DNA of 64,000 nt from Ilumatobacteraceae bacterium (GTDB lineage Bacteria; Actinomycetota; Acidimicrobiia; Acidimicrobiales; Ilumatobacteraceae): positions 310,001 through 374,000 of the forward strand of contig JAWPMO010000001.1 of the NCBI GenBank assembly GCA_033344875.1. The letters run 5' to 3'. The stretch's first letter is position 1. Each line of letters starts with the position of its first letter. Below the pieces are notes generated by a model that worked only from the letters and a program-made list of their open reading frames with translations, ran no database searches and was not told the DNA's origin. Shown piece after piece: positions 1-64,000 of this stretch. The translations under genes were made by a program, and so were the position numbers.

Positions 1-323
1 GCGCCGGCGATGCTCTTGGCGTTTCCGGGTGTGAAGTTCGCGATGGTCTTCGTGAGGATTGTCCGGTTCGGGCAGATGACTGCGAAGTTGCGGGTGGCGC
101 GAGCGGCGGCGAAGTATTCGATCAGCCCGGCGATGATGTAGGTCTTGCCCACGCCAGTTGCCGAGTCGACGACGCACTCGAACGTCGCCGGTCGCTGCTC
201 GACGTCGAACCAACGGGCGTGTTCGAACACGACGGACTCGAGGGCTTCACGGTTCGGCTGGCGGAGGTCCAGCCGGGCGGCGACCTCCTCGATTCGGTCG
301 ACGTCGATCTGCAGGTCAGTCAA
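1..323 (-). CDS. res: Type III restriction enzyme Res subunit, N-terminal part (cut by window edge)
   Basis: Only the first ~107 residues are in the window. Res is the ATP-dependent helicase/nuclease of a type III restriction system and works in a complex with Mod. Visible are a PNREALE segment typical of Res N-termini and, about residue 53-60, the Walker A loop ATGVGKTY, followed by FAVICPNRTIL and IANFTPG, as in the DEAD-like helicase domain of this family. The start is a TTG at 323 that overlaps the TGA of mod in a TTGA arrangement, so translation is probably coupled to mod. The endonuclease domain would lie to the left of the window and cannot be judged. Confidence 0.85.
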   Translation of the reverse strand, partial: MTDLQIDVDRIEEVAARLDLRQPNREALESVVFEHARWFDVEQRPATFECVVDSATGVGKTYIIAGLIEYFAAARATRNFAVICPNRTILTKTIANFTPGNAKSIAG

Positions 324-2245
324 GATGCCCGCTCCTCGGCGCGCATGCCGTCCAACACCGACGCCAGCTGCAATTGAGAACGTCTGGACTGGCGGTACTC
401 GTCAAGCAACGAGTCCGGAACCTTGCGGGCAACGGAACCCGGGCGCAACTCCCGGAGCACGGTCTGAACGGCGGGGTCGAGTGCTGTACTCGCAACACAC
501 AACTTCTCGATCGGGTGTAGGGCATCGAGGAGCAGCCTGACGACGGACTCGTTGACGAGTCCGTCGATCACGGCGAGCCGCGATCTGCCCTTGCGCCCGC
601 AGAAGGGCGGGTCGAGTTCGTAGGCGTACTTGAGCTGTGCGGCCGTTGCCTCTGCGAGTGCGCCGTTTGCAGCCCAGTCAGCTAGATACACCCGTCCATC
701 GATCTCTTCGAACATCGACGGCCCGATGTCGAGTACGACGAAACCACCACCGCCAGCCCAGACGACCTCCGACTTGCTCCTCCCCGCGGCCCGCAACGCC
801 TTGACGACGGTCCTGACCGAGACGTCGTCCACGTCGAGCACATCGGCCTTTCGAAGCGACTCCAGTGTGGTCGCGGCTGCCTTGCAATCAGCGAACGTCA
901 CGTCGTCGGGGATCTCTGTCGCTGCGACTCGAACGGTTGAGATTCCCCCGTCGTCTTCACCCCGGATGACCTTTTTCAACCGTGGGATCGTGTAGTTAGC
1001 GACGGTCTCAGCAGATGACTCGATTGTCACCCACCGCCTCCCCAACTTATGCGAGACCGCCGCCGTGGTACCAGATCCGGCGAAGCAATCGAGCACGATG
1101 TCGCCCGGGCTCGTAGCGATGTGGATGATTCGCTGCATCAGTTGTTCGGGCTTCGGCGTCGCGAACGGTTCGAGATCCGGGAACATGCGTCGTAGATGGT
1201 CACGCTTGGCGGCCTGATTAGTGCCCACCTCGTCGGCGGTCCACCAGGTTCGCGGCACGAGGCCCTGTTGGACATCGGTCAGGTACCGCTTGATGATTGG
1301 CATTCGGTCGCCATCTCGTCCGAACCAGACGCGGCCTTCCGCTCGCGCTTCCGCGAGCTTTCTCTCGGAGAACCTCCAGTAGTTGCCCTTGGGGGGTGTT
1401 ACCACTCGGCCCGATGGCAGCGTGACCGGGAACCTGGCCGATCCCGAACCACTCTTAGCGGTACCATCAGCGCCCTGCAGCCATGGCCCACGCGGGTCGT
1501 CGTCTGGGTTCTGGTAGCGGGCGTTCTGAGCGTCGGTCCGCGGCAGCAGGTTGCGGCTCGCGGCCCACTGATCGGGTTCGACGGCGTACACAAGGATCGT
1601 GTCATGAACCGTGGATACGTCCGTGTCGTTTCGGCGGCCCTTGTCCTTCTCCCACACGATCGACGCGATGTGCGAACCTGCGCCGAACAACTCATCAAGT
1701 ACTGAGCGGGCCCGGTGCACCTCCGTGTCGTCGAGATGCACCCAGACCGATCCGTCCTGAGCGAGAAGCGGCCGGATCTGCGCTAGCCGATCCCGGATCA
1801 TCGTGAGCCACACCGAGTGCTCGAGCGCATCGTCGTACTGGGCGAACGCCTGACCTGTGTTGAAGGGAGGGTCGATGTACGCGAGCCGCACCTTCCCGAC
1901 GTACGTCTCCGCGAACTCGGGCAGCTCGTTGAGTGCGCGCAGGCCGTGCAGCGCGTCGCCGCGGATGAGCAGATTCGAGCTGGCGCGGTCGGACGGGACC
2001 GAACCGACAGAGTCGACGCTGTGCAGAAGGCGGACCTCGGAGACTCGATGGTCGGTGGGCGCGACCCACTCGTAGCCACCGTCCTCCGTCGTTAGCAACG
2101 CCTGATGCTTGTTCGTCCAGGTGAGTTCGAGCCGTCCCTTCACGGCGCCCGATGGTAGGACACGAAGTGGCCTGGGCGGATCACCACGGGGCGGCGCCGC
2201 CGCTGGTGCTCGTTCATTACCGACCGACGTAGCCGGAGTGCCCAC
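320..2245 (-). CDS. mod: Type III adenine-specific DNA methyltransferase Mod
   Basis: 641 residues, usual size for a Mod subunit. It methylates adenine in a short asymmetric target and supplies the target recognition for the Res partner. The DPPF tetrad (YIDPPFNTGQAF, about residue 127) comes before the AdoMet-binding DCFAGSGTTAAV motif (about residue 395), the order of beta-class N6-adenine methyltransferases; the stretch between them is the likely target recognition domain. The conserved opening KGRLELTWTNKHQ lies at residues 37-49, so the first ~35 residues, rich in Pro and Arg, may be untranslated and the start could be further in. The gene overlaps res at the 3' end. Confidence 0.88.
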   Translation of the reverse strand: MGTPATSVGNERAPAAAPPRGDPPRPLRVLPSGAVKGRLELTWTNKHQALLTTEDGGYEWVAPTDHRVSEVRLLHSVDSVGSVPSDRASSNLLIRGDALHGLRALNELPEFAETYVGKVRLAYIDPPFNTGQAFAQYDDALEHSVWLTMIRDRLAQIRPLLAQDGSVWVHLDDTEVHRARSVLDELFGAGSHIASIVWEKDKGRRNDTDVSTVHDTILVYAVEPDQWAASRNLLPRTDAQNARYQNPDDDPRGPWLQGADGTAKSGSGSARFPVTLPSGRVVTPPKGNYWRFSERKLAEARAEGRVWFGRDGDRMPIIKRYLTDVQQGLVPRTWWTADEVGTNQAAKRDHLRRMFPDLEPFATPKPEQLMQRIIHIATSPGDIVLDCFAGSGTTAAVSHKLGRRWVTIESSAETVANYTIPRLKKVIRGEDDGGISTVRVAATEIPDDVTFADCKAAATTLESLRKADVLDVDDVSVRTVVKALRAAGRSKSEVVWAGGGGFVVLDIGPSMFEEIDGRVYLADWAANGALAEATAAQLKYAYELDPPFCGRKGRSRLAVIDGLVNESVVRLLLDALHPIEKLCVASTALDPAVQTVLRELRPGSVARKVPDSLLDEYRQSRRSQLQLASVLDGMRAEERAS

Positions 2246-2498
2246 GGTCGAGCCAGTCCTGGCTCACAGGCCGAGGCCGAAGCGGAGGCCGACGCCGAAG
2301 AAGCCGATGATGTCAAGCGGTTGATGCGGTTCGGGATGGCCTCGCGAGCGCCGGGCGGACCTGGCTCAGGAGCTGCTGATCACGCTCCGCTGCGGCAGGA
2401 CACTGTTCCTCGAACCGGACCGACTGGCTCCAGCGTGCCCCGATGTGTCGTCGCTATTCCCCGAATCTTGGCTGACCGAAACGCTGCGAATCTGCGAG

Positions 2499-2828
2499 CT
2501 ATCGGGTCGAGCCGGGCCGCGGACGGATCGGTTCGCCAACCTTGAGGAGCCGGTTCCGAACGGTATTGGGACTCACGTCCAACGCCGAGCCAATCATGGC
2601 GAAGCTCTCGCCCTTCCGATACCGCTCGACGATCTCGTCGACTGATGCGGTGTCGGCCCTGGGGCTGGGCCGGCCGCGCGCACGAAGCGCAACGTCCGCA
2701 TCGAGTAGCCATTGCCGAGCGGTCTCGAAGGCCACACCGAGCTCGGTGGCTACACCGGCGACGCTTCCGTGGCGTTTGTACGCTCTCGCCAGGACGTGTT
2801 TGCTCGGCCGACTGGACACGGCAATCAA
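2499..2828 (-). CDS. Small helix-turn-helix DNA-binding protein
   Basis: 109 residues with two helix-turn-helix-like segments. One near residues 20-42 reads GSVAGVATELGVAFETARQW, and one near 68-92 includes VDEIVERYRKGESFAMIG followed by SALDVSPNTVRNRL. This resembles resolvase/homeodomain-type HTH pairs. It lies 250 bp upstream of mod on the same strand, so it could control the restriction-modification genes or the neighbouring mobile element; neither is shown. A composite repeated motif lies at 2962-2995, about 130 bp upstream of the start. Confidence 0.6.
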   Translation of the reverse strand: MIAVSSRPSKHVLARAYKRHGSVAGVATELGVAFETARQWLLDADVALRARGRPSPRADTASVDEIVERYRKGESFAMIGSALDVSPNTVRNRLLKVGEPIRPRPGSTR

Positions 2829-2961
2829 ATTAACCTGACATTGCTGGGCGCGAGACGATTGCGCTCTCCCAGTACGTACTGATCGGAAGAGGAGTCGTGT
2901 CGTGGGACGTCTTCCCGTTCGGCGAGCCTGCGCCGAATAGCTGATGGATTTGAGCGGCGCG

Positions 2962-2995
2962 TGTCACGAGCGCGGGTCGCGGGAGGCATGTCTCC
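2962..2995 (+). promoter_or_regulatory. Composite repeated motif, copy A
   Basis: TGTCACGA (2962-2969), 12 unconserved bases, then GGAGGCATGTCTCC (2982-2995). The second block is a near-perfect palindrome. The same two blocks with the same 12-base spacing recur at 15653-15686 and 41829-41860. The spacing and palindrome suggest an operator or promoter of the conjugative element. It sits between the HTH gene and the 3' end of the ribbon-helix-helix gene. Confidence 0.6.
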
Positions 2996-3027
2996 GGTGT
3001 GGAGCACGATTCTCGCGCCCGCCGGCG

Positions 3028-3222
3028 CTACTTCGCCCGTGCCGCCTTCCTTGCTTCGGCCTTCTCGCGGCGGTCGAGCTCTGCTTCGAGTGCGCACGCG
3101 AGTAGGTCCTGGAGGCTGATCTCGTCGATCGCGGCTCGGATGCGGGCTCGCTTGATCAGGGACTTGGGGAAGCGCACGGACGTGTGCGCCATCGGTTCCG
3201 CCCGAGTCTGGAATGACGGCAT
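3028..3222 (-). CDS. Ribbon-helix-helix protein (Arc/CopG-like)
   Basis: 64 residues. The middle, HTSVRFPKSLIKRARIRAA followed by a helix ISLQDLLACALEAELDRREK, has the beta-strand plus two-helix pattern of ribbon-helix-helix repressors. The ATG at 3222 is preceded by GAGGGGAG at good spacing, which favours it over a longer reading frame starting at 3429. Such proteins act as plasmid or ICE repressors or as antitoxins. No toxin gene is seen beside it, so a regulator of the conjugative element is the more likely role. Motif copy A lies 32 bp past its stop codon. Confidence 0.6.
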   Translation of the reverse strand: MPSFQTRAEPMAHTSVRFPKSLIKRARIRAAIDEISLQDLLACALEAELDRREKAEARKAARAK

Positions 3223-3536
3223 ACCGTCTCCCCTCAGCCCCTCGTCGATTGAGCGTGCGCGGCGGCAGCGTGTGCCCGAACCGCGAATCCATCGTGCGCG
3301 CCGCCGACGCGGGCGGTCAAGGTTGACGTTCACCGAACCACCACTCGGCAATTCGGCATTGACACACGCGGCGATCGGGGACACAGTGGAATCTCCGATC
3401 CAGCACTCGTGGAGTTGGGAATCGTCCATGAGCGATCCTCGTTTCGATGTTGGGGCGGGGCCGATGGGCGGCCGGACTCGTCCGGATGATTGCCGTGGTA
3501 CCTCACGGCCCGTAGCACCTCTCGTAGGAGGCTGTG
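3223..3536. other. Leader region of the Tad operon
   Basis: About 310 bases with no convincing gene. The left part is upstream of the ribbon-helix-helix gene and the right part precedes cpaB. It should hold divergent promoters, but no clear -35/-10 pair stands out. A frame on the minus strand from 3429 is open into the RHH gene, but its composition is not convincing. Confidence 0.4.
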
Positions 3537-4247
3537 ATGGCCGTGATCACTCCTGAAGCCGATACCGCCGAGCCTGCCGATGCCAGGGCGCGGCGCCCTG
3601 CTGCTCGTCGGCGACCGCGCCGGCGCTCGCTGTCCGAACGCATCACGCTGAACGTCGTCGTCGGCGTCGTGGCGGCGCTGCTGGCATTCGTGCTGGCCGC
3701 CGCGCTGCTCGCCGATCGACGGGAGATGACGACAGTCGCCGTCGCCCGTGACCGGATCGCTGTGGGCGCGCCGATCACGCCGGGCCTCGTCGTGGCAGAG
3801 GATCTGCCGGCCGACACCGAGTTCGCCGGCACGCTCCTGACGATCGAACAGCTCGGGGCCGGCGGGTTGGTTGCGACTCGCACTCTCCAGGCGGGCGAGG
3901 CCGTTCCGCTGTCGGCGGTCGGTGATGCCGGGTCGGTCCGGCCGAGCCGGGTGATGTCGATCCCGCTCGACCCCGCGCAGGCGGCGAACGGGGCGATCGA
4001 GATCGGCGACCAGGTCGACGTGATCGCCACCTCGCGGGAAGGACAGGCTCGGTACGTGTTGCGGTCGGCGCCGGTGGTCGACCGTTCAGCCGGCTCGTCG
4101 GGCGGCGGCCTCGTCGGCGCGGGCCGCGAAGGGGAACTTGTGATCAGCGTCGAGGTCGACGAAACCCAGGCCCTCGAACTGGCAGCAGCGATCGACGCCG
4201 GGGCGATCACCGTGGTCCGGTCGACTGGTGTGGAGGCGAGCGGGTGA
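3537..4247 (+). CDS. cpaB: Flp pilus assembly protein CpaB/RcpC (SAF domain)
   Basis: 236 residues. An Arg-rich cytoplasmic start is followed by one transmembrane helix (about residues 40-62) and a SAF-like domain (VAVARDRIAVGAPITPGLVV, ending near GEAVPLSAV), then the RcpC domain with IGDQVDVIATS. CpaB/RcpC belongs to the periplasmic or cell-surface part of the Tad machine. The ATG at 3537 is chosen because AGGAGG ends five bases before it; the GTG just upstream is in frame but closer. First gene of the Tad operon; its TGA overlaps the GTG of the next gene. Confidence 0.8.
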   Translation: MAVITPEADTAEPADARARRPAARRRPRRRSLSERITLNVVVGVVAALLAFVLAAALLADRREMTTVAVARDRIAVGAPITPGLVVAEDLPADTEFAGTLLTIEQLGAGGLVATRTLQAGEAVPLSAVGDAGSVRPSRVMSIPLDPAQAANGAIEIGDQVDVIATSREGQARYVLRSAPVVDRSAGSSGGGLVGAGREGELVISVEVDETQALELAAAIDAGAITVVRSTGVEASG

Positions 4248-5431
4248 GTTCGTCGTTCACGATCGGGGTGGTGTTATCGCCGCGGGGCTGGTCCGAGTCG
4301 TTGCACGCGTTCGTGGCCGACCACGTCCCGGGCGCCGAGTTGGTGGTCGTGCGCGATCGGCGGGCGGCGATCAGCTCGGGTGCGGACGTACTGGTGCTCG
4401 ATGCGACGACGCCGTGGTTGACGCCCGCTTTCGTCGTCGAGGCCGAGGCGGCCGGGATCCGGCTGGTCGGCGTGTACGACCGACGCGACGGCGGAGTGTC
4501 TCGTGACCGACTGGCCGCGCTCGGCCTGACATACCTGCTCGAGGAAGCGATGCCGCCTGAGGACGTGGTGTTCCTCGTCGAGCGACTCCGTCCGGCGGCA
4601 ACGAACGGGGACCGGCCGAACCGTCAGCCGCTGTCCGATCCGGTCGACATCGACGGGGCGATCGTGCCGGTCGGCGGCCCGTCGGGGTCAGGCGCACGTG
4701 AGTTGGCGATCGGGTTGGCGACCCACTGGGGAGAGTCGGGTCTTGCGACGCTGCTGGTCGACGCCAACGAGACCACGCCCGGTGTTGCTCGCCGTCTCGG
4801 GCTCGGGCTCCACCCGCACATCCTCAGTGCCGTTGAGCGGTGCGGCGCTGAGGGGCTCGACGGTGTCGGGTCTGCTCTGGCCGACGCGGTGGCGCCGTTG
4901 CCCTTCGACGTCGTCGCCGGACTCGCCACCCCACGCGACTGGGATCGACTCACGCCGCACGACGTCATGTCTTTGTTGTCGACGTGCCGTAGAGCGTGGG
5001 ATCGGGTCGTTGTCACTACCAGCCCATTGGTCGAGGACCTCACTCGGTGGGGTGATCGGTTCGGGACCTCGCGCCGGGTGCTGAACCATGCCGACCTGGT
5101 GGTGGGCGCGGTCGAGCCGACACCGCGCGGTGTCCTGCGGTACCTCGACTGGGTCGTCGACGCGGGACTGCTGCGCGGCGACGTCGTGACGGTACTGAAC
5201 AAGGTTCCGCTTACGAGGCGGGTCGCGTTCGACGCGGCCGAGCAGCTGCGAGACGTCGGCGGTGATCTGGTGGGTGACGTACTCCAGGTGCCGCTCGACC
5301 GTGCGGTCGTCGCTGCGGAGTGGGACGGGACGCTCGTGCACCGCGGTCGGTTCCGCAACGCGGTTGCGTCGATCGCAGCAGAGGTCGACAGCCGGCTGGA
5401 CGAAGTCGAGGCGGAGGCGTTGGTGTCGTGA
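4244..5431 (+). CDS. tadZ: TadZ/CpaE-like pilus localisation ATPase
   Basis: 395 residues. The first ~110 residues look like the degenerate receiver domain of TadZ/CpaE. From about residue 140 there is a MinD/ParA-like fold with IVPVGGPSGSGARELAIGLA in the Walker A position; it has GSGAR instead of GKGGVGKT, so the lysine signature is lost and ATP hydrolysis is doubtful. LATLLVDAN follows as expected. TadZ places the pilus machine at its site in the cell. GTGA overlaps link it to cpaB and tadA. Confidence 0.75.
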   Translation: MSSSFTIGVVLSPRGWSESLHAFVADHVPGAELVVVRDRRAAISSGADVLVLDATTPWLTPAFVVEAEAAGIRLVGVYDRRDGGVSRDRLAALGLTYLLEEAMPPEDVVFLVERLRPAATNGDRPNRQPLSDPVDIDGAIVPVGGPSGSGARELAIGLATHWGESGLATLLVDANETTPGVARRLGLGLHPHILSAVERCGAEGLDGVGSALADAVAPLPFDVVAGLATPRDWDRLTPHDVMSLLSTCRRAWDRVVVTTSPLVEDLTRWGDRFGTSRRVLNHADLVVGAVEPTPRGVLRYLDWVVDAGLLRGDVVTVLNKVPLTRRVAFDAAEQLRDVGGDLVGDVLQVPLDRAVVAAEWDGTLVHRGRFRNAVASIAAEVDSRLDEVEAEALVS

Positions 5432-6729
5432 CCCTGTACGAAGCCGGTGCGTCGGTGAACGGCAACGCCCCGGCGTACGAGTCGGTTCGGTCGGCGGTGC
5501 TCGACGAGATCGCCCGCTCGAAGGTCGACGGCCGCGACCGCTCCGCGGTCGCCGGCGTGGCGCGGGCGCACGTCGACGACTACCAGCGCAACGCCGAGGC
5601 GGGGGTCGGCCGACGGTTCGCCCGACCGGACGTGATCGTGGACCGGTTGGTCCGTTCGGTGTGTGGTGCTGGGCCGTTCGAGAAGTTCTTCCCGCCGTCG
5701 GAACTTGCGGTGGAGGTGCTGTTCAAGGGCGGCGTCATCAGCTATGTCACGCCGGCCGGCACGCTCGGCGTCGATACCGAGCCGACGACGGAGGACGAGC
5801 TCGTGGCCGTGTGTCAGCGTCTCTTCGCCGAGGCCGGCGCGGCGTTCGACCTGGAGCACCCGGTCGTCGTGCGCCAGGTGTGGGGCAACCAGGTTCGTGC
5901 CTCGGTGTCGATCCCGCCGGTGTCGGACTGTCTCGACGGGACGTTCCGGATCTACCGGCCACACCGAACCGACCTAGTCGACCTGGTCGAACTCGACTCC
6001 ATGACGAGCGCGGCGGCGAACGTGCTCGCCGCTCTGACGCTGGCTCCGACCGGGATTCTGGTCACCGGTGGGCCGGGCAGCGGCAAGTCGACGATCCTGT
6101 CGGCGCTGCTGCGAGCGGTACCGGCGACGACGATCACCCGCATCGTGCAAGCGGTGCGAGAGCTCGACGCGCCGCACCTGCCCGGCGGGCGTTGGTCGCC
6201 CGAGGCGGTCGACTGCACGATCCGCTTCCTGGTTCAAAAGGCGCTGCAGTTCGCGCCGCAGCTGCTGGTCGTCGGCGAGACGCTGGGGGAGGAGGCGTTC
6301 GAGCTGCTCAAGGCCGCCAACGCCGGGTGCGGGTTCATGACCACCCTGCACGCAAACAGTGCCCAGTTGGGGATGCAGTCGCTCGTGACCGCGGCGCTGA
6401 TGGCGGGCGACAACGTGCCCGAGGCCGTCGTTCGCAAGTCGTTCGCCCGACTGATCGACCTCGTCGTGCACTGCGAGGCGGAACCGCTTCACCGTGTGCC
6501 CGACGGCGGCCGTCGCCGCCGCCAGGTGATGGAGATCTGCGCCGTCCCCGCCCAGATCCACCACGACGAGTTCGTGCTCGAGCCCTTGTTCGTGCGCGAG
6601 GACTTCGGCCGTCCGCTGGAGTTCGTCGGCCATCACCTTCCCGGCGATCTCGAACGGCGTCTCGACCGCGTCCTGCCCGACGGCCTCGCGATCCGCGACC
6701 TCGCCGAGGGATCGGCGGTGATCTTGTGA
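5428..6729 (+). CDS. tadA: TadA/CpaF secretion ATPase
   Basis: 433 residues, normal for the CpaF family. Walker A is GGPGSGKST (about residue 214); the Walker B/Asp-box region reads LLVVGETLGEEAFELLKAAN, and the His-box is TTLHANSA. It powers Flp pilus assembly through a hexameric cytoplasmic ring. The start is the GTG that overlaps the stop of tadZ (GTGA); an open frame extends further upstream but runs antiphase to tadZ and is not expected to be used. Followed by tadB with another GTGA overlap. Confidence 0.9.
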   Translation: MTLYEAGASVNGNAPAYESVRSAVLDEIARSKVDGRDRSAVAGVARAHVDDYQRNAEAGVGRRFARPDVIVDRLVRSVCGAGPFEKFFPPSELAVEVLFKGGVISYVTPAGTLGVDTEPTTEDELVAVCQRLFAEAGAAFDLEHPVVVRQVWGNQVRASVSIPPVSDCLDGTFRIYRPHRTDLVDLVELDSMTSAAANVLAALTLAPTGILVTGGPGSGKSTILSALLRAVPATTITRIVQAVRELDAPHLPGGRWSPEAVDCTIRFLVQKALQFAPQLLVVGETLGEEAFELLKAANAGCGFMTTLHANSAQLGMQSLVTAALMAGDNVPEAVVRKSFARLIDLVVHCEAEPLHRVPDGGRRRRQVMEICAVPAQIHHDEFVLEPLFVREDFGRPLEFVGHHLPGDLERRLDRVLPDGLAIRDLAEGSAVIL

Positions 6730-7610
6730 GGGCCTTGATAGCGCTCCTCGCCGCTGTCGCCGCGTACTCGCTCGTGAGTGGCGCGTTCGACTGGCGTCGT
6801 CCGCGCGAGGCCCGCGCCCCGCGCGATCGGCGTCGTGGCCCTGGCCGTCTGCAACAGCGTCTCGATGCGGTCGACGCCGGGGTTAGCGCCGGCCGCTACC
6901 GCCTGACCGTCTGCGGCACTGTGGTCGGCGTCGCCGTCGTCGTGTTCGCGGCGACCGGCACCGCATCGCTGGCGATCCCGCCGGCGGTAGCGATCGGACT
7001 GACGCCGCGCCTGTACTTCCAGCGCCGCCACGCCAAGGTGCTCCGCGAACGCAGGGCAGCGTGGCCCGAAGCGATCCGCGACGTGCTCGCGCACCTCGGT
7101 GCCGGGCAGACACTCCACCGGTCACTGTGTCTGCTCGGCGAGAACGGGCCGATCCCGTTGCGGGCGACCTGGCAACGCTACGAACGCAACGCCGCCGCGC
7201 TCGACGTCGGCACGGCGCTCGAACTGGTCCGTTCCGAGTTGGCCGACCCGGTGTCGGATCGCGTGGTCGAAGCCTTCATCGCCGCTCACGAACACGGCCG
7301 TGACGTGATCGTGGGCGTCCTGCGTTCGCTGGCCGACAACGTGACCAAGGACCTCCAGGCGGTGGAGCAGATCACCACCAGCCAAACCGATATCCGCTCC
7401 CAGGCCGTCGTTGCCGTGATCCTGCCATTCCTCGTGCTGGCGTTCCTCGTGGCGTCGAACGACGCCTACCGGTCCTTCTACCGGACCGGCACCGGCTGGT
7501 TCGTCGTGACGATCGGCGTGGTGATGGCGATCGGCGGCTGGAAGCTGATCACGGTCCTCGGTCGCATCCCCTCCGAGGAGCGGGTGCTCGTCGACGGAGG
7601 CAGGCAATGA
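6726..7610 (+). CDS. tadB: TadB inner membrane pilus platform protein
   Basis: 294 residues. Hydrophobic segments lie at the N-terminus, around residues 57-95 and near the C-terminus, framing a cytoplasmic T2SSF-type domain (WPEAIRDVLAHLGAGQTLHRSL ... AFIAAHEHGRDVI). TadB forms the membrane platform with TadC on which TadA acts. Starts at a GTG overlapping the tadA stop; its own TGA overlaps the ATG of tadC. Confidence 0.8.
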   Translation: MRALIALLAAVAAYSLVSGAFDWRRPREARAPRDRRRGPGRLQQRLDAVDAGVSAGRYRLTVCGTVVGVAVVVFAATGTASLAIPPAVAIGLTPRLYFQRRHAKVLRERRAAWPEAIRDVLAHLGAGQTLHRSLCLLGENGPIPLRATWQRYERNAAALDVGTALELVRSELADPVSDRVVEAFIAAHEHGRDVIVGVLRSLADNVTKDLQAVEQITTSQTDIRSQAVVAVILPFLVLAFLVASNDAYRSFYRTGTGWFVVTIGVVMAIGGWKLITVLGRIPSEERVLVDGGRQ

Positions 7611-8530
7611 ACCCGCAGGTTGCGGCAATCTCCGCGTGCGCAGCCGTCGCTGCGTGGTGCCTCGCCAGAGCAATCGTCCGCCAACCCAAGCCGTTGGCCT
7701 CGCGTGTGCAGCCGTACACGACCGCGCATCGCCGGGCGTTCGGCACCTACCGCGCCGGCCTCCCGGTCGAGACGGCGGGCGGCCGATCGGGTGTGGCGCT
7801 CGTGTTCGGCCCGCTGGTGCGCAACCTCGCCAACGGCCTCGCAGCGGTCGTCGACGCGTCGAACTCGACGTCGGCCGAGCTGCGGCTCCGTCAGGCCGGT
7901 CTCGACCTGACCGTCGAGCAGTACCGCACCCGACAGCTCGCCTACACCGTCGGGGCTGTCGTCGCAGGGGCGGCGATCGGCGTGGTGCTCGGCGGGTCGG
8001 CCGGGATAGTTCTGCTCCTCGCGGTTCTGGGTGGGCTTTGGGGAGCGACCCGCTGGCGGGGCCGGGTCGACCGTCTGATCACGAAGCGCCGCGAGCGGAT
8101 GCGTTCGGAGCTGTACACCATCTGCCAGCTCCTGGCGATCTACCTCCGCACCGGCGACACGCCCGCGGGTGCGGTCGACCGATTGGTCCGCCGCTCACGC
8201 GGTGAGGTCGTGGGCGAGCTCGCAGCAGGGGCCGCGCAGGTTCGCAACGGGGTCCCGGTCGCGGTCGCCTTCGAGCGGCTCACGTCGACGACTCCCGAGC
8301 CGGCCGCGGCGCGCCTGTACCGGGCGCTTGCCTCGACGTGGGCCGCAGGCGGCGACGACCAGGCCCTGTTCGCCCTCGCGGAGGACATGCGCGCGTCCGC
8401 TCGAGAAGACCTCGCCCGCCAGATGGCCAAGCGCGAGACCGCCATGGCGCTCCCGCTCGTCATGGTCATCGGCCCGATCCTGATCCTGTTCGTTGCAGCA
8501 GCCATCCCACACATCGTCTTCGGACGCTGA
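7607..8530 (+). CDS. tadC: TadC inner membrane pilus platform protein
   Basis: 307 residues. Membrane helices occur at the N-terminus, around residues 110-145 and at the C-terminal end (MALPLVMVIGPILILFVAAA). The cytoplasmic region RMRSELYTICQLLAIYLRTG with GGDDQALFALAEDMR matches the T2SSF domain. It is the partner of TadB. ATGA overlap with tadB; the Flp pilin gene follows after a 23-bp gap. Confidence 0.8.
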   Translation: MNPQVAAISACAAVAAWCLARAIVRQPKPLASRVQPYTTAHRRAFGTYRAGLPVETAGGRSGVALVFGPLVRNLANGLAAVVDASNSTSAELRLRQAGLDLTVEQYRTRQLAYTVGAVVAGAAIGVVLGGSAGIVLLLAVLGGLWGATRWRGRVDRLITKRRERMRSELYTICQLLAIYLRTGDTPAGAVDRLVRRSRGEVVGELAAGAAQVRNGVPVAVAFERLTSTTPEPAAARLYRALASTWAAGGDDQALFALAEDMRASAREDLARQMAKRETAMALPLVMVIGPILILFVAAAIPHIVFGR

Positions 8531-8553
8531 TGAGACAAACCAAGGAGCCCACC

Positions 8554-8724
8554 ATGACCAACGACACCGAACCGGTCGACGACCGAAGTGACCTCGGCGC
8601 CGTCACCGTCGAACACCTCGGCTGGGCGGCGATGATGACGGTCGCGATCGTCGCCATCGGCCTCGCCCTGCAAACCCTCGGCCTCGACCTCGTCGATTAC
8701 ATCCGCAGCCAACTCGGCCTCTGA
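8554..8724 (+). CDS. flp: Flp-type (class IVb) prepilin
   Basis: 56 residues. A short leader ends in SDLG, then AVTVE opens a long hydrophobic helix (WAAMMTVAIVAIGLALQTL). The Gly at the cleavage point with Glu at +5 is the signature cut by Tad prepilin peptidase, and the size fits Flp major pilins. AAGGAG lies 8 bp before the ATG. No TadV-type prepilin peptidase gene is seen in the window, so one must be supplied elsewhere. Confidence 0.75.
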   Translation: MTNDTEPVDDRSDLGAVTVEHLGWAAMMTVAIVAIGLALQTLGLDLVDYIRSQLGL

Positions 8725-8727
8725 CCG

Positions 8728-9138
8728 GTGACGACGCGGCCCGACGATTCTGCCGCGCCTCGCCCCACTGCGGAGCGAGATCGTGGCATGGCGACCGTGT
8801 CGCTCATCGTCGCGTCCGGGGTCGTGCTGTTCGTCCTTGCCGGGATCCTGCAAGTGATCGTCTTCCAGTACGGCAAAGGCACGGTGCGTGCCGCCCTCGA
8901 CGAGGGCGCCCGGGCCGGCTCACGCTCGGCGGAAGCCGTCGAAGTGTGCCAAGCGCGTGCTGCCGACGTGCTCGGAGGATTGCTCGGCGGGCCGATGGGC
9001 GCCGGTGTCTCGGTCGTGTGCAGCGACGCTGGGGACCGGGTGGTGGCGACGGCGACCGTCCACTTCGACGGCTGGTTCGGGCGCTTCACCGACTACGACG
9101 CCACGCTCACCGCGAGTGCGGCCAAGGAGGGCCAGTGA
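8728..9138 (+). CDS. TadE-like pseudopilin 1
   Basis: 136 residues with a ~20-residue charged leader, a hydrophobic helix (TVSLIVASGVVLFVLAGI, about 23-40) and an extracellular domain with two Cys residues. Position and layout match TadE minor pilins. Unlike the pilin, Ser replaces Glu at +5 after the Gly of DRG, so processing is uncertain. Starts three bases after the pilin stop and overlaps the next gene by GTGA. Confidence 0.6.
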   Translation: MTTRPDDSAAPRPTAERDRGMATVSLIVASGVVLFVLAGILQVIVFQYGKGTVRAALDEGARAGSRSAEAVEVCQARAADVLGGLLGGPMGAGVSVVCSDAGDRVVATATVHFDGWFGRFTDYDATLTASAAKEGQ

Positions 9139-9572
9139 GGTCGCCCAGCAAACAGCGCGACGCAGGCTCGACACCGATCGAGTTGCCGCTCGCCGTCGGG
9201 CTCCTGCTGCTGCCGATCGCGATCGTCGTCATGATGGTGCCGCAGTGGCCGGAGCGCCAGACTGTCGCCCGCGCCGCGGCCAAGGAAGCCGCGACGCTGT
9301 ACGCCAACGCACCGTCGGCCGCGGCGGGGCAGGAACTCGCCGAGGCGTCAGTAGCCCAGGCCGCCGCCAACCATGGGCTCCCGACGACAGCGATGACGGT
9401 CGCGCTCAGTCCGGACTGGTGCCGGGCGTGCACGGTCACCGCCTCGGTCGTCGTCGACATCCCGGCCTGGAGTGTTCCCGGCATCGGCACGGTCGGAGCG
9501 TTCACGTACACGGCGACGTCGAGCGCCCACATCGACGACTACCGCTCGATCTCGGCGGAGGCGACGCCATGA
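9135..9572 (+). CDS. TadE-like pseudopilin 2
   Basis: 145 residues. The leader DAG is followed by STPIE and a hydrophobic helix (LPLAVGLLLLPIAIVVMMV); Glu is at +5, as in true Tad pseudopilins. The outer domain has a CRAC pair that may form a disulfide. The GTG start overlaps the previous stop, and the TGA overlaps the ATG of the next gene. It likely joins the pilus base or tip as a minor subunit. Confidence 0.65.
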   Translation: MRSPSKQRDAGSTPIELPLAVGLLLLPIAIVVMMVPQWPERQTVARAAAKEAATLYANAPSAAAGQELAEASVAQAAANHGLPTTAMTVALSPDWCRACTVTASVVVDIPAWSVPGIGTVGAFTYTATSSAHIDDYRSISAEATP

Positions 9573-9991
9573 GGCGAGCGACGCTGGACGAGGGCTCCGT
9601 CACGGTGTGGACGCTCGGAGTGGTGCTGATCGTCATGTTCGTCGGGGCGATCTCGTTCGACCTGTGGAGCGGGTTCGCCACCCGCCGCGAGTACTCCGGC
9701 GCTGCCGACCAGGCCGCACAGGCGGGCGCCAACGCGCTGGACGAGAGTCTGTTCCGGTCGACCGGGCAGCGTAAGCTCGACCCGGCGCGAGCCGAACAGC
9801 TCGCTGCCGACAACCTCGCCGCACAGGGCCTCGAACAGATCACCGGTGTCGCGATCGACGCCACCACCGATGAGGTGGTCGTCGAGCTCACCACCGAGGT
9901 CGACGTCGGGCTGCTGCGCATCTTCGGGGGAGGCGACCCCCTCGTCGTTCACGTCCGCGCGATCGGACAACCACGAGAGGTCACGCCATGA
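9569..9991 (+). CDS. TadG/TadE-like minor pilin 3
   Basis: 140 residues. EGSVTVW precedes a membrane helix (TLGVVLIVMFVGAISFDLW), then a helical region with the ADQAAQAGANAL pattern seen in Tad-type TadG N-termini, where it follows the membrane helix. No von Willebrand domain is present, so it is the short form. ATGA overlaps at both ends put it in the same operon. Confidence 0.6.
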   Translation: MRRATLDEGSVTVWTLGVVLIVMFVGAISFDLWSGFATRREYSGAADQAAQAGANALDESLFRSTGQRKLDPARAEQLAADNLAAQGLEQITGVAIDATTDEVVVELTTEVDVGLLRIFGGGDPLVVHVRAIGQPREVTP

Positions 9992-10731
9992 AGCCCCACT
10001 CGCTCGTTCTGTCGATCGGGATCCTCGGCATCGTCGTTGCCTGCAGCAGCGGCGATGACGCCGGCGACCCGTCGACCACCACCACGACCGCACCACCAGC
10101 TACCAGTTCGACCGTCGCGACCACGGTTGCGTCGACGAGCACCGCCCCGTCCACCGCTGATCCCACGACGACCGCACCCTCCGCGACCGCACCCGCGACC
10201 ACCGAGCCAACGACGCCAACGACGCCGGCGACCAGTCCGACGACGACGTCCGGACCGCCGACCTCGTACCCGTTCCCGATCACCGACGAGGGGCAGCCCG
10301 ACTGGGTGCTCATCGCACAGGAGCTGCTCGTGACCGGTACCGGCCTGAGTCTCGAACCCGACGTCGACCGGATCACCGAGTACTGCCTCGAGAACAGCGA
10401 CTGCTACGTCGACTGGCTCGCCTACATCGAAAACCTGATCGCCGACGACGCCCATGCCGAAGGCCTCGTTCCCGACCGGGTCGTCTCCGTCGAGATCGGC
10501 CAAGCACAGGGTGACCGTGACCCGATCGAGACCGGCGCCGTTGTGCTGACGGCTCAGGTCGAAGTCGTCGGCAACGAGGAGGGTGCGCGCGTCGCCGACA
10601 GCAACGGCAACACGTTGTACGTGATCACGCGTGAGGCACAGCCCGGCGACGTCGTGGAGATGTCGTACTTCCTGGGCCTGAACCCCGAGAACGAGTGGCG
10701 CGTGGTGCAGGAGTCAACTTCGGAGTCGTGA
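9988..10731 (+). CDS. Lipoprotein with Thr/Pro-rich linker, unknown function
   Basis: 247 residues. The signal peptide ends in IVACSS, a lipobox, so the mature protein is probably anchored in the membrane by Cys19. About 70 residues of Thr/Pro/Ser/Ala linker (residues 25-95) lift a folded C-terminal domain off the membrane; that domain has two Cys (EYCLENSDCYVDW). No known family is recognised. Place in the operon suggests a surface component of the pilus or conjugation apparatus. Confidence 0.65.
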   Translation: MKPHSLVLSIGILGIVVACSSGDDAGDPSTTTTTAPPATSSTVATTVASTSTAPSTADPTTTAPSATAPATTEPTTPTTPATSPTTTSGPPTSYPFPITDEGQPDWVLIAQELLVTGTGLSLEPDVDRITEYCLENSDCYVDWLAYIENLIADDAHAEGLVPDRVVSVEIGQAQGDRDPIETGAVVLTAQVEVVGNEEGARVADSNGNTLYVITREAQPGDVVEMSYFLGLNPENEWRVVQESTSES

Positions 10732-11648
10732 TGAGTCGGGGTGCGCGCTTGCTGGTGGCTGTCATGGTGTCGTCGTTGGTGATCGGCGCGCACGGTGGGT
10801 CGGCGAGCGCCCAAGAAGCCGAGTGCGAGCAGGTCGGTGTCCGAGTCGAGTGCTACGTCAAGATCTACGGCCAGCCAGGCGGTCCTCCGCTGGAGTCCCC
10901 GCTCGGCGAGCACGTCCCGTTCGTCTGGATTCGGCGCCCGTCGAACGGACTGCCGGGTGCAACGTTCTCCTGCTTCCGCGAGTACCCAGGCGTCGACGAG
11001 AACGGCGTCGACGTCACCGTCCAGGAGTGGGGGACCGGCTGGGTCATCGTGGTCATCGACCCGTCCGCGGGCGGCAGCTTCGACGACGTCAACACCTGGA
11101 TCACGTGGACGTTCGACTGCGAGTTCCCGGGTGAGGATCCACCTGCGCCGCCGCCACCACCGCCCACACCCGACCAGGTGCGCGAAGCCTTCGAGGACGC
11201 GGTCGTGGTGCCGCCCGAGCTCAATCCGCCTCCAGCCTGGGGTGGCATCACCGGGCTCGATACCTGGTTCTGGTGCACCTCGCCTGGCCAGGTCACGCTC
11301 GATCCACCGCTGGTACTCGGCGGGTACACGGTCGACGCGACGATGACCCCGGTCCTGTACACCTGGACCGTCACGGGGCCCGACACGGGCGGCTTCTCAG
11401 GGCCCGACTGCGGCTTTGAGCCAGACGACGAGGGCGGCTCCGGGGCTGCGTGGACGTGGACGCCGCAGGCCCAGGGCGACTACACCGTCACCCTGAGGGT
11501 CGACTGGACGATGACGTGGTCGCTCACCTACGACTTCGGCGACGGGCCCGTTCAACTGCCACAGACGCTGTACCCGAACCCGATCCCGGTGTTGGGCGAC
11601 CCGATCGAGTACCCCGTCACCGAGTACCGGGGGGTTCTGACCGGATGA
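10731..11648 (+). CDS. Secreted protein with PKD-like C-terminal region
   Basis: 305 residues. A signal peptide ends near SASAQEAE (about residue 25). After a middle domain with several Cys there is a PPPPPPTP hinge (about residue 143) and a C-terminal region with LYTWTVTGPD and GDYTVTLRV, a pattern like PKD/Ig folds. The start overlaps the previous stop by one base (TGATG). An exported partner of the Tad/T4SS system is likely, but no exact function can be assigned. Confidence 0.6.
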   Translation: MSRGARLLVAVMVSSLVIGAHGGSASAQEAECEQVGVRVECYVKIYGQPGGPPLESPLGEHVPFVWIRRPSNGLPGATFSCFREYPGVDENGVDVTVQEWGTGWVIVVIDPSAGGSFDDVNTWITWTFDCEFPGEDPPAPPPPPPTPDQVREAFEDAVVVPPELNPPPAWGGITGLDTWFWCTSPGQVTLDPPLVLGGYTVDATMTPVLYTWTVTGPDTGGFSGPDCGFEPDDEGGSGAAWTWTPQAQGDYTVTLRVDWTMTWSLTYDFGDGPVQLPQTLYPNPIPVLGDPIEYPVTEYRGVLTG

Positions 11649-11665
11649 CCGACTGGAGGGTTGGC

Positions 11666-14599
11666 ATGAAGCGACTTATTCGCCCCGCGGTGTTCACCGT
11701 CGTGTCGTTGGGGGCGCTCGTAGTGTTCCTGCTCGCCGAGCGATGGAGTGTCGACGCGCTCGACTGGCGCGACCTAAACGCGTGGCTCGAGCGCGTCGAG
11801 CCGATCGACGCGCTGGTCGAGGTCGCGCGGTGGCTGGGGATCGTCCTCGCCGCGTACGTCGCCGCCGTCTCGGTAGGGGCGCTGCTTGCCGAGTTGTCGT
11901 TCGTGGTCCGGATGCCACGCCTCGGTCATCACCTCCGCCGGCTTGTCGGCGCGGTCGCGTTCCCGGCACTGCGACGCCGGTTGGTCGAGGTGACGACCGC
12001 GGTGACGATCACGGCATCGTCCATCAACGCCACCCCCGCCCTCGCAGGTGCCCCGACGCCTGCGGTGGCAGCGGTCGTCGACAGCCCGGTGGACGGCGTC
12101 CCGGCCGCGCCGATCCGCGGCCAGTTCCAAGGCTTCGAGGGGGTCGGAGGTGCTCCGTTGCCGGCGTCCGGTGGCGACACGCCTGCCGGGACATACGTGG
12201 TGGAGTCGGGAGACACGCTCTGGCAGATTCTCGAACGGCACTACGGCTGGGCTGATGCCAACCTTGTACGCCAAGTCGCCGCGGTGTCACAGATCGCAGA
12301 ACCGGACCGGATCTGGCCAGGAATGGTCGTGACCCTGCCCGCGGCAACGCCGGACGCCGCGCCCGGCCCGCCGGGCGAAGCTAGCTGGGCGGTCGTGACC
12401 GTTCGGCTCGGCGACTCGTTGTGGGAAATCACGTCACGCCACTACGGCGACGCTACATCCGAACTCGTGTGGGCGGTCGTCGATGCAAACCCCTGGATCG
12501 ACGACCCGGGCTTGATCCTGCCCGGCCAGGTGGTCACTCTGCCGCCGGTCAATGGAGCGACGTCCGAGGTTCCCGGACCGCCGGTGGCGGAACCGGCCCC
12601 TGAGGTCGACGACGCGCCACTGCCAGCGCCACCCGAGCCGACAGTGGTGACGCCGCCGGCCACGACGCCTGAGACGGTGCCCGACACGACTCCGCCAACG
12701 ACGACTCCGGCGACACCCCCGACCACGATTCCGGCGGTGGCCGACGTCGTGCCGATCACGACGCAAGCGCCTCGACCGACACCTCCCACCACGGTCGCGT
12801 CCGCGGACGTGGTGCTGGAGGACGGCGCCTCCGACGAGGTGAGGTATCCACCGCTCGCCGCGGTCCTCGGCTGGACCGGAGGGGCGGGGCTCGCCGCGGC
12901 GCTGATCACGCTGGCGGCCCGACGTCGGCGTCGGTTGCCGACCGCGCAGCGGCACGCCCGGCCGTCGAAGCGTGGGGTCGAACTCGGGGTCGCGTTGCAC
13001 GAAACGGAGAACCTTCCGCTGGTCGACTGGGCCTCGCTCGCGTTGCGCCACCTCGGAAGTCGACTCCGGCCGCGCTCAGGCGAACCGACCTCCGTACCGC
13101 GGCTGCTCCGCTTGGCCGACGACACCGTGGAGGTTGTGTGGGACACACCGAGCAATCCGGTGATCTCGCCGTGGACGTCCGACGACGGCGGTTGGTCGTG
13201 GAACCTCCAACGAGGTGAGCACCTCGAAGCGAGCGACGCCAGCGCGCCTTGCCCCGGCCTCGTAACCGTCGGCCGGCGCGACGGAGCCGACGTGTTGCTC
13301 AACCTCGAGAGCTGCGGAGTTGTTGCTCTCACCGGTGACGGCGCGCTCCCGATGGTGCGCGCGATCGCCACCGAGGCGGCCACCGGCGTGTTTGGCGACG
13401 CACCGACGGTGCTCACGATCGGGGTGCGCCGGCTTCCTGGCGATCCGGACTTCGCGCGCAGCTGTGACGTCACCGAAGCGGTCGGCTGGCTGCGCGACCG
13501 AGCCGACTCGGCCGGTGCCTTGCTCGCGCATCGGCGCCTCACGTCGTTGTTCGCGCTACGTGCCCGCTCGAAGCCGCATGAGTCGCACCAGCCGCTGGTG
13601 GTGGTCGTGGACGCCGAGTCGGTATTGACCGAGGACCTCGAACGGATCGTCCAACTGGCGAACGGCGACCTCGGCGCGGTGGTGCTGGTGATCGGTGAGC
13701 ACCCGTCGGTGTCGTGGCGACTGGAGTGTTCCGAGATGACGGTGACGGTTCAGCCGCTCGGCCTGGAACTCGACCCAGTCGGAGTCGTGGAAGAGCTCGA
13801 CGACCTCGTCGACGAGTTCGTGCCCGAGGTGGATCTCTCCCTCGACGATCCCGGCGAGGACGGGTTCGAGGAGGACGATGAAACCGAAGCCGCGACGGTG
13901 CTCACCGACCACCTCGACGCGATCGCGATGCGTCAGGTCGCTCCCGCCGAGCCGGCGACGCAGGAACCGGAGCCAGAACCGGCCGTGGCCGATGTGCTCG
14001 ACGGAGCTGAACCGGACAAGGGTTGGGACGTCGAGTTGAAGGTGCTCGGGCAGGTCACGAGCGACGGCGCGAAGGCGCCACTCACGCCAACCGAGCTGCA
14101 TCTGGCGATCTATCTCGCGTTCAATCGAGGCGGGCAGAGCCGCGACACGATCGAGACAATGCTGTGGCCCAACGGTGTGGCGCCGCGGACGGTGACGAAC
14201 GCCATGGCCGGTCTGCGCCGCAAGCTCGGAACCGGGTCCGACGGCGAACCGCTGTTCCCAACAGGGCGGAACTCGGGACACCTCTACCGCCTGTCGACAC
14301 GCGTGATCACCGACTGGGACCGGTTCGTCGAACTGGTCCGCAAGTCCGACGAACTGCCGACCGACGAAGCGCTGCCGCTGCTCGACCAGGCGTTGTCGCT
14401 GGTTACCGGCCCGCCGTTCCGAGCGAGGTTCGGCTACTCGTGGGCCTTCAGCGACGGCACGATGACGATGATCACCGAAACCATCAACACGGTCGGGGTG
14501 TGCTGTGTCGACCTCCACACCGAACGAGGCGAGATCATCGAAGCTGCGGCAGCGATGGCGAGAGTGATGAACGCCACCGGCACCGACGAGTTCGTGTAG
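11666..14599 (+). CDS. Membrane LysM protein fused to SARP-type winged helix and BTAD domain
   Basis: 977 residues. Two membrane helices at the N-terminus (about 4-24 and 50-75), then two LysM modules (YVVESGDTLWQILERHYG and VTVRLGDSLWEITSRHYG) near residues 178-285, a Pro/Thr-rich linker to about 380, a further membrane helix (AAVLGWTGGAGLAAALITLA) before an RRRRR stop, a large cytoplasmic middle, and from about residue 790 an OmpR/SARP-like winged helix (LTPTELHLAIYLAFN ... VTNAMAGLRRKLG) and a BTAD TPR domain. LysM binds peptidoglycan, so the protein could pass a cell-wall signal to gene control. Start at 11666 follows GGAGGG with 5-bp spacing. Confidence 0.75.
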   Translation: MKRLIRPAVFTVVSLGALVVFLLAERWSVDALDWRDLNAWLERVEPIDALVEVARWLGIVLAAYVAAVSVGALLAELSFVVRMPRLGHHLRRLVGAVAFPALRRRLVEVTTAVTITASSINATPALAGAPTPAVAAVVDSPVDGVPAAPIRGQFQGFEGVGGAPLPASGGDTPAGTYVVESGDTLWQILERHYGWADANLVRQVAAVSQIAEPDRIWPGMVVTLPAATPDAAPGPPGEASWAVVTVRLGDSLWEITSRHYGDATSELVWAVVDANPWIDDPGLILPGQVVTLPPVNGATSEVPGPPVAEPAPEVDDAPLPAPPEPTVVTPPATTPETVPDTTPPTTTPATPPTTIPAVADVVPITTQAPRPTPPTTVASADVVLEDGASDEVRYPPLAAVLGWTGGAGLAAALITLAARRRRRLPTAQRHARPSKRGVELGVALHETENLPLVDWASLALRHLGSRLRPRSGEPTSVPRLLRLADDTVEVVWDTPSNPVISPWTSDDGGWSWNLQRGEHLEASDASAPCPGLVTVGRRDGADVLLNLESCGVVALTGDGALPMVRAIATEAATGVFGDAPTVLTIGVRRLPGDPDFARSCDVTEAVGWLRDRADSAGALLAHRRLTSLFALRARSKPHESHQPLVVVVDAESVLTEDLERIVQLANGDLGAVVLVIGEHPSVSWRLECSEMTVTVQPLGLELDPVGVVEELDDLVDEFVPEVDLSLDDPGEDGFEEDDETEAATVLTDHLDAIAMRQVAPAEPATQEPEPEPAVADVLDGAEPDKGWDVELKVLGQVTSDGAKAPLTPTELHLAIYLAFNRGGQSRDTIETMLWPNGVAPRTVTNAMAGLRRKLGTGSDGEPLFPTGRNSGHLYRLSTRVITDWDRFVELVRKSDELPTDEALPLLDQALSLVTGPPFRARFGYSWAFSDGTMTMITETINTVGVCCVDLHTERGEIIEAAAAMARVMNATGTDEFV

Positions 14600-14624
14600 C
14601 GCGACCGGTGCCGGGATTCGCTCC

Positions 14625-15611
14625 TCAGAAGCTGCAGCCGTCTGGGCTGAGCGACTCGGGCGTGACGCCGGAGCCGGAGTCGTAGAGCGCGCGGAGGAGC
14701 GCTTGGGGGCAGCGCTGCTGGCCGTTGACCTTGATCTCGAGGTGGAGGTGTGGTGCTCCGGACCGGCCAGTGTTGCCAGACCACATCAGCAGCTGGCCGG
14801 CCGCAAGCTCGGCGCCGACCTGGATGCCGTTCAGTCGGTTGCCGTGGCAGTACACGTAGCGGGCTCCGTCGTCGCCGTTGATCGACAGTCCGATTCCGCA
14901 GGTCTGTTCGCAACGGCCGACTTCCCAGCAGTTGTGGGGCCACTCCACGACGCGGGCGACGGTGCCGCCCCGGACGGCGTAGATGGGCGAGCCGACCGGG
15001 ATCATCAGGTCGATCGCCGGATAGTCGTGGTGTGGCTCGCCGAGCATCGAGGGCGTGGCGTCGATGAGTGTGCGGTCGATGGGGAGGGCATAGCCGTCGG
15101 CTGACACGGCGCCCACGCACGCTGTTGTGGTGGCCTCGGCGTTCTTGGTCTCGTAGACGCTGAGCCAGTGCTCTTGGTACTCGCGCACGGTGAGCCGGTT
15201 GCCCGCGCCCGGCATCGGGACGATGTCGAGCTGGGTGGGATCGGTGGCGGCGACCGGCCAGTACCAGATGACGGGCACGTAGGCGACGTCCCCGTAGGTA
15301 GCGAGCACCGCTTGGACGTCGGTGGCGGCGCGGGCGTCCTGCGCCTCGGGCGGGGCGAGGTAGGCGGACTGGTAGCCCTCGTAGTCGTCCCATGTGCTGT
15401 CGATGTACTGGTACGCGCCTGACGCGCCGCCGCTGTTCTTCGGAGCGGCGTAGTTCCCGCCGGACTCGACGGTTCTGATCGTGTCCAGGATCACGGCCAG
15501 TTCACCGCAGCCGGCGGCGACGCTGCCGCCGTTGCCACCGATGACGGCGGGGATGCCGAGTAGGGCGCTGCTGAGGAGTGCGATGGCGGCGAGCGGTGCT
15601 TTGAGGATCAC
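14625..15611 (-). CDS. Secreted cell-wall hydrolase: lysozyme-like domain plus M23 (LytM) peptidase
   Basis: About 328 residues. A hydrophobic export signal (LAAIALLSSALLGIPAVIGG) is followed by a transglycosylase-like domain (IRTVESGGNY ... GASGAYQYIDSTWDDY) with the catalytic Glu in VESGG, and then an M23 domain with DYPAIDLMIPVGSPIYA and the HLHLEIKVNG metal-ligand motif. Such bifunctional enzymes (VirB1/TraG-like) open the peptidoglycan for conjugation machines. The start is a GTG chosen because the signal begins there; no good ribosome site marks it. Convergent with the LysM regulator and divergent from the T4SS operon. Confidence 0.8.
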   Translation of the reverse strand: MILKAPLAAIALLSSALLGIPAVIGGNGGSVAAGCGELAVILDTIRTVESGGNYAAPKNSGGASGAYQYIDSTWDDYEGYQSAYLAPPEAQDARAATDVQAVLATYGDVAYVPVIWYWPVAATDPTQLDIVPMPGAGNRLTVREYQEHWLSVYETKNAEATTTACVGAVSADGYALPIDRTLIDATPSMLGEPHHDYPAIDLMIPVGSPIYAVRGGTVARVVEWPHNCWEVGRCEQTCGIGLSINGDDGARYVYCHGNRLNGIQVGAELAAGQLLMWSGNTGRSGAPHLHLEIKVNGQQRCPQALLRALYDSGSGVTPESLSPDGCSF

Positions 15612-15652
15612 GTCCTGACATGCCTGCTCGGCGGGGCATTTGTGACGCGAGG

Positions 15653-15686
15653 TGTCACGACAGGGCCTCTCGGGAGGCATGTCTCC
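15653..15686 (+). promoter_or_regulatory. Composite repeated motif, copy B
   Basis: TGTCACGA (15653-15660), 12 bases, GGAGGCATGTCTCC (15673-15686). It lies in the 120-bp region between the divergent cell-wall hydrolase and the first T4SS gene, a good position to govern both. Just left of it GTGAC and GTCAC form a small dyad at 15642-15658. Confidence 0.65.
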
Positions 15687-15732
15687 ACCGACGGCCTTCA
15701 CGGTTCGGCCGGTGAGCAAAGGAGGAAGCCAA

Positions 15733-16116
15733 ATGCAGGTGGTCAAGTGCCTTGGAGGTCGTCGTGTTCAACCCCTGGTGGCCGTCGTCGTCCTTGTGGC
15801 GGCGACGGCCGTCGTCGGTGCCGGCCAGCCAGTGCGGGCGGCGCCGGTTGGTGGAGAACCGGACCCGACCGGGATGCCTGGCGCCCAACTCGTGACGCAG
15901 CTCATCAACTGGTTGATGTGGGCGTCGCTGATGGCGTGCCTCGGGGCCGTACTGTACGGCGCAGCACTCTGGCGTGGCGGGGCCCGGTTGGGGAACACAC
16001 CACGTGCTGAGGACGGACGGACCTACGTGGCGGGTGGCGCGGTCGGAGCTCTGTTGGCGGGTCTCGCGGTCGTGTTGATCAACACCCTCTTCGAGGTCGG
16101 CCGCGCCGGTGGATGA
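15733..16116 (+). CDS. Small two-helix membrane protein, VirB2/TrbC-like
   Basis: 127 residues. A long signal peptide ends near VRAAPVGG, then two membrane helices (LINWLMWASLMACLGAVLYGAA and GGAVGALLAGLAVVLINTLF) linked by a short charged loop. This is the layout of VirB2/TrbC-type T-pilin or pore subunits, and it opens the T4SS operon, but sequence alone does not prove the identity. GGAGGA precedes the ATG with 6-bp spacing. Confidence 0.6.
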   Translation: MQVVKCLGGRRVQPLVAVVVLVAATAVVGAGQPVRAAPVGGEPDPTGMPGAQLVTQLINWLMWASLMACLGAVLYGAALWRGGARLGNTPRAEDGRTYVAGGAVGALLAGLAVVLINTLFEVGRAGG

Positions 16117-16119
16117 GCG

Positions 16120-16752
16120 ATGCGACGCGTAGCCGTTCCCCTCTTGATGGTCGGAGTGTGCGCGGCGTGCGTCGGCGACGGCCGGAACGCGGGGGAACCC
16201 GTGCCGACCTCGGTCGATGACCCCGCGAACGGTTCGGGACCGCCGTCCGCGTCGGCCGACCCGCAGCCTTCCGATCCGGTCGCCGCAGCCGTTGCGTTCG
16301 TGGCGTCGACCGACAACCTGATGGCGCACTCGTCGATCGGGCGCCGTGAGATCTTCCGCAAGCTGGTCGTGCCCGACCAGGTGGCCCCCAACGCAGATGC
16401 ACTGGAACGGGTTGCGGAGAGCATGGCGGCCACGCTGGACGTTCCGGTGTTCCGCCTGACGTGGGTGGAGGCGCCGCTCACGGCGACTCTCGTTCAATCG
16501 TCCGCCGGGCGGGCCACGGTCGACGTGTGGACGGTGTCGGTGCTCGGCGCACCCGATGCGGGCGCACCCCAGCAGGCGTGGCGCACGGTGCACGTCGTGC
16601 TGGACCTGGTCGACGGGATGTGGCTGGTGGCCGACTCGTCGGCGGACAGCGGCCCCACCCCGATCGTCAGCGACGTGGCGCTTCCGGCCGACTTCGACGG
16701 GTTTGCCGAGGTGGCCGGCTGGCCGGCCGTCGTGCAGGGGGTCGGGCTGTGA
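16120..16752 (+). CDS. Lipoprotein of the T4SS operon, possibly NTF2/VirB8-like
   Basis: 210 residues. Signal peptide with lipobox VCAACVG. The main part, about residues 50-195, has a pattern (AFVASTDNLMAH, then strands ending WRTVHVVLDLVDGMWLVADS) like the NTF2-like domain in TcpC/VirB8 conjugation proteins. That resemblance is by eye only. It is three bases after the previous stop and overlaps the TrbL gene by GTGA. Confidence 0.5.
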   Translation: MRRVAVPLLMVGVCAACVGDGRNAGEPVPTSVDDPANGSGPPSASADPQPSDPVAAAVAFVASTDNLMAHSSIGRREIFRKLVVPDQVAPNADALERVAESMAATLDVPVFRLTWVEAPLTATLVQSSAGRATVDVWTVSVLGAPDAGAPQQAWRTVHVVLDLVDGMWLVADSSADSGPTPIVSDVALPADFDGFAEVAGWPAVVQGVGL

Positions 16753-17858
16753 GGCGCGGTGTGGTCCTGGCGTTCCCGTGGGGGCCGATCGACGACGTCA
16801 TCATGGCGCCGTTCACCGCGGCGGCTGGGTGGGCGTGGGACACGGTCATCAACGGGATCACCGATTGGCTGGCGAAGGGCTTCGTTCTGTTGCTCGACTT
16901 CGTGTGGTCGATCATGGACCGATCGAGTTCGCCACGGTTGGAGTCGGAGTGGTTTCGCGGCCAGGCCGGTGCCCCCTACGTGACGGCGGTCGCGGCGGCC
17001 ACCGGACTGTTGGCGATCTTCGTGTTCTGCGCGCTGATCCAGGGCGTGCTTGCCGGTCGTCCGCTTGAGCTGGTGAAGCGGATGGTGTTCGACACACCGG
17101 CGGCGGTGGCAGGGATTCTCCTGACGGCTTCGTTCACCCAGGTCGGCGTCGACCTGGTCGACGCGATGTCGGACGGGATCTGGTCGGCGACGCGGCCGAA
17201 TGCGGTGGACGCGGTCGACGGATTGGTCGTCACGGCCGGGAGCCTGTCGCCGGCCTCGTTTCTCACCCCCCTCTTGCTGCTGCTCGGGATGTTGGCGTTG
17301 TTGATGTTGTGGGTGGTGCTCGCGGTGCGAGAGGCGCTGATCTACCTCGTGGTCGCGTTGGCGCCAATGGCGTGGGCGACGAGTGTGTGGCCGGCGGTCG
17401 CGCTCGTGCGCCGGCGAACCATCGAGCTACTCGCCGCCTTGGTGTTCTCGAAGCTGGCGATCGCGATGGCGCTCTCCGTCGGCCTTGGCGCACTCGGCGG
17501 CCTCGGCGCAACGGGGGAGCCTGGTGCGTCGGCGGTCGACAATGGGCTCGCCGAGTTCAGCACGCTCGTCGTGGGGATCATCACGTTCGGGCTGGCGGCG
17601 TTCATGCCGTTCGTCGTGATCAAGCTGATCCCGATCGTCGAGGCCGCCGTGATCGCGCAGGGCATTTCCGGCGCCCCGACCCGGGCGCTGCAGACCGGGC
17701 TGCAGTACTCGTACTACTTCCAGGGGATGAACGGGCGGCTGGCCGGTACCGGGCAAGGCGTGGCCGGCGCGGGGCTGGCGGCCGAGGCCGGCGCGCTGGC
17801 CAGCGGTCAGAACCGGGCGACCGACCCGGCGACCCGACCGGTCGGAGACCGGCAATGA
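16749..17858 (+). CDS. TrbL/VirB6-type polytopic membrane protein
   Basis: 369 residues with about six membrane helices between residues 75 and 320, including LLLLLGMLALLMLWVVLAV and LIYLVVALAPMAWA, the latter a hallmark of TrbL/VirB6 proteins in Gram-positive conjugation systems. It forms the inner membrane channel of the T4SS. The soluble C-terminal tail is Gly/Ala-rich. GTGA overlap upstream and ATGA overlap downstream. Confidence 0.7.
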   Translation: MRRGVVLAFPWGPIDDVIMAPFTAAAGWAWDTVINGITDWLAKGFVLLLDFVWSIMDRSSSPRLESEWFRGQAGAPYVTAVAAATGLLAIFVFCALIQGVLAGRPLELVKRMVFDTPAAVAGILLTASFTQVGVDLVDAMSDGIWSATRPNAVDAVDGLVVTAGSLSPASFLTPLLLLLGMLALLMLWVVLAVREALIYLVVALAPMAWATSVWPAVALVRRRTIELLAALVFSKLAIAMALSVGLGALGGLGATGEPGASAVDNGLAEFSTLVVGIITFGLAAFMPFVVIKLIPIVEAAVIAQGISGAPTRALQTGLQYSYYFQGMNGRLAGTGQGVAGAGLAAEAGALASGQNRATDPATRPVGDRQ

Positions 17859-19354
17859 CGGCCACGCCAACCGAGCCGCGCACCTACCGGTTGTCGCAGC
17901 TCGTGCGAACCGGCCTGTTCGGATCGATGCCGACCTCGCAGGTGGTGGTGCTCGGTGTCGGTTGCGGCTTGTCGTTCGCGGGTGTCCTGCTGCGGCTGTT
18001 CCCTTGGGCGCTGCTTCCGGCGCTGATCGCGGCGGTCGTGGCGTTCAAACGCGTCGGCATCTGGTCGCTACACGAACTGATCCCCCTCAAGGTCAGCTGG
18101 TTGGCCCGACGTCGCTCACACGGCTGGTATCGGCGGGTGCCGATGCTCGCGCCGGGTGAGCGCGGTGCGGTGGACCTGCCACCGCCGATGGCCGGACTGG
18201 ACTTGCTCGACGTCGACGCGTCGTGGGTCGCTGCCCCGGATCGGCTGGCGGGCATCGGCGCGGTTCACGACCAGGACGCGTCCCTCGTCACGGGCGTGCT
18301 GCGCGTCACGGGGGACGGCCAGTTCTCGCTGCTGTCGGCCGACACACAGGACACCCGCGTCGGAATGTGGGGTGACGCGCTCGGCGCGTTCTGTCGAGAG
18401 CGTGCCGTCGTGTGCAGGATCGCGTGGCAGGAGTGGTCGACGTCGACTCGCCTCGACGCCCCGGTGGAGGACAACCAGCGATCGGGTGCGTTGGCGGTGG
18501 CCGCGGCCGACTACACGGAGCTGGTCACTCGGTCGGTGCCGCGGGTGGTCGGGCACGACACGTTGGTGTCCCTCTCGCTCGACCTTGCGAAGGTTCCGGC
18601 TCGCCGAGCTCGAGGCGCCGACGTCCTGTCGGCCGGGTTGCAGATGTTGGTGGAGGAGTTGCGGCTGTTCACGGTGCGGCTCGAAGCCGCGGGGCTTTCG
18701 GTGGGGGCTCCGCTCAGTCCGGCAGAGATCACCGCAGCGGTACGCCTGCGGTCGTCGCCGTTCGCCGACGCGCAGCAGCGGGCGTTGTCGTCGTCGCTGG
18801 CTGCCGGGCTCGGCATCGTGGCGGCGGACTTGGCGCCGATGGCGGTGTCGGAACAGTGGGAGCAGGTTCAGGTCGACGGTGCGCTGCATCGGTCGTGGTG
18901 GATCGAAGGGTGGCCACGTTCGGAGGTGCCGGCGGTGTGGATGGACCTGCTGTTGCTCGGCGGCGAGTGCACCCGCACCGTGAGCGTCGTGTTCGAACCG
19001 GTCGCTCCGTCCCAGTCGGCCCGCGAGGTCGACGAGGCGTCGGTGTCGCTGGAGTCGGCCGAGGCGGCCAAGTCGAAACGAGGCTTTCGTGTCCGCGCCG
19101 GCGATCGGCGGGCGCGGGAGGAGGTCGAGCGGCGTGAGCACGAACTCGTCGCCGGGTACGGCGAGCTGACGTACTGCGGGCTCGTCACGGTGTCGGCGCG
19201 CACGCTCGACGAGCTGGAGGACGCGAGCGCCGACTTCGAGCAGTCCGCCGGTCACGCCGGGGTTCAACTGCGTCCGCTGATCGGTCGCCATGGCCAGGGA
19301 TGGGTGTCGGCACTGCCACTCGGTCGCACCGTCGCGGAGCGGCGACGATGGTGA
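17855..19354 (+). CDS. SCO6880-family T4SS protein (PrgI/VirB3-like N-terminus)
   Basis: 499 residues. Two close membrane helices (about 31-70) with short charged ends, then a large soluble domain holding YRRVPMLAPGE, a QEWSTSTRLDAPVEDNQ segment and a C-terminal ELTYCGLVTVSARTLDELE stretch. This matches the SCO6880 family seen next to VirB4-type ATPases in actinobacterial conjugation loci, where the VirB3-like part is fused to the non-ATPase half of VirB4. The ATPase half follows as the next gene. Confidence 0.75.
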   Translation: MTATPTEPRTYRLSQLVRTGLFGSMPTSQVVVLGVGCGLSFAGVLLRLFPWALLPALIAAVVAFKRVGIWSLHELIPLKVSWLARRRSHGWYRRVPMLAPGERGAVDLPPPMAGLDLLDVDASWVAAPDRLAGIGAVHDQDASLVTGVLRVTGDGQFSLLSADTQDTRVGMWGDALGAFCRERAVVCRIAWQEWSTSTRLDAPVEDNQRSGALAVAAADYTELVTRSVPRVVGHDTLVSLSLDLAKVPARRARGADVLSAGLQMLVEELRLFTVRLEAAGLSVGAPLSPAEITAAVRLRSSPFADAQQRALSSSLAAGLGIVAADLAPMAVSEQWEQVQVDGALHRSWWIEGWPRSEVPAVWMDLLLLGGECTRTVSVVFEPVAPSQSAREVDEASVSLESAEAAKSKRGFRVRAGDRRAREEVERREHELVAGYGELTYCGLVTVSARTLDELEDASADFEQSAGHAGVQLRPLIGRHGQGWVSALPLGRTVAERRRW

Positions 19355-20643
19355 GGCGGTCGTGGCATCGTCGTCGGCCCGGGCTCGCTCTGCCGCGGCA
19401 TCGGGGCACGACCGCCAACCTGGCGTCGCTGTACCCGTGGCACACCGGGCCCGGTCCGACCAGCCGCGGGCCGTACCTCGGCGTGAACGTGACCGGCGGC
19501 GGGACTGGCTGGTTCTACGATCCGTTCGAGCTCTACGGCGGGGCGCTGACCGACTCCAACGTGCTGATCGCAGGCCGACCCGGCAAGGGCAAGTCGAGCG
19601 CGGTCAAGACGTTCCTGTATCGGGAAGTCGGCGTCTACGGCCAGAAGCGGTTCATCGCCGTCAACGACCCCAAGGGCGAGTACGGCGCACTCGGCGAGCG
19701 GCTCGGGATGGCGTCCGTCAAGCTCCACCCCGGCGGCACCCACCGCCTCAACCCACTCGACCCAGCGCCCGGCGACCGGGACGACCGCGGGCTGCTCGGC
19801 CGCCAGCGGCTTGTCGTCGGAATGCTCTCGGTTGTGCTCGACCGACGGCTCGAACCCGCCGAGGAGTCCCTCACCTCCCAGGCAATCGCCCACCTCGCGT
19901 CGACGGGGGAGCGGTTCGATTTGGCCGACCTCGCCCGGGTCGTCGCCGACCCACCGTCGGAACTGCTCGCATCCGACGAGTTCACCGCCATGTCCGAAGT
20001 CGAGATGCGCGCCGCCGCGGTACCGGTCCGGTTCGCGCTCGGCAAGCTGCTCGACCGGACGTTGCGCGGCATGTTCGACGGCCCCACCAACGTGTCGGTC
20101 GACTGGGAGCAAGGCGCGGGTGTCGTCATCGACCTGTCCGCCGTGTTCCAGGACCGCGAGGCGCTCCCGCTCGTGATGATGGCCGCCACCTCATGGCTCC
20201 AGTCAGCGATGACGGCGCTCGCCCCCGGCCGCCGCGGTCTCCAGGTCGACGACGAGGTGTGGGCGCTGCTGGCCAACGAGTGGACCGTGCGCCATCTGCA
20301 GGCGCGGCTCAAGCTGTGCCGCCATTGGGGCATCTGCAACATGTTGGTGTGCCACCGCCTGTCCGATCTGCGCGCCCAGGCCGCCGACGGCTCAGCTGCC
20401 CAGAAGGTCGCCGCGGGGTTGCTCGGCGACACCGGCACACGGATCTTCTTCCAGCAGGCCCCCGACCAGGTCGCCGACGCCACCGAGCTGCTCGGTCTCA
20501 CCGTCGCAGAGGCCCGCCACCTCCCACGCCTTGTCAAAGGCAGGGCCCTGTGGCGGGTGGGGGAGCACGCCGCGATCGTGCACCACGTGCTGTCGCCGAC
20601 CGAAGCCGCGATCTGCGACACCGACCAAGCGATGGCTGCGTGA
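19348..20643 (+). CDS. VirB4/TraC-like T4SS ATPase
   Basis: 431 residues. Walker A is IAGRPGKGKSSAVKTF (about residue 72), followed by FIAVNDPKGEYGALGERL and RLNPLDP, typical of VirB4/TraC ATPases in actinobacteria; the Walker B area reads GLQVDDEVWALLAN, with DDE in place of DE(A/G), and MLVCHRLSDL follows. It drives assembly or substrate transport. Start ATG 19348 has GGAG eight bases upstream; the following GTG is an alternative that overlaps the previous stop. Confidence 0.85.
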   Translation: MVRRSWHRRRPGLALPRHRGTTANLASLYPWHTGPGPTSRGPYLGVNVTGGGTGWFYDPFELYGGALTDSNVLIAGRPGKGKSSAVKTFLYREVGVYGQKRFIAVNDPKGEYGALGERLGMASVKLHPGGTHRLNPLDPAPGDRDDRGLLGRQRLVVGMLSVVLDRRLEPAEESLTSQAIAHLASTGERFDLADLARVVADPPSELLASDEFTAMSEVEMRAAAVPVRFALGKLLDRTLRGMFDGPTNVSVDWEQGAGVVIDLSAVFQDREALPLVMMAATSWLQSAMTALAPGRRGLQVDDEVWALLANEWTVRHLQARLKLCRHWGICNMLVCHRLSDLRAQAADGSAAQKVAAGLLGDTGTRIFFQQAPDQVADATELLGLTVAEARHLPRLVKGRALWRVGEHAAIVHHVLSPTEAAICDTDQAMAA

Positions 20644-20649
20644 GTCGGC

Positions 20650-21750
20650 GTGGCGAACCCGAGGTACGACCGCGACGAGGTGCTCCGCCGGACCGATCTC
20701 GCCGCGCTCCTCGACGAGTTGTCCGGTCGGGCGACCGGGCACGGACGATCGGCCCGGTGGCACTGCCCGGTGCCGGATCACGACGACGTACACCCGTCGG
20801 TGACGATCCGGGTCGATCGGCGCGGGGTCGAACGCTGGAAGTGCTGGTCGTTCGGACACGGCGGTACCGCCATCGACGCCCTCTCCTACGCCCGCGGCGC
20901 GCGTTTCCGTGACGCACTCCAGGAGCTCGCCTGCCGCTCCGGCGTCGCTCCCGACGAAGTGGGAGTACGCACGATCCGTCGGCCGCTCGAACCACGCACT
21001 CCCACCCCGCTGCAGCCACCGGCGGTGAAGTACATCGAAGCGTGTGAACGGCTTCTCTGGGAGCCCGCTGGACGGCGTGTTCTCGAGTACCTGATCGACG
21101 AACGCGGACTCGACGCCGACGTACTGCGCGCCAACCGCGTCGGAGCCGACCCTGGCACCCGCCAGCTCCGCCGCGCCGGTGGGCTCCCCAAGGACGGCGT
21201 CGGTGCGGTGTTCCCGGCGATCGACGCCGACGGGCGGCTCGGCTACTTCCAGACCCGCTACCTCGACCCGCGACCCAACAGATCGAAGTACGGGAACCCA
21301 ACCAGCCGGCACGGCGACAACCCACGTCACGGATGGACCCGTCCCACCAGCGAACCCAAGCAGCCGGTCGTGATCTGCGAGGGCTACCCAGACGCCTACA
21401 CCGCAAACGGCGCTGGCTACACGGCCGTCGCAGTGCTCGGCACCGGTAACGCCACCGCTTCGCTTGCCGAACAGATCGCCCCGCGACTGGATGGGCGGCC
21501 AGTGATCTTGGCGCTCGACGGCGACGAAGCCGGCCAGGCCGCAACGAAGTATTTCCGATCGGGATTCGAGCGGTGTGGCATCATGGTGGTCGAGCTTCCC
21601 GTCCCGTCTGGGATGGACTTGAACAGTTGGGTGCGCGGCGCCCGGCAGGTTCCGGACCTCGGTCGTGGGACACGACCCACTCCATACCCGAACGACACCG
21701 CCGCGCCAGCACGGCCCCCGGTGCCGGACCCGGCGATCCCAGGTCGCTGA
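20650..21750 (+). CDS. CHC2/Toprim DNA primase-like protein
   Basis: 366 residues. Residues 38-80 hold a zinc-finger-like segment, CPVPDHDDVHPSV ... WKCWSFGHGGTAIDA, in which the usual Cys-x2-Cys second pair reads Cys-x4-His. A Toprim domain follows (VVICEGYPDAYTA, AVLGTGNAT, ILALDGDEAGQAA), with the acidic residues for metal binding. It probably primes the complementary strand after transfer or helps the element replicate. The C-terminal 30 residues are Pro-rich. Seven bases after the VirB4-type gene. Confidence 0.8.
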   Translation: MANPRYDRDEVLRRTDLAALLDELSGRATGHGRSARWHCPVPDHDDVHPSVTIRVDRRGVERWKCWSFGHGGTAIDALSYARGARFRDALQELACRSGVAPDEVGVRTIRRPLEPRTPTPLQPPAVKYIEACERLLWEPAGRRVLEYLIDERGLDADVLRANRVGADPGTRQLRRAGGLPKDGVGAVFPAIDADGRLGYFQTRYLDPRPNRSKYGNPTSRHGDNPRHGWTRPTSEPKQPVVICEGYPDAYTANGAGYTAVAVLGTGNATASLAEQIAPRLDGRPVILALDGDEAGQAATKYFRSGFERCGIMVVELPVPSGMDLNSWVRGARQVPDLGRGTRPTPYPNDTAAPARPPVPDPAIPGR

Positions 21751-21761
21751 GGAGGAACCGG

Positions 21762-22232
21762 ATGACAACGCTTCCCGACTACTGGTTCGTGTACATCACG
21801 ATCAACGACGACCTCGATCGGTCGGAGCTCACGGCCATCACACCGGCCGCGATGAACCGCCGCGAGATGTCGATCAATGGCCGCAAAGTGCTCGCCGCGG
21901 TCGAGATGTTCTGCGAAACGAACGACCATGGCAGGGTCGTGTTCCTCGCCGACGTCACTGCCTGGCTGCACTACGACAAGGGGTTCGAGTGGCACGACCT
22001 CGACGTCGACCTCGACGAAGCAATCGCCACCCTCCACGAGAGCGGACCCTCGATCGTCCTGCACGCCGACCCCACCGCACTCGCAGTGGCTGCCTGCGGG
22101 CGGGCCAACATGGTGCTCCTTGCGCCCGGTCAACCGGAGGAGCGAGCCGGGGACTTCGACGCCGAAGTGCGCGCCGATATCGTCGACGTGCTCACGGCCA
22201 ACTGGCACGTCGTGGCGCCGGGTGTCGGATGA
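21762..22232 (+). CDS. Hypothetical protein at the end of the T4SS operon
   Basis: 156 residues, acidic, no signal peptide or membrane helix. GAGGAGG lies just before the ATG, so translation is well supported. It contains YWFVYITINDDLDRSE and GFEWHDLDVDLDEAI, but no family is recognised. Last gene of the operon before the accessory zone begins. Confidence 0.55.
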   Translation: MTTLPDYWFVYITINDDLDRSELTAITPAAMNRREMSINGRKVLAAVEMFCETNDHGRVVFLADVTAWLHYDKGFEWHDLDVDLDEAIATLHESGPSIVLHADPTALAVAACGRANMVLLAPGQPEERAGDFDAEVRADIVDVLTANWHVVAPGVG

Positions 22233-22409
22233 CCTGACGTCCCCGGGCAACGTGAGGCCGGTGGCAGCCGCAAATGGATGCGGACATGCCCCGAGTCGAC
22301 TCACGGCCGCGCGTTACGAGCGGTGCAGCGGCGAGCAATGTGCCGGTACTGCTCGGGCAGATGGCTTCTCCGTGACGTGGCGATATCGCGCGCTTGTGTC
22401 GAAGGGTCG

Positions 22410-23441
22410 TCAATCTCGGTAGGGCTGCTCAGCTCGACCGATCGCGACGGCGGTGCCGGATGATCCGGTGCCAATGAACCAGAACGTGCCCTCCTCGTCG
22501 TAGCTGCCGCCCCGGCCGGGGTTCGGCAATCCGCTGACCCATGACTCGCTGCCGGTCGCGATGTTGATGGCGTGCACATCGGTGCCGACGGGAACGGCGA
22601 TCATCTCGTCGGAGATCTGGGCGATCAGGTGTGGGCGGGTGGGCCGATCAGGTGTGGCGCAGGAACTCGCAGCGCTGCCAGAGCTGCTCGCCGTCGCGCG
22701 CTGTCCATGCGACAAGCGGCGACGCCGACGCCGGGCCGGCGGTAGCGCGGCGACGAACCCAGGGACGGTGTCTTGCCAGACGACCGAGTCGTCGCGGGAC
22801 ACGGACACCTCGATCACTTGTCGAGCAGACCCACCGCCTGCGGTGGACAGCTCCAGACCGTCGGCTTGCGTCGGCGGGATGCCGATGCCGAACGACACCG
22901 CATCCGATGTGATCTCATCAGCGTCGGAGGCGTCCTCGCCCGTGGTCGGTTCGACCACCATGATCGGTGTTTCATCAACGGACCCATCGAGTACCCACAA
23001 CAGGTCGCCGCCGCGCAGCGTCGCCTCCGGTGCGTTCAGCTGCCGCCGCCAGCGCTCCTCACCAGTCGCTGCGTCCAACCCCACAACGGCGTCGCCAGTC
23101 AACGCGCCGACCACTGGTCCCGCTGCGGCAATCCCACCGAGGAACTCGACGGCGCCACCATCGAACTCGGAACACCACACGATCTCTCCCGAGTCGATCG
23201 CGATGCCGCGCACCACGTGTTCGATGGAGCTGACGACGGCGACGTCGTCAAAGACAGCCGCTCCATCCGGCCAGCCGACAGGCATGGACCATCGTGGTTC
23301 GCCGGAGTCGACGTCGAAGCCGACCACACCGCCCGGACCAGTCGCGCCATCTTCGCAGCCCCGATCGGCGACTTCGTCGCCCCCGCAGCCGACCAACGCC
23401 AGAGCCGCAATCGAGGCCAACATGGCCGGTCGAGCAACCAT
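22410..23441 (-). CDS. PQQ-like beta-propeller lipoprotein, central part out of phase
   Basis: About 343 residues. The signal peptide ends at ALALVGCGG, a lipobox. Repeats such as VVGFDVDSGEPRWSMPVG, IAIDSGEIVWCSEF and VVGLDAATGEERWRRQL are PQQ/WD-type propeller blades. In the stretch around 22640-22745 the used frame turns Arg- and Ser-rich, while the next frame encodes a blade-like LVAWTARDGEQLWQRCEF; so two compensating shifts have replaced one blade. A 13-base sequence, CGATCAGGTGTGG, is repeated 23 bp apart at 22622 and 22645. The start is uncertain; in-frame starts lie upstream to 23495. Confidence 0.6.
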   Translation of the reverse strand: MVARPAMLASIAALALVGCGGDEVADRGCEDGATGPGGVVGFDVDSGEPRWSMPVGWPDGAAVFDDVAVVSSIEHVVRGIAIDSGEIVWCSEFDGGAVEFLGGIAAAGPVVGALTGDAVVGLDAATGEERWRRQLNAPEATLRGGDLLWVLDGSVDETPIMVVEPTTGEDASDADEITSDAVSFGIGIPPTQADGLELSTAGGGSARQVIEVSVSRDDSVVWQDTVPGFVAALPPARRRRRRLSHGQRATASSSGSAASSCATPDRPTRPHLIAQISDEMIAVPVGTDVHAINIATGSESWVSGLPNPGRGGSYDEEGTFWFIGTGSSGTAVAIGRAEQPYRD

Positions 23442-23533
23442 CTGACGAGCCTGCCACATCCTCAGATCGTCCGCCTGCTGTCTCGGCGCCGCCACGCATA
23501 TCGCGCGTCGCCACTGGCGCTCCGCCAGCGCGT

Positions 23534-23585
23534 GAACGGCACGTCAGGCGGAGCGTTACGGCGACCGAGCCGCTCGATAATCGCG
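23534..23585 (+). repeat. Left repeat unit of recombinase element 1
   Basis: GAACGGCACGTCAGGCGG with GAGCGTTACG ending at 23560, ten variable bases, then CGCTCGATAATCGCG. The same 52-base layout, with the same ten-base gap, occurs at 28047-28098 in front of the second recombinase. The GAGCGTTACG part is found inverted at 25142-25151 region after recombinase 1. Confidence 0.6.
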
Positions 23586-23590
23586 ACGGG

Positions 23591-23863
23591 TCAAGCAGTC
23601 TCGACGAGGTGTCCGTAGCGCTGTTGGGCGGCCTGGGCTGACGTGCCGAGGAGTTCGCCGATGCGTTGCCAGGACAGCCCCTTGCTGCGGGCGGCAGTGA
23701 CGGCTTCGACGATCTGACGCTCGCCGCGAGCCCTCGCGATCGCGGCGCGTTGGATCAGGTACTCCTCGACGGGTCGCTCGTTGCCGGGCTGAGGGTCGTA
23801 GTCCTCGAACCGCTTGGCGAGTTCGTCAGCGTGGTCGAGGATCTCTTGGATCGATCGCGGCAT
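23591..23863 (-). CDS. Antitoxin-like HTH protein
   Basis: 90 residues. N-terminal helix IQEILDHADELAKRFEDY, then a C-terminal HTH-like part (SWQRIGELLGTSAQAAQQRYG). Downstream of a toxin-like gene with only one base between TGA and ATG, the layout of a toxin-antitoxin operon. It is likely the antitoxin and autorepressor. It lies just inside the left repeat of recombinase element 1. Confidence 0.6.
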   Translation of the reverse strand: MPRSIQEILDHADELAKRFEDYDPQPGNERPVEEYLIQRAAIARARGERQIVEAVTAARSKGLSWQRIGELLGTSAQAAQQRYGHLVETA

Positions 23864-23864
23864 C

Positions 23865-24088
23865 TCAGGTCTCCAGGAACTTGGCTCGAGCGGGCATGGC
23901 GTGGACGATGAAGTCGATGCCATCGGATTGGGCGACGCCGATCTCGAGCATTCGGCCGGCGGTGTCCGCGCCGATGAGCATGGTGAGGTCGTCGAGGTCG
24001 AACACTCGGATGGGTGTCGGTAGGCGTGCAGCATGTCGGTGTCGGAGATCTGGTGCTTGCGGGCCGAGGGCACGATCACCGGATCCAC
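23865..24088 (-). pseudogene. Frameshifted small toxin gene (BrnT-like pattern)
   Basis: From a GTG at 24088 the frame reads ISDTDMLHAYRHP and then leaves phase. With one base added in the C run at 24012-24014 (minus strand) it continues as IRVFDLDDLTMLIG ... IDFIVHAMPARAKFLE and stops at 23865, one base before the antitoxin. HAMPARAKFL is like the C-terminus of small BrnT-like toxins. The repaired product would be 74 residues. Either the toxin is inactivated or the run was miscalled; the antitoxin is intact. Confidence 0.6.
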
Positions 24089-24163
24089 GCCGTCAACTTA
24101 CCTTGATGTAGCGGTGGTGTAGTGCTCGGCTGGTTGTCCCTTCACCTCGACAGGAGCAGCACC

Positions 24164-25111
24164 ATGATCAGCACCACGTTCACCAGCCCGTTCGACGCCC
24201 CGCCCGCCGGCGACCTCGTCGCCGTTGATCTCGATCCTCGCCGCCAGGTAGCGCATCGCGCGATCGCCGGCTATCTCGCGGGCTACTCGGGCGCGACGCT
24301 GGACGCCTATCGGCTCGATCTGCGCCAATGGGTGACCTGGCTCGACGGCAACGGGGTCGACATCCTGAGCGTCCAGCGTGCTCACATCGAGCTGTACGCG
24401 AGGTGGTCCGAAGAGCACGGCCTTGCCCGCTCGACGATCAGTCGGAGGCTGTCGACGATCTGTGGCTTCTATCGTTACTGCTCCCAGGAAGCTGTCATCG
24501 ATCGCGACCCGGCCACCTACGTGCGCCGCCCGAAGATCGACTACGAGTCCCACACGCTCGGTCTCGATCGCAACGAGCTCGGCGCGTTCTTGGTCCAGGC
24601 CGGACTGTGCGGCGGCCGCGACCACGCGTTGATGTGCCTGCTGGCGTTGAACGGGCTGCGGATCTCCGAAGCCCTCGGCGCCGACATCGAGAACCTCGAC
24701 TACCAGCGCGGGCACCGCACACTGTTCGTGCACCGCAAGGGACACAAGACCGCCACCATCCCGCTCGCACCGCGCACGGCGACATCGCTCGACCTGTACA
24801 TCGGTGAACGCAGCAGTGGACCGATCTTCCTCAACGCCGACGGCACCCGTCGACTCGACCGGCACGCCGCGGCGAGGATCGTGCGACGGTTGGCGAAGGC
24901 TGCCGGGATCGACAAGCGGATCAGTCCGCACTCGCTGCGCCACAGCTTCATCACAGCGGCCCTCGACGCCGGCGTCCCGCTCCGTGATGTCCAAGAGGCC
25001 GCGTCGCATGCCGACCCGAGAACAACGATGCGCTACGACCGAGGCCGAGGATCACTCGACCGGCACGCCACCTACATCGTTGCCACGTTCGTCGCCGGCG
25101 CCAGCCGATGA
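24164..25111 (+). CDS. Tyrosine recombinase 1
   Basis: 315 residues, XerC/D-like. SAM-like N-terminal domain (about 30-115), catalytic domain from about 140 with Arg in NGLRISEAL, Lys in HRKGHK, HxxR in HSLRHSF, His in SHADPRTT and Tyr in TMRYDRGR, so all six catalytic residues are present. It cuts and rejoins DNA through a phosphotyrosine link. GACAGGAG precedes the ATG. The protein differs from recombinase 2 (28176-29123) at about 14 positions. No excisionase is seen beside it. Confidence 0.9.
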   Translation: MISTTFTSPFDAPPAGDLVAVDLDPRRQVAHRAIAGYLAGYSGATLDAYRLDLRQWVTWLDGNGVDILSVQRAHIELYARWSEEHGLARSTISRRLSTICGFYRYCSQEAVIDRDPATYVRRPKIDYESHTLGLDRNELGAFLVQAGLCGGRDHALMCLLALNGLRISEALGADIENLDYQRGHRTLFVHRKGHKTATIPLAPRTATSLDLYIGERSSGPIFLNADGTRRLDRHAAARIVRRLAKAAGIDKRISPHSLRHSFITAALDAGVPLRDVQEAASHADPRTTMRYDRGRGSLDRHATYIVATFVAGASR

Positions 25112-25115
25112 CCAC

Positions 25116-25163
25116 CGTCGGCGGTCAGAGCGGACCGCCGACGTAACGCTCGAGTGCCGGTTC
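25116..25163 (+). repeat. Right repeat R1 with 11-6-11 dyad
   Basis: Four bases after the recombinase 1 stop codon lies CGTCGGCGGTC, a 6-base spacer AGAGCG, and GACCGCCGACG: perfect 11-base arms, 25116-25143. This is the size and symmetry of a Xer/dif-type core site, though it could instead be a terminator hairpin. It runs on into TAACGCTCGAG and TGCCGGTTC, the inverted counterpart of the left repeat. Confidence 0.6.
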
Positions 25164-25219
25164 CAGAGTCGGTCTGTGATCGGCGTGCGGCCGTGAATAT
25201 CGAGCACTCGGTTGGTGAG

Positions 25220-25921
25220 TCAGTCCTTCATGACTGCTGACGCGTCGACGCACAGCACGCCCGTGTTCCCGTCTTGGTCGGCGATGACGGTCAGGAAGGG
25301 TGCTTGGCTGTCGTCGACGACGGTCCCGCCTGCGTCGACGGCGGCGACGATTCGCTGCTCGCGCACTTCGGGTGCGACGTACACCTCGATGTGGAACCGT
25401 TGACGTGGGTTCTCGTCGGGGTCTCCGAACCACAGGTTCGGGACGCGGCCCATCCCGTCGCGGATCTCGTCGCTTGGGGTGCCGCGACCCTGGTCGTCCG
25501 GGCACCCGGTCAACAGCGCGGCCCACACCGGAGCGATGGTGCCCGAATCCTCCGTGTCAAGGCCGAGCTCGATCACGCTCACCGAGGCCGGATCGGCGCC
25601 GAGTCCGTGGTAGGAGGCGATCTCGGTGATTCGTCGCGCGAGATCGATGTCCTGCTGTGTCACCCACTCGACGACGTGTTCTTTTCCTTCGTCGTCGCGG
25701 TAGATGGCGTCGTCGCTGACCAACTTGAGGTCGACGAACCCGTCGCCGATCGACACCCGAGGGTGATGTCCGAGCGAATCTCCCGCCTCGCCGACCGCAG
25801 CGACGAACCGTGCGGCACCGCTGAAGCCCCCGACGAGATAGCGGGCGTGCAGTCCCTGGGCCAGCTTGCGCCAGTCGGCCAAGCCGGCTTCGGCGATCGT
25901 TTCACCCATCAACATGTCCAT
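25220..25921 (-). CDS. Pterin-4a-carbinolamine dehydratase-like domain fused to glyoxalase-like domain
   Basis: 233 residues. The first ~100 residues carry the dehydratase signature GHHPRVSIGDGFVDLKL ... VTQQDIDLARRITEIAS. The second half (SVIELGLDTEDSGTIAPVWA ... RQRFHIEVYVAPE) is a VOC/glyoxalase-like domain. Such fusions occur in actinobacteria, with unclear substrates. The ATG at 25921 is used; no clear ribosome site sets the start. It has no obvious link to the mobile genes next to it. Confidence 0.75.
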   Translation of the reverse strand: MDMLMGETIAEAGLADWRKLAQGLHARYLVGGFSGAARFVAAVGEAGDSLGHHPRVSIGDGFVDLKLVSDDAIYRDDEGKEHVVEWVTQQDIDLARRITEIASYHGLGADPASVSVIELGLDTEDSGTIAPVWAALLTGCPDDQGRGTPSDEIRDGMGRVPNLWFGDPDENPRQRFHIEVYVAPEVREQRIVAAVDAGGTVVDDSQAPFLTVIADQDGNTGVLCVDASAVMKD

Positions 25922-26003
25922 GAGCAGCGACCGTACCTTGCCTCCCGCCGCTGGCTCGCGCGTCCGGGCTGCGCGATGCGATCGGTCCCGGGCTCGGTCG
26001 TGT

Positions 26004-27137
26004 TCAAGTCCCGATCGTGATGGTCGGGCCGTCGGGGAGGCGATCCCACCACCGTTCGAATCGTGAGAACACGTCCGGCTCCCGGTCGGCGAGGAACCGT
26101 CGCAAGTCACGCGCCTCATCCTGCAAGCCCTCCAGGGTCGCATCATCGAGCGGTTCCAGCGCTCGAATCCCGATCGCGTCGGGCGATGCCCGCCAAACAC
26201 CCCGGACGACACCTCCGACGAGGACAGTCGGCAGGACATCGCCGTTCCGCCGGACGACATGCGGGCGGTGCTCGTCAGGGATCACGCGAGAGCGATCGGC
26301 GTACGCGAGCAGCACGCTGTCCCACATGCCCAGCAGTCGTGGCGGCAGCGTTGCCAGCTCGGCGTCGGATCGTGGCTCGCCACCGCTCACATCGAGGAGC
26401 TGCGATCCGTCGGGTCCGGCCACGGCGACGACGTCGGCCATCGACGCAACGACTTCCTTGAGAGCAGACCGCTTCAAGATCGTGAACTGCGACACGTCCG
26501 CAATCGTCGCGGGGCCGAACGCCGCGAGGTAGCGACGCACGAGCTCTGCGGTCGCAGCGGACTCGTCATCGTCGGCCGGTGTGCAGGGCAAGAAGGCCGG
26601 GCGTCGGCCAAACGACCACGGGTCGGCCGTCGCAGCGTGCCGGAAGCCGCCGACGACGCGCAACGCCGACCAGAGTCGAGGCGGGTCGTCGACGTCGGGA
26701 ACGAGCTCGGACAGCACCCCTTCGATGTCGGCGCTGTCGTGTGGCTCAGCCATCACCGTCGTCAGCCGGTCGAGGAGGTCGTCGACCCGTTCCGCCGTGA
26801 GACCGGTGTCGTCGAGGACGTCGTGGTAGCCGGCGTCGCGCACGCGACTCTGCATCGCGGCCCGCACCCACCCGATGTCGTCGGCGTCGACGGCGTGCAG
26901 TGTGAACCGGAACAGAGACGCCTTCACGATCGCACCGTCAGCGAAGGCGCGGTCGAGGTCGGTTGCGTCGAAGCCGTCGATGCGATTCCACAACGCCAGA
27001 TACGGCGCCGCTGGTTCCTGGGCCTGCAACGCCAGCACTGATCGCACGGCGTCGGTCACCCCGACGCGCCACCGCGCCGATAAACCCTGACGAACGTTCG
27101 TTTCGAACGTCAACGCTTCTCTGGTCCACGCCGTCAC
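26004..27137 (-). CDS. Winged-helix DNA-binding protein of the AlkX/YcaQ (HTH_42) family
   Basis: 377 residues. Contains VLALQAQEPAAPYLALWNRI, FRFTLHAVDADD, and the FGPATIADVSQFT / LLGMWDSVLLAYADRSRVIP segments, which mark the winged-helix HTH_42 family related to the YcaQ interstrand cross-link glycosylase. Most actinobacterial members are uncharacterised; DNA repair or regulation is possible. The GTG start at 27137 is chosen over an upstream ATG at 27164. Confidence 0.75.
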   Translation of the reverse strand: MTAWTREALTFETNVRQGLSARWRVGVTDAVRSVLALQAQEPAAPYLALWNRIDGFDATDLDRAFADGAIVKASLFRFTLHAVDADDIGWVRAAMQSRVRDAGYHDVLDDTGLTAERVDDLLDRLTTVMAEPHDSADIEGVLSELVPDVDDPPRLWSALRVVGGFRHAATADPWSFGRRPAFLPCTPADDDESAATAELVRRYLAAFGPATIADVSQFTILKRSALKEVVASMADVVAVAGPDGSQLLDVSGGEPRSDAELATLPPRLLGMWDSVLLAYADRSRVIPDEHRPHVVRRNGDVLPTVLVGGVVRGVWRASPDAIGIRALEPLDDATLEGLQDEARDLRRFLADREPDVFSRFERWWDRLPDGPTITIGT

Positions 27138-27446
27138 GACCACAACGTAGACGCGATGAGTCACCGACGCGACCGGCGGTCCTTCGGCAATCGCTCGACA
27201 ATCAACGGAGTCGACTCAGCACACCGGATGTGCTCCGGCCAGATCGCCCACCGGGCGCTCCGTGAGTCGCGCGGGTCAGTTCGAGACCGCCCGAAACCCG
27301 CAACACCGGTCCGCGACAGCGCATGTTGTTCGCGACGTCGCCGTCTGACGCGCACGGTGCGGCACATCAATCGGAGCGTTCTCGTCGGTCAAGTACGCGA
27401 GAGCGCGCGGCTGAGCGGTAGCTTCTCGACCTGCCACACTCGGCCC
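27138..27446. other. Intergenic region without a clear gene
   Basis: About 310 bases between a minus-strand gene and a plus-strand acetyltransferase remnant. Short frames on both strands are Arg-rich and look like shadows. It should contain divergent promoters, but none is distinct. Confidence 0.4.
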
Positions 27447-27944
27447 GTGTCGGTCGACGTTCGCGTCCTCGCCGCTTCCGAATAGGCGCTGTGGCGGGAT
27501 GTCACCCTGCAGTCGCTGGCAGACTCGCCCAACGCCTTCCGTCCGACGCTCGCCGAAGCGAGCGTTCAACCCGAAGAGTTCTGGCGAGGGATGGTTGGGC
27601 AAACCGTCGAACACGAGCGCTCCAACCTCTGGGTTGCCGTCAGCGGCGATGACCTTGTCGGCAAGCTGTTTGCCCGGATCGACGAGGAGCTCACGACTGT
27701 CTACCTCGGCGCAATGTGGGTCGCCCCTGACGCTCGGGGCGCAGGAATTGGCGGTCGCCTCATGCAAGCGGCCGAGGCGTGGGGCGAGGACCGTGGGGTC
27801 ACCCGGTACGAGCTCTGGGTGACGGAAGCGAACCAGGCAGCCGTCCGCTTCTACGAGTCTCTGGGCTACGTGCCCACAGACGACATTCAGATGCTGCGCG
27901 AGGGGTCCGAACTGGTCGTCCGCAAGCTGCAGAGGGCGATCTGA
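27447..27944 (+). pseudogene. GNAT acetyltransferase with a premature TAG
   Basis: From a GTG at 27447 the frame reads SVDVRVLAASE, then TAG at 27483-27485, then continues in the same frame as ALWRDVTLQSLADSPNAF through VAPDARGAGIGGRLMQAAE (the acetyl-CoA-binding motif) to FYESLGYVPT. Relatives usually have a Trp at the TAG position (TGG to TAG), so one base change explains the break. A start at ATG 27591 would lose the first strand and helices of the fold. Probably inactive. Confidence 0.7.
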
Positions 27945-28046
27945 TCAGCCACTCCTACGCCGTTTCGTTGGGGCCGTGGCCGTCCCCCGGATGCGCTGGT
28001 CGAGCACGCATATCGCTCCGCCCGGCGTGCTGAACGACCCGTCCGA

Positions 28047-28098
28047 GAACGGCACGTCAAGCGGAGCGTTACGACTGCGTGAGCGCTCGATAATCGCG
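28047..28098 (+). repeat. Left repeat unit of recombinase element 2
   Basis: GAACGGCACGTCAAGCGG with GAGCGTTACG ending at 28073, ten variable bases, CGCTCGATAATCGCG. Same layout as 23534-23585. It begins 129 bp before recombinase 2. Confidence 0.6.
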
Positions 28099-28175
28099 GC
28101 GTCGGATGGCAGCCGGTGGACTGGGCCGGATCGTGGTAGTCGGCTGGATGGCCCCTTCACGAGAGGAGCCCTGCC

Positions 28176-29123
28176 ATGTCCGACACAACTTCTGCTTCCC
28201 CGTTCGCGGCCCCGCCTGCTGGCGGACTGATCGCCGTCGACCTCGACCCTCGACGCCAGCTCACTCACCGAGCGATCGCCGGCTACCTGGCCGGCTACTC
28301 GGGCGCCACGCTCGACGCCTACCGGCTCGACCTACGACAGTGGGCGACCTGGCTCGACGGCAACGGCGTCGACATCCTGAGCGTCCAGCGCGCCCGCATC
28401 GAGCTGTACGCGAGGTGGTCCGAAGAACACGGGCTTGCCCGCTCGACGATCAGTCGGCGGCTGTCGACGATCTGCGGCTTCTACCGCTACTGCTCCCAAG
28501 AAGCCGTCATCGACCGCGACCCCGCCGCCTACGTCCGCCGCCCCAAGATCGACTACGAGTCCCACACGCTCGGCCTCGACCGCAACGAACTTGGCGCCTT
28601 CCTGGTCCAGGCCGGGCTGTGCGGCGGACGCGACCACGCACTGATGTGCCTGCTGGCCCTGAACGGACTGCGTATCTCCGAAGCCCTCGGCGCCGACATC
28701 GAGAACCTCGACTATCAGCGCGGGCATCGAACGTTGTTCGTGCACCGCAAGGGACACAAGACCGCCACCATCCCCTTGGCGCCGCGCACGGCGACATCGC
28801 TCGACCTGTACATCGGCGAGCGCACCAGCGGCCCGATCTTCCTCAACGCCGAAGGCACACGACGGCTCGACCGCCACGCCGCAGCGAGGATCGTGCGACG
28901 GTTGGCGAAGGCCGCCGGGATCGACAAGCGGATCAGCCCGCACTCGCTGCGTCACAGCTTCATCACCGCCGCCCTCGACGCCGGCGTCCCACTCCGCGAT
29001 GTCCAAGAGGCAGCGTCGCATGCCGACCCGAGAACCACGATGCGATACGACCGAGGCCGAGGATCACTCGACCGGCACGCCACCTACATCGTCGCCACGT
29101 TCGTCGCCGGCGCCAGCCGCTGA
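28176..29123 (+). CDS. Tyrosine recombinase 2
   Basis: 315 residues, about 95% identical to recombinase 1 by direct comparison; the changes cluster in the first 35 residues. The R-K-H-R-H-Y set is complete (NGLRISEAL, HRKGHK, HSLRHSF, SHADPRTT, MRYDRGR). GAGAGGAG precedes the ATG. Together with its flanking repeats it could form a compact element of about 1.1 kb that holds nothing but the recombinase. Confidence 0.9.
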   Translation: MSDTTSASPFAAPPAGGLIAVDLDPRRQLTHRAIAGYLAGYSGATLDAYRLDLRQWATWLDGNGVDILSVQRARIELYARWSEEHGLARSTISRRLSTICGFYRYCSQEAVIDRDPAAYVRRPKIDYESHTLGLDRNELGAFLVQAGLCGGRDHALMCLLALNGLRISEALGADIENLDYQRGHRTLFVHRKGHKTATIPLAPRTATSLDLYIGERTSGPIFLNAEGTRRLDRHAAARIVRRLAKAAGIDKRISPHSLRHSFITAALDAGVPLRDVQEAASHADPRTTMRYDRGRGSLDRHATYIVATFVAGASR

Positions 29124-29127
29124 CCAC

Positions 29128-29174
29128 CCTCGGCGGTTAGCGCGGACCGCCGACGTAACGATCGAGTTGCCGGC
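29128..29174 (+). repeat. Right repeat R2 with imperfect 11-6-11 dyad
   Basis: CCTCGGCGGTT, spacer AGCGCG, GACCGCCGACG (29128-29155; two mismatches between arms), then TAACGATCGAGTTGCCGG. It corresponds to R1 and sits at about the same distance after recombinase 2. Confidence 0.55.
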
Positions 29175-29293
29175 TATGAGCGCAATCTCGACGTGCGTAT
29201 GGGCGTTGTTCTGATCGCAGGTTGACGGTGGATGACGCATCTAGCCGCACGGCGAGCCTCTGATTGCCGAGGCGAGCCGTTGCGCTCACGACA

Positions 29294-29322
29294 ATCATCG
29301 TTTATCGTCAATGAACGATGAT
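29294..29322 (+). promoter_or_regulatory. Operator-like palindrome overlapping the arsR start
   Basis: ATCATCGTT (29294-29302), 11 bases, AACGATGAT (29314-29322): perfect 9-base arms. It covers the ATG of the ArsR gene, so binding of the repressor would block both transcription and the start of a short-leader message. Confidence 0.65.
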
Positions 29323-29632
29323 ACTCCGTGCTGATCTCGCCGACGAATACGCCAGCTGGTTCCGTTGCCTCGCGGATGGCACCCGCGTCCAGATCCTCAA
29401 CTATGTCGCCAACGCCGACGATCCGGTCACCGTCGGCCAGATCGTCGACGCGGTCGGCAAGAGCCAATCGACGGTGTCGCGCCATCTGCAGCTGTTGGCC
29501 GACGACCGGTTCATCTTCACTGAGCCCGACGGGGTTCGGACGTTGGTGACGGTCAACACCGACTGCATGACCGCGCTGCCCGCCGCAGCTGCCGCGATCA
29601 TGGCCAGCGCAGATCGCGCAGTGAGCACGTGA
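29318..29632 (+). CDS. ArsR-family transcriptional repressor
   Basis: 104 residues, typical ArsR size. The winged helix is seen in FRCLADGTRVQILNYVA and QIVDAVGKSQSTVSRHLQLL. There is no CxC or similar cysteine pair in the recognition helix; a single Cys near the N-terminus (FRCLADG) and one near the C-terminus could take part in metal or metalloid sensing. The ATG lies inside a palindrome (29294-29322), implying autoregulation. GTGA overlap with the permease gene. Confidence 0.8.
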   Translation: MILRADLADEYASWFRCLADGTRVQILNYVANADDPVTVGQIVDAVGKSQSTVSRHLQLLADDRFIFTEPDGVRTLVTVNTDCMTALPAAAAAIMASADRAVST

Positions 29633-30615
29633 TTCGCGACACGCTCTGGCTGCTGATCGAACTCACGGTCTTGTTCTTCGGGGTCGCGTTCATCATCCAT
29701 CTGTTCCAACGCCGGTTCGGCGCCGAACGGCTGCGCGCCTGGATGGGCGGCACGCCGTTGATGTCGGCGGTGAAGGGCATCGCGGTCGGGTTCGTCACGC
29801 CGTTCTGCACCTACTCGGCGATCCCGATGCTGGTCGGGTTCCGCCAAGCCGGCGTCCCTCCCGCTGGCTATGTCGCGTTCATCACTGCCGCTCCCGTCCT
29901 CGACCCGGTCCTGTTCGGCGCCCTCGTCGTGATCGTCGGACCACAAGCTGCGTTGATCTACACCGCCGTCGCGTTCGGTGCCGCGATCACGATCGCGCTC
30001 GTCGCTCAACGCAGCGACCTCGAACGCCACCTCAAGCCCATCCCCCAAGCCCTTGCCGCCCCGACCCGACACGTCGTCACCGTGCCTGCACCACCGGCCG
30101 CCGCGGAGGTCGACGTCGGGATCGAAGGTGTCGTTGATGGCAAGGCGGCCTGTGGCTCCGACGGCTGTGGAACCGGCGACGAGACCCCATGGCGCGGCGC
30201 CCGCACCGAGATCGTCGACGCGTCGCGAGCCGCGTTCGGACTCCTCAAGTCCGTCGCCGTGTTGCTACTGGCCGGCATCGCCGTCGGTCTCGTCATCGAA
30301 TCGATGGTCTCACCGTCCACGGTTGCGACGCTCACCGGTGACAACGGCGTCTGGTCGATCCCGGCGGCCGCCGCACTCGGCACACCCCTGTACGTGCACA
30401 CCAGCTTGTTCGTCCCCATCGCCGACGCCCTCACCGAAGCTGGCGTCGGGATCGGCGCGATCGTCGCTCTCACCATCGCCGGTGCCGGCGCCAACGTCCC
30501 CGAGTTCATCATCCTCACCAAACTCGCCAACCGCGGCATCATCGCCATCTTCTTCACCTACATCTTCACGGTCGCCGTCACCGGCGGCCTCATCGCCCAC
30601 GTCCTTCTTCAGTAG
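29629..30615 (+). CDS. ArsP/YraQ-type permease
   Basis: 328 residues with about eight membrane helices in two halves, split by a cytoplasmic loop with a Cys-containing patch (KAACGSDGCGTGDE). The motif TPFCTYSAIPML matches the Cys-containing TPFC segment of the ArsP/DUF318 permeases, which export trivalent organoarsenicals in known cases. Co-transcription with ArsR supports a metalloid or organoarsenic role; the substrate is not proven. Confidence 0.75.
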   Translation: MIRDTLWLLIELTVLFFGVAFIIHLFQRRFGAERLRAWMGGTPLMSAVKGIAVGFVTPFCTYSAIPMLVGFRQAGVPPAGYVAFITAAPVLDPVLFGALVVIVGPQAALIYTAVAFGAAITIALVAQRSDLERHLKPIPQALAAPTRHVVTVPAPPAAAEVDVGIEGVVDGKAACGSDGCGTGDETPWRGARTEIVDASRAAFGLLKSVAVLLLAGIAVGLVIESMVSPSTVATLTGDNGVWSIPAAAALGTPLYVHTSLFVPIADALTEAGVGIGAIVALTIAGAGANVPEFIILTKLANRGIIAIFFTYIFTVAVTGGLIAHVLLQ

Positions 30616-30686
30616 CCGACCCGCGCCAATCACTACGACGGATCGCACTACGGGCCGTGGTCGGGGCTCGCTCGCCAACGGTGATC

Positions 30687-30715
30687 GCGCCGACATACCG
30701 CTCCAGGGGCGGTTC
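30687..30715 (+). repeat. Degenerate copy R3 of the right repeat
   Basis: GCGCCGACATACCGCTCC followed by AGGGGCGGTTC, similar to R1 (CCGACGTAACGCTCGAG ... GCCGGTTC). It follows the permease gene without a recombinase, so the ArsR-permease pair could be a cassette moved by the same system. The match is partial. Confidence 0.4.
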
Positions 30716-30834
30716 GTGCGAGCTCCGACCCGGGCCCCACGTCCGGTGCGGTGGGTTTTCCTCGTGCGCTACCGATCTGGCGTGAGGAGTTTGCGCTACC
30801 GGGTGCTCCGTCCCGAGCGTGAGTGGCGAACACG

Positions 30835-31359
30835 TCAGTCGGTTGAATCGGCCCAGTCCGACGCGGTCATGCTGGCCCTGTCGGCGAGTTCCTGGAGAAA
30901 GCTGGGGATGCGTCCGGCCCCGTAGTCGTAGAAACGGGCCCAGGTCGGGGTGATCGCGATGCGAGCCATGCGGTCGTACATGCGACGCACGTTCTGTTCG
31001 AACTCGGCGGCAGCGTTGGCGCCCATGTTCTTTCGTGCAGCGGCGAGGTACTCCGGAACGACGCCGTCGACGATGTCGACCGTCGCAGCGCCGCGGACCG
31101 AAAGCGCGCGGGCGCCACCGGGCGTGTCGCCGGAATCGATGGCCAGCGCTACCGCTGGATTCGCCGAGAGTGCTGCGACCTTGGGTGCGGTGGACGCGGT
31201 GGAGACTACGAACTCGGTGCCGGTCCAGTAGAACCCGACTGGAACGACTCGTGGCGACCCGTCGAGGGCGGTGTATGCGAGGTGTGCGGCTGCGGTCGAC
31301 GCGATCAGGTCCTGAGCGTTGGGGTCGGCGAGTTCGGCGTCGATGCTGGTCTGGTCCAT
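30835..31359 (-). CDS. PPOX-type (pyridoxamine oxidase fold) flavin or F420-binding protein
   Basis: 174 residues. IASTAAAHLAYTALDGSPRVVPVGFYWTG and ALSANPAVALAIDS are the N-terminal strands of the split-barrel PPOX family, and ALSVRGAATVDIVDG follows. Family members use FMN, F420 or heme. AGGA lies nine bases before the ATG. It follows arr on the same strand with a 38-bp gap, so the two may be co-transcribed. Confidence 0.75.
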   Translation of the reverse strand: MDQTSIDAELADPNAQDLIASTAAAHLAYTALDGSPRVVPVGFYWTGTEFVVSTASTAPKVAALSANPAVALAIDSGDTPGGARALSVRGAATVDIVDGVVPEYLAAARKNMGANAAAEFEQNVRRMYDRMARIAITPTWARFYDYGAGRIPSFLQELADRASMTASDWADSTD

Positions 31360-31397
31360 GTTGGTATTCCTGTCGTTGTTGTGGTGCTGATCTCGTA

Positions 31398-31925
31398 TCA
31401 GTCCTCGATGACGTCAAGTCCCTCGGCGCGAAGTCGGGCGAGGTTGTCGAGCATGCCTTGGAGCACCTCCGGTGGGTGGGGGTCCCAGGTCTTGATCTCG
31501 GCGATCACTCGCACCGGATGCTTGGTGCGGTACGACTGGGTGACGTTGCCGGGGAACCGCTTGTTGGTGACGTTCGGGTCGTCCTCGAACGGTCCGGTGG
31601 GTTCCACCCGGTAGATGCGCTCGGTTCCACTGCCGGTCAGAGCAACGGCGAGCTCCGCGCCATAGACGGCGGGCTCCAACAGTGCGGCGAAATACACGTG
31701 ATTCGAGATCCGGCCGTCGTGGTAGTTGCTCGGGTGCCCAGCGACGATCTCGTCGCCGACGTCGAAGGTGGCCTTGGTGCCGTGGAAGAAGGGTCCGGTC
31801 ACATGGTGGCAGTGGTCGAAGGTCACCGGGACGTGCTCGACGTCCGCGGATCGGGCGATCGCGTCGGCGATCGACGTGGTGGCATCGGTCAGCTGCCCGG
31901 AGTGCAGAGGTTCTCGTCGTATCAT
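31398..31925 (-). CDS. arr: Rifamycin ADP-ribosyltransferase Arr
   Basis: 175 residues. FFHGTKATFDVGD, NHVYFAALLEPAVYGAELAV, IYRVEPTGPFEDDPN and NKRFPGNVTQSYRTKHPVRV are the hallmark segments of Arr enzymes, which transfer ADP-ribose from NAD to rifampicin. The His of FHGTK, the Tyr of VYFAAL and the Asp of EDDPN are all present. The N-terminus is about 35 residues longer than the shortest family members. A -10 box lies only ten bases before the ATG, so the message may be leaderless. Intrinsic resistance is the expected phenotype. Confidence 0.85.
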   Translation of the reverse strand: MIRREPLHSGQLTDATTSIADAIARSADVEHVPVTFDHCHHVTGPFFHGTKATFDVGDEIVAGHPSNYHDGRISNHVYFAALLEPAVYGAELAVALTGSGTERIYRVEPTGPFEDDPNVTNKRFPGNVTQSYRTKHPVRVIAEIKTWDPHPPEVLQGMLDNLARLRAEGLDVIED

Positions 31926-31935
31926 TAAGTGGAGG

Positions 31936-31941
31936 ATTATA
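31936..31941 (-). promoter_or_regulatory. -10 box of arr
   Basis: TATAAT on the minus strand, ten bases upstream of the arr start codon; GGAG and CTCC flank it as a short dyad that may be an operator for the divergent TetR protein. No convincing -35 box at 17 bp. Confidence 0.5.
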
Positions 31942-31993
31942 CTCCGTTTCGTGAACGTGGTTGGAGCGAGGCGCATCGGACCGAGGAGGACCC

Positions 31994-32542
31994 ATGCGCG
32001 CTGACGCTCAGCGGAATCGGCAGCGGCTGGTCACCGCTGCGATCGAGCTGGTCCTGGAGGTCGGGGGCGAACCGACCCGCGATGCGGTGGCGCAGCGTGC
32101 CGGGGTCGGGATCGGCACCCTCTATCGCCACTTCCCCGACTCACAGTCACTACTACGAGCTGTCGCGCTCGAGGCCATCGATCGAGCCATCGAACACGGC
32201 AACGCCGCGCTCGCCGAGTCCCCCAACGGTCGCGGTGCGCTCCGCCGCTACCTACACGGCGCGATCGACACCGGACTCGGGGCGGTCAACATCGTCCACC
32301 CGTTGCTCAACGATCACGATTGGTCCGACCGACGTGACGCGGCCGAGGACCTGCTCGAGCGGCTGGTCGCTACCGCAGAACAGAACCAGGAGATCAGCAC
32401 CGACGTCACCTCCGACGAAATCGCGCTCGCAGCGATCCGATTCTGCCGGCCCCTCGCCATCGGCCTCGACCCCGCCCGCGAGCGCTCCATCGCCCATCGC
32501 CAACTCGACTGCTACCTCGACGGGCTCGCAACCCACCACTGA
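31994..32542 (+). CDS. TetR-family regulator
   Basis: 182 residues. HTH at residues 25-45 (RDAVAQRAGVGIGTLYRHFP) and a ligand-binding C-terminal domain of normal size. GAGGAGG precedes the ATG at 31994, which favours it over an upstream start at 31961. Divergent from arr with 68 bp between, so it likely controls arr, the PPOX gene and itself. Confidence 0.8.
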   Translation: MRADAQRNRQRLVTAAIELVLEVGGEPTRDAVAQRAGVGIGTLYRHFPDSQSLLRAVALEAIDRAIEHGNAALAESPNGRGALRRYLHGAIDTGLGAVNIVHPLLNDHDWSDRRDAAEDLLERLVATAEQNQEISTDVTSDEIALAAIRFCRPLAIGLDPARERSIAHRQLDCYLDGLATHH

Positions 32543-32783
32543 CGCTCACTGTCAGAACGCCAGGTTCCGGCAGCAGCGAAGGCCACCAACCCGCAACGGG
32601 CGGTCGACGCCGACATCCCGAGGGTGATCTGACGACCCCCAGTCGGGAACCGGACCAAGACACCCAAACCCACGGATAGCCCCCTACACGAAAAACCCGG
32701 AACCGTTCGCGGGCACACATCACACTCACGCTGGCGACGCCACCGAACCGTCCGAGAGGCAGGTCAGCGGACACGCTACGCCG
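32543..32783. other. Gap after the TetR gene
   Basis: About 240 bases with no clear gene. Only Arg-rich shadow frames are open. Confidence 0.4.
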
Positions 32784-33023
32784 TCACGACCCGCTCGGCA
32801 TCGCGATCACCGACGGTGGCGAGTCTCGGAAGTCGGCGTAACGCTCGTCTTGGCCGGTTGCTGAGTGGGGTTGACGTCTTTCGGCCTGTGTGGTTATGCG
32901 TGGAAGTTCGGCGGACTGGGCGGCTCGGGAGTCGATGAGCCCCAAGCCCATCCCGAGTGTGACGTCCATCTGCCTGGTCGAGCGATTGGCCTGGTCGAGG
33001 GCATCTCGGATCGGCCGAGGCAC
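32784..33023 (-). CDS. Small hypothetical protein, possible remnant
   Basis: 79 residues from a GTG one base after the stop of the gene upstream. The core IRDALDQANRSTRQ and MGLGLIDSRAAQSAEL looks like a helical protein and has a coding-like third base pattern. No family is recognised. A copy of the GAGCGTTACG repeat motif (R4) lies inside its 3' part. Confidence 0.35.
   Translation of the reverse strand: MPRPIRDALDQANRSTRQMDVTLGMGLGLIDSRAAQSAELPRITTQAERRQPHSATGQDERYADFRDSPPSVIAMPSGS
32832..32861 (+). repeat. Degenerate copy R4 of the right repeat
   Basis: GTCGGCGTAACGCTCG and TTGGCCGGTTGC; shares CGTAACGCTC and CCGGTT with R1. Lies within a small hypothetical gene, so it may be chance. Confidence 0.35.
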
Positions 33024-33024
33024 G

Positions 33025-33213
33025 TCACGGGACAGTGCGGGGCGGTGGGATGCTGGCGGGGAGTCCACTAGTGCCGATGACGACAACGTCCGTCACAGTC
33101 TCGGCGAGTGGGGACTCGATCAGGGCGGGCGTCCAGGTGTCGAAGCCGCCGATGCCGAGCACGGCGAGCAGTTCGTTCGAACCGTCGGATGGGGTCTCCA
33201 AGGGCATGAGCAT
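33025..33213 (-). pseudogene. 5'-truncated hypothetical gene cut by IS element 1
   Basis: 62 codons from the IS boundary: LETPSDGSNELLAVLGIGGF then DTWTPALIES and VTDVVVIGTSG, with the GC-rich third positions of real genes. Its open frame ends abruptly at the terminal repeat of the IS3 element, so the 5' end may be missing; an ATG at 33213 lies exactly at the border and could also be a chance start. No family recognised. Confidence 0.4.
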
Positions 33214-33298
33214 TGAACCGCCCTGGGTTGTGGTCTGCCCCGGGGATCGCGCGGGCGGTTGTACTTGAATCTCGGGCACTGATGATGAGGAGGTCATC

Positions 33299-33607
33299 GT
33301 GCCAAGGAAGTATCCGGCGGAGTTCCGTCGCAAGGTGTTGGATCTGATCGAGGCCGGCAAGTCGGTCGCTGAGGTCGCTGACCTGCTCGACGTGTCGGGC
33401 CAGACGATCTACAACTGGCGGAATCAGGATCAGATCGATCGCGGTCAGCGAGCCGGGGTGACGACGGCGGAGTCGGCCGAACTGGCGGCCGCCCGCAAAC
33501 GGATCCGCGACCTCGAGACCGAACTCGCCGTGACCCGGCGTGCGAACGAACTGTTGAAGGCGCAGTCGGACCCAAAAGGCGGTGGGAGGTCGTCGCACAG
33601 GTCGTGA
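33299..33607 (+). CDS. IS3-family transposase OrfA, element 1
   Basis: 102 residues. YPAEFRRKVLDLIEAGKSVA and DLLDVSGQTIYNWRNQDQ form the HTH of IS3 OrfA, followed by a leucine-zipper-like tail (AAARKRIRDLETELAVTRRA). GAGGAGG precedes the GTG. The stop overlaps the GTG start of orfB. Confidence 0.85.
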   Translation: MPRKYPAEFRRKVLDLIEAGKSVAEVADLLDVSGQTIYNWRNQDQIDRGQRAGVTTAESAELAAARKRIRDLETELAVTRRANELLKAQSDPKGGGRSSHRS

Positions 33608-34574
33608 GCGAGGGTCTCCCGGTCGAGGTGACGTGCCGGGTGGTCGGCGTGTCGGTGTCGGGGTTCTATGCGTGGCGCAACCGCAAGCCCTCAGCGAGGG
33701 CGGTCCGTCACGAGATGATCGCCGACGTCATCCGCGAAGTCCACGACGATTCGCGCCAGACCTACGGCGCTCGCCGCGTGCATGCCGAGCTCGTGCTGGG
33801 GCGCAAGATGGTCGTGGCGCGTTGCACTGTGGAGCTCGTGATGCGCCGGCTCGGGCTGGCTGGGCTACCGGGGCGGCCGAGATACCGCAGGACCCCGAAC
33901 ACACCGACTGCCGAAGATCTCGTCAACCGAGACTTCGCCCGGACCGAGCCGAACCGCCTCTGGCTGACCGACATCGAGCGCCACGAGGCGCTTCCCAACC
34001 GTGTGGTGATGAAAGGACACCACCGTGTGCTCGTCGCAGCGGGCGCACCGAAGCTGAGGGCAGCCTGATCCGGGGAACGCCGGGGAGGGTGGACAGCAGC
34101 CCTGACAACGACGGAACGGGCCAGCACTGCCAGATGGTCCGGGTCCGGCAAGCAAGACGGAAAGGCGTACGTGAGGAACCAGCGACTGAACGCTCCTCAA
34201 GAGAGCCAGCAGCTCGAACCTGGTGGATCTGGGCTGCGTAGCAACGCGCACCCGCACGATGTGCGGGGAACTCTGCGGTCGGGTGATGTCGCCGGCCGGG
34301 AGGCCACGATGAAGGCCTGCGGCGTAGTCGTGGCGATGTTGCAGGGGCATAGCTGGACGCCGACCCCGTCGAACGGTTGGAGAGTGAACGTGGGAACCAT
34401 CCCGCTGGTCCCTCCCCGCTGCCCAGCCAGGGTGGCGGGTGGGAAGGCCCGTTGCCGGTTGATGCCGGTGGGGTGGGGCGGAGGACCCGTAGTAGTCCGA
34501 GGCCGGGAAAGCCGGTCACATGGCGAAGGGGTCCAGCGTGTTCGCAGCAGACAAGCGGAGCGTGGAGGTCGCTG

Positions 34575-36023
34575 GTGAATACCGGCGCGCCGTGGCCGAG
34601 CCTCGAAGAGGCCGAGCTGCGGGTACGCGTGATGCAGACGAAGCTGCACCACTGGGCGAAGGCCGATCCTGGCCGTCGCTTCGATGACTTGTTCAACCTC
34701 GTGTATGACCCGGCGTTCCTCACCGTGGGGTGGCGTCGGGTGCGGGGCAACAAGGGCGCACGAACCGCCGGGGTCGACGGAATCGCACCGCGATCGGTCG
34801 TTCTCGGTGTCGAGGAACTGCTGACGGGCATCAGGGATGACCTGAAGGCCCGTCGGTTCGTTCCTCAACGGGTGCGGGAAAGGACGATCCCGAAGGGCAA
34901 CGGCAAGGTCCGTGCCCTGGGGATCCCGACGACCGCAGACCGGATCGTGCAGTCCTCGTTGAAGCTGGTGCTCGAACCGATCTTCGAGGCGGACTTCAAG
35001 CCCTGTTCGTATGGCTTCCGTCCGAAGCGCCGAGCTCAAGACGCGATCGCCGAGATCCACTACCTCGCGTCACCGACCCGGAACTACGGGTGGGTGTTCG
35101 AGGCGGACATCGAGGCGTGCTTCGACCAGATCGACCACGCGGCCCTCATGGACCGGGTGCGGAATCGGGTCGGGGACAAACGCGTGCTGGGGTTGGTGAA
35201 GGCGTTCCTGCGAGCCGGTGTCCTCTCCGAGGACGGCGCCTGGCGGGAGACGATCACCGGCACACCCCAAGGCGGGATCCTCTCGCCGCTGCTGGCCAAC
35301 ATCGCGTTGTCCGTGCTGGACGAGCACTTCACCCAGAAATGGGACGCGCTCGGAGGGGAATGGACGCGTGCCAAGCGCCGTCGCGCCGGGGAACCGGTCA
35401 TGAGACTCGTCCGCTACGCGGACGACTTCGTGGTCATGGTCCACGGCACCCGCGACGACGCCGAAGCACTCCGCGACGAAGTCAGCTCGGTGTTGGCCCC
35501 GATGGGCTTGCGCCTATCAGACGCCAAGACGAGGGTCTGCCACATCGACGAGGGGTTCGACTTCCTGGGATGGCGCATCCAGCGTCGCGCCTGGCGAGGC
35601 CGGACCGGCAAGACCGCTGTCTACACCTACCCGTCCAAGAAGAGCCTGCGCTCGATCATGGACAAGGTGCGACAGCTCACCCGCCGAGCGAAACATCGAA
35701 CGCTCGCAGACCTGCTGCGCCGACTGAACCCGGTGCTGCGGGGCTGGTGCAACTACTTCAGGCACGGCGTGTCATCACGCACCTTCGGCTACCTCGACCA
35801 CTTCGCCTTCTGGCGGATCGTCGGCTGGCTGAAGAAGCGACACCTCGGCTTGAACATGCACACCCTCATCCGGCGCTACGTCCCCAACTGGGAGATGCGC
35901 GCCGGCGGGATCGACATGTTCCGACCGGAAGCGGTCGCCATCGAGCGCTACCGATACCGGGGCACGAAGATCCCGACCCCATGGGACAGCGAGACCACAG
36001 GATCACCCGCACCAGCGGCATGA
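34575..36023 (+). CDS. ltrA: Group II intron reverse transcriptase/maturase, copy 1
   Basis: 482 residues. RT motifs: GVDGIAP, RALGIPTTADRIVQ, FEADIEACFDQIDH, GTPQGGILSPLLANI and the catalytic RYADDFVVM; then the maturase X domain with LLRRLNPVLRGWCNYFRHG. No HNH endonuclease domain is seen at the C-terminus, so this is an endonuclease-minus form that would use other primers for retrohoming. Start GTG at 34575 follows GGAGG with six-base spacing; the upstream part of the open frame is the intron RNA core and is not coding. Confidence 0.9.
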   Translation: MNTGAPWPSLEEAELRVRVMQTKLHHWAKADPGRRFDDLFNLVYDPAFLTVGWRRVRGNKGARTAGVDGIAPRSVVLGVEELLTGIRDDLKARRFVPQRVRERTIPKGNGKVRALGIPTTADRIVQSSLKLVLEPIFEADFKPCSYGFRPKRRAQDAIAEIHYLASPTRNYGWVFEADIEACFDQIDHAALMDRVRNRVGDKRVLGLVKAFLRAGVLSEDGAWRETITGTPQGGILSPLLANIALSVLDEHFTQKWDALGGEWTRAKRRRAGEPVMRLVRYADDFVVMVHGTRDDAEALRDEVSSVLAPMGLRLSDAKTRVCHIDEGFDFLGWRIQRRAWRGRTGKTAVYTYPSKKSLRSIMDKVRQLTRRAKHRTLADLLRRLNPVLRGWCNYFRHGVSSRTFGYLDHFAFWRIVGWLKKRHLGLNMHTLIRRYVPNWEMRAGGIDMFRPEAVAIERYRYRGTKIPTPWDSETTGSPAPAA

Positions 36024-36032
36024 ACACGTGGA

Positions 36033-36066
36033 GAGCCGGATGCAGTGGAAGCTGCACGTCCGGTTC
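36033..36066 (+). ncRNA. Group II intron domain V, copy 1
   Basis: 34 bases that fold as GAGCCGGATGCAG / GAAG-containing tip / CTGCACGTCCGGTTC, the size and shape of the catalytic domain V; the AGC triad is in GAGCCGG. Domain VI follows up to 36130. Confidence 0.8.
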
Positions 36067-36722
36067 GGAGGGCGGGCCGGAGAAACCCACCCACCGAAAG
36101 GTGGACAGGGCGCTCCGGTCCGACCCCTACACCGAACACCGCACACGCGAGGGCAAGGTCTACTGCGCCGTCGTGCTCGACGCGTTCTCGCGCCGCGTGG
36201 TCGGCTGGTCGATCGACTCATCCCAGACCGCCAACCTGGTCGTGAACGCATTGGGCATGGCGATCGAGAACCGTCAGGCCGACGGCGTCGTGATCCATAG
36301 CGACCACGGCACCCAGCCAGTACACCTCGTGGGCGTTCACCCGCCGCGCGATCGACTCCGGGCTGGTGCCCTCGATGGGTTCGATCGGGGACTGTTACGA
36401 CAACGGCCAGATGGAATCGTTCTGGGCCCGCATGCAGGTCGAGCTACTGAACCGCAAGCGCTGGAACACCCGGCTCGAGTTGGCGAACGCGATCTTCGAG
36501 TACCTTGAGATCTTCCACAACCGGCAACGACGTCACTCGTCACTCGGCATGCTCAGCCCGATCGAGTACGAGCTCCGTCACGCCGACAACCTGGCCCGCG
36601 ATCAAGCAAGCTGACCGCGCGAAACCCGGGGCACACGAGAGCCTCCATCAAAGCCAGGGCGGTTCAGCCGTCGGCCCTCAAGCGGAATATGTCGTCGACG
36701 TGGAGCCTTCCCGTCACGCTGT

Positions 36723-37604
36723 CTACGGCTCGTCGACATTGGGGATGCCGTTGAACTCCGCCTTTGTCGCGAGTCCGAGGTCGTTCGTGATCAACACCAC
36801 GACCCTGTCGGGTTGAGATGCCTGAATGGTTAGCGTCGAGGCCAGCACTCGATCGTCGGGCGTGTTCGGGTCCAGCCAGGTCGGAAGCCTGGCGAAATCT
36901 GGTTCGACCGGCTCAATCCGTGCTGTGAGGCTGCCTTCGACGGTCACGCCCGCCAAGAGGGATCCGCGGTCGCGAAGCCCCTTGATCCGCTTTGCGGCCT
37001 TGGCGGCCGCAGCGCGAACCTCCTGCGATCGGCCGCGGTCCTTCAAGTCATCGAGCTCTCGGATGACGGCCGGCACGAAGACCAACTCGACCGGAACGCG
37101 ATCGAAGGGCTTTGAGAATCGAGCGAGGTCCGGTTCGCGGAGCAGGCAGTTCGTGTCGATGATTGCGACAACGCCGCGTGTGCGGTCGGGTGCTGCTTGC
37201 TCGATGAGGTCGTCGATGGCCGCAGTGTCGCTTGTCGCCTTGTCGACCGCCTCAGCGATTGTCGTCGGGACCGACCAGTCATTGCTGTTCGATCGGTCGA
37301 GCCAGCCCCGTACAAGTTTATCGACGTCGCCGATGCGGCCATCGATCTCGGGAAGGGATGCCACGAACAGGAGTCTGAACCGCACGAGCCACCGGTCGTA
37401 GCGCACGAGCAGGTCGTGCCGGCGCTGTACAGCTGCTGGGGTGTCGTCGCTCCGGCGTCGATCTACGAACCCGATGAAGCCGACCGGCCAATCCACTCGC
37501 TCGATACTCGAGCTCTCAACCACGGCAACGAACGCCTCTCGAATCTCGTTCCACTCGGTGCTGAGCAGGTCTGCGTACGACCGCAAGTTCGAGACATCGC
37601 TCAT
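36723..37604 (-). CDS. PIN-domain protein
   Basis: 293 residues. The C-terminal half is a PIN_4-type domain: VVAIIDTNCLLREPDLARF (first Asp), VIRELDDLKDRGRS, DDRVLASTLTIQ and VVLITNDLGLATKAEF, with the expected acidic residues for Mg-dependent RNA cleavage. The N-terminal ~140 residues are helical and of unknown use. GGGAGA lies eight bases before the ATG. A small upstream gene overlaps its start, so it could be an RNase with a partner protein. Confidence 0.75.
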   Translation of the reverse strand: MSDVSNLRSYADLLSTEWNEIREAFVAVVESSSIERVDWPVGFIGFVDRRRSDDTPAAVQRRHDLLVRYDRWLVRFRLLFVASLPEIDGRIGDVDKLVRGWLDRSNSNDWSVPTTIAEAVDKATSDTAAIDDLIEQAAPDRTRGVVAIIDTNCLLREPDLARFSKPFDRVPVELVFVPAVIRELDDLKDRGRSQEVRAAAAKAAKRIKGLRDRGSLLAGVTVEGSLTARIEPVEPDFARLPTWLDPNTPDDRVLASTLTIQASQPDRVVVLITNDLGLATKAEFNGIPNVDEP

Positions 37605-37894
37605 GGATGAAGTCTCCCCCAACGGATCCCGCGAACACAGCATCGACCCGCGGGTGCCGCGAGCTGTTTGACCCGCTCTGTATTGACGGCGACCTCGCCA
37701 CCAGACGACCGCTCGCGAACGGCACTTACGAGTGTGGCGAACCGACCCATAATGGTCACGAGTTCTGACGCCACTGGCCGCCCGGTCGCAGAATCTGGAG
37801 CTGATCGTTCGCGAGCAAGGTGGCGCAGCGCGCGCTGTAACACCCTTCGTTCAGACTGTGGCGATACCTCGCGGAGTGCGGTCGATACCCTCAC
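37601..37894 (-). CDS. Small hypothetical gene coupled to the PIN-domain gene
   Basis: 97 residues from a GTG at 37894. The first 70 residues (STALREVSPQSERRVLQRAL) look like a helical protein; its TGA overlaps the ATG of the PIN gene (ATGA), which favours real translation. IS element 2 begins 12 bp upstream and may have removed its promoter. No family recognised. Confidence 0.35.
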   Translation of the reverse strand: MRVSTALREVSPQSERRVLQRALRHLARERSAPDSATGRPVASELVTIMGRFATLVSAVRERSSGGEVAVNTERVKQLAAPAGRCCVRGIRWGRLHP

Positions 37895-37975
37895 CTGCTG
37901 ACGCGCGGGTCTGCTGCATGAATCGGTGACATCTCATCTGGCTTGCTCGAGGAGCGGGCCTGGAAGGATGTTGCT

Positions 37976-38284
37976 ATGCCGAAGCCGTACCCGAAGGAGT
38001 TCCGCGACGACGTCGTGAGAGTCGCCCAGAACCGTGAGTCGGGGGTGACGCTCGAGCAGATAGCGAAGGACTTCGGGATCCACCCGATGACCCTGTCGAA
38101 CTGGCTCTCCCAGACCGCCATCGACGCCGGCACCAAACCCGGCAAGACCACCGCGGACAATGCCGAGTTGCGCGAAGCGAACAAGCGGATCCGTCTGTTG
38201 GAGCAAGAGAACGAAGTGCTGCGCCGAGCGGCTGCGTATCTGTCGCAGGCGAACCTGCCGGGAAAAGGATCTACCCGCTCGTGA
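37976..38284 (+). CDS. IS3-family transposase OrfA, element 2
   Basis: 102 residues, same length as OrfA of element 1 but a different sequence. YPKEFRDDVVRVAQNRESGV and KDFGIHPMTLSNWLSQ form the HTH; ELREANKRIRLLEQENEVLR is the coiled coil. The stop overlaps the GTG of orfB (GTGA), as in element 1. Confidence 0.85.
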   Translation: MPKPYPKEFRDDVVRVAQNRESGVTLEQIAKDFGIHPMTLSNWLSQTAIDAGTKPGKTTADNAELREANKRIRLLEQENEVLRRAAAYLSQANLPGKGSTRS

Positions 38285-41200
38285 CGGAGCTCGCTGCTGA
38301 TGGGATCCCCGTCACGGTGACGTGTCGGGTGTTGAAGCTCTGCCGCCAGGACTACTACCGATGGCTCCACGAACCCGTCACCGATGCTCTGCTCGACGAG
38401 GCGCACCTCACCAACGCGATCTTCGACGCCCACGTCGACGATCCGGAGTTCGGGTATCGGTTCCTCGCCGACGAGGTCCGCTCAGCCGGCTTTGACGCGT
38501 GCGACCGGACGGTGTGGCGGATCTGTCGAGACAACGGCTGGTGGTCGGTGTTCGGCAAGAAGAAGAGCAAAGCGGGCAAGCCGGGCACGCCGGCCCATGA
38601 CGACCTGGTGAAGCGCGACTTCACCGCAGCGGGTCCTGACGAGTTGTGGCTCACGGACATCGAGCGCCACGAGGCGCTTCCCAACCGTGTGGTGATGAAA
38701 GGACACCACCGTGTGCTCGTCGCAGCGGGCGCACCGAAGCTGAGGGCAGCCTGATCCGGGGAACGCCGGGGAGGGTGGACAGCAGCCCTGACAACGACGG
38801 AACGGGCCAGCACTGCCAGATGGTCCGGGTCCGGCAAGCAAGACGGAAAGGCGTACGTGAGGAACCAGCGACTGAACGCTCCTCAAGAGAGCCAGCAGCT
38901 CGAACCTGGTGGATCTGGGCTGCGTAGCAACGCGCACCCGCACGATGTGCGGGGAACTCTGCGGTCGGGTGATGTCGCCGGCCGGGAGGCCACGATGAAG
39001 GCCTGCGGCGTAGTCGTGGCGATGTTGCAGGGGCATAGCTGGACGCCGACCCCGTCGAACGGTTGGAGAGTGAACGTGGGAACCATCCCGCTGGTCCCTC
39101 CCCGCTGCCCAGCCAGGGTGGCGGGTGGGAAGGCCCGTTGCCGGTTGATGCCGGTGGGGTGGGGCGGAGGACCCGTAGTAGTCCGAGGCCGGGAAAGCCG
39201 GTCACATGGCGAAGGGGTCCAGCGTGTTCGCAGCAGACAAGCGGAGCGTGGAGGTCGCTGGTGAATACCGGCGCGCCGTGGCCGAGCCTCGAAGAGGCCG
39301 AGCTGCGGGTACGCGTGATGCAGACGAAGCTGCACCACTGGGCGAAGGCCGATCCTGGCCGTCGCTTCGATGACTTGTTCAACCTCGTGTATGACCCGGC
39401 GTTCCTCACCGTGGGGTGGCGTCGGGTGCGGGGCAACAAGGGCGCACGAACCGCCGGGGTCGACGGAATCGCACCGCGATCGGTCGTTCTCGGTGTCGAG
39501 GAACTGCTGACGGGCATCAGGGATGACCTGAAGGCCCGTCGGTTCGTTCCTCAACGGGTGCGGGAAAGGACGATCCCGAAGGGCAACGGCAAGGTCCGTG
39601 CCCTGGGGATCCCGACGACCGCAGACCGGATCGTGCAGTCCTCGTTGAAGCTGGTGCTCGAACCGATCTTCGAGGCGGACTTCAAGCCCTGTTCGTATGG
39701 CTTCCGTCCGAAGCGCCGAGCTCAAGACGCGATCGCCGAGATCCACTACCTCGCGTCACCGACCCGGAACTACGGGTGGGTGTTCGAGGCGGACATCGAG
39801 GCGTGCTTCGACCAGATCGACCACGCGGCCCTCATGGACCGGGTGCGGAATCGGGTCGGGGACAAACGCGTGCTGGGGTTGGTGAAGGCGTTCCTGCGAG
39901 CCGGTGTCCTCTCCGAGGACGGCGCCTGGCGGGAGACGATCACCGGCACACCCCAAGGCGGGATCCTCTCGCCGCTGCTGGCCAACATCGCGTTGTCCGT
40001 GCTGGACGAGCACTTCACCCAGAAATGGGACGCGCTCGGAGGGGAATGGACGCGTGCCAAGCGCCGTCGCGCCGGGGAACCGGTCATGAGACTCGTCCGC
40101 TACGCGGACGACTTCGTGGTCATGGTCCACGGCACCCGCGACGACGCCGAAGCACTCCGCGACGAAGTCAGCTCGGTGTTGGCCCCGATGGGCTTGCGCC
40201 TATCAGACGCCAAGACGAGGGTCTGCCACATCGACGAGGGGTTCGACTTCCTGGGATGGCGCATCCAGCGTCGCGCCTGGCGAGGCCGGACCGGCAAGAC
40301 CGCTGTCTACACCTACCCGTCCAAGAAGAGCCTGCGCTCGATCATGGACAAGGTGCGACAGCTCACCCGCCGAGCGAAACATCGAACGCTCGCAGACCTG
40401 CTGCGCCGACTGAACCCGGTGCTGCGGGGCTGGTGCAACTACTTCAGGCACGGCGTGTCATCACGCACCTTCGGCTACCTCGACCACTTCGCCTTCTGGC
40501 GGATCGTCGGCTGGCTGAAGAAGCGACACCTCGGCTTGAACATGCACACCCTCATCCGGCGCTACGTCCCCAACTGGGAGATGCGCGCCGGCGGGATCGA
40601 CATGTTCCGACCGGAAGCGGTCGCCATCGAGCGCTACCGATACCGGGGCACGAAGATCCCGACCCCATGGGACAGCGAGACCACAGGATCACCCGCACCA
40701 GCGGCATGAACACGTGGAGAGCCGGATGCAGTGGAAGCTGCACGTCCGGTTCGGAGGGCGGGCCGGAGAAACCCACCCACCGAAAGGTGGACAGGGCGCT
40801 CCGGTCCGACCCCTACACCGAGCACTGGACGCGGGAGGGCAAGCTCTACATGTGTGCGATCAAAGACGTCTGGTCGAACCGGATTGTTGGCTACTCGATC
40901 GACAGCCGCATGAAGGCCCGACTCGCCGTCCAGGCGATCGACAACGCCGCTGCTCGACGCGGCGGTGACGTTGCAGGGTGCATTCTGCATTCGGATCGCG
41001 GGTCGCAATTTCGTTCACGAAAGGCGCAGCGAGCGCTGGTCCGCCACGGCATGGTCGGCTCGATGGGCCAGGTCGGCTCCGCAGGCGACAACGCCGCGAT
41101 GGAATCGTTCTTCTCACTCCTGCAGAAGAACGTCCTCAACCGGCGCGCATGGGCGACTCGTGACGAGCTGCGCATCGAGATCGTCACCTGGATCGAACGC

Positions 41201-41293
41201 ACCTACCACCGCCGGCGACGCCAGCCCCGCCTCGGCCGATTGACCCCGATCGAATACGAGACCATCATGACCCCGACCACCAAAGCCGCCTAA
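38281..41293 (+). CDS. IS3-family transposase OrfB, element 2, split by group II intron
   Basis: Exon 1 (38281-38661) ends LWLTDI; exon 2 (40817-41293) begins TEHWTREGKLYMCAIKDVW. The spliced protein would have 285 residues with all DDE residues: Asp in TDI, Asp in LHSDRGSQF, Glu in AAMESFFSLL. The intron sits between codons, so accurate splicing would restore an active enzyme. An upstream frame through the intron joins exon 2 by chance. Confidence 0.85.
39261..40709 (+). CDS. ltrA: Group II intron reverse transcriptase/maturase, copy 2
   Basis: 482 residues, the same sequence as copy 1 (GTPQGGILSPLLANI, RYADDFVVM, maturase LRGWCNYFRHG). No C-terminal HNH domain. Start GTG after GGAGG. This copy could act on both introns in trans. 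Confidence 0.9.
   Translation: MNTGAPWPSLEEAELRVRVMQTKLHHWAKADPGRRFDDLFNLVYDPAFLTVGWRRVRGNKGARTAGVDGIAPRSVVLGVEELLTGIRDDLKARRFVPQRVRERTIPKGNGKVRALGIPTTADRIVQSSLKLVLEPIFEADFKPCSYGFRPKRRAQDAIAEIHYLASPTRNYGWVFEADIEACFDQIDHAALMDRVRNRVGDKRVLGLVKAFLRAGVLSEDGAWRETITGTPQGGILSPLLANIALSVLDEHFTQKWDALGGEWTRAKRRRAGEPVMRLVRYADDFVVMVHGTRDDAEALRDEVSSVLAPMGLRLSDAKTRVCHIDEGFDFLGWRIQRRAWRGRTGKTAVYTYPSKKSLRSIMDKVRQLTRRAKHRTLADLLRRLNPVLRGWCNYFRHGVSSRTFGYLDHFAFWRIVGWLKKRHLGLNMHTLIRRYVPNWEMRAGGIDMFRPEAVAIERYRYRGTKIPTPWDSETTGSPAPAA
40719..40752 (+). ncRNA. Group II intron domain V, copy 2
   Basis: Same 34-base domain V as copy 1, at the same distance from the intron end. Confidence 0.8.
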
Positions 41294-41330
41294 CAAACCC
41301 CATCTGTCACCGAAACGTGCAGCAGACCCC

Positions 41331-41641
41331 GCCGAGATTGCTGGATCGCGCGGGCGGAGAGCGAGGCAGGTCTCGTGGGTTACGCGTGGGCATACCCGGT
41401 GCGCGAATGCAACTGCTGGATGTACATCGACGACGTCGCAGTACACGCCGACCACCAAGGCAACGGCATCGGAGGCGAGCTGATCGCTGAACTCGTCGCT
41501 TGGCTGCTTGAGTCCGGCGCAAGGCGCATCACCGGTCTCGCGATCGACGGACGAATGGCTCAGATCTTTGGTCGGCATCGGATCTCCGCCGCTCCGCCGA
41601 CGGAAATATGCGAGCAAGAAGAAGTCGATGTTGATCGATGA
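41331..41641 (+). pseudogene. GNAT acetyltransferase, 5' end lost to IS element 2
   Basis: The frame is open from the IS border: CWIARAESEAGLVGYAWAY, MYIDDVAVHADHQGNGIGGE (acetyl-CoA motif VHxDHQGNGIG), then GARRITGLAIDGRMAQIF. The N-terminal strand and helices are absent, and the last ~20 residues look out of phase. A decayed remnant. Confidence 0.65.
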
Positions 41642-41828
41642 GCGCTCCCGTCGCTGGGGGAATCGGCCGGTGATGGAGTTGTCCACCGAGGATCAGCGGT
41701 CTTGCTCGAACCGACCTTCACCGGCTGTCCGGTGATGCGGCGCCTGGCCCCGAGCCGGTCGAGCGCTTGCGCCGGCGCGATCGAGGAGACCTTGAACGGG
41801 CTCGCTGCTCGCCGCCGGACCACGGCGG

Positions 41829-41860
41829 TGTCACGATTGCCGTTGCGGGGAGGCATGTCT
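41829..41860 (+). promoter_or_regulatory. Composite repeated motif, copy C
   Basis: TGTCACGA (41829-41836), 12 bases, GGAGGCATGTCT (41849-41860); the last two bases of the palindrome are changed. It lies 13 bases past the stop of the sigma-like gene, at the border of the accessory zone. Confidence 0.55.
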
Positions 41861-41873
41861 GGGCGTGGTGTTC

Positions 41874-42548
41874 CTACGCTGCGTCGGCGAGGGCGTGCCA
41901 GTCGGCGAGTCGTCGGCGGGTGCGCAGGACCGTTTGGCGTTGGCGCGCGTCGAGCGGGCCGTTGATCAGGCCGAGGCCGGCGGCGGTGACGAGCTCCCAG
42001 TTGTCGTCGCTGACGACGCCGTTGTTGACGGCGCCGGCGACGTGGACGAGGTCGAGTCGGCTGAGGGCTTCGTCTTCGGTGCGGGTGCAGCTTGTCGGGG
42101 TGTCGACGGTGAGCGCGGGCTGAACCCAGGTGGGGTTGAGTGCTCGCAGGTGGCGTTCGTACCGGTGCCGGGTTCTGGCGACGATCTTGTTGGCGAGGTG
42201 GGCAGGCGATTCTCGCTGGTCGATGTCGTGGATCACGAGGAAGGCGAGGCTGATGTACTCCTCGACCGCCTGGCGGCGGCGGATCTGATCGGGGATGGTG
42301 GTGACGATCGTGCCGGTCATCCGGGGGAGCAGCGCGGCGATCGCTGCCAACGCGGCGTTCTGGCTTCCGGCCTGCGCCGAGCGGACAAGCCGCAACAGCG
42401 CGTGCTCGTCCCCGGCAAGTACGTCGAGGATGGCGGTGCGGACCTTGTCGTCGCGGACGGCGATCGCTTCGGCGATGCGGCGAAGCTGTCTCGTCGCTGG
42501 TGTGTTGAGGACGCGCGAGTCGTTGATGAGCTGGTTGGTGGCGGTCAT
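41874..42548 (-). CDS. Regulator-like protein, faint sigma-factor resemblance
   Basis: 224 residues, all helical. AALAAIAALLPRMTG, AVEEYISLAFLVIHDIDQR and AHLANKIVARTRHRYERHL recall region 2 of sigma factors, and ARQRQTVLRTRRRLADW near the C-terminus could be a DNA-binding helix; this is by eye only. It is divergent from the coupling-protein gene, with four TCGGGTAGT-type sites in the 86 bp between them, so it may control transfer genes. ATG 42548 chosen; a GTG at 42575 lies inside a repeat. Confidence 0.5.
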   Translation of the reverse strand: MTATNQLINDSRVLNTPATRQLRRIAEAIAVRDDKVRTAILDVLAGDEHALLRLVRSAQAGSQNAALAAIAALLPRMTGTIVTTIPDQIRRRQAVEEYISLAFLVIHDIDQRESPAHLANKIVARTRHRYERHLRALNPTWVQPALTVDTPTSCTRTEDEALSRLDLVHVAGAVNNGVVSDDNWELVTAAGLGLINGPLDARQRQTVLRTRRRLADWHALADAA

Positions 42549-42569
42549 GCCACCAACGTCCGCGCGCGA

Positions 42570-42643
42570 TGTCACGGACTACTACCCGAGTTCACTACCC
42601 GACCTGGTCGGGTAGTGAACCGTGAGGCGGTCGGGTGGTGAAC
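42570..42643 (+). promoter_or_regulatory. Cluster of TCGGGTAGT sites before the coupling-protein gene
   Basis: TGTCACGGACTACTACCCGA (42570-42589), then a perfect palindrome with arms GTTCACTACCCGA and TCGGGTAGTGAAC around CCTGG (42590-42620), then TCGGGTGGTGAAC (42631-42643), which covers the GTG start. Four copies of one half-site, two in each direction. The first 20 bases recur inverted at 44514-44533. Confidence 0.7.
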
Positions 42644-44443
42644 GAGCGCCCGTCATCGATGTCCGCACCCGAGACATTGCTCCTGGTAGCGGCATGTGCG
42701 GTCGTCGCTTTGGGCGTGGTGGCGTGGAGCGGAGCCGCCCTCGCGGCGATGTTGAACGGCGAGCGCCTCGACGGTGGTTTGGCCGCCGCGATGCGGGCGC
42801 TCACCCGGCTGCCCGATCATCTCGGTGACCCGCGGATGGCGTGGCGAGCGCCCGAGGACCGCGCCGCGCTTCCCGGACCGACGTTGTATTGGGCGGCGAC
42901 AAGCTGCGTGCTGCTGGCGGTGCTCGGTGTCGTGTGGCTCGGGCTCTGGGTGTGGCGTCGCAGCCTGGATCGGGGGCGGGTTCGCCTCGGAGTCGAGACG
43001 CGCGCCCGGTTCGCGACGACCCGGGACTTGGCTCCGTTGGTCGTCGAGCGACCGGTGCCGACCGGCCGGTTCGTACTCGGTCGAGTGCACGGCCGGTTCG
43101 TCGCGACCGAGGACCGGCACGCGGCGGCGCCGATGCGATCGCGGCGGGTGCGGGTCCGCCAGGGTGACCGTGGTTCAGTCGCAGTGATCGGCCCGTCACG
43201 GTCGGGCAAGACCGCCAACGTGATCGCTGGGCTGCTCGACTGGGACGGTCCGGCCGTGGTGGTGAGCATCAAGCGTGACCTGATCGACGCCACCCGCGAA
43301 GCCCGCCAAACGAAGGGGGCCACCAAGGTGTTCGACCCGTCTGGAGTATCCGGGCTGCCGCCTCTCGAGTTGGGACGCTGGACACCGCTGCGGGCGGCGC
43401 GCAGCCCGCGCGGTGCGCAGAAGGCAGCGTCCGCGCTGGCGGCGTCGATCCCGCGGTCGGGTGTCGACGGGGGAGCGGACTACTGGGTGAAGCAGGCCGA
43501 GATCCTCCTGACCGGCCTGCTCGGCGCCGCCGCACTCGCCGACGACCGCACGATGCTGGATGTCGCCCAGTGGGTGTTCACGAAGTCAATCCCGGTCAAG
43601 AAGCGGCCCAACGAGATCATCGACATCTTGCGTCGAGCCAAGCAGCGCGGCACGGCCGCCGAGCGGGAGGCGGCGGGCGCGGCGATGCTGCAACTCGACG
43701 CGGTGTGGAACCTCGACGAGCGGGTCCGGTCGTCGGTGTACGCCACCGTGCAGACCGTCGTCCAGGCGTGGCTCGACCCCGCCGTGGATCTTTCGTCCAC
43801 TCTCGACCGGTCCGGGCAGCGGTTCGTCGATCTCGACTGGCTCACGGATCCCGGGCGGGCCAACACGCTCTACCTGGTCGCGCCGCTCGACGACCAGGAT
43901 CGCCTCGCGCCGGTCCTCGGCGGGCTACTCGGTGACCTCAAGGACCAGGCATATCAGCGCGACGTCGCCGGTGTGGGGCTCGAGCGGCCGCTGCTGATGG
44001 TGATCGACGAGGCCGGCAACATGCCACTGGCCTGGTTGCCCGAGGTCGCCGCGACCTGTGCTGGGATCGGGATCCTGCTGGTGACGATCTGGCAGTCGAA
44101 GGCGCAGCTCGACGCCGCCTACGGCCGGCTGTCCGACAGTGTGCTGACCAACCATCTCACCAAGGTCGTGTTCTCTGGTTGCTCCGACCCGGCAACGCTC
44201 GACTACGTCAGCCGCCTGCTCGGTGACGAGGAGGTGCAGCACCGGTCATTGTCGTACGACCTCGGCGGAGGGTCACGACGCAGCGTCTCCGAGTCGAGCC
44301 ACCGCGAGGCTCTCACTCCGTTCCACCTGCTGCGCCAGGTCCGCCCCGGCGAGGCGGTCCTGATCCACGGCACCCTGCCGCCGGCCCATTTGATCGCCCG
44401 CCGCTGGTGGGAAGAACGCCCGGCCGGCCAGAAGGCAGCCTGA
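42635..44443 (+). CDS. VirD4/TraG-type T4SS coupling protein
   Basis: 602 residues. Two membrane helices at the N-terminus (about 12-36 and 84-108), then AVIGPSRSGKTANVIAGLL (Walker A), VSIKRDLIDATREAR, DYWVKQAEILLTGLL and LLMVIDEAGNMPLAWLPEV (Walker B), all signs of VirD4/TraG coupling proteins that bring DNA to the T4SS channel. The GTG at 42635 has GAGG seven bases upstream. The start lies inside a TCGGGTGGT site, so binding there would block translation start as well as transcription. Confidence 0.85.
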   Translation: MVNERPSSMSAPETLLLVAACAVVALGVVAWSGAALAAMLNGERLDGGLAAAMRALTRLPDHLGDPRMAWRAPEDRAALPGPTLYWAATSCVLLAVLGVVWLGLWVWRRSLDRGRVRLGVETRARFATTRDLAPLVVERPVPTGRFVLGRVHGRFVATEDRHAAAPMRSRRVRVRQGDRGSVAVIGPSRSGKTANVIAGLLDWDGPAVVVSIKRDLIDATREARQTKGATKVFDPSGVSGLPPLELGRWTPLRAARSPRGAQKAASALAASIPRSGVDGGADYWVKQAEILLTGLLGAAALADDRTMLDVAQWVFTKSIPVKKRPNEIIDILRRAKQRGTAAEREAAGAAMLQLDAVWNLDERVRSSVYATVQTVVQAWLDPAVDLSSTLDRSGQRFVDLDWLTDPGRANTLYLVAPLDDQDRLAPVLGGLLGDLKDQAYQRDVAGVGLERPLLMVIDEAGNMPLAWLPEVAATCAGIGILLVTIWQSKAQLDAAYGRLSDSVLTNHLTKVVFSGCSDPATLDYVSRLLGDEEVQHRSLSYDLGGGSRRSVSESSHREALTPFHLLRQVRPGEAVLIHGTLPPAHLIARRWWEERPAGQKAA

Positions 44444-44489
44444 CGATCCGACCATGTAGAGGTGTATGCGCTTTGACTGCCCAGCCAGG

Positions 44490-44533
44490 TCGGGTAGTCG
44501 GCCGCCGTGGTGGTCGGGTAGTAGTCCGTGACA
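44490..44533 (+). promoter_or_regulatory. TCGGGTAGT sites before ardC
   Basis: TCGGGTAGTCGG (44490-44501) and TCGGGTAGTAGTCCGTGACA (44514-44533). The second is the exact inverse of 42570-42589, so the coupling-protein gene lies between a 20-base inverted repeat pair. Confidence 0.7.
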
Positions 44534-44554
44534 CTGGGTGTTCAGGGTCGGGCC

Positions 44555-46177
44555 ATGGACATGGCTCACGGAACCCACGAGGAGCGGCTCGCTGCCGCAC
44601 ACGCCACGCTGCGCGAGGGCGTTGCTGCGCTCACGTCGAGCGAGGACTGGCAGAACCTGCTCAAGATGGCGGGCTCGTTCCACCGGTATTCGCCGAACAA
44701 CCAGATGCTGCTCGCCGTCCAGGGCGCCGATGGGCTGGTGGCGTCGTTCCACACGTGGAAGCAGATCACCGCCGAGGATGGCGAGCCGTGCCGGATCCGC
44801 AAGGGCGAGACAGCCCTGCGGGTGTTCGCGCCGATCCGAGCACGCAACCGTGAAGTCGACCCCGAGACCGGGCTACCGACCGATCCCGAGATCGTGGGCT
44901 ACAAGCTCGTGCCGGTGTTCTGTCAGACCCAGCTGGTGTCGCCACCCGACCTGCCTGCGCAGCCGAAGCTGCTCGGAGGGCAGGGCCTGCCCCCGGAGTT
45001 GTGGGAGGCGGTCGCCAGCCAGATCTACGCGGCCGGGTTCACACTGCAACGCGGCCAGATCGACGGCGTGCCCGAGGCGAAGGGAATCACCAAGTTCGTC
45101 GAGCGGACGGTGATCGTCCGTGATGACCTGTCGCCACAGCAGGCCCTCAAGACCCAGATCCACGAGCTCGCCCACGTTTTGATGCACGACCCGTCGCTGG
45201 GGGAGAACGGTGGCAAGCTGCGCGAGCGTGTTGAGGTCGAAGCCGAGTCGGTCGCGTTCGTGGTGTGCGACATGCTCGGTGTCGACTCGGCCGAGTACTC
45301 GATCCCGTACGTGGCATCGTGGGCCGCCGGCGACCCGGACCGCGTCCAAGAGACCGTCCAGTCAGTCCTGACGGCATCCCGCAAGATCGTCGTCGGGATC
45401 GAAGCCGAACTCGACGTCGACCTCCGACCGAACCCGATCGCCGACGCGGTCGGCAAACACTCCCCAGCACCGGCTCCCGCGCGAACGACCGAGCCCGCAG
45501 CCGCGCCAAGCGTTGCCGTAGCGGCCGACCAGGCATCGCCGGTTGTGCGTCAGGCCGGCCGCGGGACCGCCGACGAGATCATCTACCGACACCTCGAACA
45601 GGGCGGCGTCGACTGGAAGCGACTCGCCAACGAGCTGCCAGGCGTCGACGAACACGGCGCCGCTACCCGCAACGCCGACGGCAAACCCGGCGCGCAGGCG
45701 ATCGTTTTGTCCTACGCCGGTGCATCCGCCGAAGCCAACGTCGCGGTGATGCGCGCCCACGGACTTGATGACCGCGATGTGCGCGCCAACCTCACCGTGT
45801 CGTTCCTCGACTCGCTCGGCAGCTACGGGCCGCTCTACCACCCGGACGAAGTGAAAGAAGCCCTCGAAGCTCCGCGACCCGTGAAGTCAGTGGCGCACGA
45901 ACTAGTCGCCGACCTACTCGTCTCCGCAGGCAAGCACCCCGCCGCAGTACGTCACCTCGTCGAGACCAGCGGTGTCCCCGACAACGTCGTCAGCCTCGTC
46001 GAGGAACGCCTCAAGCGTTCCGGCCACCCCTCGACCATCGGCGTCGACCGCCGAGCCGATCGCGGTCTGAAGCTCATCGACGAATGGAGCGGCCCCGATG
46101 CGGAGCCCGCCGCGCGACCGGTGCCGGCGGCGACGCCGCCCGTCGCTCCGCCCGAACCTCCGACCCCCGCCGCGTAG
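44555..46177 (+). CDS. ardC: ArdC-type antirestriction/ssDNA-binding protein with metallopeptidase domain
   Basis: 540 residues. N-terminal ArdC domain: WQNLLKMAGSFHRYSPNNQM and RIRKGETALRVFAPI, the usual ssDNA-binding part. A zinc-peptidase-like motif, IHELAHVLMHD, follows near residue 200 with a distant Glu (VEVEAESVAFVV). The C-terminal 250 residues are unlike known ArdC proteins, with a Pro/Ala linker and a helical tail. ArdC proteins protect incoming plasmid DNA from host restriction. ATG 44555 chosen because the GTG at 44528 is inside a regulatory site. Confidence 0.8.
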   Translation: MDMAHGTHEERLAAAHATLREGVAALTSSEDWQNLLKMAGSFHRYSPNNQMLLAVQGADGLVASFHTWKQITAEDGEPCRIRKGETALRVFAPIRARNREVDPETGLPTDPEIVGYKLVPVFCQTQLVSPPDLPAQPKLLGGQGLPPELWEAVASQIYAAGFTLQRGQIDGVPEAKGITKFVERTVIVRDDLSPQQALKTQIHELAHVLMHDPSLGENGGKLRERVEVEAESVAFVVCDMLGVDSAEYSIPYVASWAAGDPDRVQETVQSVLTASRKIVVGIEAELDVDLRPNPIADAVGKHSPAPAPARTTEPAAAPSVAVAADQASPVVRQAGRGTADEIIYRHLEQGGVDWKRLANELPGVDEHGAATRNADGKPGAQAIVLSYAGASAEANVAVMRAHGLDDRDVRANLTVSFLDSLGSYGPLYHPDEVKEALEAPRPVKSVAHELVADLLVSAGKHPAAVRHLVETSGVPDNVVSLVEERLKRSGHPSTIGVDRRADRGLKLIDEWSGPDAEPAARPVPAATPPVAPPEPPTPAA

Positions 46178-46370
46178 CCATCCCCGGGTCGATGGACGCC
46201 TGTGACTGGACCCGCGCTGTGGTGCGTGCGGCCCTCTTGACGTTGATGCGGATTCAGCAGGGCCGGTTGAAGTCGTCACTTACGTCGCTCCGATCTGCCT
46301 CGATGGCGCCAACGACCTACCGTCATCTCGCGACCAGGGTACGGTTGAATGACGTCGGAATCGGGTGGAC
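46178..46370. other. Gap between ardC and the tRNA remnant
   Basis: About 190 bases with no supported gene. Confidence 0.4.
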
Positions 46371-46395
46371 TTGGGGTTCGAGTCCCGTCGTCTCC
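46371..46395 (+). other. tRNA 3'-end remnant, likely attachment site (attR)
   Basis: GGGGTTCGAGTCCC then GTCGTCTCC: a T-loop with part of its stem and an acceptor 3' strand, in the order seen at tRNA 3' ends. No matching acceptor 5' strand (GGAGACG) or anticodon arm occurs in the 80 bases upstream, so it is not a full gene. ICEs often integrate in tRNA 3' ends and leave such a copy at the far side. A terminator hairpin follows at once, as expected for the chromosomal tRNA tail. Confidence 0.6.
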
Positions 46396-46419
46396 GAACG
46401 TTGTGCAGGCACAACGTTC
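46396..46419 (+). terminator. Hairpin after the tRNA remnant
   Basis: GAACGTTGTG, loop CAGG, CACAACGTTC: perfect 10-base stem directly after the tRNA end. It fits a factor-independent terminator of the original tRNA gene, though no long T run follows. Confidence 0.6.
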
Positions 46420-47100
46420 CCCAAGCCAGGCGCAATCCTGGCGGTGGGCCGAGAGGCAGTCAGCGCGGAGCGACGAAGGCGACGCCCTCGCCGAGCAGCG
46501 CCCTCGCCGAGCAGGGCCCGCCAGCAGCATCGGTCGCGCTGAGGGATCAAGACCCACTTCACGACCAGGCCGCTGCCCTTGAAGTCGACGAGCCCGAGGA
46601 ACTCACCGGCCACACGGCGCATCGCCCGCCCATGATCGCGTTCTCCTCAACCTGGGTCGTCGAGTTGAAGCTCCTCGACGTCGCGCAGTCCATCTGAGCA
46701 CACGCGCAGCCAGCCCCGCATGCGTCGCAGATCTGGTGCCCGGTCTACCTGGTAGCTCTAGTGCGATGATACCCGCATCTTGAGCTGTCAATATGATGGA
46801 TATGGTGCGGGAGAACATGTTTGGCGAACAGGATCAGCCCAACAGAACTCCGCGGGTCGCCCTCCCGAATCGTGAGCGAAATGCGGTTAGCGACGCACTC
46901 GGCACACCATACATCCCACTGTCCAACGTCTGGCTCGGGCCCACGTACGGTTGTCTCGGTGCAACCGGTCGTGGAGCCTGCGTCGCTCCGGTTCGTTCCA
47001 GTTTCGTGGCTGCGACCCACGGAGTCAGGGTAGTCATGTGATTGGGCCTTCGCTGCCGAGGTCGTCGAGAGAGTGAGTCTCCCCAGGCGGTGTCGTCGTT
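46420..47100. other. Intergenic region at the element border
   Basis: About 680 bases without a supported gene. A minus-strand frame ending across the tRNA remnant has a gene-like start (RRVAGEFLGLVDFKGSG, from 46622), perhaps a gene fragment. A 15-base direct repeat GCCCTCGCCGAGCAG occurs at 46484 and 46500. Around 46765-46805 the DNA is AT-rich for this genome. Confidence 0.4.
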
Positions 47101-48666
47101 TCATCCGTCGGACGCTCCTGGGATCGATCGGGTGTTGAAAATCGACGCCGGCTGATCAATTGGACGCGAGTACCACTCGCCGCTGGTGCGCTCGACGAGG
47201 GGACGTACCATGGCGGCCAGCTCGCGGCGGCGGGCGGCCTCTGGCGTAGGGCGATACAGCTCGTCTTCGATCTCATTGATCCTGTCGACGACCTTGTCCT
47301 CGTCGACGGTGAGGACCGTTCCCTGCTCTACGACCAGTCGTCCTCCGATCATGACCGCTGTGATGTCACTGTGGTCGGCTCGGTCGATCACCACATCGAG
47401 GATGCGGTCGTGGTGGTACCGGGTTCTCGGGAACATCACCCGGCTGGTGTCGATGCAGACCAGGTCCGCTGCCTTGTGGCGCTCGAGGGTGCCGACCCGG
47501 CTGCCGAAGCCAGCCGCCTGCGCGCCTTGGCGCGTCGCGGCATCGAGTACCGCGAGCGAGTCGATGCGGTGCTCGTCGAACCGGTCCGGCATCCGCTGCA
47601 TCGTCGTCCCCGCTCGGATCTCGGCCAGGAAGTCCTCTCGGTCTCCGAGCGAGGCGCCGTCGGTACCGAACGCCAGCGAGCCGCTGGCGGCGAGGATGTC
47701 GCGGACTCGGCACAACCCGACAGAGGTCCGCATGTTCGATCCGAAGCAATGGACCATCGTCACGCCGTGGTCGACGGCGATCCGGATGTCGTCGTCGGTG
47801 GCCCAGACGAAATGGCTGAACGACACGTCGGGACCGAGCACACCGAGATCGGCCAGTCGTCGAACCGCTGACCCGCCGACGTTGTCGGCGTTCCACATCA
47901 ACTCCGAACGGGTCTCGAGGACGTGGGAGGTCATCGGTGTGCCGTAGTCGTCAGACAGGCGGCGGCACAACCGGTACAAGTCGTCGGAACACGCCGGTGT
48001 CCAATCGGGGGCGGTGATGACGCGAAACCGGCCGTCGCGGCCGTCCCACCGACGGTGCAACTCGCCGAAGATCTCGACCATCTGGTCCGTCGGCCACGCG
48101 TAACCCAGCGGTGAGGCGCGGATCTCGGCGGCGATGTCGGGTGGGAACGTGGCCAGCACCTCGTCGTCGCTCATGTGCGCGTAGCGGTTCTGGTCTCGGA
48201 ACGACACCCCGAGCGCCGTACGCATCCCGATCCGCTCGTAGGCCGCTAGGACCGCTTCGGCTCCGAGCAGGGGCAGGGTCGGGCGGCCGTAGAAGGCGTC
48301 GATCGTCGTGGTCTGACCGCCCTTGACCGCCTGGATCAGGCCATAGGTCGCGAGCAGGTCGATGATCTCATGGTCGGTATCGATCATGCTCGAACCGACG
48401 TAGAGATTGCCAAGTTCGAAGATCTCGTCGATCAAGCCCGGGGCCGTCCAGCATTCGGTGTGGTAGTGCGCGTTCACGAAACCCGGCACGACCATGGTGT
48501 CCGGGCCGCCGATCCGGTCGTCGAACGGGCCCCTCGCCTCCAGGTCGGCGCGTGGGCCGACGTCGGCGACCTCGCCGTCCTCCACGATCAGCGCACCGTC
48601 GTCGATGCATCCGATCGACCCGCCGGCGACCACCGGGTTGCCGCACACCAGGATTCTCGTTGTCAT
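47101..48666 (-). CDS. TRZ/ATZ-family metal-dependent amidohydrolase A
   Basis: 521 residues. Metal ligands as in the cytosine-deaminase/TRZ-ATZ branch: NAHYHTE (HxH), a His in TSHVLETRSE, SHFVW, and Asp in FGTDGASLGD. C-terminal strand set LDVVIDRADHSDITAVMIGG returns to the beta-sandwich. Such enzymes deaminate or dehalogenate heterocycles or cleave ring amides. It is a clear paralogue of the gene at 50215-51783. AAGGA lies nine bases before the ATG; the promoter region is shared with the epimerase-like gene and holds ATCTTAGAT. Confidence 0.8.
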   Translation of the reverse strand: MTTRILVCGNPVVAGGSIGCIDDGALIVEDGEVADVGPRADLEARGPFDDRIGGPDTMVVPGFVNAHYHTECWTAPGLIDEIFELGNLYVGSSMIDTDHEIIDLLATYGLIQAVKGGQTTTIDAFYGRPTLPLLGAEAVLAAYERIGMRTALGVSFRDQNRYAHMSDDEVLATFPPDIAAEIRASPLGYAWPTDQMVEIFGELHRRWDGRDGRFRVITAPDWTPACSDDLYRLCRRLSDDYGTPMTSHVLETRSELMWNADNVGGSAVRRLADLGVLGPDVSFSHFVWATDDDIRIAVDHGVTMVHCFGSNMRTSVGLCRVRDILAASGSLAFGTDGASLGDREDFLAEIRAGTTMQRMPDRFDEHRIDSLAVLDAATRQGAQAAGFGSRVGTLERHKAADLVCIDTSRVMFPRTRYHHDRILDVVIDRADHSDITAVMIGGRLVVEQGTVLTVDEDKVVDRINEIEDELYRPTPEAARRRELAAMVRPLVERTSGEWYSRPIDQPASIFNTRSIPGASDG

Positions 48667-48709
48667 CTCGGGGTCCTTTCTCACAGTGGCCAGCGTAAGA
48701 GCAGCTGAT

Positions 48710-48718
48710 ATCTTAGAT
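48710..48718. promoter_or_regulatory. ATCTTAGAT box 1
   Basis: Palindromic ATCT-T-AGAT between the divergent amidohydrolase A and epimerase-like genes, 16 bases before the latter's start. The same box lies at 63099-63107 and, with one change, at 55370-55378. Confidence 0.6.
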
Positions 48719-48733
48719 CGCGCTGGAGGAATC

Positions 48734-49144
48734 ATGCATATCCGACGTATCCATCATGTTGCCGTCGCGCACGGCGACGACTCCCCGCTGATCGGCGCAC
48801 TGGTCGACCATGCTGGCCTCACCGTCACCGAAACCGAATACGGGGAGGGCTTCACCGAGCGAATGTGGCCGGTCGGCGCCTCATACGTCCAGACCCTGGA
48901 GGCGACGGGCGACGGTATCATCGAACGTTCACTCACCTCCCGCGGCCCGGGTCTGCATCATCTCGCGTTCGAGGTCGACGACGTTGAGGCGGCGGTCGCC
49001 GATTTACGCGACGCCGGGGTACGGGTGATCGACGAGGCACCACGGCGTGTGGGTCACACCCTGGTGGCGTTCGTCCACCCGTCGGCGTTCGGCGGGGTCC
49101 TGGTCGAACTTGTCGAAGAACTCCCGGCGTCCGACCTGAACTGA
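48734..49144 (+). CDS. Methylmalonyl-CoA epimerase-like VOC protein
   Basis: 136 residues. RRIHHVAVAHGD (first metal His), a central EATGDGIIERSLTSRGPGLHHLAFEVDDV with the second His, and GVLVELVEE with the final Glu, as in methylmalonyl-CoA epimerases of the VOC family. GGAGGA is just before the ATG. A CoA-ester epimerase fits the B12-dependent mutase genes further right, but the VOC family is broad. Confidence 0.7.
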   Translation: MHIRRIHHVAVAHGDDSPLIGALVDHAGLTVTETEYGEGFTERMWPVGASYVQTLEATGDGIIERSLTSRGPGLHHLAFEVDDVEAAVADLRDAGVRVIDEAPRRVGHTLVAFVHPSAFGGVLVELVEELPASDLN

Positions 49145-49180
49145 CCGCGAGCCCACGGCGGGTTCGACATCGGTGTCGAT

Positions 49181-50191
49181 TCAGGCGGCGACGAGCCCCA
49201 GCACCCGGGCGAGGTTGTCGCCCATGATCCCATCGAGCTGGTGCTCGGGGATCGGATCCAGCGCGAGCGCCTCGGCTTCGTCGTTCACCGTCATTAGCTT
49301 GTGCGCCAACTCGATCGGGTCGTAGAGGAATCCCGGATAGTCCGTGCCGAAGAACAGCTTGCCGAGCGGGACGAAGAATGGCTCCGAGCGATGCAGGAAC
49401 GAGAACAGGTCGCGGCGGGTGATCGTGGCGATGTGGTAGCTCAGGTCCGCGTAGAAGTTCGGGTGCTTGGTGAGCATGAACATCGCTTCGTCGATCCACG
49501 GGATTCCGCAGTGCGCCAGGATCACCACGAGATCACGGAACTCGCGGCCGATGTCGTCGAGCATCGCCGGCCGCGCGTATTCCATGCGGGCGTCGATCCG
49601 GGTCGAACCGGCTTGATGCACCATCACCGGGATGCCGAGCTCGGCTGCCTTGGCGAACACCGGGAACGCAACCTCGCGGTCCATTGGCGACCAGTGTTGG
49701 TACATGGGATAGAGCTTGACCCCCGACAAGCCGAGCTCGGTGACCGCACGTTCGAGTTCGTTGACCGCGGCACGAACCCCGCGATAGGCCGGATTCACCG
49801 ATGCGAAGCCGATCAGATGGTCTGGGTCCATCCTCACGCAGGCGGCGATGTAGTCGTTGCACTTGTCGGGGTGCGGTGGACCAGGGACGCCGGTGATCCC
49901 GGTCGTGTCCACCGTCCCGATCAGCTCACCGTCGAGGAACTGGGGCGAGACCCCCAGGATCACGATCTTGTCGAATCCTCGGTGAGCGGCCACCGTCTCG
50001 GCTGGACCGATCGTCAAGAAGCCACGGTCGAACAACCCGGCGTCGTCCCACTCGGTGTCGGTCGGCATCCGGTGGGACGGGAGATGCCCCTGACTGCGAC
50101 AGATGCACAGCGAACCTTCGCGCCCGTACCGGGCTGTGAAGTCGGGGTCGGCGGACAAGCTCAGGATGTGGGTGTGGGCGTCGATGCGCAT
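49181..50191 (-). CDS. Amidohydro_2-family hydrolase or decarboxylase
   Basis: 336 residues. Starts MRIDAHTHIL (HxH metal motif); VKLYPMYQHW, VMVHQAGSTR (His), VVILAHCGIPWIDEA (His) and KLFFGTDYPGF (Asp) complete the site of the amidohydrolase-2 branch, which holds ACMSD-type decarboxylases and lactone or amide hydrolases. In-frame GTG codons upstream (50224, 50218) overlap the next gene; the ATG is chosen because the family motif begins there. Downstream member of the catabolic operon. Confidence 0.75.
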   Translation of the reverse strand: MRIDAHTHILSLSADPDFTARYGREGSLCICRSQGHLPSHRMPTDTEWDDAGLFDRGFLTIGPAETVAAHRGFDKIVILGVSPQFLDGELIGTVDTTGITGVPGPPHPDKCNDYIAACVRMDPDHLIGFASVNPAYRGVRAAVNELERAVTELGLSGVKLYPMYQHWSPMDREVAFPVFAKAAELGIPVMVHQAGSTRIDARMEYARPAMLDDIGREFRDLVVILAHCGIPWIDEAMFMLTKHPNFYADLSYHIATITRRDLFSFLHRSEPFFVPLGKLFFGTDYPGFLYDPIELAHKLMTVNDEAEALALDPIPEHQLDGIMGDNLARVLGLVAA

Positions 50192-50214
50192 CGCGATGTC
50201 GTTCTGTCCTTCGC

Positions 50215-51783
50215 TCACTGCCACCGGCCGGTGACGTCGGGATCGGTTTGCGGGTTGTACAGATATGCGGGCGCCACCTCGGGGGCGTAGAACCGCTGGT
50301 AGAAGTCGACGATGTAGGGGTCGAGGCGAGCCGAGAGGCCGGTGGCCTGGGTGCTCGCTCCCAGCGGGTATAGGCGAGTCGTCGCGTCGACGACCCGATC
50401 CCGAAGGTCGGCTTCGTCGACGACGGTCACCTCGCCGTCGCGCATGACGACCCGGCCGTTGATCATTACGGCGTCGATGTCGGCCGCCTCGGTACGGTCG
50501 ATGATCACGTCGAGCGGTGGGGTGCTCTCGAACCGCCCTGGCGGGAAGAAGACTCGGTCCTTGGCGACGACGAGTAGGTCCGCGAGGTAGCCCGGCTCCA
50601 GTGCGCCGATCTGCTCGGGCCAGCCGGTTGCCTCCGCTCCGGCGTGAGCGGCCGACACGAGCAGGTCGCGGCTGTCCAGACGACCGGACCCGAAGACCTC
50701 GGGCGTGCGCTGGAGATAGGACGCGAGACGTAGCTCCTGGAAGAAGTCGTCACGCTCGCTGAACGAGATCCCGTCGGTCCCGATGCCGACCTTGCCGCCC
50801 GCCGCAAGCAGATCGCGGGTTCGGCAGATGCCGGCCGAGAGTCGCAGGTTTGACCCGGGGTTGTTGGACGCCACCGCTCCCGACTCAGCGAACCGCTTGA
50901 CGTCGGCATCGGTCACCCACACGAAGTGGGCGAGGCTGGTCCCGCCACGCAGCACCCCGAGCCGGTCGAGTCGTTCGAGTGCCGACATCCCATACCGTTC
51001 GAGGTTGTACACCATCTCGGCCCGCGTCTCGAGCGCGTGGGTCGTGAGGGTGGTGTCGTACTCGTCGGCGAGCGCTACGCAGCGGCGGTACAGATCGTCC
51101 GAGCACGACGGTGTCCAGTCAGGAGCGACGATCAGATGGATCCGGTCCTCGTGCTGGTGCCATCGAGCAGCGAGCACCTCGAACGATTCGAAGACCTCGT
51201 CCACCGGCCAGGCATACCCCATCGTCGAGGCGCGGATCTCCTCCGCGAGTGGGCGTGGGAGGCGGGCGAGAAAATCGTCGTTCGATTCGTGGGCGTAGAT
51301 GTTCTCGTCCCGGCTCACGAGCCCGAACGCGACCCGGAGTCCCGCGTCTCGGTAGGCCTCAAGCGCCGCGTCGGCCCCGAAGTGGTCCAGGCCTGGCCGG
51401 CCGTAGTAGAAGTCGATCGCCGAGGTCTGTCCGCCCTTGATCGCCTGGACCAAACCCCACAACACGATCGTGTAGATGTCGTCGGGTCGGGCGCCGCCAT
51501 CGGGGTGAACGAGCATCACGTTGGCCCGTTCGAAGATGTGCTCGTACAAGCCGGGTCCGACCGCCAACTCGGAGTGGTAATGGCAGTTCGTGAATCCGGG
51601 GAGCACCAGGTGGTCCATCGATCCGAGGATGTCGGCGAACGGGCCGTACCCGTCCATCTGTTCCCGGGTACCGACCGCGAGAACCTTCCGACCCTCGACC
51701 ACGACCGCCCCGCCGGAGATCTCCCCACGAGGGCCCAACGTCACGACCGGGTCACCGATGACGAGGGTGCGTTCGGTCGTCAC
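50215..51783 (-). CDS. TRZ/ATZ-family metal-dependent amidohydrolase B
   Basis: 522 residues, paralogous to 47101-48666 over nearly the whole length (shared VPDEVFESFEV/QMVEIFGEL region, APDWTP(A/S)CSDDLYR). Metal ligands NCHYHSE, THALETRAE, AHFVW and GIGTDGISFSE. GTGA overlap with amidohydrolase C shows co-translation. Two copies in one cluster suggest two steps on related ring compounds or two substrates. Confidence 0.8.
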   Translation of the reverse strand: MTTERTLVIGDPVVTLGPRGEISGGAVVVEGRKVLAVGTREQMDGYGPFADILGSMDHLVLPGFTNCHYHSELAVGPGLYEHIFERANVMLVHPDGGARPDDIYTIVLWGLVQAIKGGQTSAIDFYYGRPGLDHFGADAALEAYRDAGLRVAFGLVSRDENIYAHESNDDFLARLPRPLAEEIRASTMGYAWPVDEVFESFEVLAARWHQHEDRIHLIVAPDWTPSCSDDLYRRCVALADEYDTTLTTHALETRAEMVYNLERYGMSALERLDRLGVLRGGTSLAHFVWVTDADVKRFAESGAVASNNPGSNLRLSAGICRTRDLLAAGGKVGIGTDGISFSERDDFFQELRLASYLQRTPEVFGSGRLDSRDLLVSAAHAGAEATGWPEQIGALEPGYLADLLVVAKDRVFFPPGRFESTPPLDVIIDRTEAADIDAVMINGRVVMRDGEVTVVDEADLRDRVVDATTRLYPLGASTQATGLSARLDPYIVDFYQRFYAPEVAPAYLYNPQTDPDVTGRWQ

Positions 51784-53132
51784 GAGCCGGCGCGCACTCG
51801 GGCGTTGGCGTACTCGGGCGGCACGACCATGCGTCCCACGACAGCCCGGAAGTGCTCGTTCGCTCTTGCGAGGACCTCTTCCTCGTCGAAACGGGTGAAC
51901 TCCCGACCGCGCATGACGATCTGGCCGTCGACGATCGTGGTGTCGACACAGGAGCCGTCGGCAGCGAACACGAGGTGCGAGAACAGGTGGCCGGGATGAT
52001 CGGGCATCAATGGGGTGAAGACCGGGGAGTCCAGGTCGATCAGGATGATGTCGGCGATGCTGCCCGACGTGATCTGGCCCGTGTCGTGTCCGAGTGCCGC
52101 CGACCCGTTGCGTGTCGCCATCCTCAGCACATCCGGCGCCTGCTGGAGCGATGCGTCGACCCGGTTTGCTCGATGCACGAGCGATGCCCACTTCATGACC
52201 TGGAACAGGTCGCGACTGTTGTTGCATTCGGCAGCGTCGTGTCCGAGGCCGACGTTCAGACCGGCTGCGAGCATTTCTGGTACCCGTGCGACCCCATTGC
52301 CGAGCTTGGCGTTCGACACCGGGTTGTGCGAGATGTGTGTGCCGGTTTCGCGCATGAGCGCGATCTCGGCGTCATTGAGCCAGACGCAATGCGCGGCGAT
52401 GCAATCCGGGCCAAGGATTCCGCAGTCGTACGCGAACTCGGTCGGTCGTCGGCCGAACTTGGTCTGGGAGATCTCGAGTTCGCTGAGGCTCTCATTGAGG
52501 TGGATGTGGATCCCAGTGCCCAACTCGTCCGCGAGCTCGCGTGCACCGCGCAGCAAGGCGCGCGACGACAGGGGCAACCATTCGATACCGACCAGCACCT
52601 CGACCCGACCGTCGGCGCTCCCGTGCAGGGTGCGGTAGGCGTTGGCGTTGTCGGCCAGGCTGTCGAGGTCGTGTTCGTCGTCGGCAACGTCGTTGCACAG
52701 CACGGCACGTATCCCGATCTGTTCCGCGGCGCGCGCGACCGAGGGGAGTTGGCGGTACATGTCGTTCACCGTGGTGGTTCCGGAGCGGAGCGACTCGGCG
52801 TAGCTCGCCATCCCGGCCCAGTACGCCGCCTCGGGGTCGAGCGCGCGGATCATCGGATACCAGCATGATTGGAGGTACTCGAACAAGGGGAGATGGTCGG
52901 ACCATCCCTTACCCAGTGCGGTGTGATAGTGCAGGTCGACCAGGCCGGGGAGCGCGGCCATCCCGTCGCCGTCGATCACGGTCGCGCCCTCGGTGAGCGC
53001 CGGGTCGACACTGTCGGTGGTGACGGTGGTGATGCGATTGCCGTCGATGACGATCGAGGCGCCGAACACGACCTCGTCGTCGTCGTTCATCGTGACGACG
53101 GTCGTGTTCTCGATGATGATGTGATTCGACAT
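51780..53132 (-). CDS. TRZ/ATZ-family metal-dependent amidohydrolase C
   Basis: 450 residues, closer to S-adenosylhomocysteine/cytosine deaminase-type enzymes than copies A and B. LPGLVDLHYHTAL (HxH), GIHIHLNESLSE (His), IAAHCVWLND (His), and VGLGHDAAECNNS, where a His replaces the usual Thr before the catalytic Asp. AGGAG precedes the ATG. First of three linked amidohydrolase genes after the transport genes. Confidence 0.8.
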   Translation of the reverse strand: MSNHIIIENTTVVTMNDDDEVVFGASIVIDGNRITTVTTDSVDPALTEGATVIDGDGMAALPGLVDLHYHTALGKGWSDHLPLFEYLQSCWYPMIRALDPEAAYWAGMASYAESLRSGTTTVNDMYRQLPSVARAAEQIGIRAVLCNDVADDEHDLDSLADNANAYRTLHGSADGRVEVLVGIEWLPLSSRALLRGARELADELGTGIHIHLNESLSELEISQTKFGRRPTEFAYDCGILGPDCIAAHCVWLNDAEIALMRETGTHISHNPVSNAKLGNGVARVPEMLAAGLNVGLGHDAAECNNSRDLFQVMKWASLVHRANRVDASLQQAPDVLRMATRNGSAALGHDTGQITSGSIADIILIDLDSPVFTPLMPDHPGHLFSHLVFAADGSCVDTTIVDGQIVMRGREFTRFDEEEVLARANEHFRAVVGRMVVPPEYANARVRAGS

Positions 53133-53149
53133 GGTGCTCCTGTTGGCGG

Positions 53150-54052
53150 CTATTGGTTCTGTTGGTGGGCGCGCGACGCGGCGTACCAGGGGATCGTCAG
53201 TCGCTGGAGGATCGACACCAGGGAGAACAGGGTCACGCTGACGAGGGCGGTGACGAAGACCGCTGCGAGGACCAGGTCGGTCCGGAATGAGTTCTTCTGC
53301 AAGAGCATGAAGATGCCGAGCCCCTTCTTGGCGCCGACGTATTCGGCGAAGACGGCGCCGACGACGGCGTAGGTGATGCCGATTCGGAGACCGGAGAAGA
53401 ACGACGGGAGGGCGCTGGGTAGCCTGACGTAGCGGAAGACCTTCCACTTGCTGGCGCCCATCGAGCCGAGCAGGTCCATCGCCTCGGCTTCGGCGGATCG
53501 AAAGCCGTCGCTCAGGCTGACGGTGATCGGGAAGAAGGTGACGAGGACGACGACGATGATCTTCGGCAGCAGCCCGAAGCCGAACCAGATGATCATCAGG
53601 GGGGCGATTGCGATGATCGGCAAGGTCTGCGATGCGACGAGGACTGGGTAGATGGCGCGGCGTACGGTGATCGAGAAGTCGATCGCGACCGCGAACAGCG
53701 AACCGATGATGACCGACAGGCTGAACCCGATGAAGGTCTCCTTGAGTGTCGGTTTCGTGTTCTCCCAGAGTTCGCTCCGAAATGCCCAACCCTGCTCGAC
53801 CACCCGGCTCAGCGAGGGCAGGGTCGACGGCTTGACGTCGTTGGCGACGACGTACCATTCCCAGATCCCGATCAGGACCGCGACCACTAGGAGTGGCGGG
53901 GCGAGGAAGATGATCCCACGCCACATCGCCGAGCCGAGACGTGACCACCAGCTACGGCGTGCGTGGGGTACCAGGTGGTGCGCCTGAGACCGGTCGCTGC
54001 CGTCGACGACCGCTTCGGTCTCGGATGTGTCGTCGGTCGAGGTCAAGCTCAC
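53150..54052 (-). CDS. ABC transporter permease, SsuC/ThiX-like
   Basis: 300 residues with about six membrane helices and the BPD_transp_1 signature: EAEAMDLLGSMGASKWKVFR and VRLPSALPSFFSGLRIGITY form the EAA loop that docks the ATPase. AAGGAG lies six bases before the GTG at 54052, which decides this start over the GTG at 54112. Pairs with the binding protein upstream. No matching ATPase gene is present in the window. Confidence 0.85.
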   Translation of the reverse strand: MSLTSTDDTSETEAVVDGSDRSQAHHLVPHARRSWWSRLGSAMWRGIIFLAPPLLVVAVLIGIWEWYVVANDVKPSTLPSLSRVVEQGWAFRSELWENTKPTLKETFIGFSLSVIIGSLFAVAIDFSITVRRAIYPVLVASQTLPIIAIAPLMIIWFGFGLLPKIIVVVLVTFFPITVSLSDGFRSAEAEAMDLLGSMGASKWKVFRYVRLPSALPSFFSGLRIGITYAVVGAVFAEYVGAKKGLGIFMLLQKNSFRTDLVLAAVFVTALVSVTLFSLVSILQRLTIPWYAASRAHQQNQ

Positions 54053-54131
54053 GAACGGCTCCTTGGTCGAATCGTCGGGTGGTTCGTCGGGCGGCGCTGC
54101 CCGACCAACCACCCGAGGTTGGAAGGGCTGA

Positions 54132-55262
54132 TCAGCAACCCAGATACGTCATGTCGTAGAACGTCGACCAGTCGGGTTCTTCGGCCAGCGTTCCGCCGTC
54201 GGGGCCGGCGACGATGCCGGCTTCGTACAGGAACCCGGAGTAACCGGCGAACTGTTCGGCGGTGACGCAACCCCAAGCTCCGTCGTCGTCGAGGTAGTAC
54301 TCGTCGGCCAGTAGCTGCTGGCTCTGGAACACCAGCTCCGGTTCGGAGAAGACGCCCGGGTTCTCGTCGATCAGGATCTGGGCGGCCTCGTCGGGATTCT
54401 CGATCCCGTACTGGTAGCCGCGTCGGGTCGCATCGAGGAACCGTGTGGCGAGATCGGCGTTGTCGGCAAGCCACGCCTCTTGGGCGATGATGATCACGGA
54501 GTACTGGTCGGGCAGCCCGTAGTCGGTGTACTCGAAGTACTTCAAGGGTTCGTCGGACAGTTCGGCCTCGATGCCTTCCCAGGTCTTGAACGGGATGACG
54601 AAGTCGGCCGAGTCGTTGTAGACGGCCTCATAGGCGGCGGTGTCAAGGATCACGCTCTCGAACTCGCCTTCGCCGCCGGCAGCCTGGATGACCGCGGTCA
54701 TCACCGGGACTTCGAAGGCTCCGCCGAATCCGGCGTAGAGCTTGCCGTCGAGGTCGGCCGGTGACGCGATGTCGTCACGGTCGGCACGCACGGCGATGGC
54801 CTCTGCCGCGTGTTGTACCACCGCGGCCACGGTTGTGATCTCGGCGCCTGCGGGCTTCGACAGAGTGATGCTGTTCTGGAACGAGATCGCGAAGTCGCCT
54901 TGGCCCTCGGCGACGATCGTGTCGCCGCTCGATCCGGAGTAGGGGAGGATCTCGAGTTCGATGCCGGCATCGGCGTAGTAGCCGAGTGCGTCGGCGACGT
55001 ACAGGCCGGTGTGGTTCGTGTTCGGGACCCAGTCGAGCTGGAACGACACCGTCTCCAGTTCGACTGGCTCGCTCGCCCCCTCGCTCATGTCCTCGCTGGA
55101 TGCCGTCGCCTCATCGGACATCTCGTCGGCGGGTTCGCTGGAGTCGGTCGTCTCGTCGGCGGAGGTGTCGTCGGTCTCGTCGTCGTCGCCACATGCAGCG
55201 ACGACGAGGCCCAGCAGTAGTGGGGCAGTGACCAGTCGGGTGAGCGTTCTGCGTCGGGTCAT
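54132..55262 (-). CDS. NMT1/ThiY-like substrate-binding lipoprotein
   Basis: 376 residues. Lipobox VVAACGDDD, then a ~45-residue acidic linker and the NMT1/THI5-like domain with FQLDWVPNTNHTGLYVADAL, GDFAISFQNSITLSK and GLPDQYSVIIIAQEAWL. In known cases ThiY binds formylaminopyrimidine, a thiamine breakdown product. AAGGAG precedes the ATG. The ATCTTAGA box is in the promoter it shares with the TenA gene. Confidence 0.8.
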   Translation of the reverse strand: MTRRRTLTRLVTAPLLLGLVVAACGDDDETDDTSADETTDSSEPADEMSDEATASSEDMSEGASEPVELETVSFQLDWVPNTNHTGLYVADALGYYADAGIELEILPYSGSSGDTIVAEGQGDFAISFQNSITLSKPAGAEITTVAAVVQHAAEAIAVRADRDDIASPADLDGKLYAGFGGAFEVPVMTAVIQAAGGEGEFESVILDTAAYEAVYNDSADFVIPFKTWEGIEAELSDEPLKYFEYTDYGLPDQYSVIIIAQEAWLADNADLATRFLDATRRGYQYGIENPDEAAQILIDENPGVFSEPELVFQSQQLLADEYYLDDDGAWGCVTAEQFAGYSGFLYEAGIVAGPDGGTLAEEPDWSTFYDMTYLGC

Positions 55263-55369
55263 GGTGTCTCCTTGGTTGTGTACACGTACGGGCAGATGCT
55301 GACGTGTCGTGGGGATCGTCGCCGTCGTGTCTTCCCCACGGGTGAGCGTCGGCCTCCACCACGTGTACG

Positions 55370-55378
55370 ATCTTAGAC
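55370..55378. promoter_or_regulatory. ATCTTAGAC box 2
   Basis: ATCTTAGAC between the binding-protein and TenA genes; it ends on the base before the first possible TenA start. One change from boxes 1 and 3. Confidence 0.5.
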
Positions 55379-56050
55379 GTGAGATCTGAGCAGAGCAAGA
55401 GCGGCGACATCGTCCATCCGGGAGATCGGCCCGAATCGGGCACCAGCCGCTGGACGATGCTGGCTTCGGTCGCTCGTCCGTGGGTCGCCCGGCGATCCGA
55501 GTCGGCGACGTTTCGCGGCATCGTCGACGGGACGCTCGACGACCGCGTGATGCGTACCTGGGTCGAACAGGATTTCCTGTATTTGCAAGTGTATGGCCGG
55601 GTTCTGGCTCGATTGGCTTGGTCGGCCCCCGACCGTCACATCGCGACGATCATCGAGGTCGCACACGACGCGATCGGCCGTGAGGTGGATCAGATTCGCG
55701 CCCTTGGTCAGCTCTTTGATGCCGAACTCGATGCATGCTCGATGAACGCGGCGTGTAGGGCCTACACCGACTACCTGATCGAGCACAGCGCCGACTACCA
55801 GCACGGGATCGTCGCCGTCGCACCGTGCATGATCGGATTCGCCGCCATCGGGATCACATTGGAGCGACCTGACGAGCCCCGCTATCGCCGGTGGATCGAC
55901 ACCTACTCGGTCGGAGACTTCCAACAGACCACCCGTCGTTTCGGTTCCGTGGTCGACGACCTCGACCTCGACGATGCCACGGCGGTCGCGATCTTCGAGG
56001 ATGGCATGCGCCATGAGGCCGCCATGTGGCGCGGCGCAGGTGGCGACTGA
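55379..56050 (+). CDS. tenA: TenA-family thiaminase II/pyrimidine hydrolase
   Basis: 223 residues. WVEQDFLYLQVYGRVLARL holds the Asp of the pyrimidine pocket, VAVAPCMIGFAAIG the catalytic Cys position of TenA_C enzymes, and IFEDGMRHEAAMW the Glu that assists. TenA hydrolyses aminomethyl-pyrimidine or thiamine to HMP. The GTG at 55379 directly follows the ATCTTAGAC box; the ATG at 55457 (LASVARPWVARR) is an equally likely start and would leave a normal leader. Confidence 0.75.
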   Translation: MRSEQSKSGDIVHPGDRPESGTSRWTMLASVARPWVARRSESATFRGIVDGTLDDRVMRTWVEQDFLYLQVYGRVLARLAWSAPDRHIATIIEVAHDAIGREVDQIRALGQLFDAELDACSMNAACRAYTDYLIEHSADYQHGIVAVAPCMIGFAAIGITLERPDEPRYRRWIDTYSVGDFQQTTRRFGSVVDDLDLDDATAVAIFEDGMRHEAAMWRGAGGD

Positions 56051-56093
56051 CACCTCGTCACCCGGACGTGCGAGCCACGACGCGTCGTCCTCG

Positions 56094-56387
56094 TCAGTCC
56101 CGGAACCTGTCCGTCAACGAGGTCATCGAGATCGGCTCACGGCCGAGGTACACCCGGATCTGGGAGATGACCGATCGGCACCCACCCGCCACGATGGTCT
56201 CGTTCATCCGGCGGGCGAGGTCGAACAGTTCGTCGATTTCACCTTCGACCGTCGTCCCCAGGGCACCCACCTCGTAGCCGAGCCCGGAGTCTTGGACGAG
56301 CGCGATCGCTGACTCGACGGCGGGGTACACGTCGTCGGGAGTCTCCGCTTTCGGGATGATCTGGATGTTCATTAGTGCATGTGTCAT
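56094..56387 (-). CDS. YkoF/MTH1187-type thiamine-binding protein
   Basis: 97 residues. NIQIIPKAETPDDVYPAVES and the repeated GLGYEVGALGTTVEGEIDEL pattern match the thiamine-binding (DUF77) family, ferredoxin-like proteins that bind thiamine or HMP. AAGGAG lies seven bases before the ATG. Its presence between TenA and the LLM gene supports a thiamine or pyrimidine theme for the cluster. Confidence 0.7.
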   Translation of the reverse strand: MTHALMNIQIIPKAETPDDVYPAVESAIALVQDSGLGYEVGALGTTVEGEIDELFDLARRMNETIVAGGCRSVISQIRVYLGREPISMTSLTDRFRD

Positions 56388-56490
56388 GTCGAAGCTCCTT
56401 GTGGTTTGTTCTTGATCAGACTCGTGGGGTGTCCGGCGACGGTGGTCCGGCTCCGACACAGCGTCGCCAACCATGCCGATGTTGTCCGCA

Positions 56491-57489
56491 TCATCCGGTA
56501 TGGGCGGCATCGAAGCATTCACAAAACGCTTCGATGGTCGCCATCCGGTCGTCGCCGAGCGGGAACACATTGATCGAGTCGACTCCGACCTCGGCGAGTG
56601 AGCGCAGTTGGGCTGTCGCGCGTTCTCGCCCTCCCGCCAGGGCCATCTGTTGGACGAAATCGTCCGGCAGTAGCGCAGCGGCGGCCGCTGCTTCTTGGAA
56701 CTCGCCGCCGGTATAGCTCTCGCGGACCGCGTCACGGATCGCCGGGTCGAGGCCGACCAGGTCGCAGTACTGGGGGGAGGTCTGGGGAAACCACGCTGCG
56801 ATCGTGCGGGCGCCGGCGATCGCTGCTTGTTCGTCCTCGTCGATGATCCCATAGGCGAAGACGGCGATCTTCGGGCGGGGGCGACCTGCTTGTGTCGCCC
56901 CCCGGTCGATGTGTTCGATCGCCCAGCGGACCACGCGCGGCTCCAGGCCGCACAGCAAGATGACACCGTCCGCGATCCGTCCCGAGAGTTCCAGCGTCCG
57001 CGGGCCCGTCGCGGAGATGTACACCGGGATGTCGGCCTGGGCGGGAAACCTCAGGTGGGCGTCGACCAACGAGAAGACCTCGGTGTCGACGTCGACGTGT
57101 TCGCCCGCCGCGAGGCGACGGATCGCGGCGATCGACGACTCGAGCGTCGTCAACTTGGCGGGCGACCGACCGAGCGCGACGAGTGGGCGGTCGCCGGCGC
57201 CGATGCCGAGGATCGATCGACCATTTGAGACCTCGGCGAGGGTGGCGGCCGAGACCGCCGTCAATGCCGGATGTCGGCTGATCGGGTTCGTCACCGCGGT
57301 GCCGACGACCAATCGCTGCGTCGCCGAGGCGGCGAGTGCGAGCATCTGGTAGGGGTCGCGAGCATGCAGCGACGAGTCGGTCATCCACAGGTGGTCGAAC
57401 CCGAGACGTTCGAACTCGCGAGCCATCGACACCAGATCGGCCGGCCGATCCACGCCCTGTAGTACCACGCCCTTGCGGACTTCGCTCAT
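56491..57489 (-). CDS. LLM-class flavin/F420-dependent oxidoreductase
   Basis: 332 residues, luciferase-like barrel: FERLGFDHLWMTDSSLHARD, VVGTAVTNPISRHPALTAVS, ILGIGAGDRPLVALG and DIPVYISATGPRTLELSG. The pattern fits F420-linked members such as MER. Related enzymes oxidise or open heterocyclic rings (RutA on uracil). AAGGAG precedes the ATG. Likely a ring-attack or redox step. Confidence 0.8.
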   Translation of the reverse strand: MSEVRKGVVLQGVDRPADLVSMAREFERLGFDHLWMTDSSLHARDPYQMLALAASATQRLVVGTAVTNPISRHPALTAVSAATLAEVSNGRSILGIGAGDRPLVALGRSPAKLTTLESSIAAIRRLAAGEHVDVDTEVFSLVDAHLRFPAQADIPVYISATGPRTLELSGRIADGVILLCGLEPRVVRWAIEHIDRGATQAGRPRPKIAVFAYGIIDEDEQAAIAGARTIAAWFPQTSPQYCDLVGLDPAIRDAVRESYTGGEFQEAAAAAALLPDDFVQQMALAGGRERATAQLRSLAEVGVDSINVFPLGDDRMATIEAFCECFDAAHTG

Positions 57490-57498
57490 GTTGTCTCC

Positions 57499-58590
57499 TT
57501 ATCGATCCCGGAGGTAGCCCGAGACCGTTGCTGCTAGTGCCTGTATTCCGTTCCCGACGAGCGACGGGTCGATCCACTCGTCCAGGGTGTGCTCGCCGGC
57601 GCCGACGGTGATCCCGACGGCGATGGATGCCAGTCCCGCCGCGTGGGCGGCGTTCGCATCGGTGCTCGCGGCCGTCAACGCTGCATCGATCCCGATCTCG
57701 CCGAGTGCGGTCCGTGCCGCGGTGACGAGTGGGTGATCGGCGTCGATCGCCCCTGCTGGCCGGAAGCCGAGGTCGTGGACCGTGACGTCGAGGTCGCCTC
57801 GTTCGCGGGCGATCACCTCGTCGAAGCGGTGGGTCAGCGCGGTGAGGCCCGCGGCCGAGTCGGCCCGGAGATCGACCTCGAACGCCGCCGACGGTGCTCG
57901 GACGTTGATCGCCTGACCACCGCTGATATGACCGATGTTGATCGCGGTGCGCCCTCCGGGCGGACGGGGAGTGCGGTCGAGTTCGGCTACCATGCGCGCC
58001 ACGGTGTGGACCGCACTCTGGACATCGGCGGCCTCCCACGCGTGTCCACCAGGTCCCGCGACCTCGACCCGGAAACGTGCTGATCCGACGCCGATCGTGC
58101 AGATCCGCCCCAGCCAGTTACCTTCGATCGCGATTACCGCATCGATCGGTTCGGGCGGTGCACTGACGGCATGTCGAATGCCGAGGAGGTTGCCGGTTCC
58201 CTCCTCGCCGACGGTCGCCAACAGCCAGACCGGCGCGTCGACCGACGGGGGGAGGAGGTCGTCGAGCGAATCCAGGGCGGCGACGGCGACGGTGTCGTCA
58301 CCGACCGATGGTCCCCACCAACGCCCATCGCGTTCGACGATGCCGTGCTCGACGTCGACGCCGAACACCGTGTCGAGGTGTGCAGCGACGACGACCGCGG
58401 GACCGTCGCCGGTGCGAATCCGGGCCCACACGTTGCCGACGTCGTCGATGTGCACGGTCGTGGAGCGTTCGTTCCACCAGGTCCGAACGACCGCCGCCCG
58501 GTCCTGTTCGCCGAACGACGGAGCCGGAATCGCTGCGAGTTGCCGAGTCCGTGTCAGGACCCGTTCGACGACCTGGTCGGCGGCAATCAT
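57499..58590 (-). CDS. M20-family metallohydrolase 1
   Basis: 363 residues. AAHLDTVF (His, Asp), GPSVGDDTVAVAAL, ATVGEEGTGNLLGIRH (catalytic Glu pair) and a dimerisation domain with VAGPGGHAWEAADVQ. The family removes acyl or carbamoyl groups from amides or cleaves peptides. ATGA overlap with the CoA-transferase gene and ten bases from the LLM gene. Confidence 0.8.
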   Translation of the reverse strand: MIAADQVVERVLTRTRQLAAIPAPSFGEQDRAAVVRTWWNERSTTVHIDDVGNVWARIRTGDGPAVVVAAHLDTVFGVDVEHGIVERDGRWWGPSVGDDTVAVAALDSLDDLLPPSVDAPVWLLATVGEEGTGNLLGIRHAVSAPPEPIDAVIAIEGNWLGRICTIGVGSARFRVEVAGPGGHAWEAADVQSAVHTVARMVAELDRTPRPPGGRTAINIGHISGGQAINVRAPSAAFEVDLRADSAAGLTALTHRFDEVIARERGDLDVTVHDLGFRPAGAIDADHPLVTAARTALGEIGIDAALTAASTDANAAHAAGLASIAVGITVGAGEHTLDEWIDPSLVGNGIQALAATVSGYLRDR

Positions 58591-59792
58591 CTGGGGCCCG
58601 CCAATCGGTCGATCACACCCGGGTCGACGCCGAACGACTCGAGAACCGTTCTGGTGTCGGCGCCGAGGGTGGGCGCGGCGGACAAGGTGGGGCGCTCGTC
58701 GTCGAATCGGAACGGAGCATCGACGCCACCTTGTTGGGAGCTGTGCGTCGGTTGGCGCACGATGTCGAGCGCGTCGACCTGGGGTGATGCGAGCACCTCG
58801 CCGAGTGATCGGACCGTCGTCGCGGGGAGTCCGGCAGCATCGAAGATCCCGAGCCAGTCCACCACCCGCCGCCGCGAGAGGGCGGTCTCGATCTCGGCGG
58901 TGAGCGCATCGCGGTGCCGCAGTCGTGCTGCGTTGTCGGCGTATCGTTCGTCGTCGATCAGGTCCGGGCGGTCGAGCAGGTCGCACAGCAGGGGCCAGAG
59001 TCGGTCGCTGCCGGTGCCGGCGATCACGATGTGGCCGTCGCTGGCAGCAAACGCGCCGTAGGGCGAGAACGTCGGCGAATGGCTCCCGAGCAGGGGTGGC
59101 TGTTGACCGTTGGCGACCACGTCAGCCATGAACGTGGTGAGCCCGGCAAGTGCGAACTCCAACAGTGACGACGACACCTTGCTCCCGACACCGGTCCGCT
59201 GTCGGGTGGTGTGGGCCGCGACGATCGCGAGCGTCGCGGACAGGCCGGCCCCGATGTCGAGGATCGGTGGGCCGACCTTGACCGGGCCGTACTCCGCACT
59301 CCCGGTGACCGACATCACGCCGCTCTCGGCTTGCACGATCAGGTCGAATCCACCGCGTTCGGCTTCGGGGCCGGTGTCGCCGAACGCGGAGATCGAGGCG
59401 TACACCAGGTGGGGATGCCGGGCGTGGACCTCGTCGTAGCCGAGGCCGTAGGCGTCGAGGCTTCCAGGGCGGGCGTTCTGGACGAAGAAGTCGGCTTCGG
59501 CGAGCATGGCCTCGAGGGCAACCGCGCCGTCAGGAGTGCGGAAGTCGAGCAGCACGCTGTGCTTGCCACGATTGATCGATTCGAACAAGGTCGATCCCGT
59601 CGCGGTCGCCGTCGCGCCCTGACCTCGATACGAGTCGCCGCCGGGCGGCACCTCGATCTTGAGGATGCGCGCGCCGAGCGCCGCCAGCAGCATGGTGCAG
59701 TACGACCCCGACACGAATCGGGTCAGGTCGACCACGGTCGTGCCGCTGAGGGGGAGATCCGACCCGTCGGTCGTCCGCGGTGCGCTCACCAT
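58587..59792 (-). CDS. CaiB/BaiF-family CoA-transferase
   Basis: 401 residues, full length for family III CoA-transferases. VVDLTRFVSGSYCTMLLAAL, ILKIEVPPGGDSYRGQG, FVQNARPGSLDAYGLGYDEV (the Asp of LDAYGLG lies at the catalytic position) and HLVYASISAFGDTGPEAERG are the family marks. It moves CoA between a small acid and the pathway intermediate. It overlaps the mutase gene by seven bases. Confidence 0.85.
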   Translation of the reverse strand: MVSAPRTTDGSDLPLSGTTVVDLTRFVSGSYCTMLLAALGARILKIEVPPGGDSYRGQGATATATGSTLFESINRGKHSVLLDFRTPDGAVALEAMLAEADFFVQNARPGSLDAYGLGYDEVHARHPHLVYASISAFGDTGPEAERGGFDLIVQAESGVMSVTGSAEYGPVKVGPPILDIGAGLSATLAIVAAHTTRQRTGVGSKVSSSLLEFALAGLTTFMADVVANGQQPPLLGSHSPTFSPYGAFAASDGHIVIAGTGSDRLWPLLCDLLDRPDLIDDERYADNAARLRHRDALTAEIETALSRRRVVDWLGIFDAAGLPATTVRSLGEVLASPQVDALDIVRQPTHSSQQGGVDAPFRFDDERPTLSAAPTLGADTRTVLESFGVDPGVIDRLAGPR

Positions 59793-61372
59793 GGGGCCGG
59801 CTCCTCGTACTCACCGAACTCGTCGCGCAGGGTCGTGGCGATCTCGCCGATCGTCGCCCCGGCACGTGCGGCGTCGATGAAGTGCCCCATCAGGTTGCTC
59901 CCGTCGGCGGCCGCCCGACGGACCCCGTCGATCGCAGCCGCGACCGCTGTGTCGTCGCGGCCCGCCAGGTGGGTTTCGAGGCGCTGGAGCTGACGTTGGT
60001 AGCCGCTCTCGTCGAGTTCGAAAAGGTCGAGGTCGGCCTGGTTGTCGTCGTCGGCAAACCGGTTGACGCCGACCTTGACCGTGGTGCCGTCGGCGATCGC
60101 CCGCTCGGTCTCGAACGCGCTCGTCGCGATCAGCCGTTGTGGTTCGCCTGCCTCGATCGCGGCGACCGCTCCGCCGGCGGCATCGATGTCGGCGATCAGG
60201 TTGCCGGCGCGACGCTCGATCTCGTCGGTGAGCGATTCGACGTAGAACGAGCCGGCGAGGGGGTCGACGGTGTTGGTCACGCCGGACTCGTGGGCCACGA
60301 TCTGCTGGGTCCGCAGGGCCAGGGTGACCGCGTCGTCGCTGGGGATCGCGAGGGCCTCGTCGTATCCCATGACGTGGATGCTCTGGGCGCCGCCGAGCAC
60401 CGCTCCGAGGCACTGGATCGTCGAGCGGACGACATTGTTCATCGGCTGCTGTGCGGTCAAGGTCGCACCCGAGCAGCCGGAGAAGAATCGAAGTCGCATC
60501 GCTTCGGGCCGTTGGGCACCGAATCGATCCCGGGCGATGGTGGCCCACATCCGTCGTGCTGCGCGCAGCTTCGCGACCTCCTCGAACAGGTCGAGGGTGG
60601 TTGCGAAGTGGAACGACAGTCGGGGTGCGAAGTCGTCGAAGGTCATCCCTCGACCGACGAAGTCGTCGCAGTAGGCGATCGCGTCCGCGAGGGTGAACGC
60701 GACCTCCTGGACCGCGTCGCACCCGGCTTCGCGGGCGTGGTACCCGGTGATCGAGATCGGGTTGAACCGGGGGAGCTCCGCGGTGCAGAACTCGACCACG
60801 TCGCCCACGAGTCGTAGCGACGGCGCCGGCGGGAAGATGAAGGTCTTGCGGGCCAGGAACTCTTTGAGGATGTCGTTCTGGAGGGTCCCCGACAGGTCCG
60901 CCCGGGCCACCCCTTGGCGCTCGGCGGCGACCAGGTAGAACGCCAAGATGATGGGGGCCGTCGCGTTGATCGTGAAGTTGACCGACAGGCGGTCGAGGGG
61001 GAGGCCGTCGAAGACCGCGGCCATGTCGTCGGCGGTGTCGATCGCCACCCCGACCCGGCCGACCTCGGCTGCGGCATCGGGGTCGCTGGAGTCGAGCCCG
61101 AGCTGGGTCGGGAGGTCGAATGCAACCGAGAGCGCGGTCTGGCCCTGATCGAGCAAGAAGCGGTATCGGGCATTGGTGTCGTCGGCCGAGCCGTATCCGG
61201 CGTACTGCCGCATCGTCCAGGGACGCTCGCGGTACATCGCCGGGTAGGGGCCACGGGTGAACGGAGGCTGGCCGGGTTCGCCGAGGCGCTCGTTCAGACT
61301 GTTCCCAAGGTCGGCGGCGCGGTAGACCGGTTGGACGGGGATCCCCGAATCGGTGGTGCGTTCTGCGGTCAT
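59786..61372 (-). CDS. B12-dependent acyl-CoA mutase, large subunit, divergent active site
   Basis: 528 residues, TIM barrel without its own B12 domain. RPWTMRQYAGYGSADDTNAR and LSVAFDLPTQLG, ITGYHAREAG, APRLSFHFATTLDLFEEVAK and NVVRSTIQCLGAVLGGAQS are clear mutase motifs. But the loop that reads HSQTSG or HTQTAG in methylmalonyl-, isobutyryl- and ethylmalonyl-CoA mutases is FSGCSG here, and SLHTNS is SIHVMG. A new substrate is likely. ATGA overlap with the B12-binding subunit gene. Confidence 0.85.
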   Translation of the reverse strand: MTAERTTDSGIPVQPVYRAADLGNSLNERLGEPGQPPFTRGPYPAMYRERPWTMRQYAGYGSADDTNARYRFLLDQGQTALSVAFDLPTQLGLDSSDPDAAAEVGRVGVAIDTADDMAAVFDGLPLDRLSVNFTINATAPIILAFYLVAAERQGVARADLSGTLQNDILKEFLARKTFIFPPAPSLRLVGDVVEFCTAELPRFNPISITGYHAREAGCDAVQEVAFTLADAIAYCDDFVGRGMTFDDFAPRLSFHFATTLDLFEEVAKLRAARRMWATIARDRFGAQRPEAMRLRFFSGCSGATLTAQQPMNNVVRSTIQCLGAVLGGAQSIHVMGYDEALAIPSDDAVTLALRTQQIVAHESGVTNTVDPLAGSFYVESLTDEIERRAGNLIADIDAAGGAVAAIEAGEPQRLIATSAFETERAIADGTTVKVGVNRFADDDNQADLDLFELDESGYQRQLQRLETHLAGRDDTAVAAAIDGVRRAAADGSNLMGHFIDAARAGATIGEIATTLRDEFGEYEEPAPW

Positions 61373-61785
61373 CGCGCCACCTCGGCCCCGGCCGCGAGCG
61401 CGACGACGGTGTCGGTCACCTCGTTCAGGTCCGAACCTGCCGGGAAGACCGCGGCGACGCCGAGTTCGAGGAGGCGGTCGATGTCGCGCGGCGGCACGAT
61501 GCCGCCGACCACGATCGGGATGTCGTCGACGCCGTGGTCCCGGCATGCGGTCATGAGCTCGTCGGTGAGTCGCAGGTGGGCACCGGACAGGATCGAGATC
61601 CCGATCACATCGACGTCCTCTTGGGCCGCGGCGCCGGCGATCCGTTCCGCGGTACAGCGCATCCCGAGGTACACGACCTCGCAGCCGCGGTCTCGAAGGG
61701 CCAGAGCGATCACCTTCGCGCCGCGATCGTGGCCGTCGAGGCCCGGTTTCGCGACGAGGACCCGGGGCGGGTGGCGAACGGTCAC
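61369..61785 (-). CDS. Cobalamin-binding small subunit of the mutase
   Basis: 138 residues. The B12 fold motifs are PGLDGHDRGAKVIA (DxHxxG with the Co-ligating His), GISILSGAH (SxL) and PIVVGGIVPP (GG). It pairs with the large subunit encoded just downstream. GTGA overlap with the M20 gene upstream. Confidence 0.9.
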   Translation of the reverse strand: MTVRHPPRVLVAKPGLDGHDRGAKVIALALRDRGCEVVYLGMRCTAERIAGAAAQEDVDVIGISILSGAHLRLTDELMTACRDHGVDDIPIVVGGIVPPRDIDRLLELGVAAVFPAGSDLNEVTDTVVALAAGAEVAR

Positions 61786-62981
61786 GAACCGGTCGTCCCG
61801 CTCAGGGCGAGCGCGGTGAACACGGCGTACACCCTGGTCGCCTCCTCGATGTCTTCGACCGAGAGGTTCTCGTCGGGGCAGTAGACCGGCTCGCCGCCGG
61901 GGCCGAAGATCACGGTCGGGATGTCGGCCCCGAAGCTGGCGGTGTCGCCGAGCCACCCAGCGGCCATCAGTTCGGGCTCGGTGTGTCGGACCTGGCGGAC
62001 CGCCTCGATCATGGTGGTCACGACGGCCGACTCGGGGTCGGCGAGGTACGGGTTCTTGACGTCGACGAGTTCGACCTCGGCGCGGAACCGGTCGTCGCGG
62101 GTCCTGGCCGCGTCGAGGCAGCGGTCGATCTCGGCGCGAACCGTTTCGACGCTGACCCCGGGCTGGGGACGGCAGTCGACGCGGATGACGCATTCGTCGG
62201 GGATCATCGACGGTCCACCCGGCGGCAGGCCGCCGTAGACGCGGCCGGGCGCCATCATCGTCTCGGCGCCGAACAGGTGGAGGGTGCGGTCGTCGAGCGT
62301 CGGCTCGAGGCGCGACTGGTCGAGCTCGACGATCGCGTGGGCGGCGAGCATGTTGGCGTTGATCGCGAGGTGCTTGTGGCAGGTGTGGGCCGATCGTCCC
62401 TGGGTCGTGACGTCGAAGTAGTACCGGCCGCGGTGACCGAGGAAGATCTCGTTGTCGGACAGTTCGCCGAGCACGCACAGGTCGGCGGTGTAGTCTTCGA
62501 AGTACCTGATGCTGCCGAGCTGGTCGCCCATGTGGTCGCTGACGGCCGCCATCGCCGCGGTGCCGTTGAGGGGCAGTCCGCTGGCTCGGACGGCTTCGAT
62601 GGCGACGATCTGGCAGGCCAACGCTGCCTTCATGTCCATGATCCCGTGCCCATAGACGTGCCCGTCGATCAGGTCGCCCGAGAACGGATCGGTCTTACTC
62701 CATCCGATCGAGACCGGCTTGGTGTCCATGTGTCCGGTCAGGACGACGCGCGGTCCGTCACCGAAGCGGACCTCGCCGATCGCGTTCGGTCGGTCGGGGA
62801 CCACATCTTGGAGCTCGACCCCGTCGAACCCCGACTCGGCCATCGTGTCGGCGAGCAGTTTCGCGAGCGGACCCTCGTCGCCGAGCACGCTCGGGACTCG
62901 ACACACCGCTCGGGTGAGTTCGATCGCTCGCTGGGTGTCGACGGCGGCCAGGACCTGTTCCGCGATTTCTGACGGTTGCAC
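61782..62981 (-). CDS. M20-family (ArgE/DapE-like) metallohydrolase 2
   Basis: 399 residues. LTGHMDTKPV (first metal His and Asp), YGHGIMDMKAALACQ (Asp), VSDHMGDQLGS in the place of the usual DEE segment, and a lid domain with QGRSAHTCHKHLAINA. The unusual DHMGD sequence lacks the Glu pair used as base and metal ligand in DapE, so activity may differ. GAGAGG lies eight bases before the GTG. First gene of the catabolic operon at its right end. Confidence 0.8.
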   Translation of the reverse strand: MQPSEIAEQVLAAVDTQRAIELTRAVCRVPSVLGDEGPLAKLLADTMAESGFDGVELQDVVPDRPNAIGEVRFGDGPRVVLTGHMDTKPVSIGWSKTDPFSGDLIDGHVYGHGIMDMKAALACQIVAIEAVRASGLPLNGTAAMAAVSDHMGDQLGSIRYFEDYTADLCVLGELSDNEIFLGHRGRYYFDVTTQGRSAHTCHKHLAINANMLAAHAIVELDQSRLEPTLDDRTLHLFGAETMMAPGRVYGGLPPGGPSMIPDECVIRVDCRPQPGVSVETVRAEIDRCLDAARTRDDRFRAEVELVDVKNPYLADPESAVVTTMIEAVRQVRHTEPELMAAGWLGDTASFGADIPTVIFGPGGEPVYCPDENLSVEDIEEATRVYAVFTALALSGTTGS

Positions 62982-63098
62982 GGAGTGCCTCTCTTCCTTG
63001 TTGCTGTGGTGTTGGCGGTTGGTGGGAAAGCTCCCGTCGCCACCGCCCGGTCCGAACGTGGGTGCTCGTGCGGTTCGCACGGGAGCGCTAGGTCTGGT

Positions 63099-63107
63099 AT
63101 CTTAGAT
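63099..63107. promoter_or_regulatory. ATCTTAGAT box 3
   Basis: ATCTTAGAT in the promoter between the divergent M20 gene and alcohol dehydrogenase gene, identical to box 1. Confidence 0.6.
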
Positions 63108-63165
63108 CCCACATGCGCCGTGTCAAACTGTGGCGGATGAATCAGCCGATGAGACGGAGGTACTG

Positions 63166-64000
63166 ATGGAGACGACGACAGCAGCGGTGATCCGTGAGTC
63201 CGGAGGGCAGTTCCAGCTCGAAGACCTCGCGCTCGACGACCTGCGTCCCCACGAGATCGTGGTGAGGGTCGCGGGCGCCGGAATCTGCCACACCGACCTC
63301 ATCTGCCGCGACCAGTGGTTCCCGGTGCCGCTCCCACTCGTGCTGGGTCACGAGGGCTCCGGCGTCGTCGAGGCGGTGGGTTCGGAGGTGACGCGCGTCG
63401 CCGAGGGCGACCGTGTGGTGATGAGCATCAACTCGTGCGGGCACTGCGAGTTCTGCCGGACGGCACCCCCTGGGTACTGCGTCCACCACTACGACCTGAA
63501 CTTCTCGGGCCGGCGGCCCGATGGCTCGGCAACCCTGCGCGACCGCGACGGCACCGACGTCAACGGACACTTCTTCGCCCAGTCGTCGTTCGCGACGCGG
63601 GCGGTCGCAACCGAATACAACGTCGTCAAGGTCGACGACGACCTCCCCCTCGAGCTGCTCGGACCCCTCGCCTGCGGCATCCAGACCGGTGCCGGCTCGG
63701 TCTTCAACTCGCTCGGGGTGAAGCCGGGTTCGTCGATCGCCGTGTTCGGAACCGGTGCCGTCGGCCTGAGTGCGATCATGGCCGCCGCTGCGCTCGGCGC
63801 GACGCGGATCATCGGGGTGGACGTGCACGATTCCCGGCTGGCGACCGCGACCGACCTCGGAGCAACCGATGTCGTCAACGGGTCGACGACGGACTCCGCC
63901 GCTGCGATCGCCGAGCTCACCGATGGCCGGGGTGTCGACTACACCCTCGAGACCACGGCGGTCCCCGCCGTCGCTCGACAAGCGGTCGAGTCACTCGCAC
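63166..64000 (+). CDS. Zinc-dependent alcohol dehydrogenase (MDR), C-terminal end beyond the window
   Basis: At least 278 residues. GAGICHTDLICRDQWFPVPL and LVLGHEGSGVVEAVG hold the catalytic-zinc ligands (Cys, His-Glu), SCGHCEFCRTAPPGYC the structural zinc, and SIAVFGTGAVGLSAIMAAA the NAD-binding loop. It resembles aryl/allylic alcohol dehydrogenases (NAD-type, with Asp after the second strand: GVDVHDSR). GGAGG is near the ATG. A role in oxidising a hydroxymethyl group would fit HMP-type substrates; this is inferred from its neighbours. Confidence 0.85.
   Translation, partial: METTTAAVIRESGGQFQLEDLALDDLRPHEIVVRVAGAGICHTDLICRDQWFPVPLPLVLGHEGSGVVEAVGSEVTRVAEGDRVVMSINSCGHCEFCRTAPPGYCVHHYDLNFSGRRPDGSATLRDRDGTDVNGHFFAQSSFATRAVATEYNVVKVDDDLPLELLGPLACGIQTGAGSVFNSLGVKPGSSIAVFGTGAVGLSAIMAAAALGATRIIGVDVHDSRLATATDLGATDVVNGSTTDSAAAIAELTDGRGVDYTLETTAVPAVARQAVESLA

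Follow-up and report, generated by a model that had tools for sequence, protein, structure and literature searches.

Group II introns choose their targets by EBS–IBS pairing, their bacterial copies lie mostly among other mobile DNA, and the vast majority begin with GUGYG, according to the available part of PMC4424553. Two described systems bear most directly on the present locus, E.c.I4/IntA and RmInt1. The former, from Escherichia and Shigella, is reportedly also the subject of a further study, Han 2004. As described in the available part of PMC3522654, it occupies fixed positions in the transposases of the IS3 elements IS629, IS911, ISEc16 and ISEc31; copies in one strain are near-identical, and its sites are sometimes saturated. 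RmInt1 resides in ISRm2011-2, an IS630-family element of Sinorhizobium meliloti (PMC4238363, PMC5894124; available parts).

The window (the whole 64,000-nt stretch of DNA analysed) contains two group II introns of 2,155 bp each that are 100% identical, with 0 mismatches. They interrupt the orfB genes of two IS3-family elements, here termed IS-A and IS-B (Table 1), both recognisable by their orfA/orfB layout, IS3-type DDE transposase and terminal inverted repeats. Past the introns, the two elements stay identical for 6 bp on the upstream side (GACATC) and for 5 bp on the downstream side (ACCGA), where the identity ends. The flanking DNA is 62.2% (5', 200 nt) and 65.9% (3', 200 nt) identical, and the proteins share 31% identity in the orfB 5' exon, 48% in the 3' exon (64 aligned residues) and 42% in orfA. 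The initial annotation had described identical introns in hosts that differ outside them, and both statements hold. A third identical intron (C1:286871-289025), absent from that annotation like the GAGCG start and the IS-A frameshift described below, lies within a second copy of IS-B (C1:286115-289539) identical over the full 3,425 bp. The IS-B ends start with CGGGTCTGCTGCA and are mirror images; inspection by eye revealed no target-site duplication flanking either copy of the element.

Table 1. Features of the two intron-bearing IS3 elements (positions in the window; nt, numbering within the intron)
Feature	Position	Strand	Basis
IS-A, IS3-family element	33226-36643 (ends approximate)	+	29-nt imperfect inverted repeat (79%); IS3 model
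IS-A orfA	33299-33607	+	HTH_Tnp_1
IS-A orfB 5' exon, ends ...LWLTDI	33604-33975	+	NF033516 residues 100-223
IS-A orfB 3' exon, starts TEHRTREG	36131-36505	+	NF033516 224-286 in frame
IS-B, IS3-family element, 3,425 bp including intron	37906-41330	+	second identical copy found
IS-B orfA	37979-38284	+	HTH_Tnp_1
IS-B orfB 5' exon, ends ...LWLTDI	38281-38661	+	NF033516 99-223
IS-B orfB 3' exon, starts TEHWTREG, open through the model's end	40817-41293	+	NF033516 224-369
Group II intron copy 1 (IS-A orfB)	33976-36130	+	sequence identical to copy 2
Group II intron copy 2 (IS-B orfB)	38662-40816	+	sequence identical to copy 1
IBS1 GACATC (codons D-I)	IS-A 33970-33975; IS-B 38656-38661	+	flank comparison, covariation scan
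IBS2 TGGCTG (W codon and next), IS-A	33961-33966	+	covariation scan
IBS2 TGGCTC, IS-B	38647-38652	+	covariation scan
EBS2 GAGCCA (nt 228-233)	34203-34208; copy 2 38889-38894	+	covariation scan
EBS1 GATGTC (nt 310-315)	34285-34290; copy 2 38971-38976	+	covariation scan
EBS3 T (nt 375)	34350; copy 2 39036	+	covariation
Reverse transcriptase/maturase of the intron	34575-36023; copy 2 39261-40709	+	RVT_1 and GIIM; TIGR04416
Domain V hairpin	36033-36066; copy 2 40719-40752	+	Rfam match and fold prediction
Domain VI	36067-36130; copy 2 40753-40816	+	predicted fold, bulged A

These identities bear on how two elements came to hold one intron. Descent of IS-A and IS-B from a single ancestor that already held it, which the initial annotation had named as a possible refutation, would explain the shared codon, and IS-B was indeed duplicated together with its intron. 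However, the abrupt step from 100% identity over 2,155 bp to 62–66% in the adjacent exons and 31–48% in the proteins refutes this origin for IS-A versus IS-B, leaving it to account for the two IS-B copies only; we give it practically no credence. Gene conversion, by which related introns acquired long ago by both elements were later made identical, is improbable. Introns of this length could recombine, and an intron of another family is known to have undergone gene conversion over about 700 bp (PMC3522654, available part), but here the identity spans the whole intron, ends at the junctions and holds for three copies. Conversion would also require both old insertions to have struck the same base, and that would itself presuppose homing to the codon.

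On the IS3 transposase model NF033516 (NCBIfam), the two 5' exons run up to residue 223 and the two 3' exons resume at residue 224, so no residue is lost or gained at the junction, and orfB is split exactly between TDI and TEH, as had been claimed. We take the D of TDI to be the first catalytic Asp of the DDE triad, as is established for IS3 transposases, and the insertion point lies one codon past it. A Nocardioides plasmid carries a relative of IS-B, 76% identical and without the interruption, in which GACATC runs directly into ACCGAACAC with nothing missing. The window genome holds 9 exact matches to TGGCTSNNNGACATC: the three intron-bearing sites have a 3' exon starting with A, and the six intron-free sites carry G, G, G, C, T and C at +1. 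The full target, TGGCTSNNNGACATC then A, thus occurs three times in this genome, and all three are occupied. The absence of A at +1 from the six unoccupied sites has a chance probability of about 0.18 and, as a point by itself, carries little weight. The IS-A 3' exon is frameshifted near 36315, where homology leaves the frame after residue 62, and the remainder (NF033516 285-369) lies in another frame at C1:346315-346572; splicing there would therefore give no working transposase.

All three intron copies begin with GAGCG, not GUGYG, which is a strong but not absolute consensus at the group II 5' end, and they end in ...CCCCTAC, which fits the AY expected of group II introns. The Rfam model of domains V–VI (RF00029) matches both window copies (E 1.2e-08, 57.5 bits each) and stops exactly at 36130 and 40816. 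The predicted fold (z -5.8) has the domain V and VI structure of group II introns, with a bulged, unpaired A in domain VI eight nt from the intron 3' end; domain I was folded as a single strand. Given the start other than GUGYG, our first guess was a 25-nt 5' extension before an internal GTGTG. This was rejected: the six bases that covary with EBS1 stand immediately before GAGCG, and relatives show GTGCG at exactly the GAGCG position. We also rejected the idea that nt 2 pairs with nt 557 to compensate for GAGCG (A-T in 18/18, T-G in 18/20, C-G in 3/3): nt 557 lies in a stem directly preceding the reading frame and follows its own partner there, so the link reflects ancestry. With GAGCG in place of GUGYG, splicing efficiency is not to be presumed. 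The intron protein, which probably starts at a GTG after GGAGG, matches RVT_1 and GIIM in Pfam and TIGR04416 at 373 bits, above the cut-off. The Pfam search found no HNH domain in it, in agreement with the initial annotation and with introns of the RmInt1 type.

The guide elements were located by a covariation scan of 40 introns that made no prior assumption and tried intron positions against exon offsets in 7,920 combinations. EBS2 and EBS1 were the top signals, with 4.15 of 6 pairs formed with own exons versus 2.44 with others' exons for EBS2 (z 9.1), and 4.58 versus 3.04 for EBS1 (z 8.3). The signal was kept within the GAGCG group of 18, where EBS2 was equalled by 2 of 5,000 permutations and EBS1 by 6 of 5,000. 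At the EBS3 position, the first pass gave pairing in 19 of 22 introns, which rose to 20 of 22 after one boundary was corrected by hand (L052); 0 of 2,000 permutations were equally good. In the window, where a match of the EBS to the GACATC/ACCGA target had been proposed as a check, EBS1 pairs 6/6 with GACATC of both exons, EBS2 forms 6/6 pairs in IS-B and 5/6 in IS-A, and EBS3 pairs with the A at +1 of both 3' exons. Pairing of about 6 bp for EBS1–IBS1, together with EBS2–IBS2 and EBS3–IBS3, is targeting of the group IIB type. Some sites, e.g. GACTGC at L105, pair poorly with their own guides.

Relatives were searched without using the exons, partly by a pattern barring T at position 2. Among the matches listed, 23 distinct GAGCG-start loci lie outside the window, 19 of them at the same IS3 codon, rather than at the random sites that would have spoken against a fixed target. 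The other four (L065, L114, L119 and L150) comprise two at the equivalent IS30 codon, one in an IS1634 transposase and one elsewhere in IS3 orfB. The clade is inserted at a fixed position in several different IS3 elements, in many unrelated assemblies. This recurrence also bears on DNA-level recombination or an assembly error as the means by which one intron copy entered the other IS: repeats this long can mislead assemblers, but the window genome is a single contig, 99.65% complete, and the junctions in both elements are base-exact and in frame, which makes such an event very unlikely. The closest outside relative among the matches listed (L044) retains no IS3-like 3' exon (7-aa frame), and the 5' and 3' exons of L165 resemble different IS3 subgroups. 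The Thermoleophilia pair L086/L098 was rejected as a second, independent instance of the situation in the window, as its hosts are themselves 88% identical. Leaving L114 aside, the 14 GAGCG rows group together in the protein tree (98/94), adjoining the IS30 rows L046 and L114. Among virus contigs, the protein scan found nothing, the GTGCG pattern gave 0 matches, and the GVGCG pattern gave 7 stretches, none homologous to the intron protein or domain I. Against 5,426 E. coli genomes, the window intron gave no more than a 52-bp match, in 56 of them.

Our preferred reading, to which we assign a probability of about 0.9 on the basis of sequence comparison, is a mobile group IIB-like intron that homes by RNA guides to the DNA encoding the first-Asp motif of IS3 transposases (W-x-x-D-I, then T). 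The proposal that a conserved DDE motif serves as the homing site is supported by the codon match in both hosts, by the outside loci and by the EBS covariation. EBS2 would pair with the codon for Trp and the one after it, EBS1 with those for Asp and Ile, and EBS3 with the initial base of the Thr codon. Because these codons specify a catalytic residue and the residues around it, nearly the same target would persist in IS3 elements that otherwise differ greatly, so that one intron could invade several. Spliced intron RNA and the reverse transcriptase/maturase would reverse-splice into an empty site, followed by DNA copying (retrohoming); priming is probably from replication forks, as in RmInt1, since the intron protein has no endonuclease domain. 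A recent transfer between IS-A and IS-B, in either direction, would have placed the intron in both hosts, with the IS-B copy then duplicated. The intron would be carried along when its host moves. The claim that it travels with IS elements finds support in the duplicated unit of IS-B and intron, although separate homing into two IS-B copies would leave an indistinguishable picture.

It is quite possible, though we lean against it, that the intron mainly silences its hosts through little exon ligation, rather than riding active elements, as has been suggested for the pair RmInt1/ISRm2011-2. For RmInt1, correctly spliced exons amount to <1% in vivo, and the intron has been proposed to limit its IS (PMC4238363, available part); here, IS-A orfB is broken and the GAGCG end may weaken splicing. 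Against this, the IS-B orfB exons are intact and two identical IS-B copies carry the intron, and silencing would concern the consequence of insertion, not homing. Homing to the first-Asp codon, our preferred reading, may itself belong to a wider habit. We tentatively suggest, at somewhat less than even odds, that this actinobacterial intron lineage generally targets catalytic-motif codons of mobile-element enzymes, with EBS1, EBS2 and EBS3 re-tuned at each jump: "catalytic Asp, next codon, cut" in IS3, IS30 and, for relatives of the lineage, the YADD motif within other group II reverse transcriptases, plus further enzyme motifs such as GIDWAE (IS110) and the HDxR box (a tyrosine recombinase). 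If so, the essential residues of the prey would be an address that it is unable to mutate away.

A retroelement that stays on target across hosts sharing little beyond the active site, with independent covariation in three guide elements, would be a parasite reading host sequence that is hardly free to change. The W-x-x-D-hydrophobic motif shared by IS3 and IS30 would explain jumps between IS families, the re-tuned guides offer a natural series for group II intron gene targeting, and intron–IS exchange becomes testable within one genome.

Homing into conserved regions of several IS3 elements is already known from E.c.I4/IntA (PMC3522654, available part), a precedent that the initial annotation does not cite, and like it the window intron is a mobile-type group II intron at set transposase positions in several IS3 elements. 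L216, an E. coli intron in an IS3-type element that is probably E.c.I4, has a canonical GTGTG start and a protein 35% identical to that of the window intron. On this assignment the insertion points differ: L216 lies after W-V-A-D-F-T-Y plus one base, 7 nt downstream, whereas the window clade inserts directly after the codon following Asp, reaches IS30 and starts with GAGCG. RmInt1 shares with the window intron a group IIB-like type, the lack of an endonuclease domain and residence in an IS transposase gene, and it spreads with its IS, as proposed here. However, its host family differs, and its targets are a single IS type and the close relatives of that type, at a site defined by IBS sequence, as far as the available sources describe. 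The available part of PMC4424553 describes no clade that, in several transposase families, remains confined to a catalytic codon. What is new relative to these systems is the catalytic-codon site, the GAGCG end, the reach to IS30 and the traced guide covariation.

A real case of group II intron retrohoming, aimed at the catalytic-codon site in IS3 transposases, is well supported, with splicing and mobility putative. The initial annotation described two copies of the intron, and the main gain is the step from these to a clade with covarying guides. The copies in IS-A and IS-B, two IS3-family elements, are identical at every base over 2,155 bp by sequence comparison, and beyond the intron the identity between the loci extends only 6 bp leftward (GACATC) and 5 bp rightward (ACCGA). 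On the NCBIfam IS3 model, the 5' exon stops at residue 223 and the 3' exon resumes at 224 in both elements; the insertion is therefore exact and between codons. The two hosts are different elements, with protein identities of 31% (orfB, 5' exon), 48% (part of the orfB 3' exon) and 42% (orfA), and DNA flanking the introns 62-66% identical. A third identical copy lies inside a second IS-B copy, itself identical to the first over 3,425 bp; searching the genome with the 5' part of each IS returned no additional IS-A or IS-B copy, intron-bearing or intron-free. The IS-B orfB exons are intact up to the end of the IS3 model. The IS-A orfB changes frame in the 3' exon, near 36315 (approximate), so this host is broken whether the intron splices or not. 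A coupling protein gene nearby means that the IS elements adjoin conjugation genes.

Coordinates of the introns and neighbouring genes
Feature	Position	Strand	Length	Remarks
Group II intron copy 1	window 33976-36130		2,155 bp	splits IS-A orfB
Group II intron copy 2	window 38662-40816		2,155 bp	splits IS-B orfB
Third identical intron copy	C1 (genome's contig coordinates):286871-289025			inside second IS-B copy
Rifampin ADP-ribosyltransferase-like gene (Arr-ms)	window 31398-31976	-		~1.3 kb upstream of IS-A
Conjugative coupling protein	window 42635-44443			T4SS-DNA_transf, TraG-D_C

Domains V and VI of the intron match Rfam RF00029, ending at the exon junction, and fold far better than shuffled sequences (z -5.8); in the predicted fold one A, eight nt from the intron 3' end, stays unpaired. 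The intron protein combines a reverse transcriptase with a maturase domain, and a domain search found no HNH match. Its best solved-structure match is 6me0, followed by LtrA 5g2x and then IIC enzymes. Unlike GUGYG introns, this one begins with GAGCG.

Relatives were gathered without use of exon sequence in two ways. The intron was compared at the DNA level with 396 genomes from the phylum and with plasmids, and genome contigs were scanned for a pattern of the intron's first 26 positions, T being disallowed at the second, which gave at least 120 stretches. Among the matches listed, 23 of 120 pattern matches show homology to the window intron's domain I, and the remainder are mostly chance, except L074, whose exon-less contig begins at the intron, and L089, removed as a duplicate of the L018 site. 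All sources combined yielded at least 48 distinct copies whose 5' flank could be read; among the copies listed, 25 of 48 start with GAG, 2 from the window and 23 outside it. The whole clade (window 33976 and 38662 plus the 23 outside loci) has a GAGCG 5' end versus the usual GUGYG, and three relatives (L068, L123 and L133) have GCGCG.

The 5' exon ends in W-x-x-D-[I/V/L/T/C] in 19 of the 23 outside GAG loci, among the matches listed. For 16 of these 19 the IS3 model gives a match, which stops at residue 223 in 13 cases and at 222, with one residue left unaligned, in 3. The 5' exons of L096 and L099 had no match in the family search and are assigned to the IS3 site by motif only; that of L103, too short for this search, was placed by its motif and an IS3 3' exon beginning at 224. 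For L070, IS481 and IS3 score about equally on the 5' exon, and the 3' exon is best as IS3. Among ten 3' exons, six start at 224 from the first residue and four align only from residue 7-11 onward. We take the residues at the insertion motifs (IS3, YADD etc.) to be catalytic. The other four GAG loci outside the window lie in IS30 (L114, model residue 140, as in L046), a broken IS30-like frame (L065, by motif only), an IS1634 transposase after LLFDT (L150, whose contig has only 70 nt of intron) and IS3 orfB at model residue 351 (L119). L165 has a 4,344-nt intron with an insert within its protein gene, and its IS3 5' and 3' exons resemble different IS3 subgroups; it is possibly a mosaic from recombination between intron copies. 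On Rhodococcus plasmid pNit (L044), 2.5 kb separate two introns of the family: one occupies the IS3 codon, with the IS3 3' exon absent, and the other GIDWAE of an IS110-like gene.

A pairing scan of each intron hexamer against each exon hexamer offset (7,920 combinations) covered 40 of the 48 introns, leaving out L001, L015, L041, L065 and L148 (duplicates or no usable domain I downstream) and three others that were too short for alignment. Its two independent maxima are the guide segments EBS2 and EBS1, and pairing is lost when exons are permuted among introns, within the GAG group too. EBS3, at nt 375, pairs with the +1 base of the 3' exon in 19/22, or 20/22 once L052 is corrected by reading frame; the +1 bases were set by hand, guided by the alignment, the AY end and the frame. 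EBS1 of the window intron forms 6/6 pairs with IS-A and IS-B alike, and EBS2 forms 6/6 with IS-B and 5/6 with IS-A; the better EBS2 pairing gives a hint, no more, that IS-B is the older home.

Exact occurrences of TGGCTSNNNGACATC in the genome number nine: three are intron sites, with A as the first 3' exon base, and the other six have G, G, G, C, T and C at +1. One more transposase of related type reads TGGCAAACCGACATG followed by ACC, differing in IBS2 and the last IBS1 base. The genome is full: every site with the complete target, A at +1 included, is occupied.

A protein tree was built from 35 rows out of the 40 with a match, excluding rows <240 residues and the duplicate L001. Apart from L114, its GAG rows (14) form one group (98/94), which joins the IS30 pair L046 (GTG) and L114 (GAG) (98/92). 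The GAG state requires 2 changes versus 11.5 in shuffles; together with the grouping, this shows that the IS3 codon was kept over much divergence. Within IS3 the site moved once (L119), and there is a link to IS30, where W-E-G-D-L has the same spacing as the IS3 site. GTG- or GCG-start copies (23 among the copies listed) lie mostly (14/23) in other mobile-element genes: IS30, ISL3, IS66, IS701, IS1634, IS1380, IS110 (L047 and L050 by Pfam, the second L044 copy by motif), IS3 orfA (two), group II reverse transcriptases at YADD (two) and a tyrosine recombinase at HDMR. Insertion after YADD-F and YADD-L has the geometry of the IS3 site. Introns directly after YADD of other group II reverse transcriptases, in L068 (rc 3419) and L196 (1166), are introns within introns. 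The hosts of 2/23 (L133 and L014) are cellular genes, one for a GH19 chitinase and one for a BCCT transporter; here too the motifs look conserved. Seven of the 23 have no host gene assigned (L015, L017, L019, L025, L048, L053 and L123).

A literature search limited to openly licensed papers found, in titles, abstract starts or passages, no description of the GAGCG clade or of a catalytic-codon homing rule, which is weak evidence for novelty. The kind of behaviour is already known. In the E. coli intron L216, in an IS3-type element with an ALIL pseudoknot, the junction lies 7 nt downstream of the window intron's and the intron protein is 35% identical; L216 is, by inference only, E.c.I4, which homes into several IS3 elements (PMC3522654). 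RmInt1, in IS630 elements, is a parallel case. The window intron belongs to a clade whose 5' ends are unusual.
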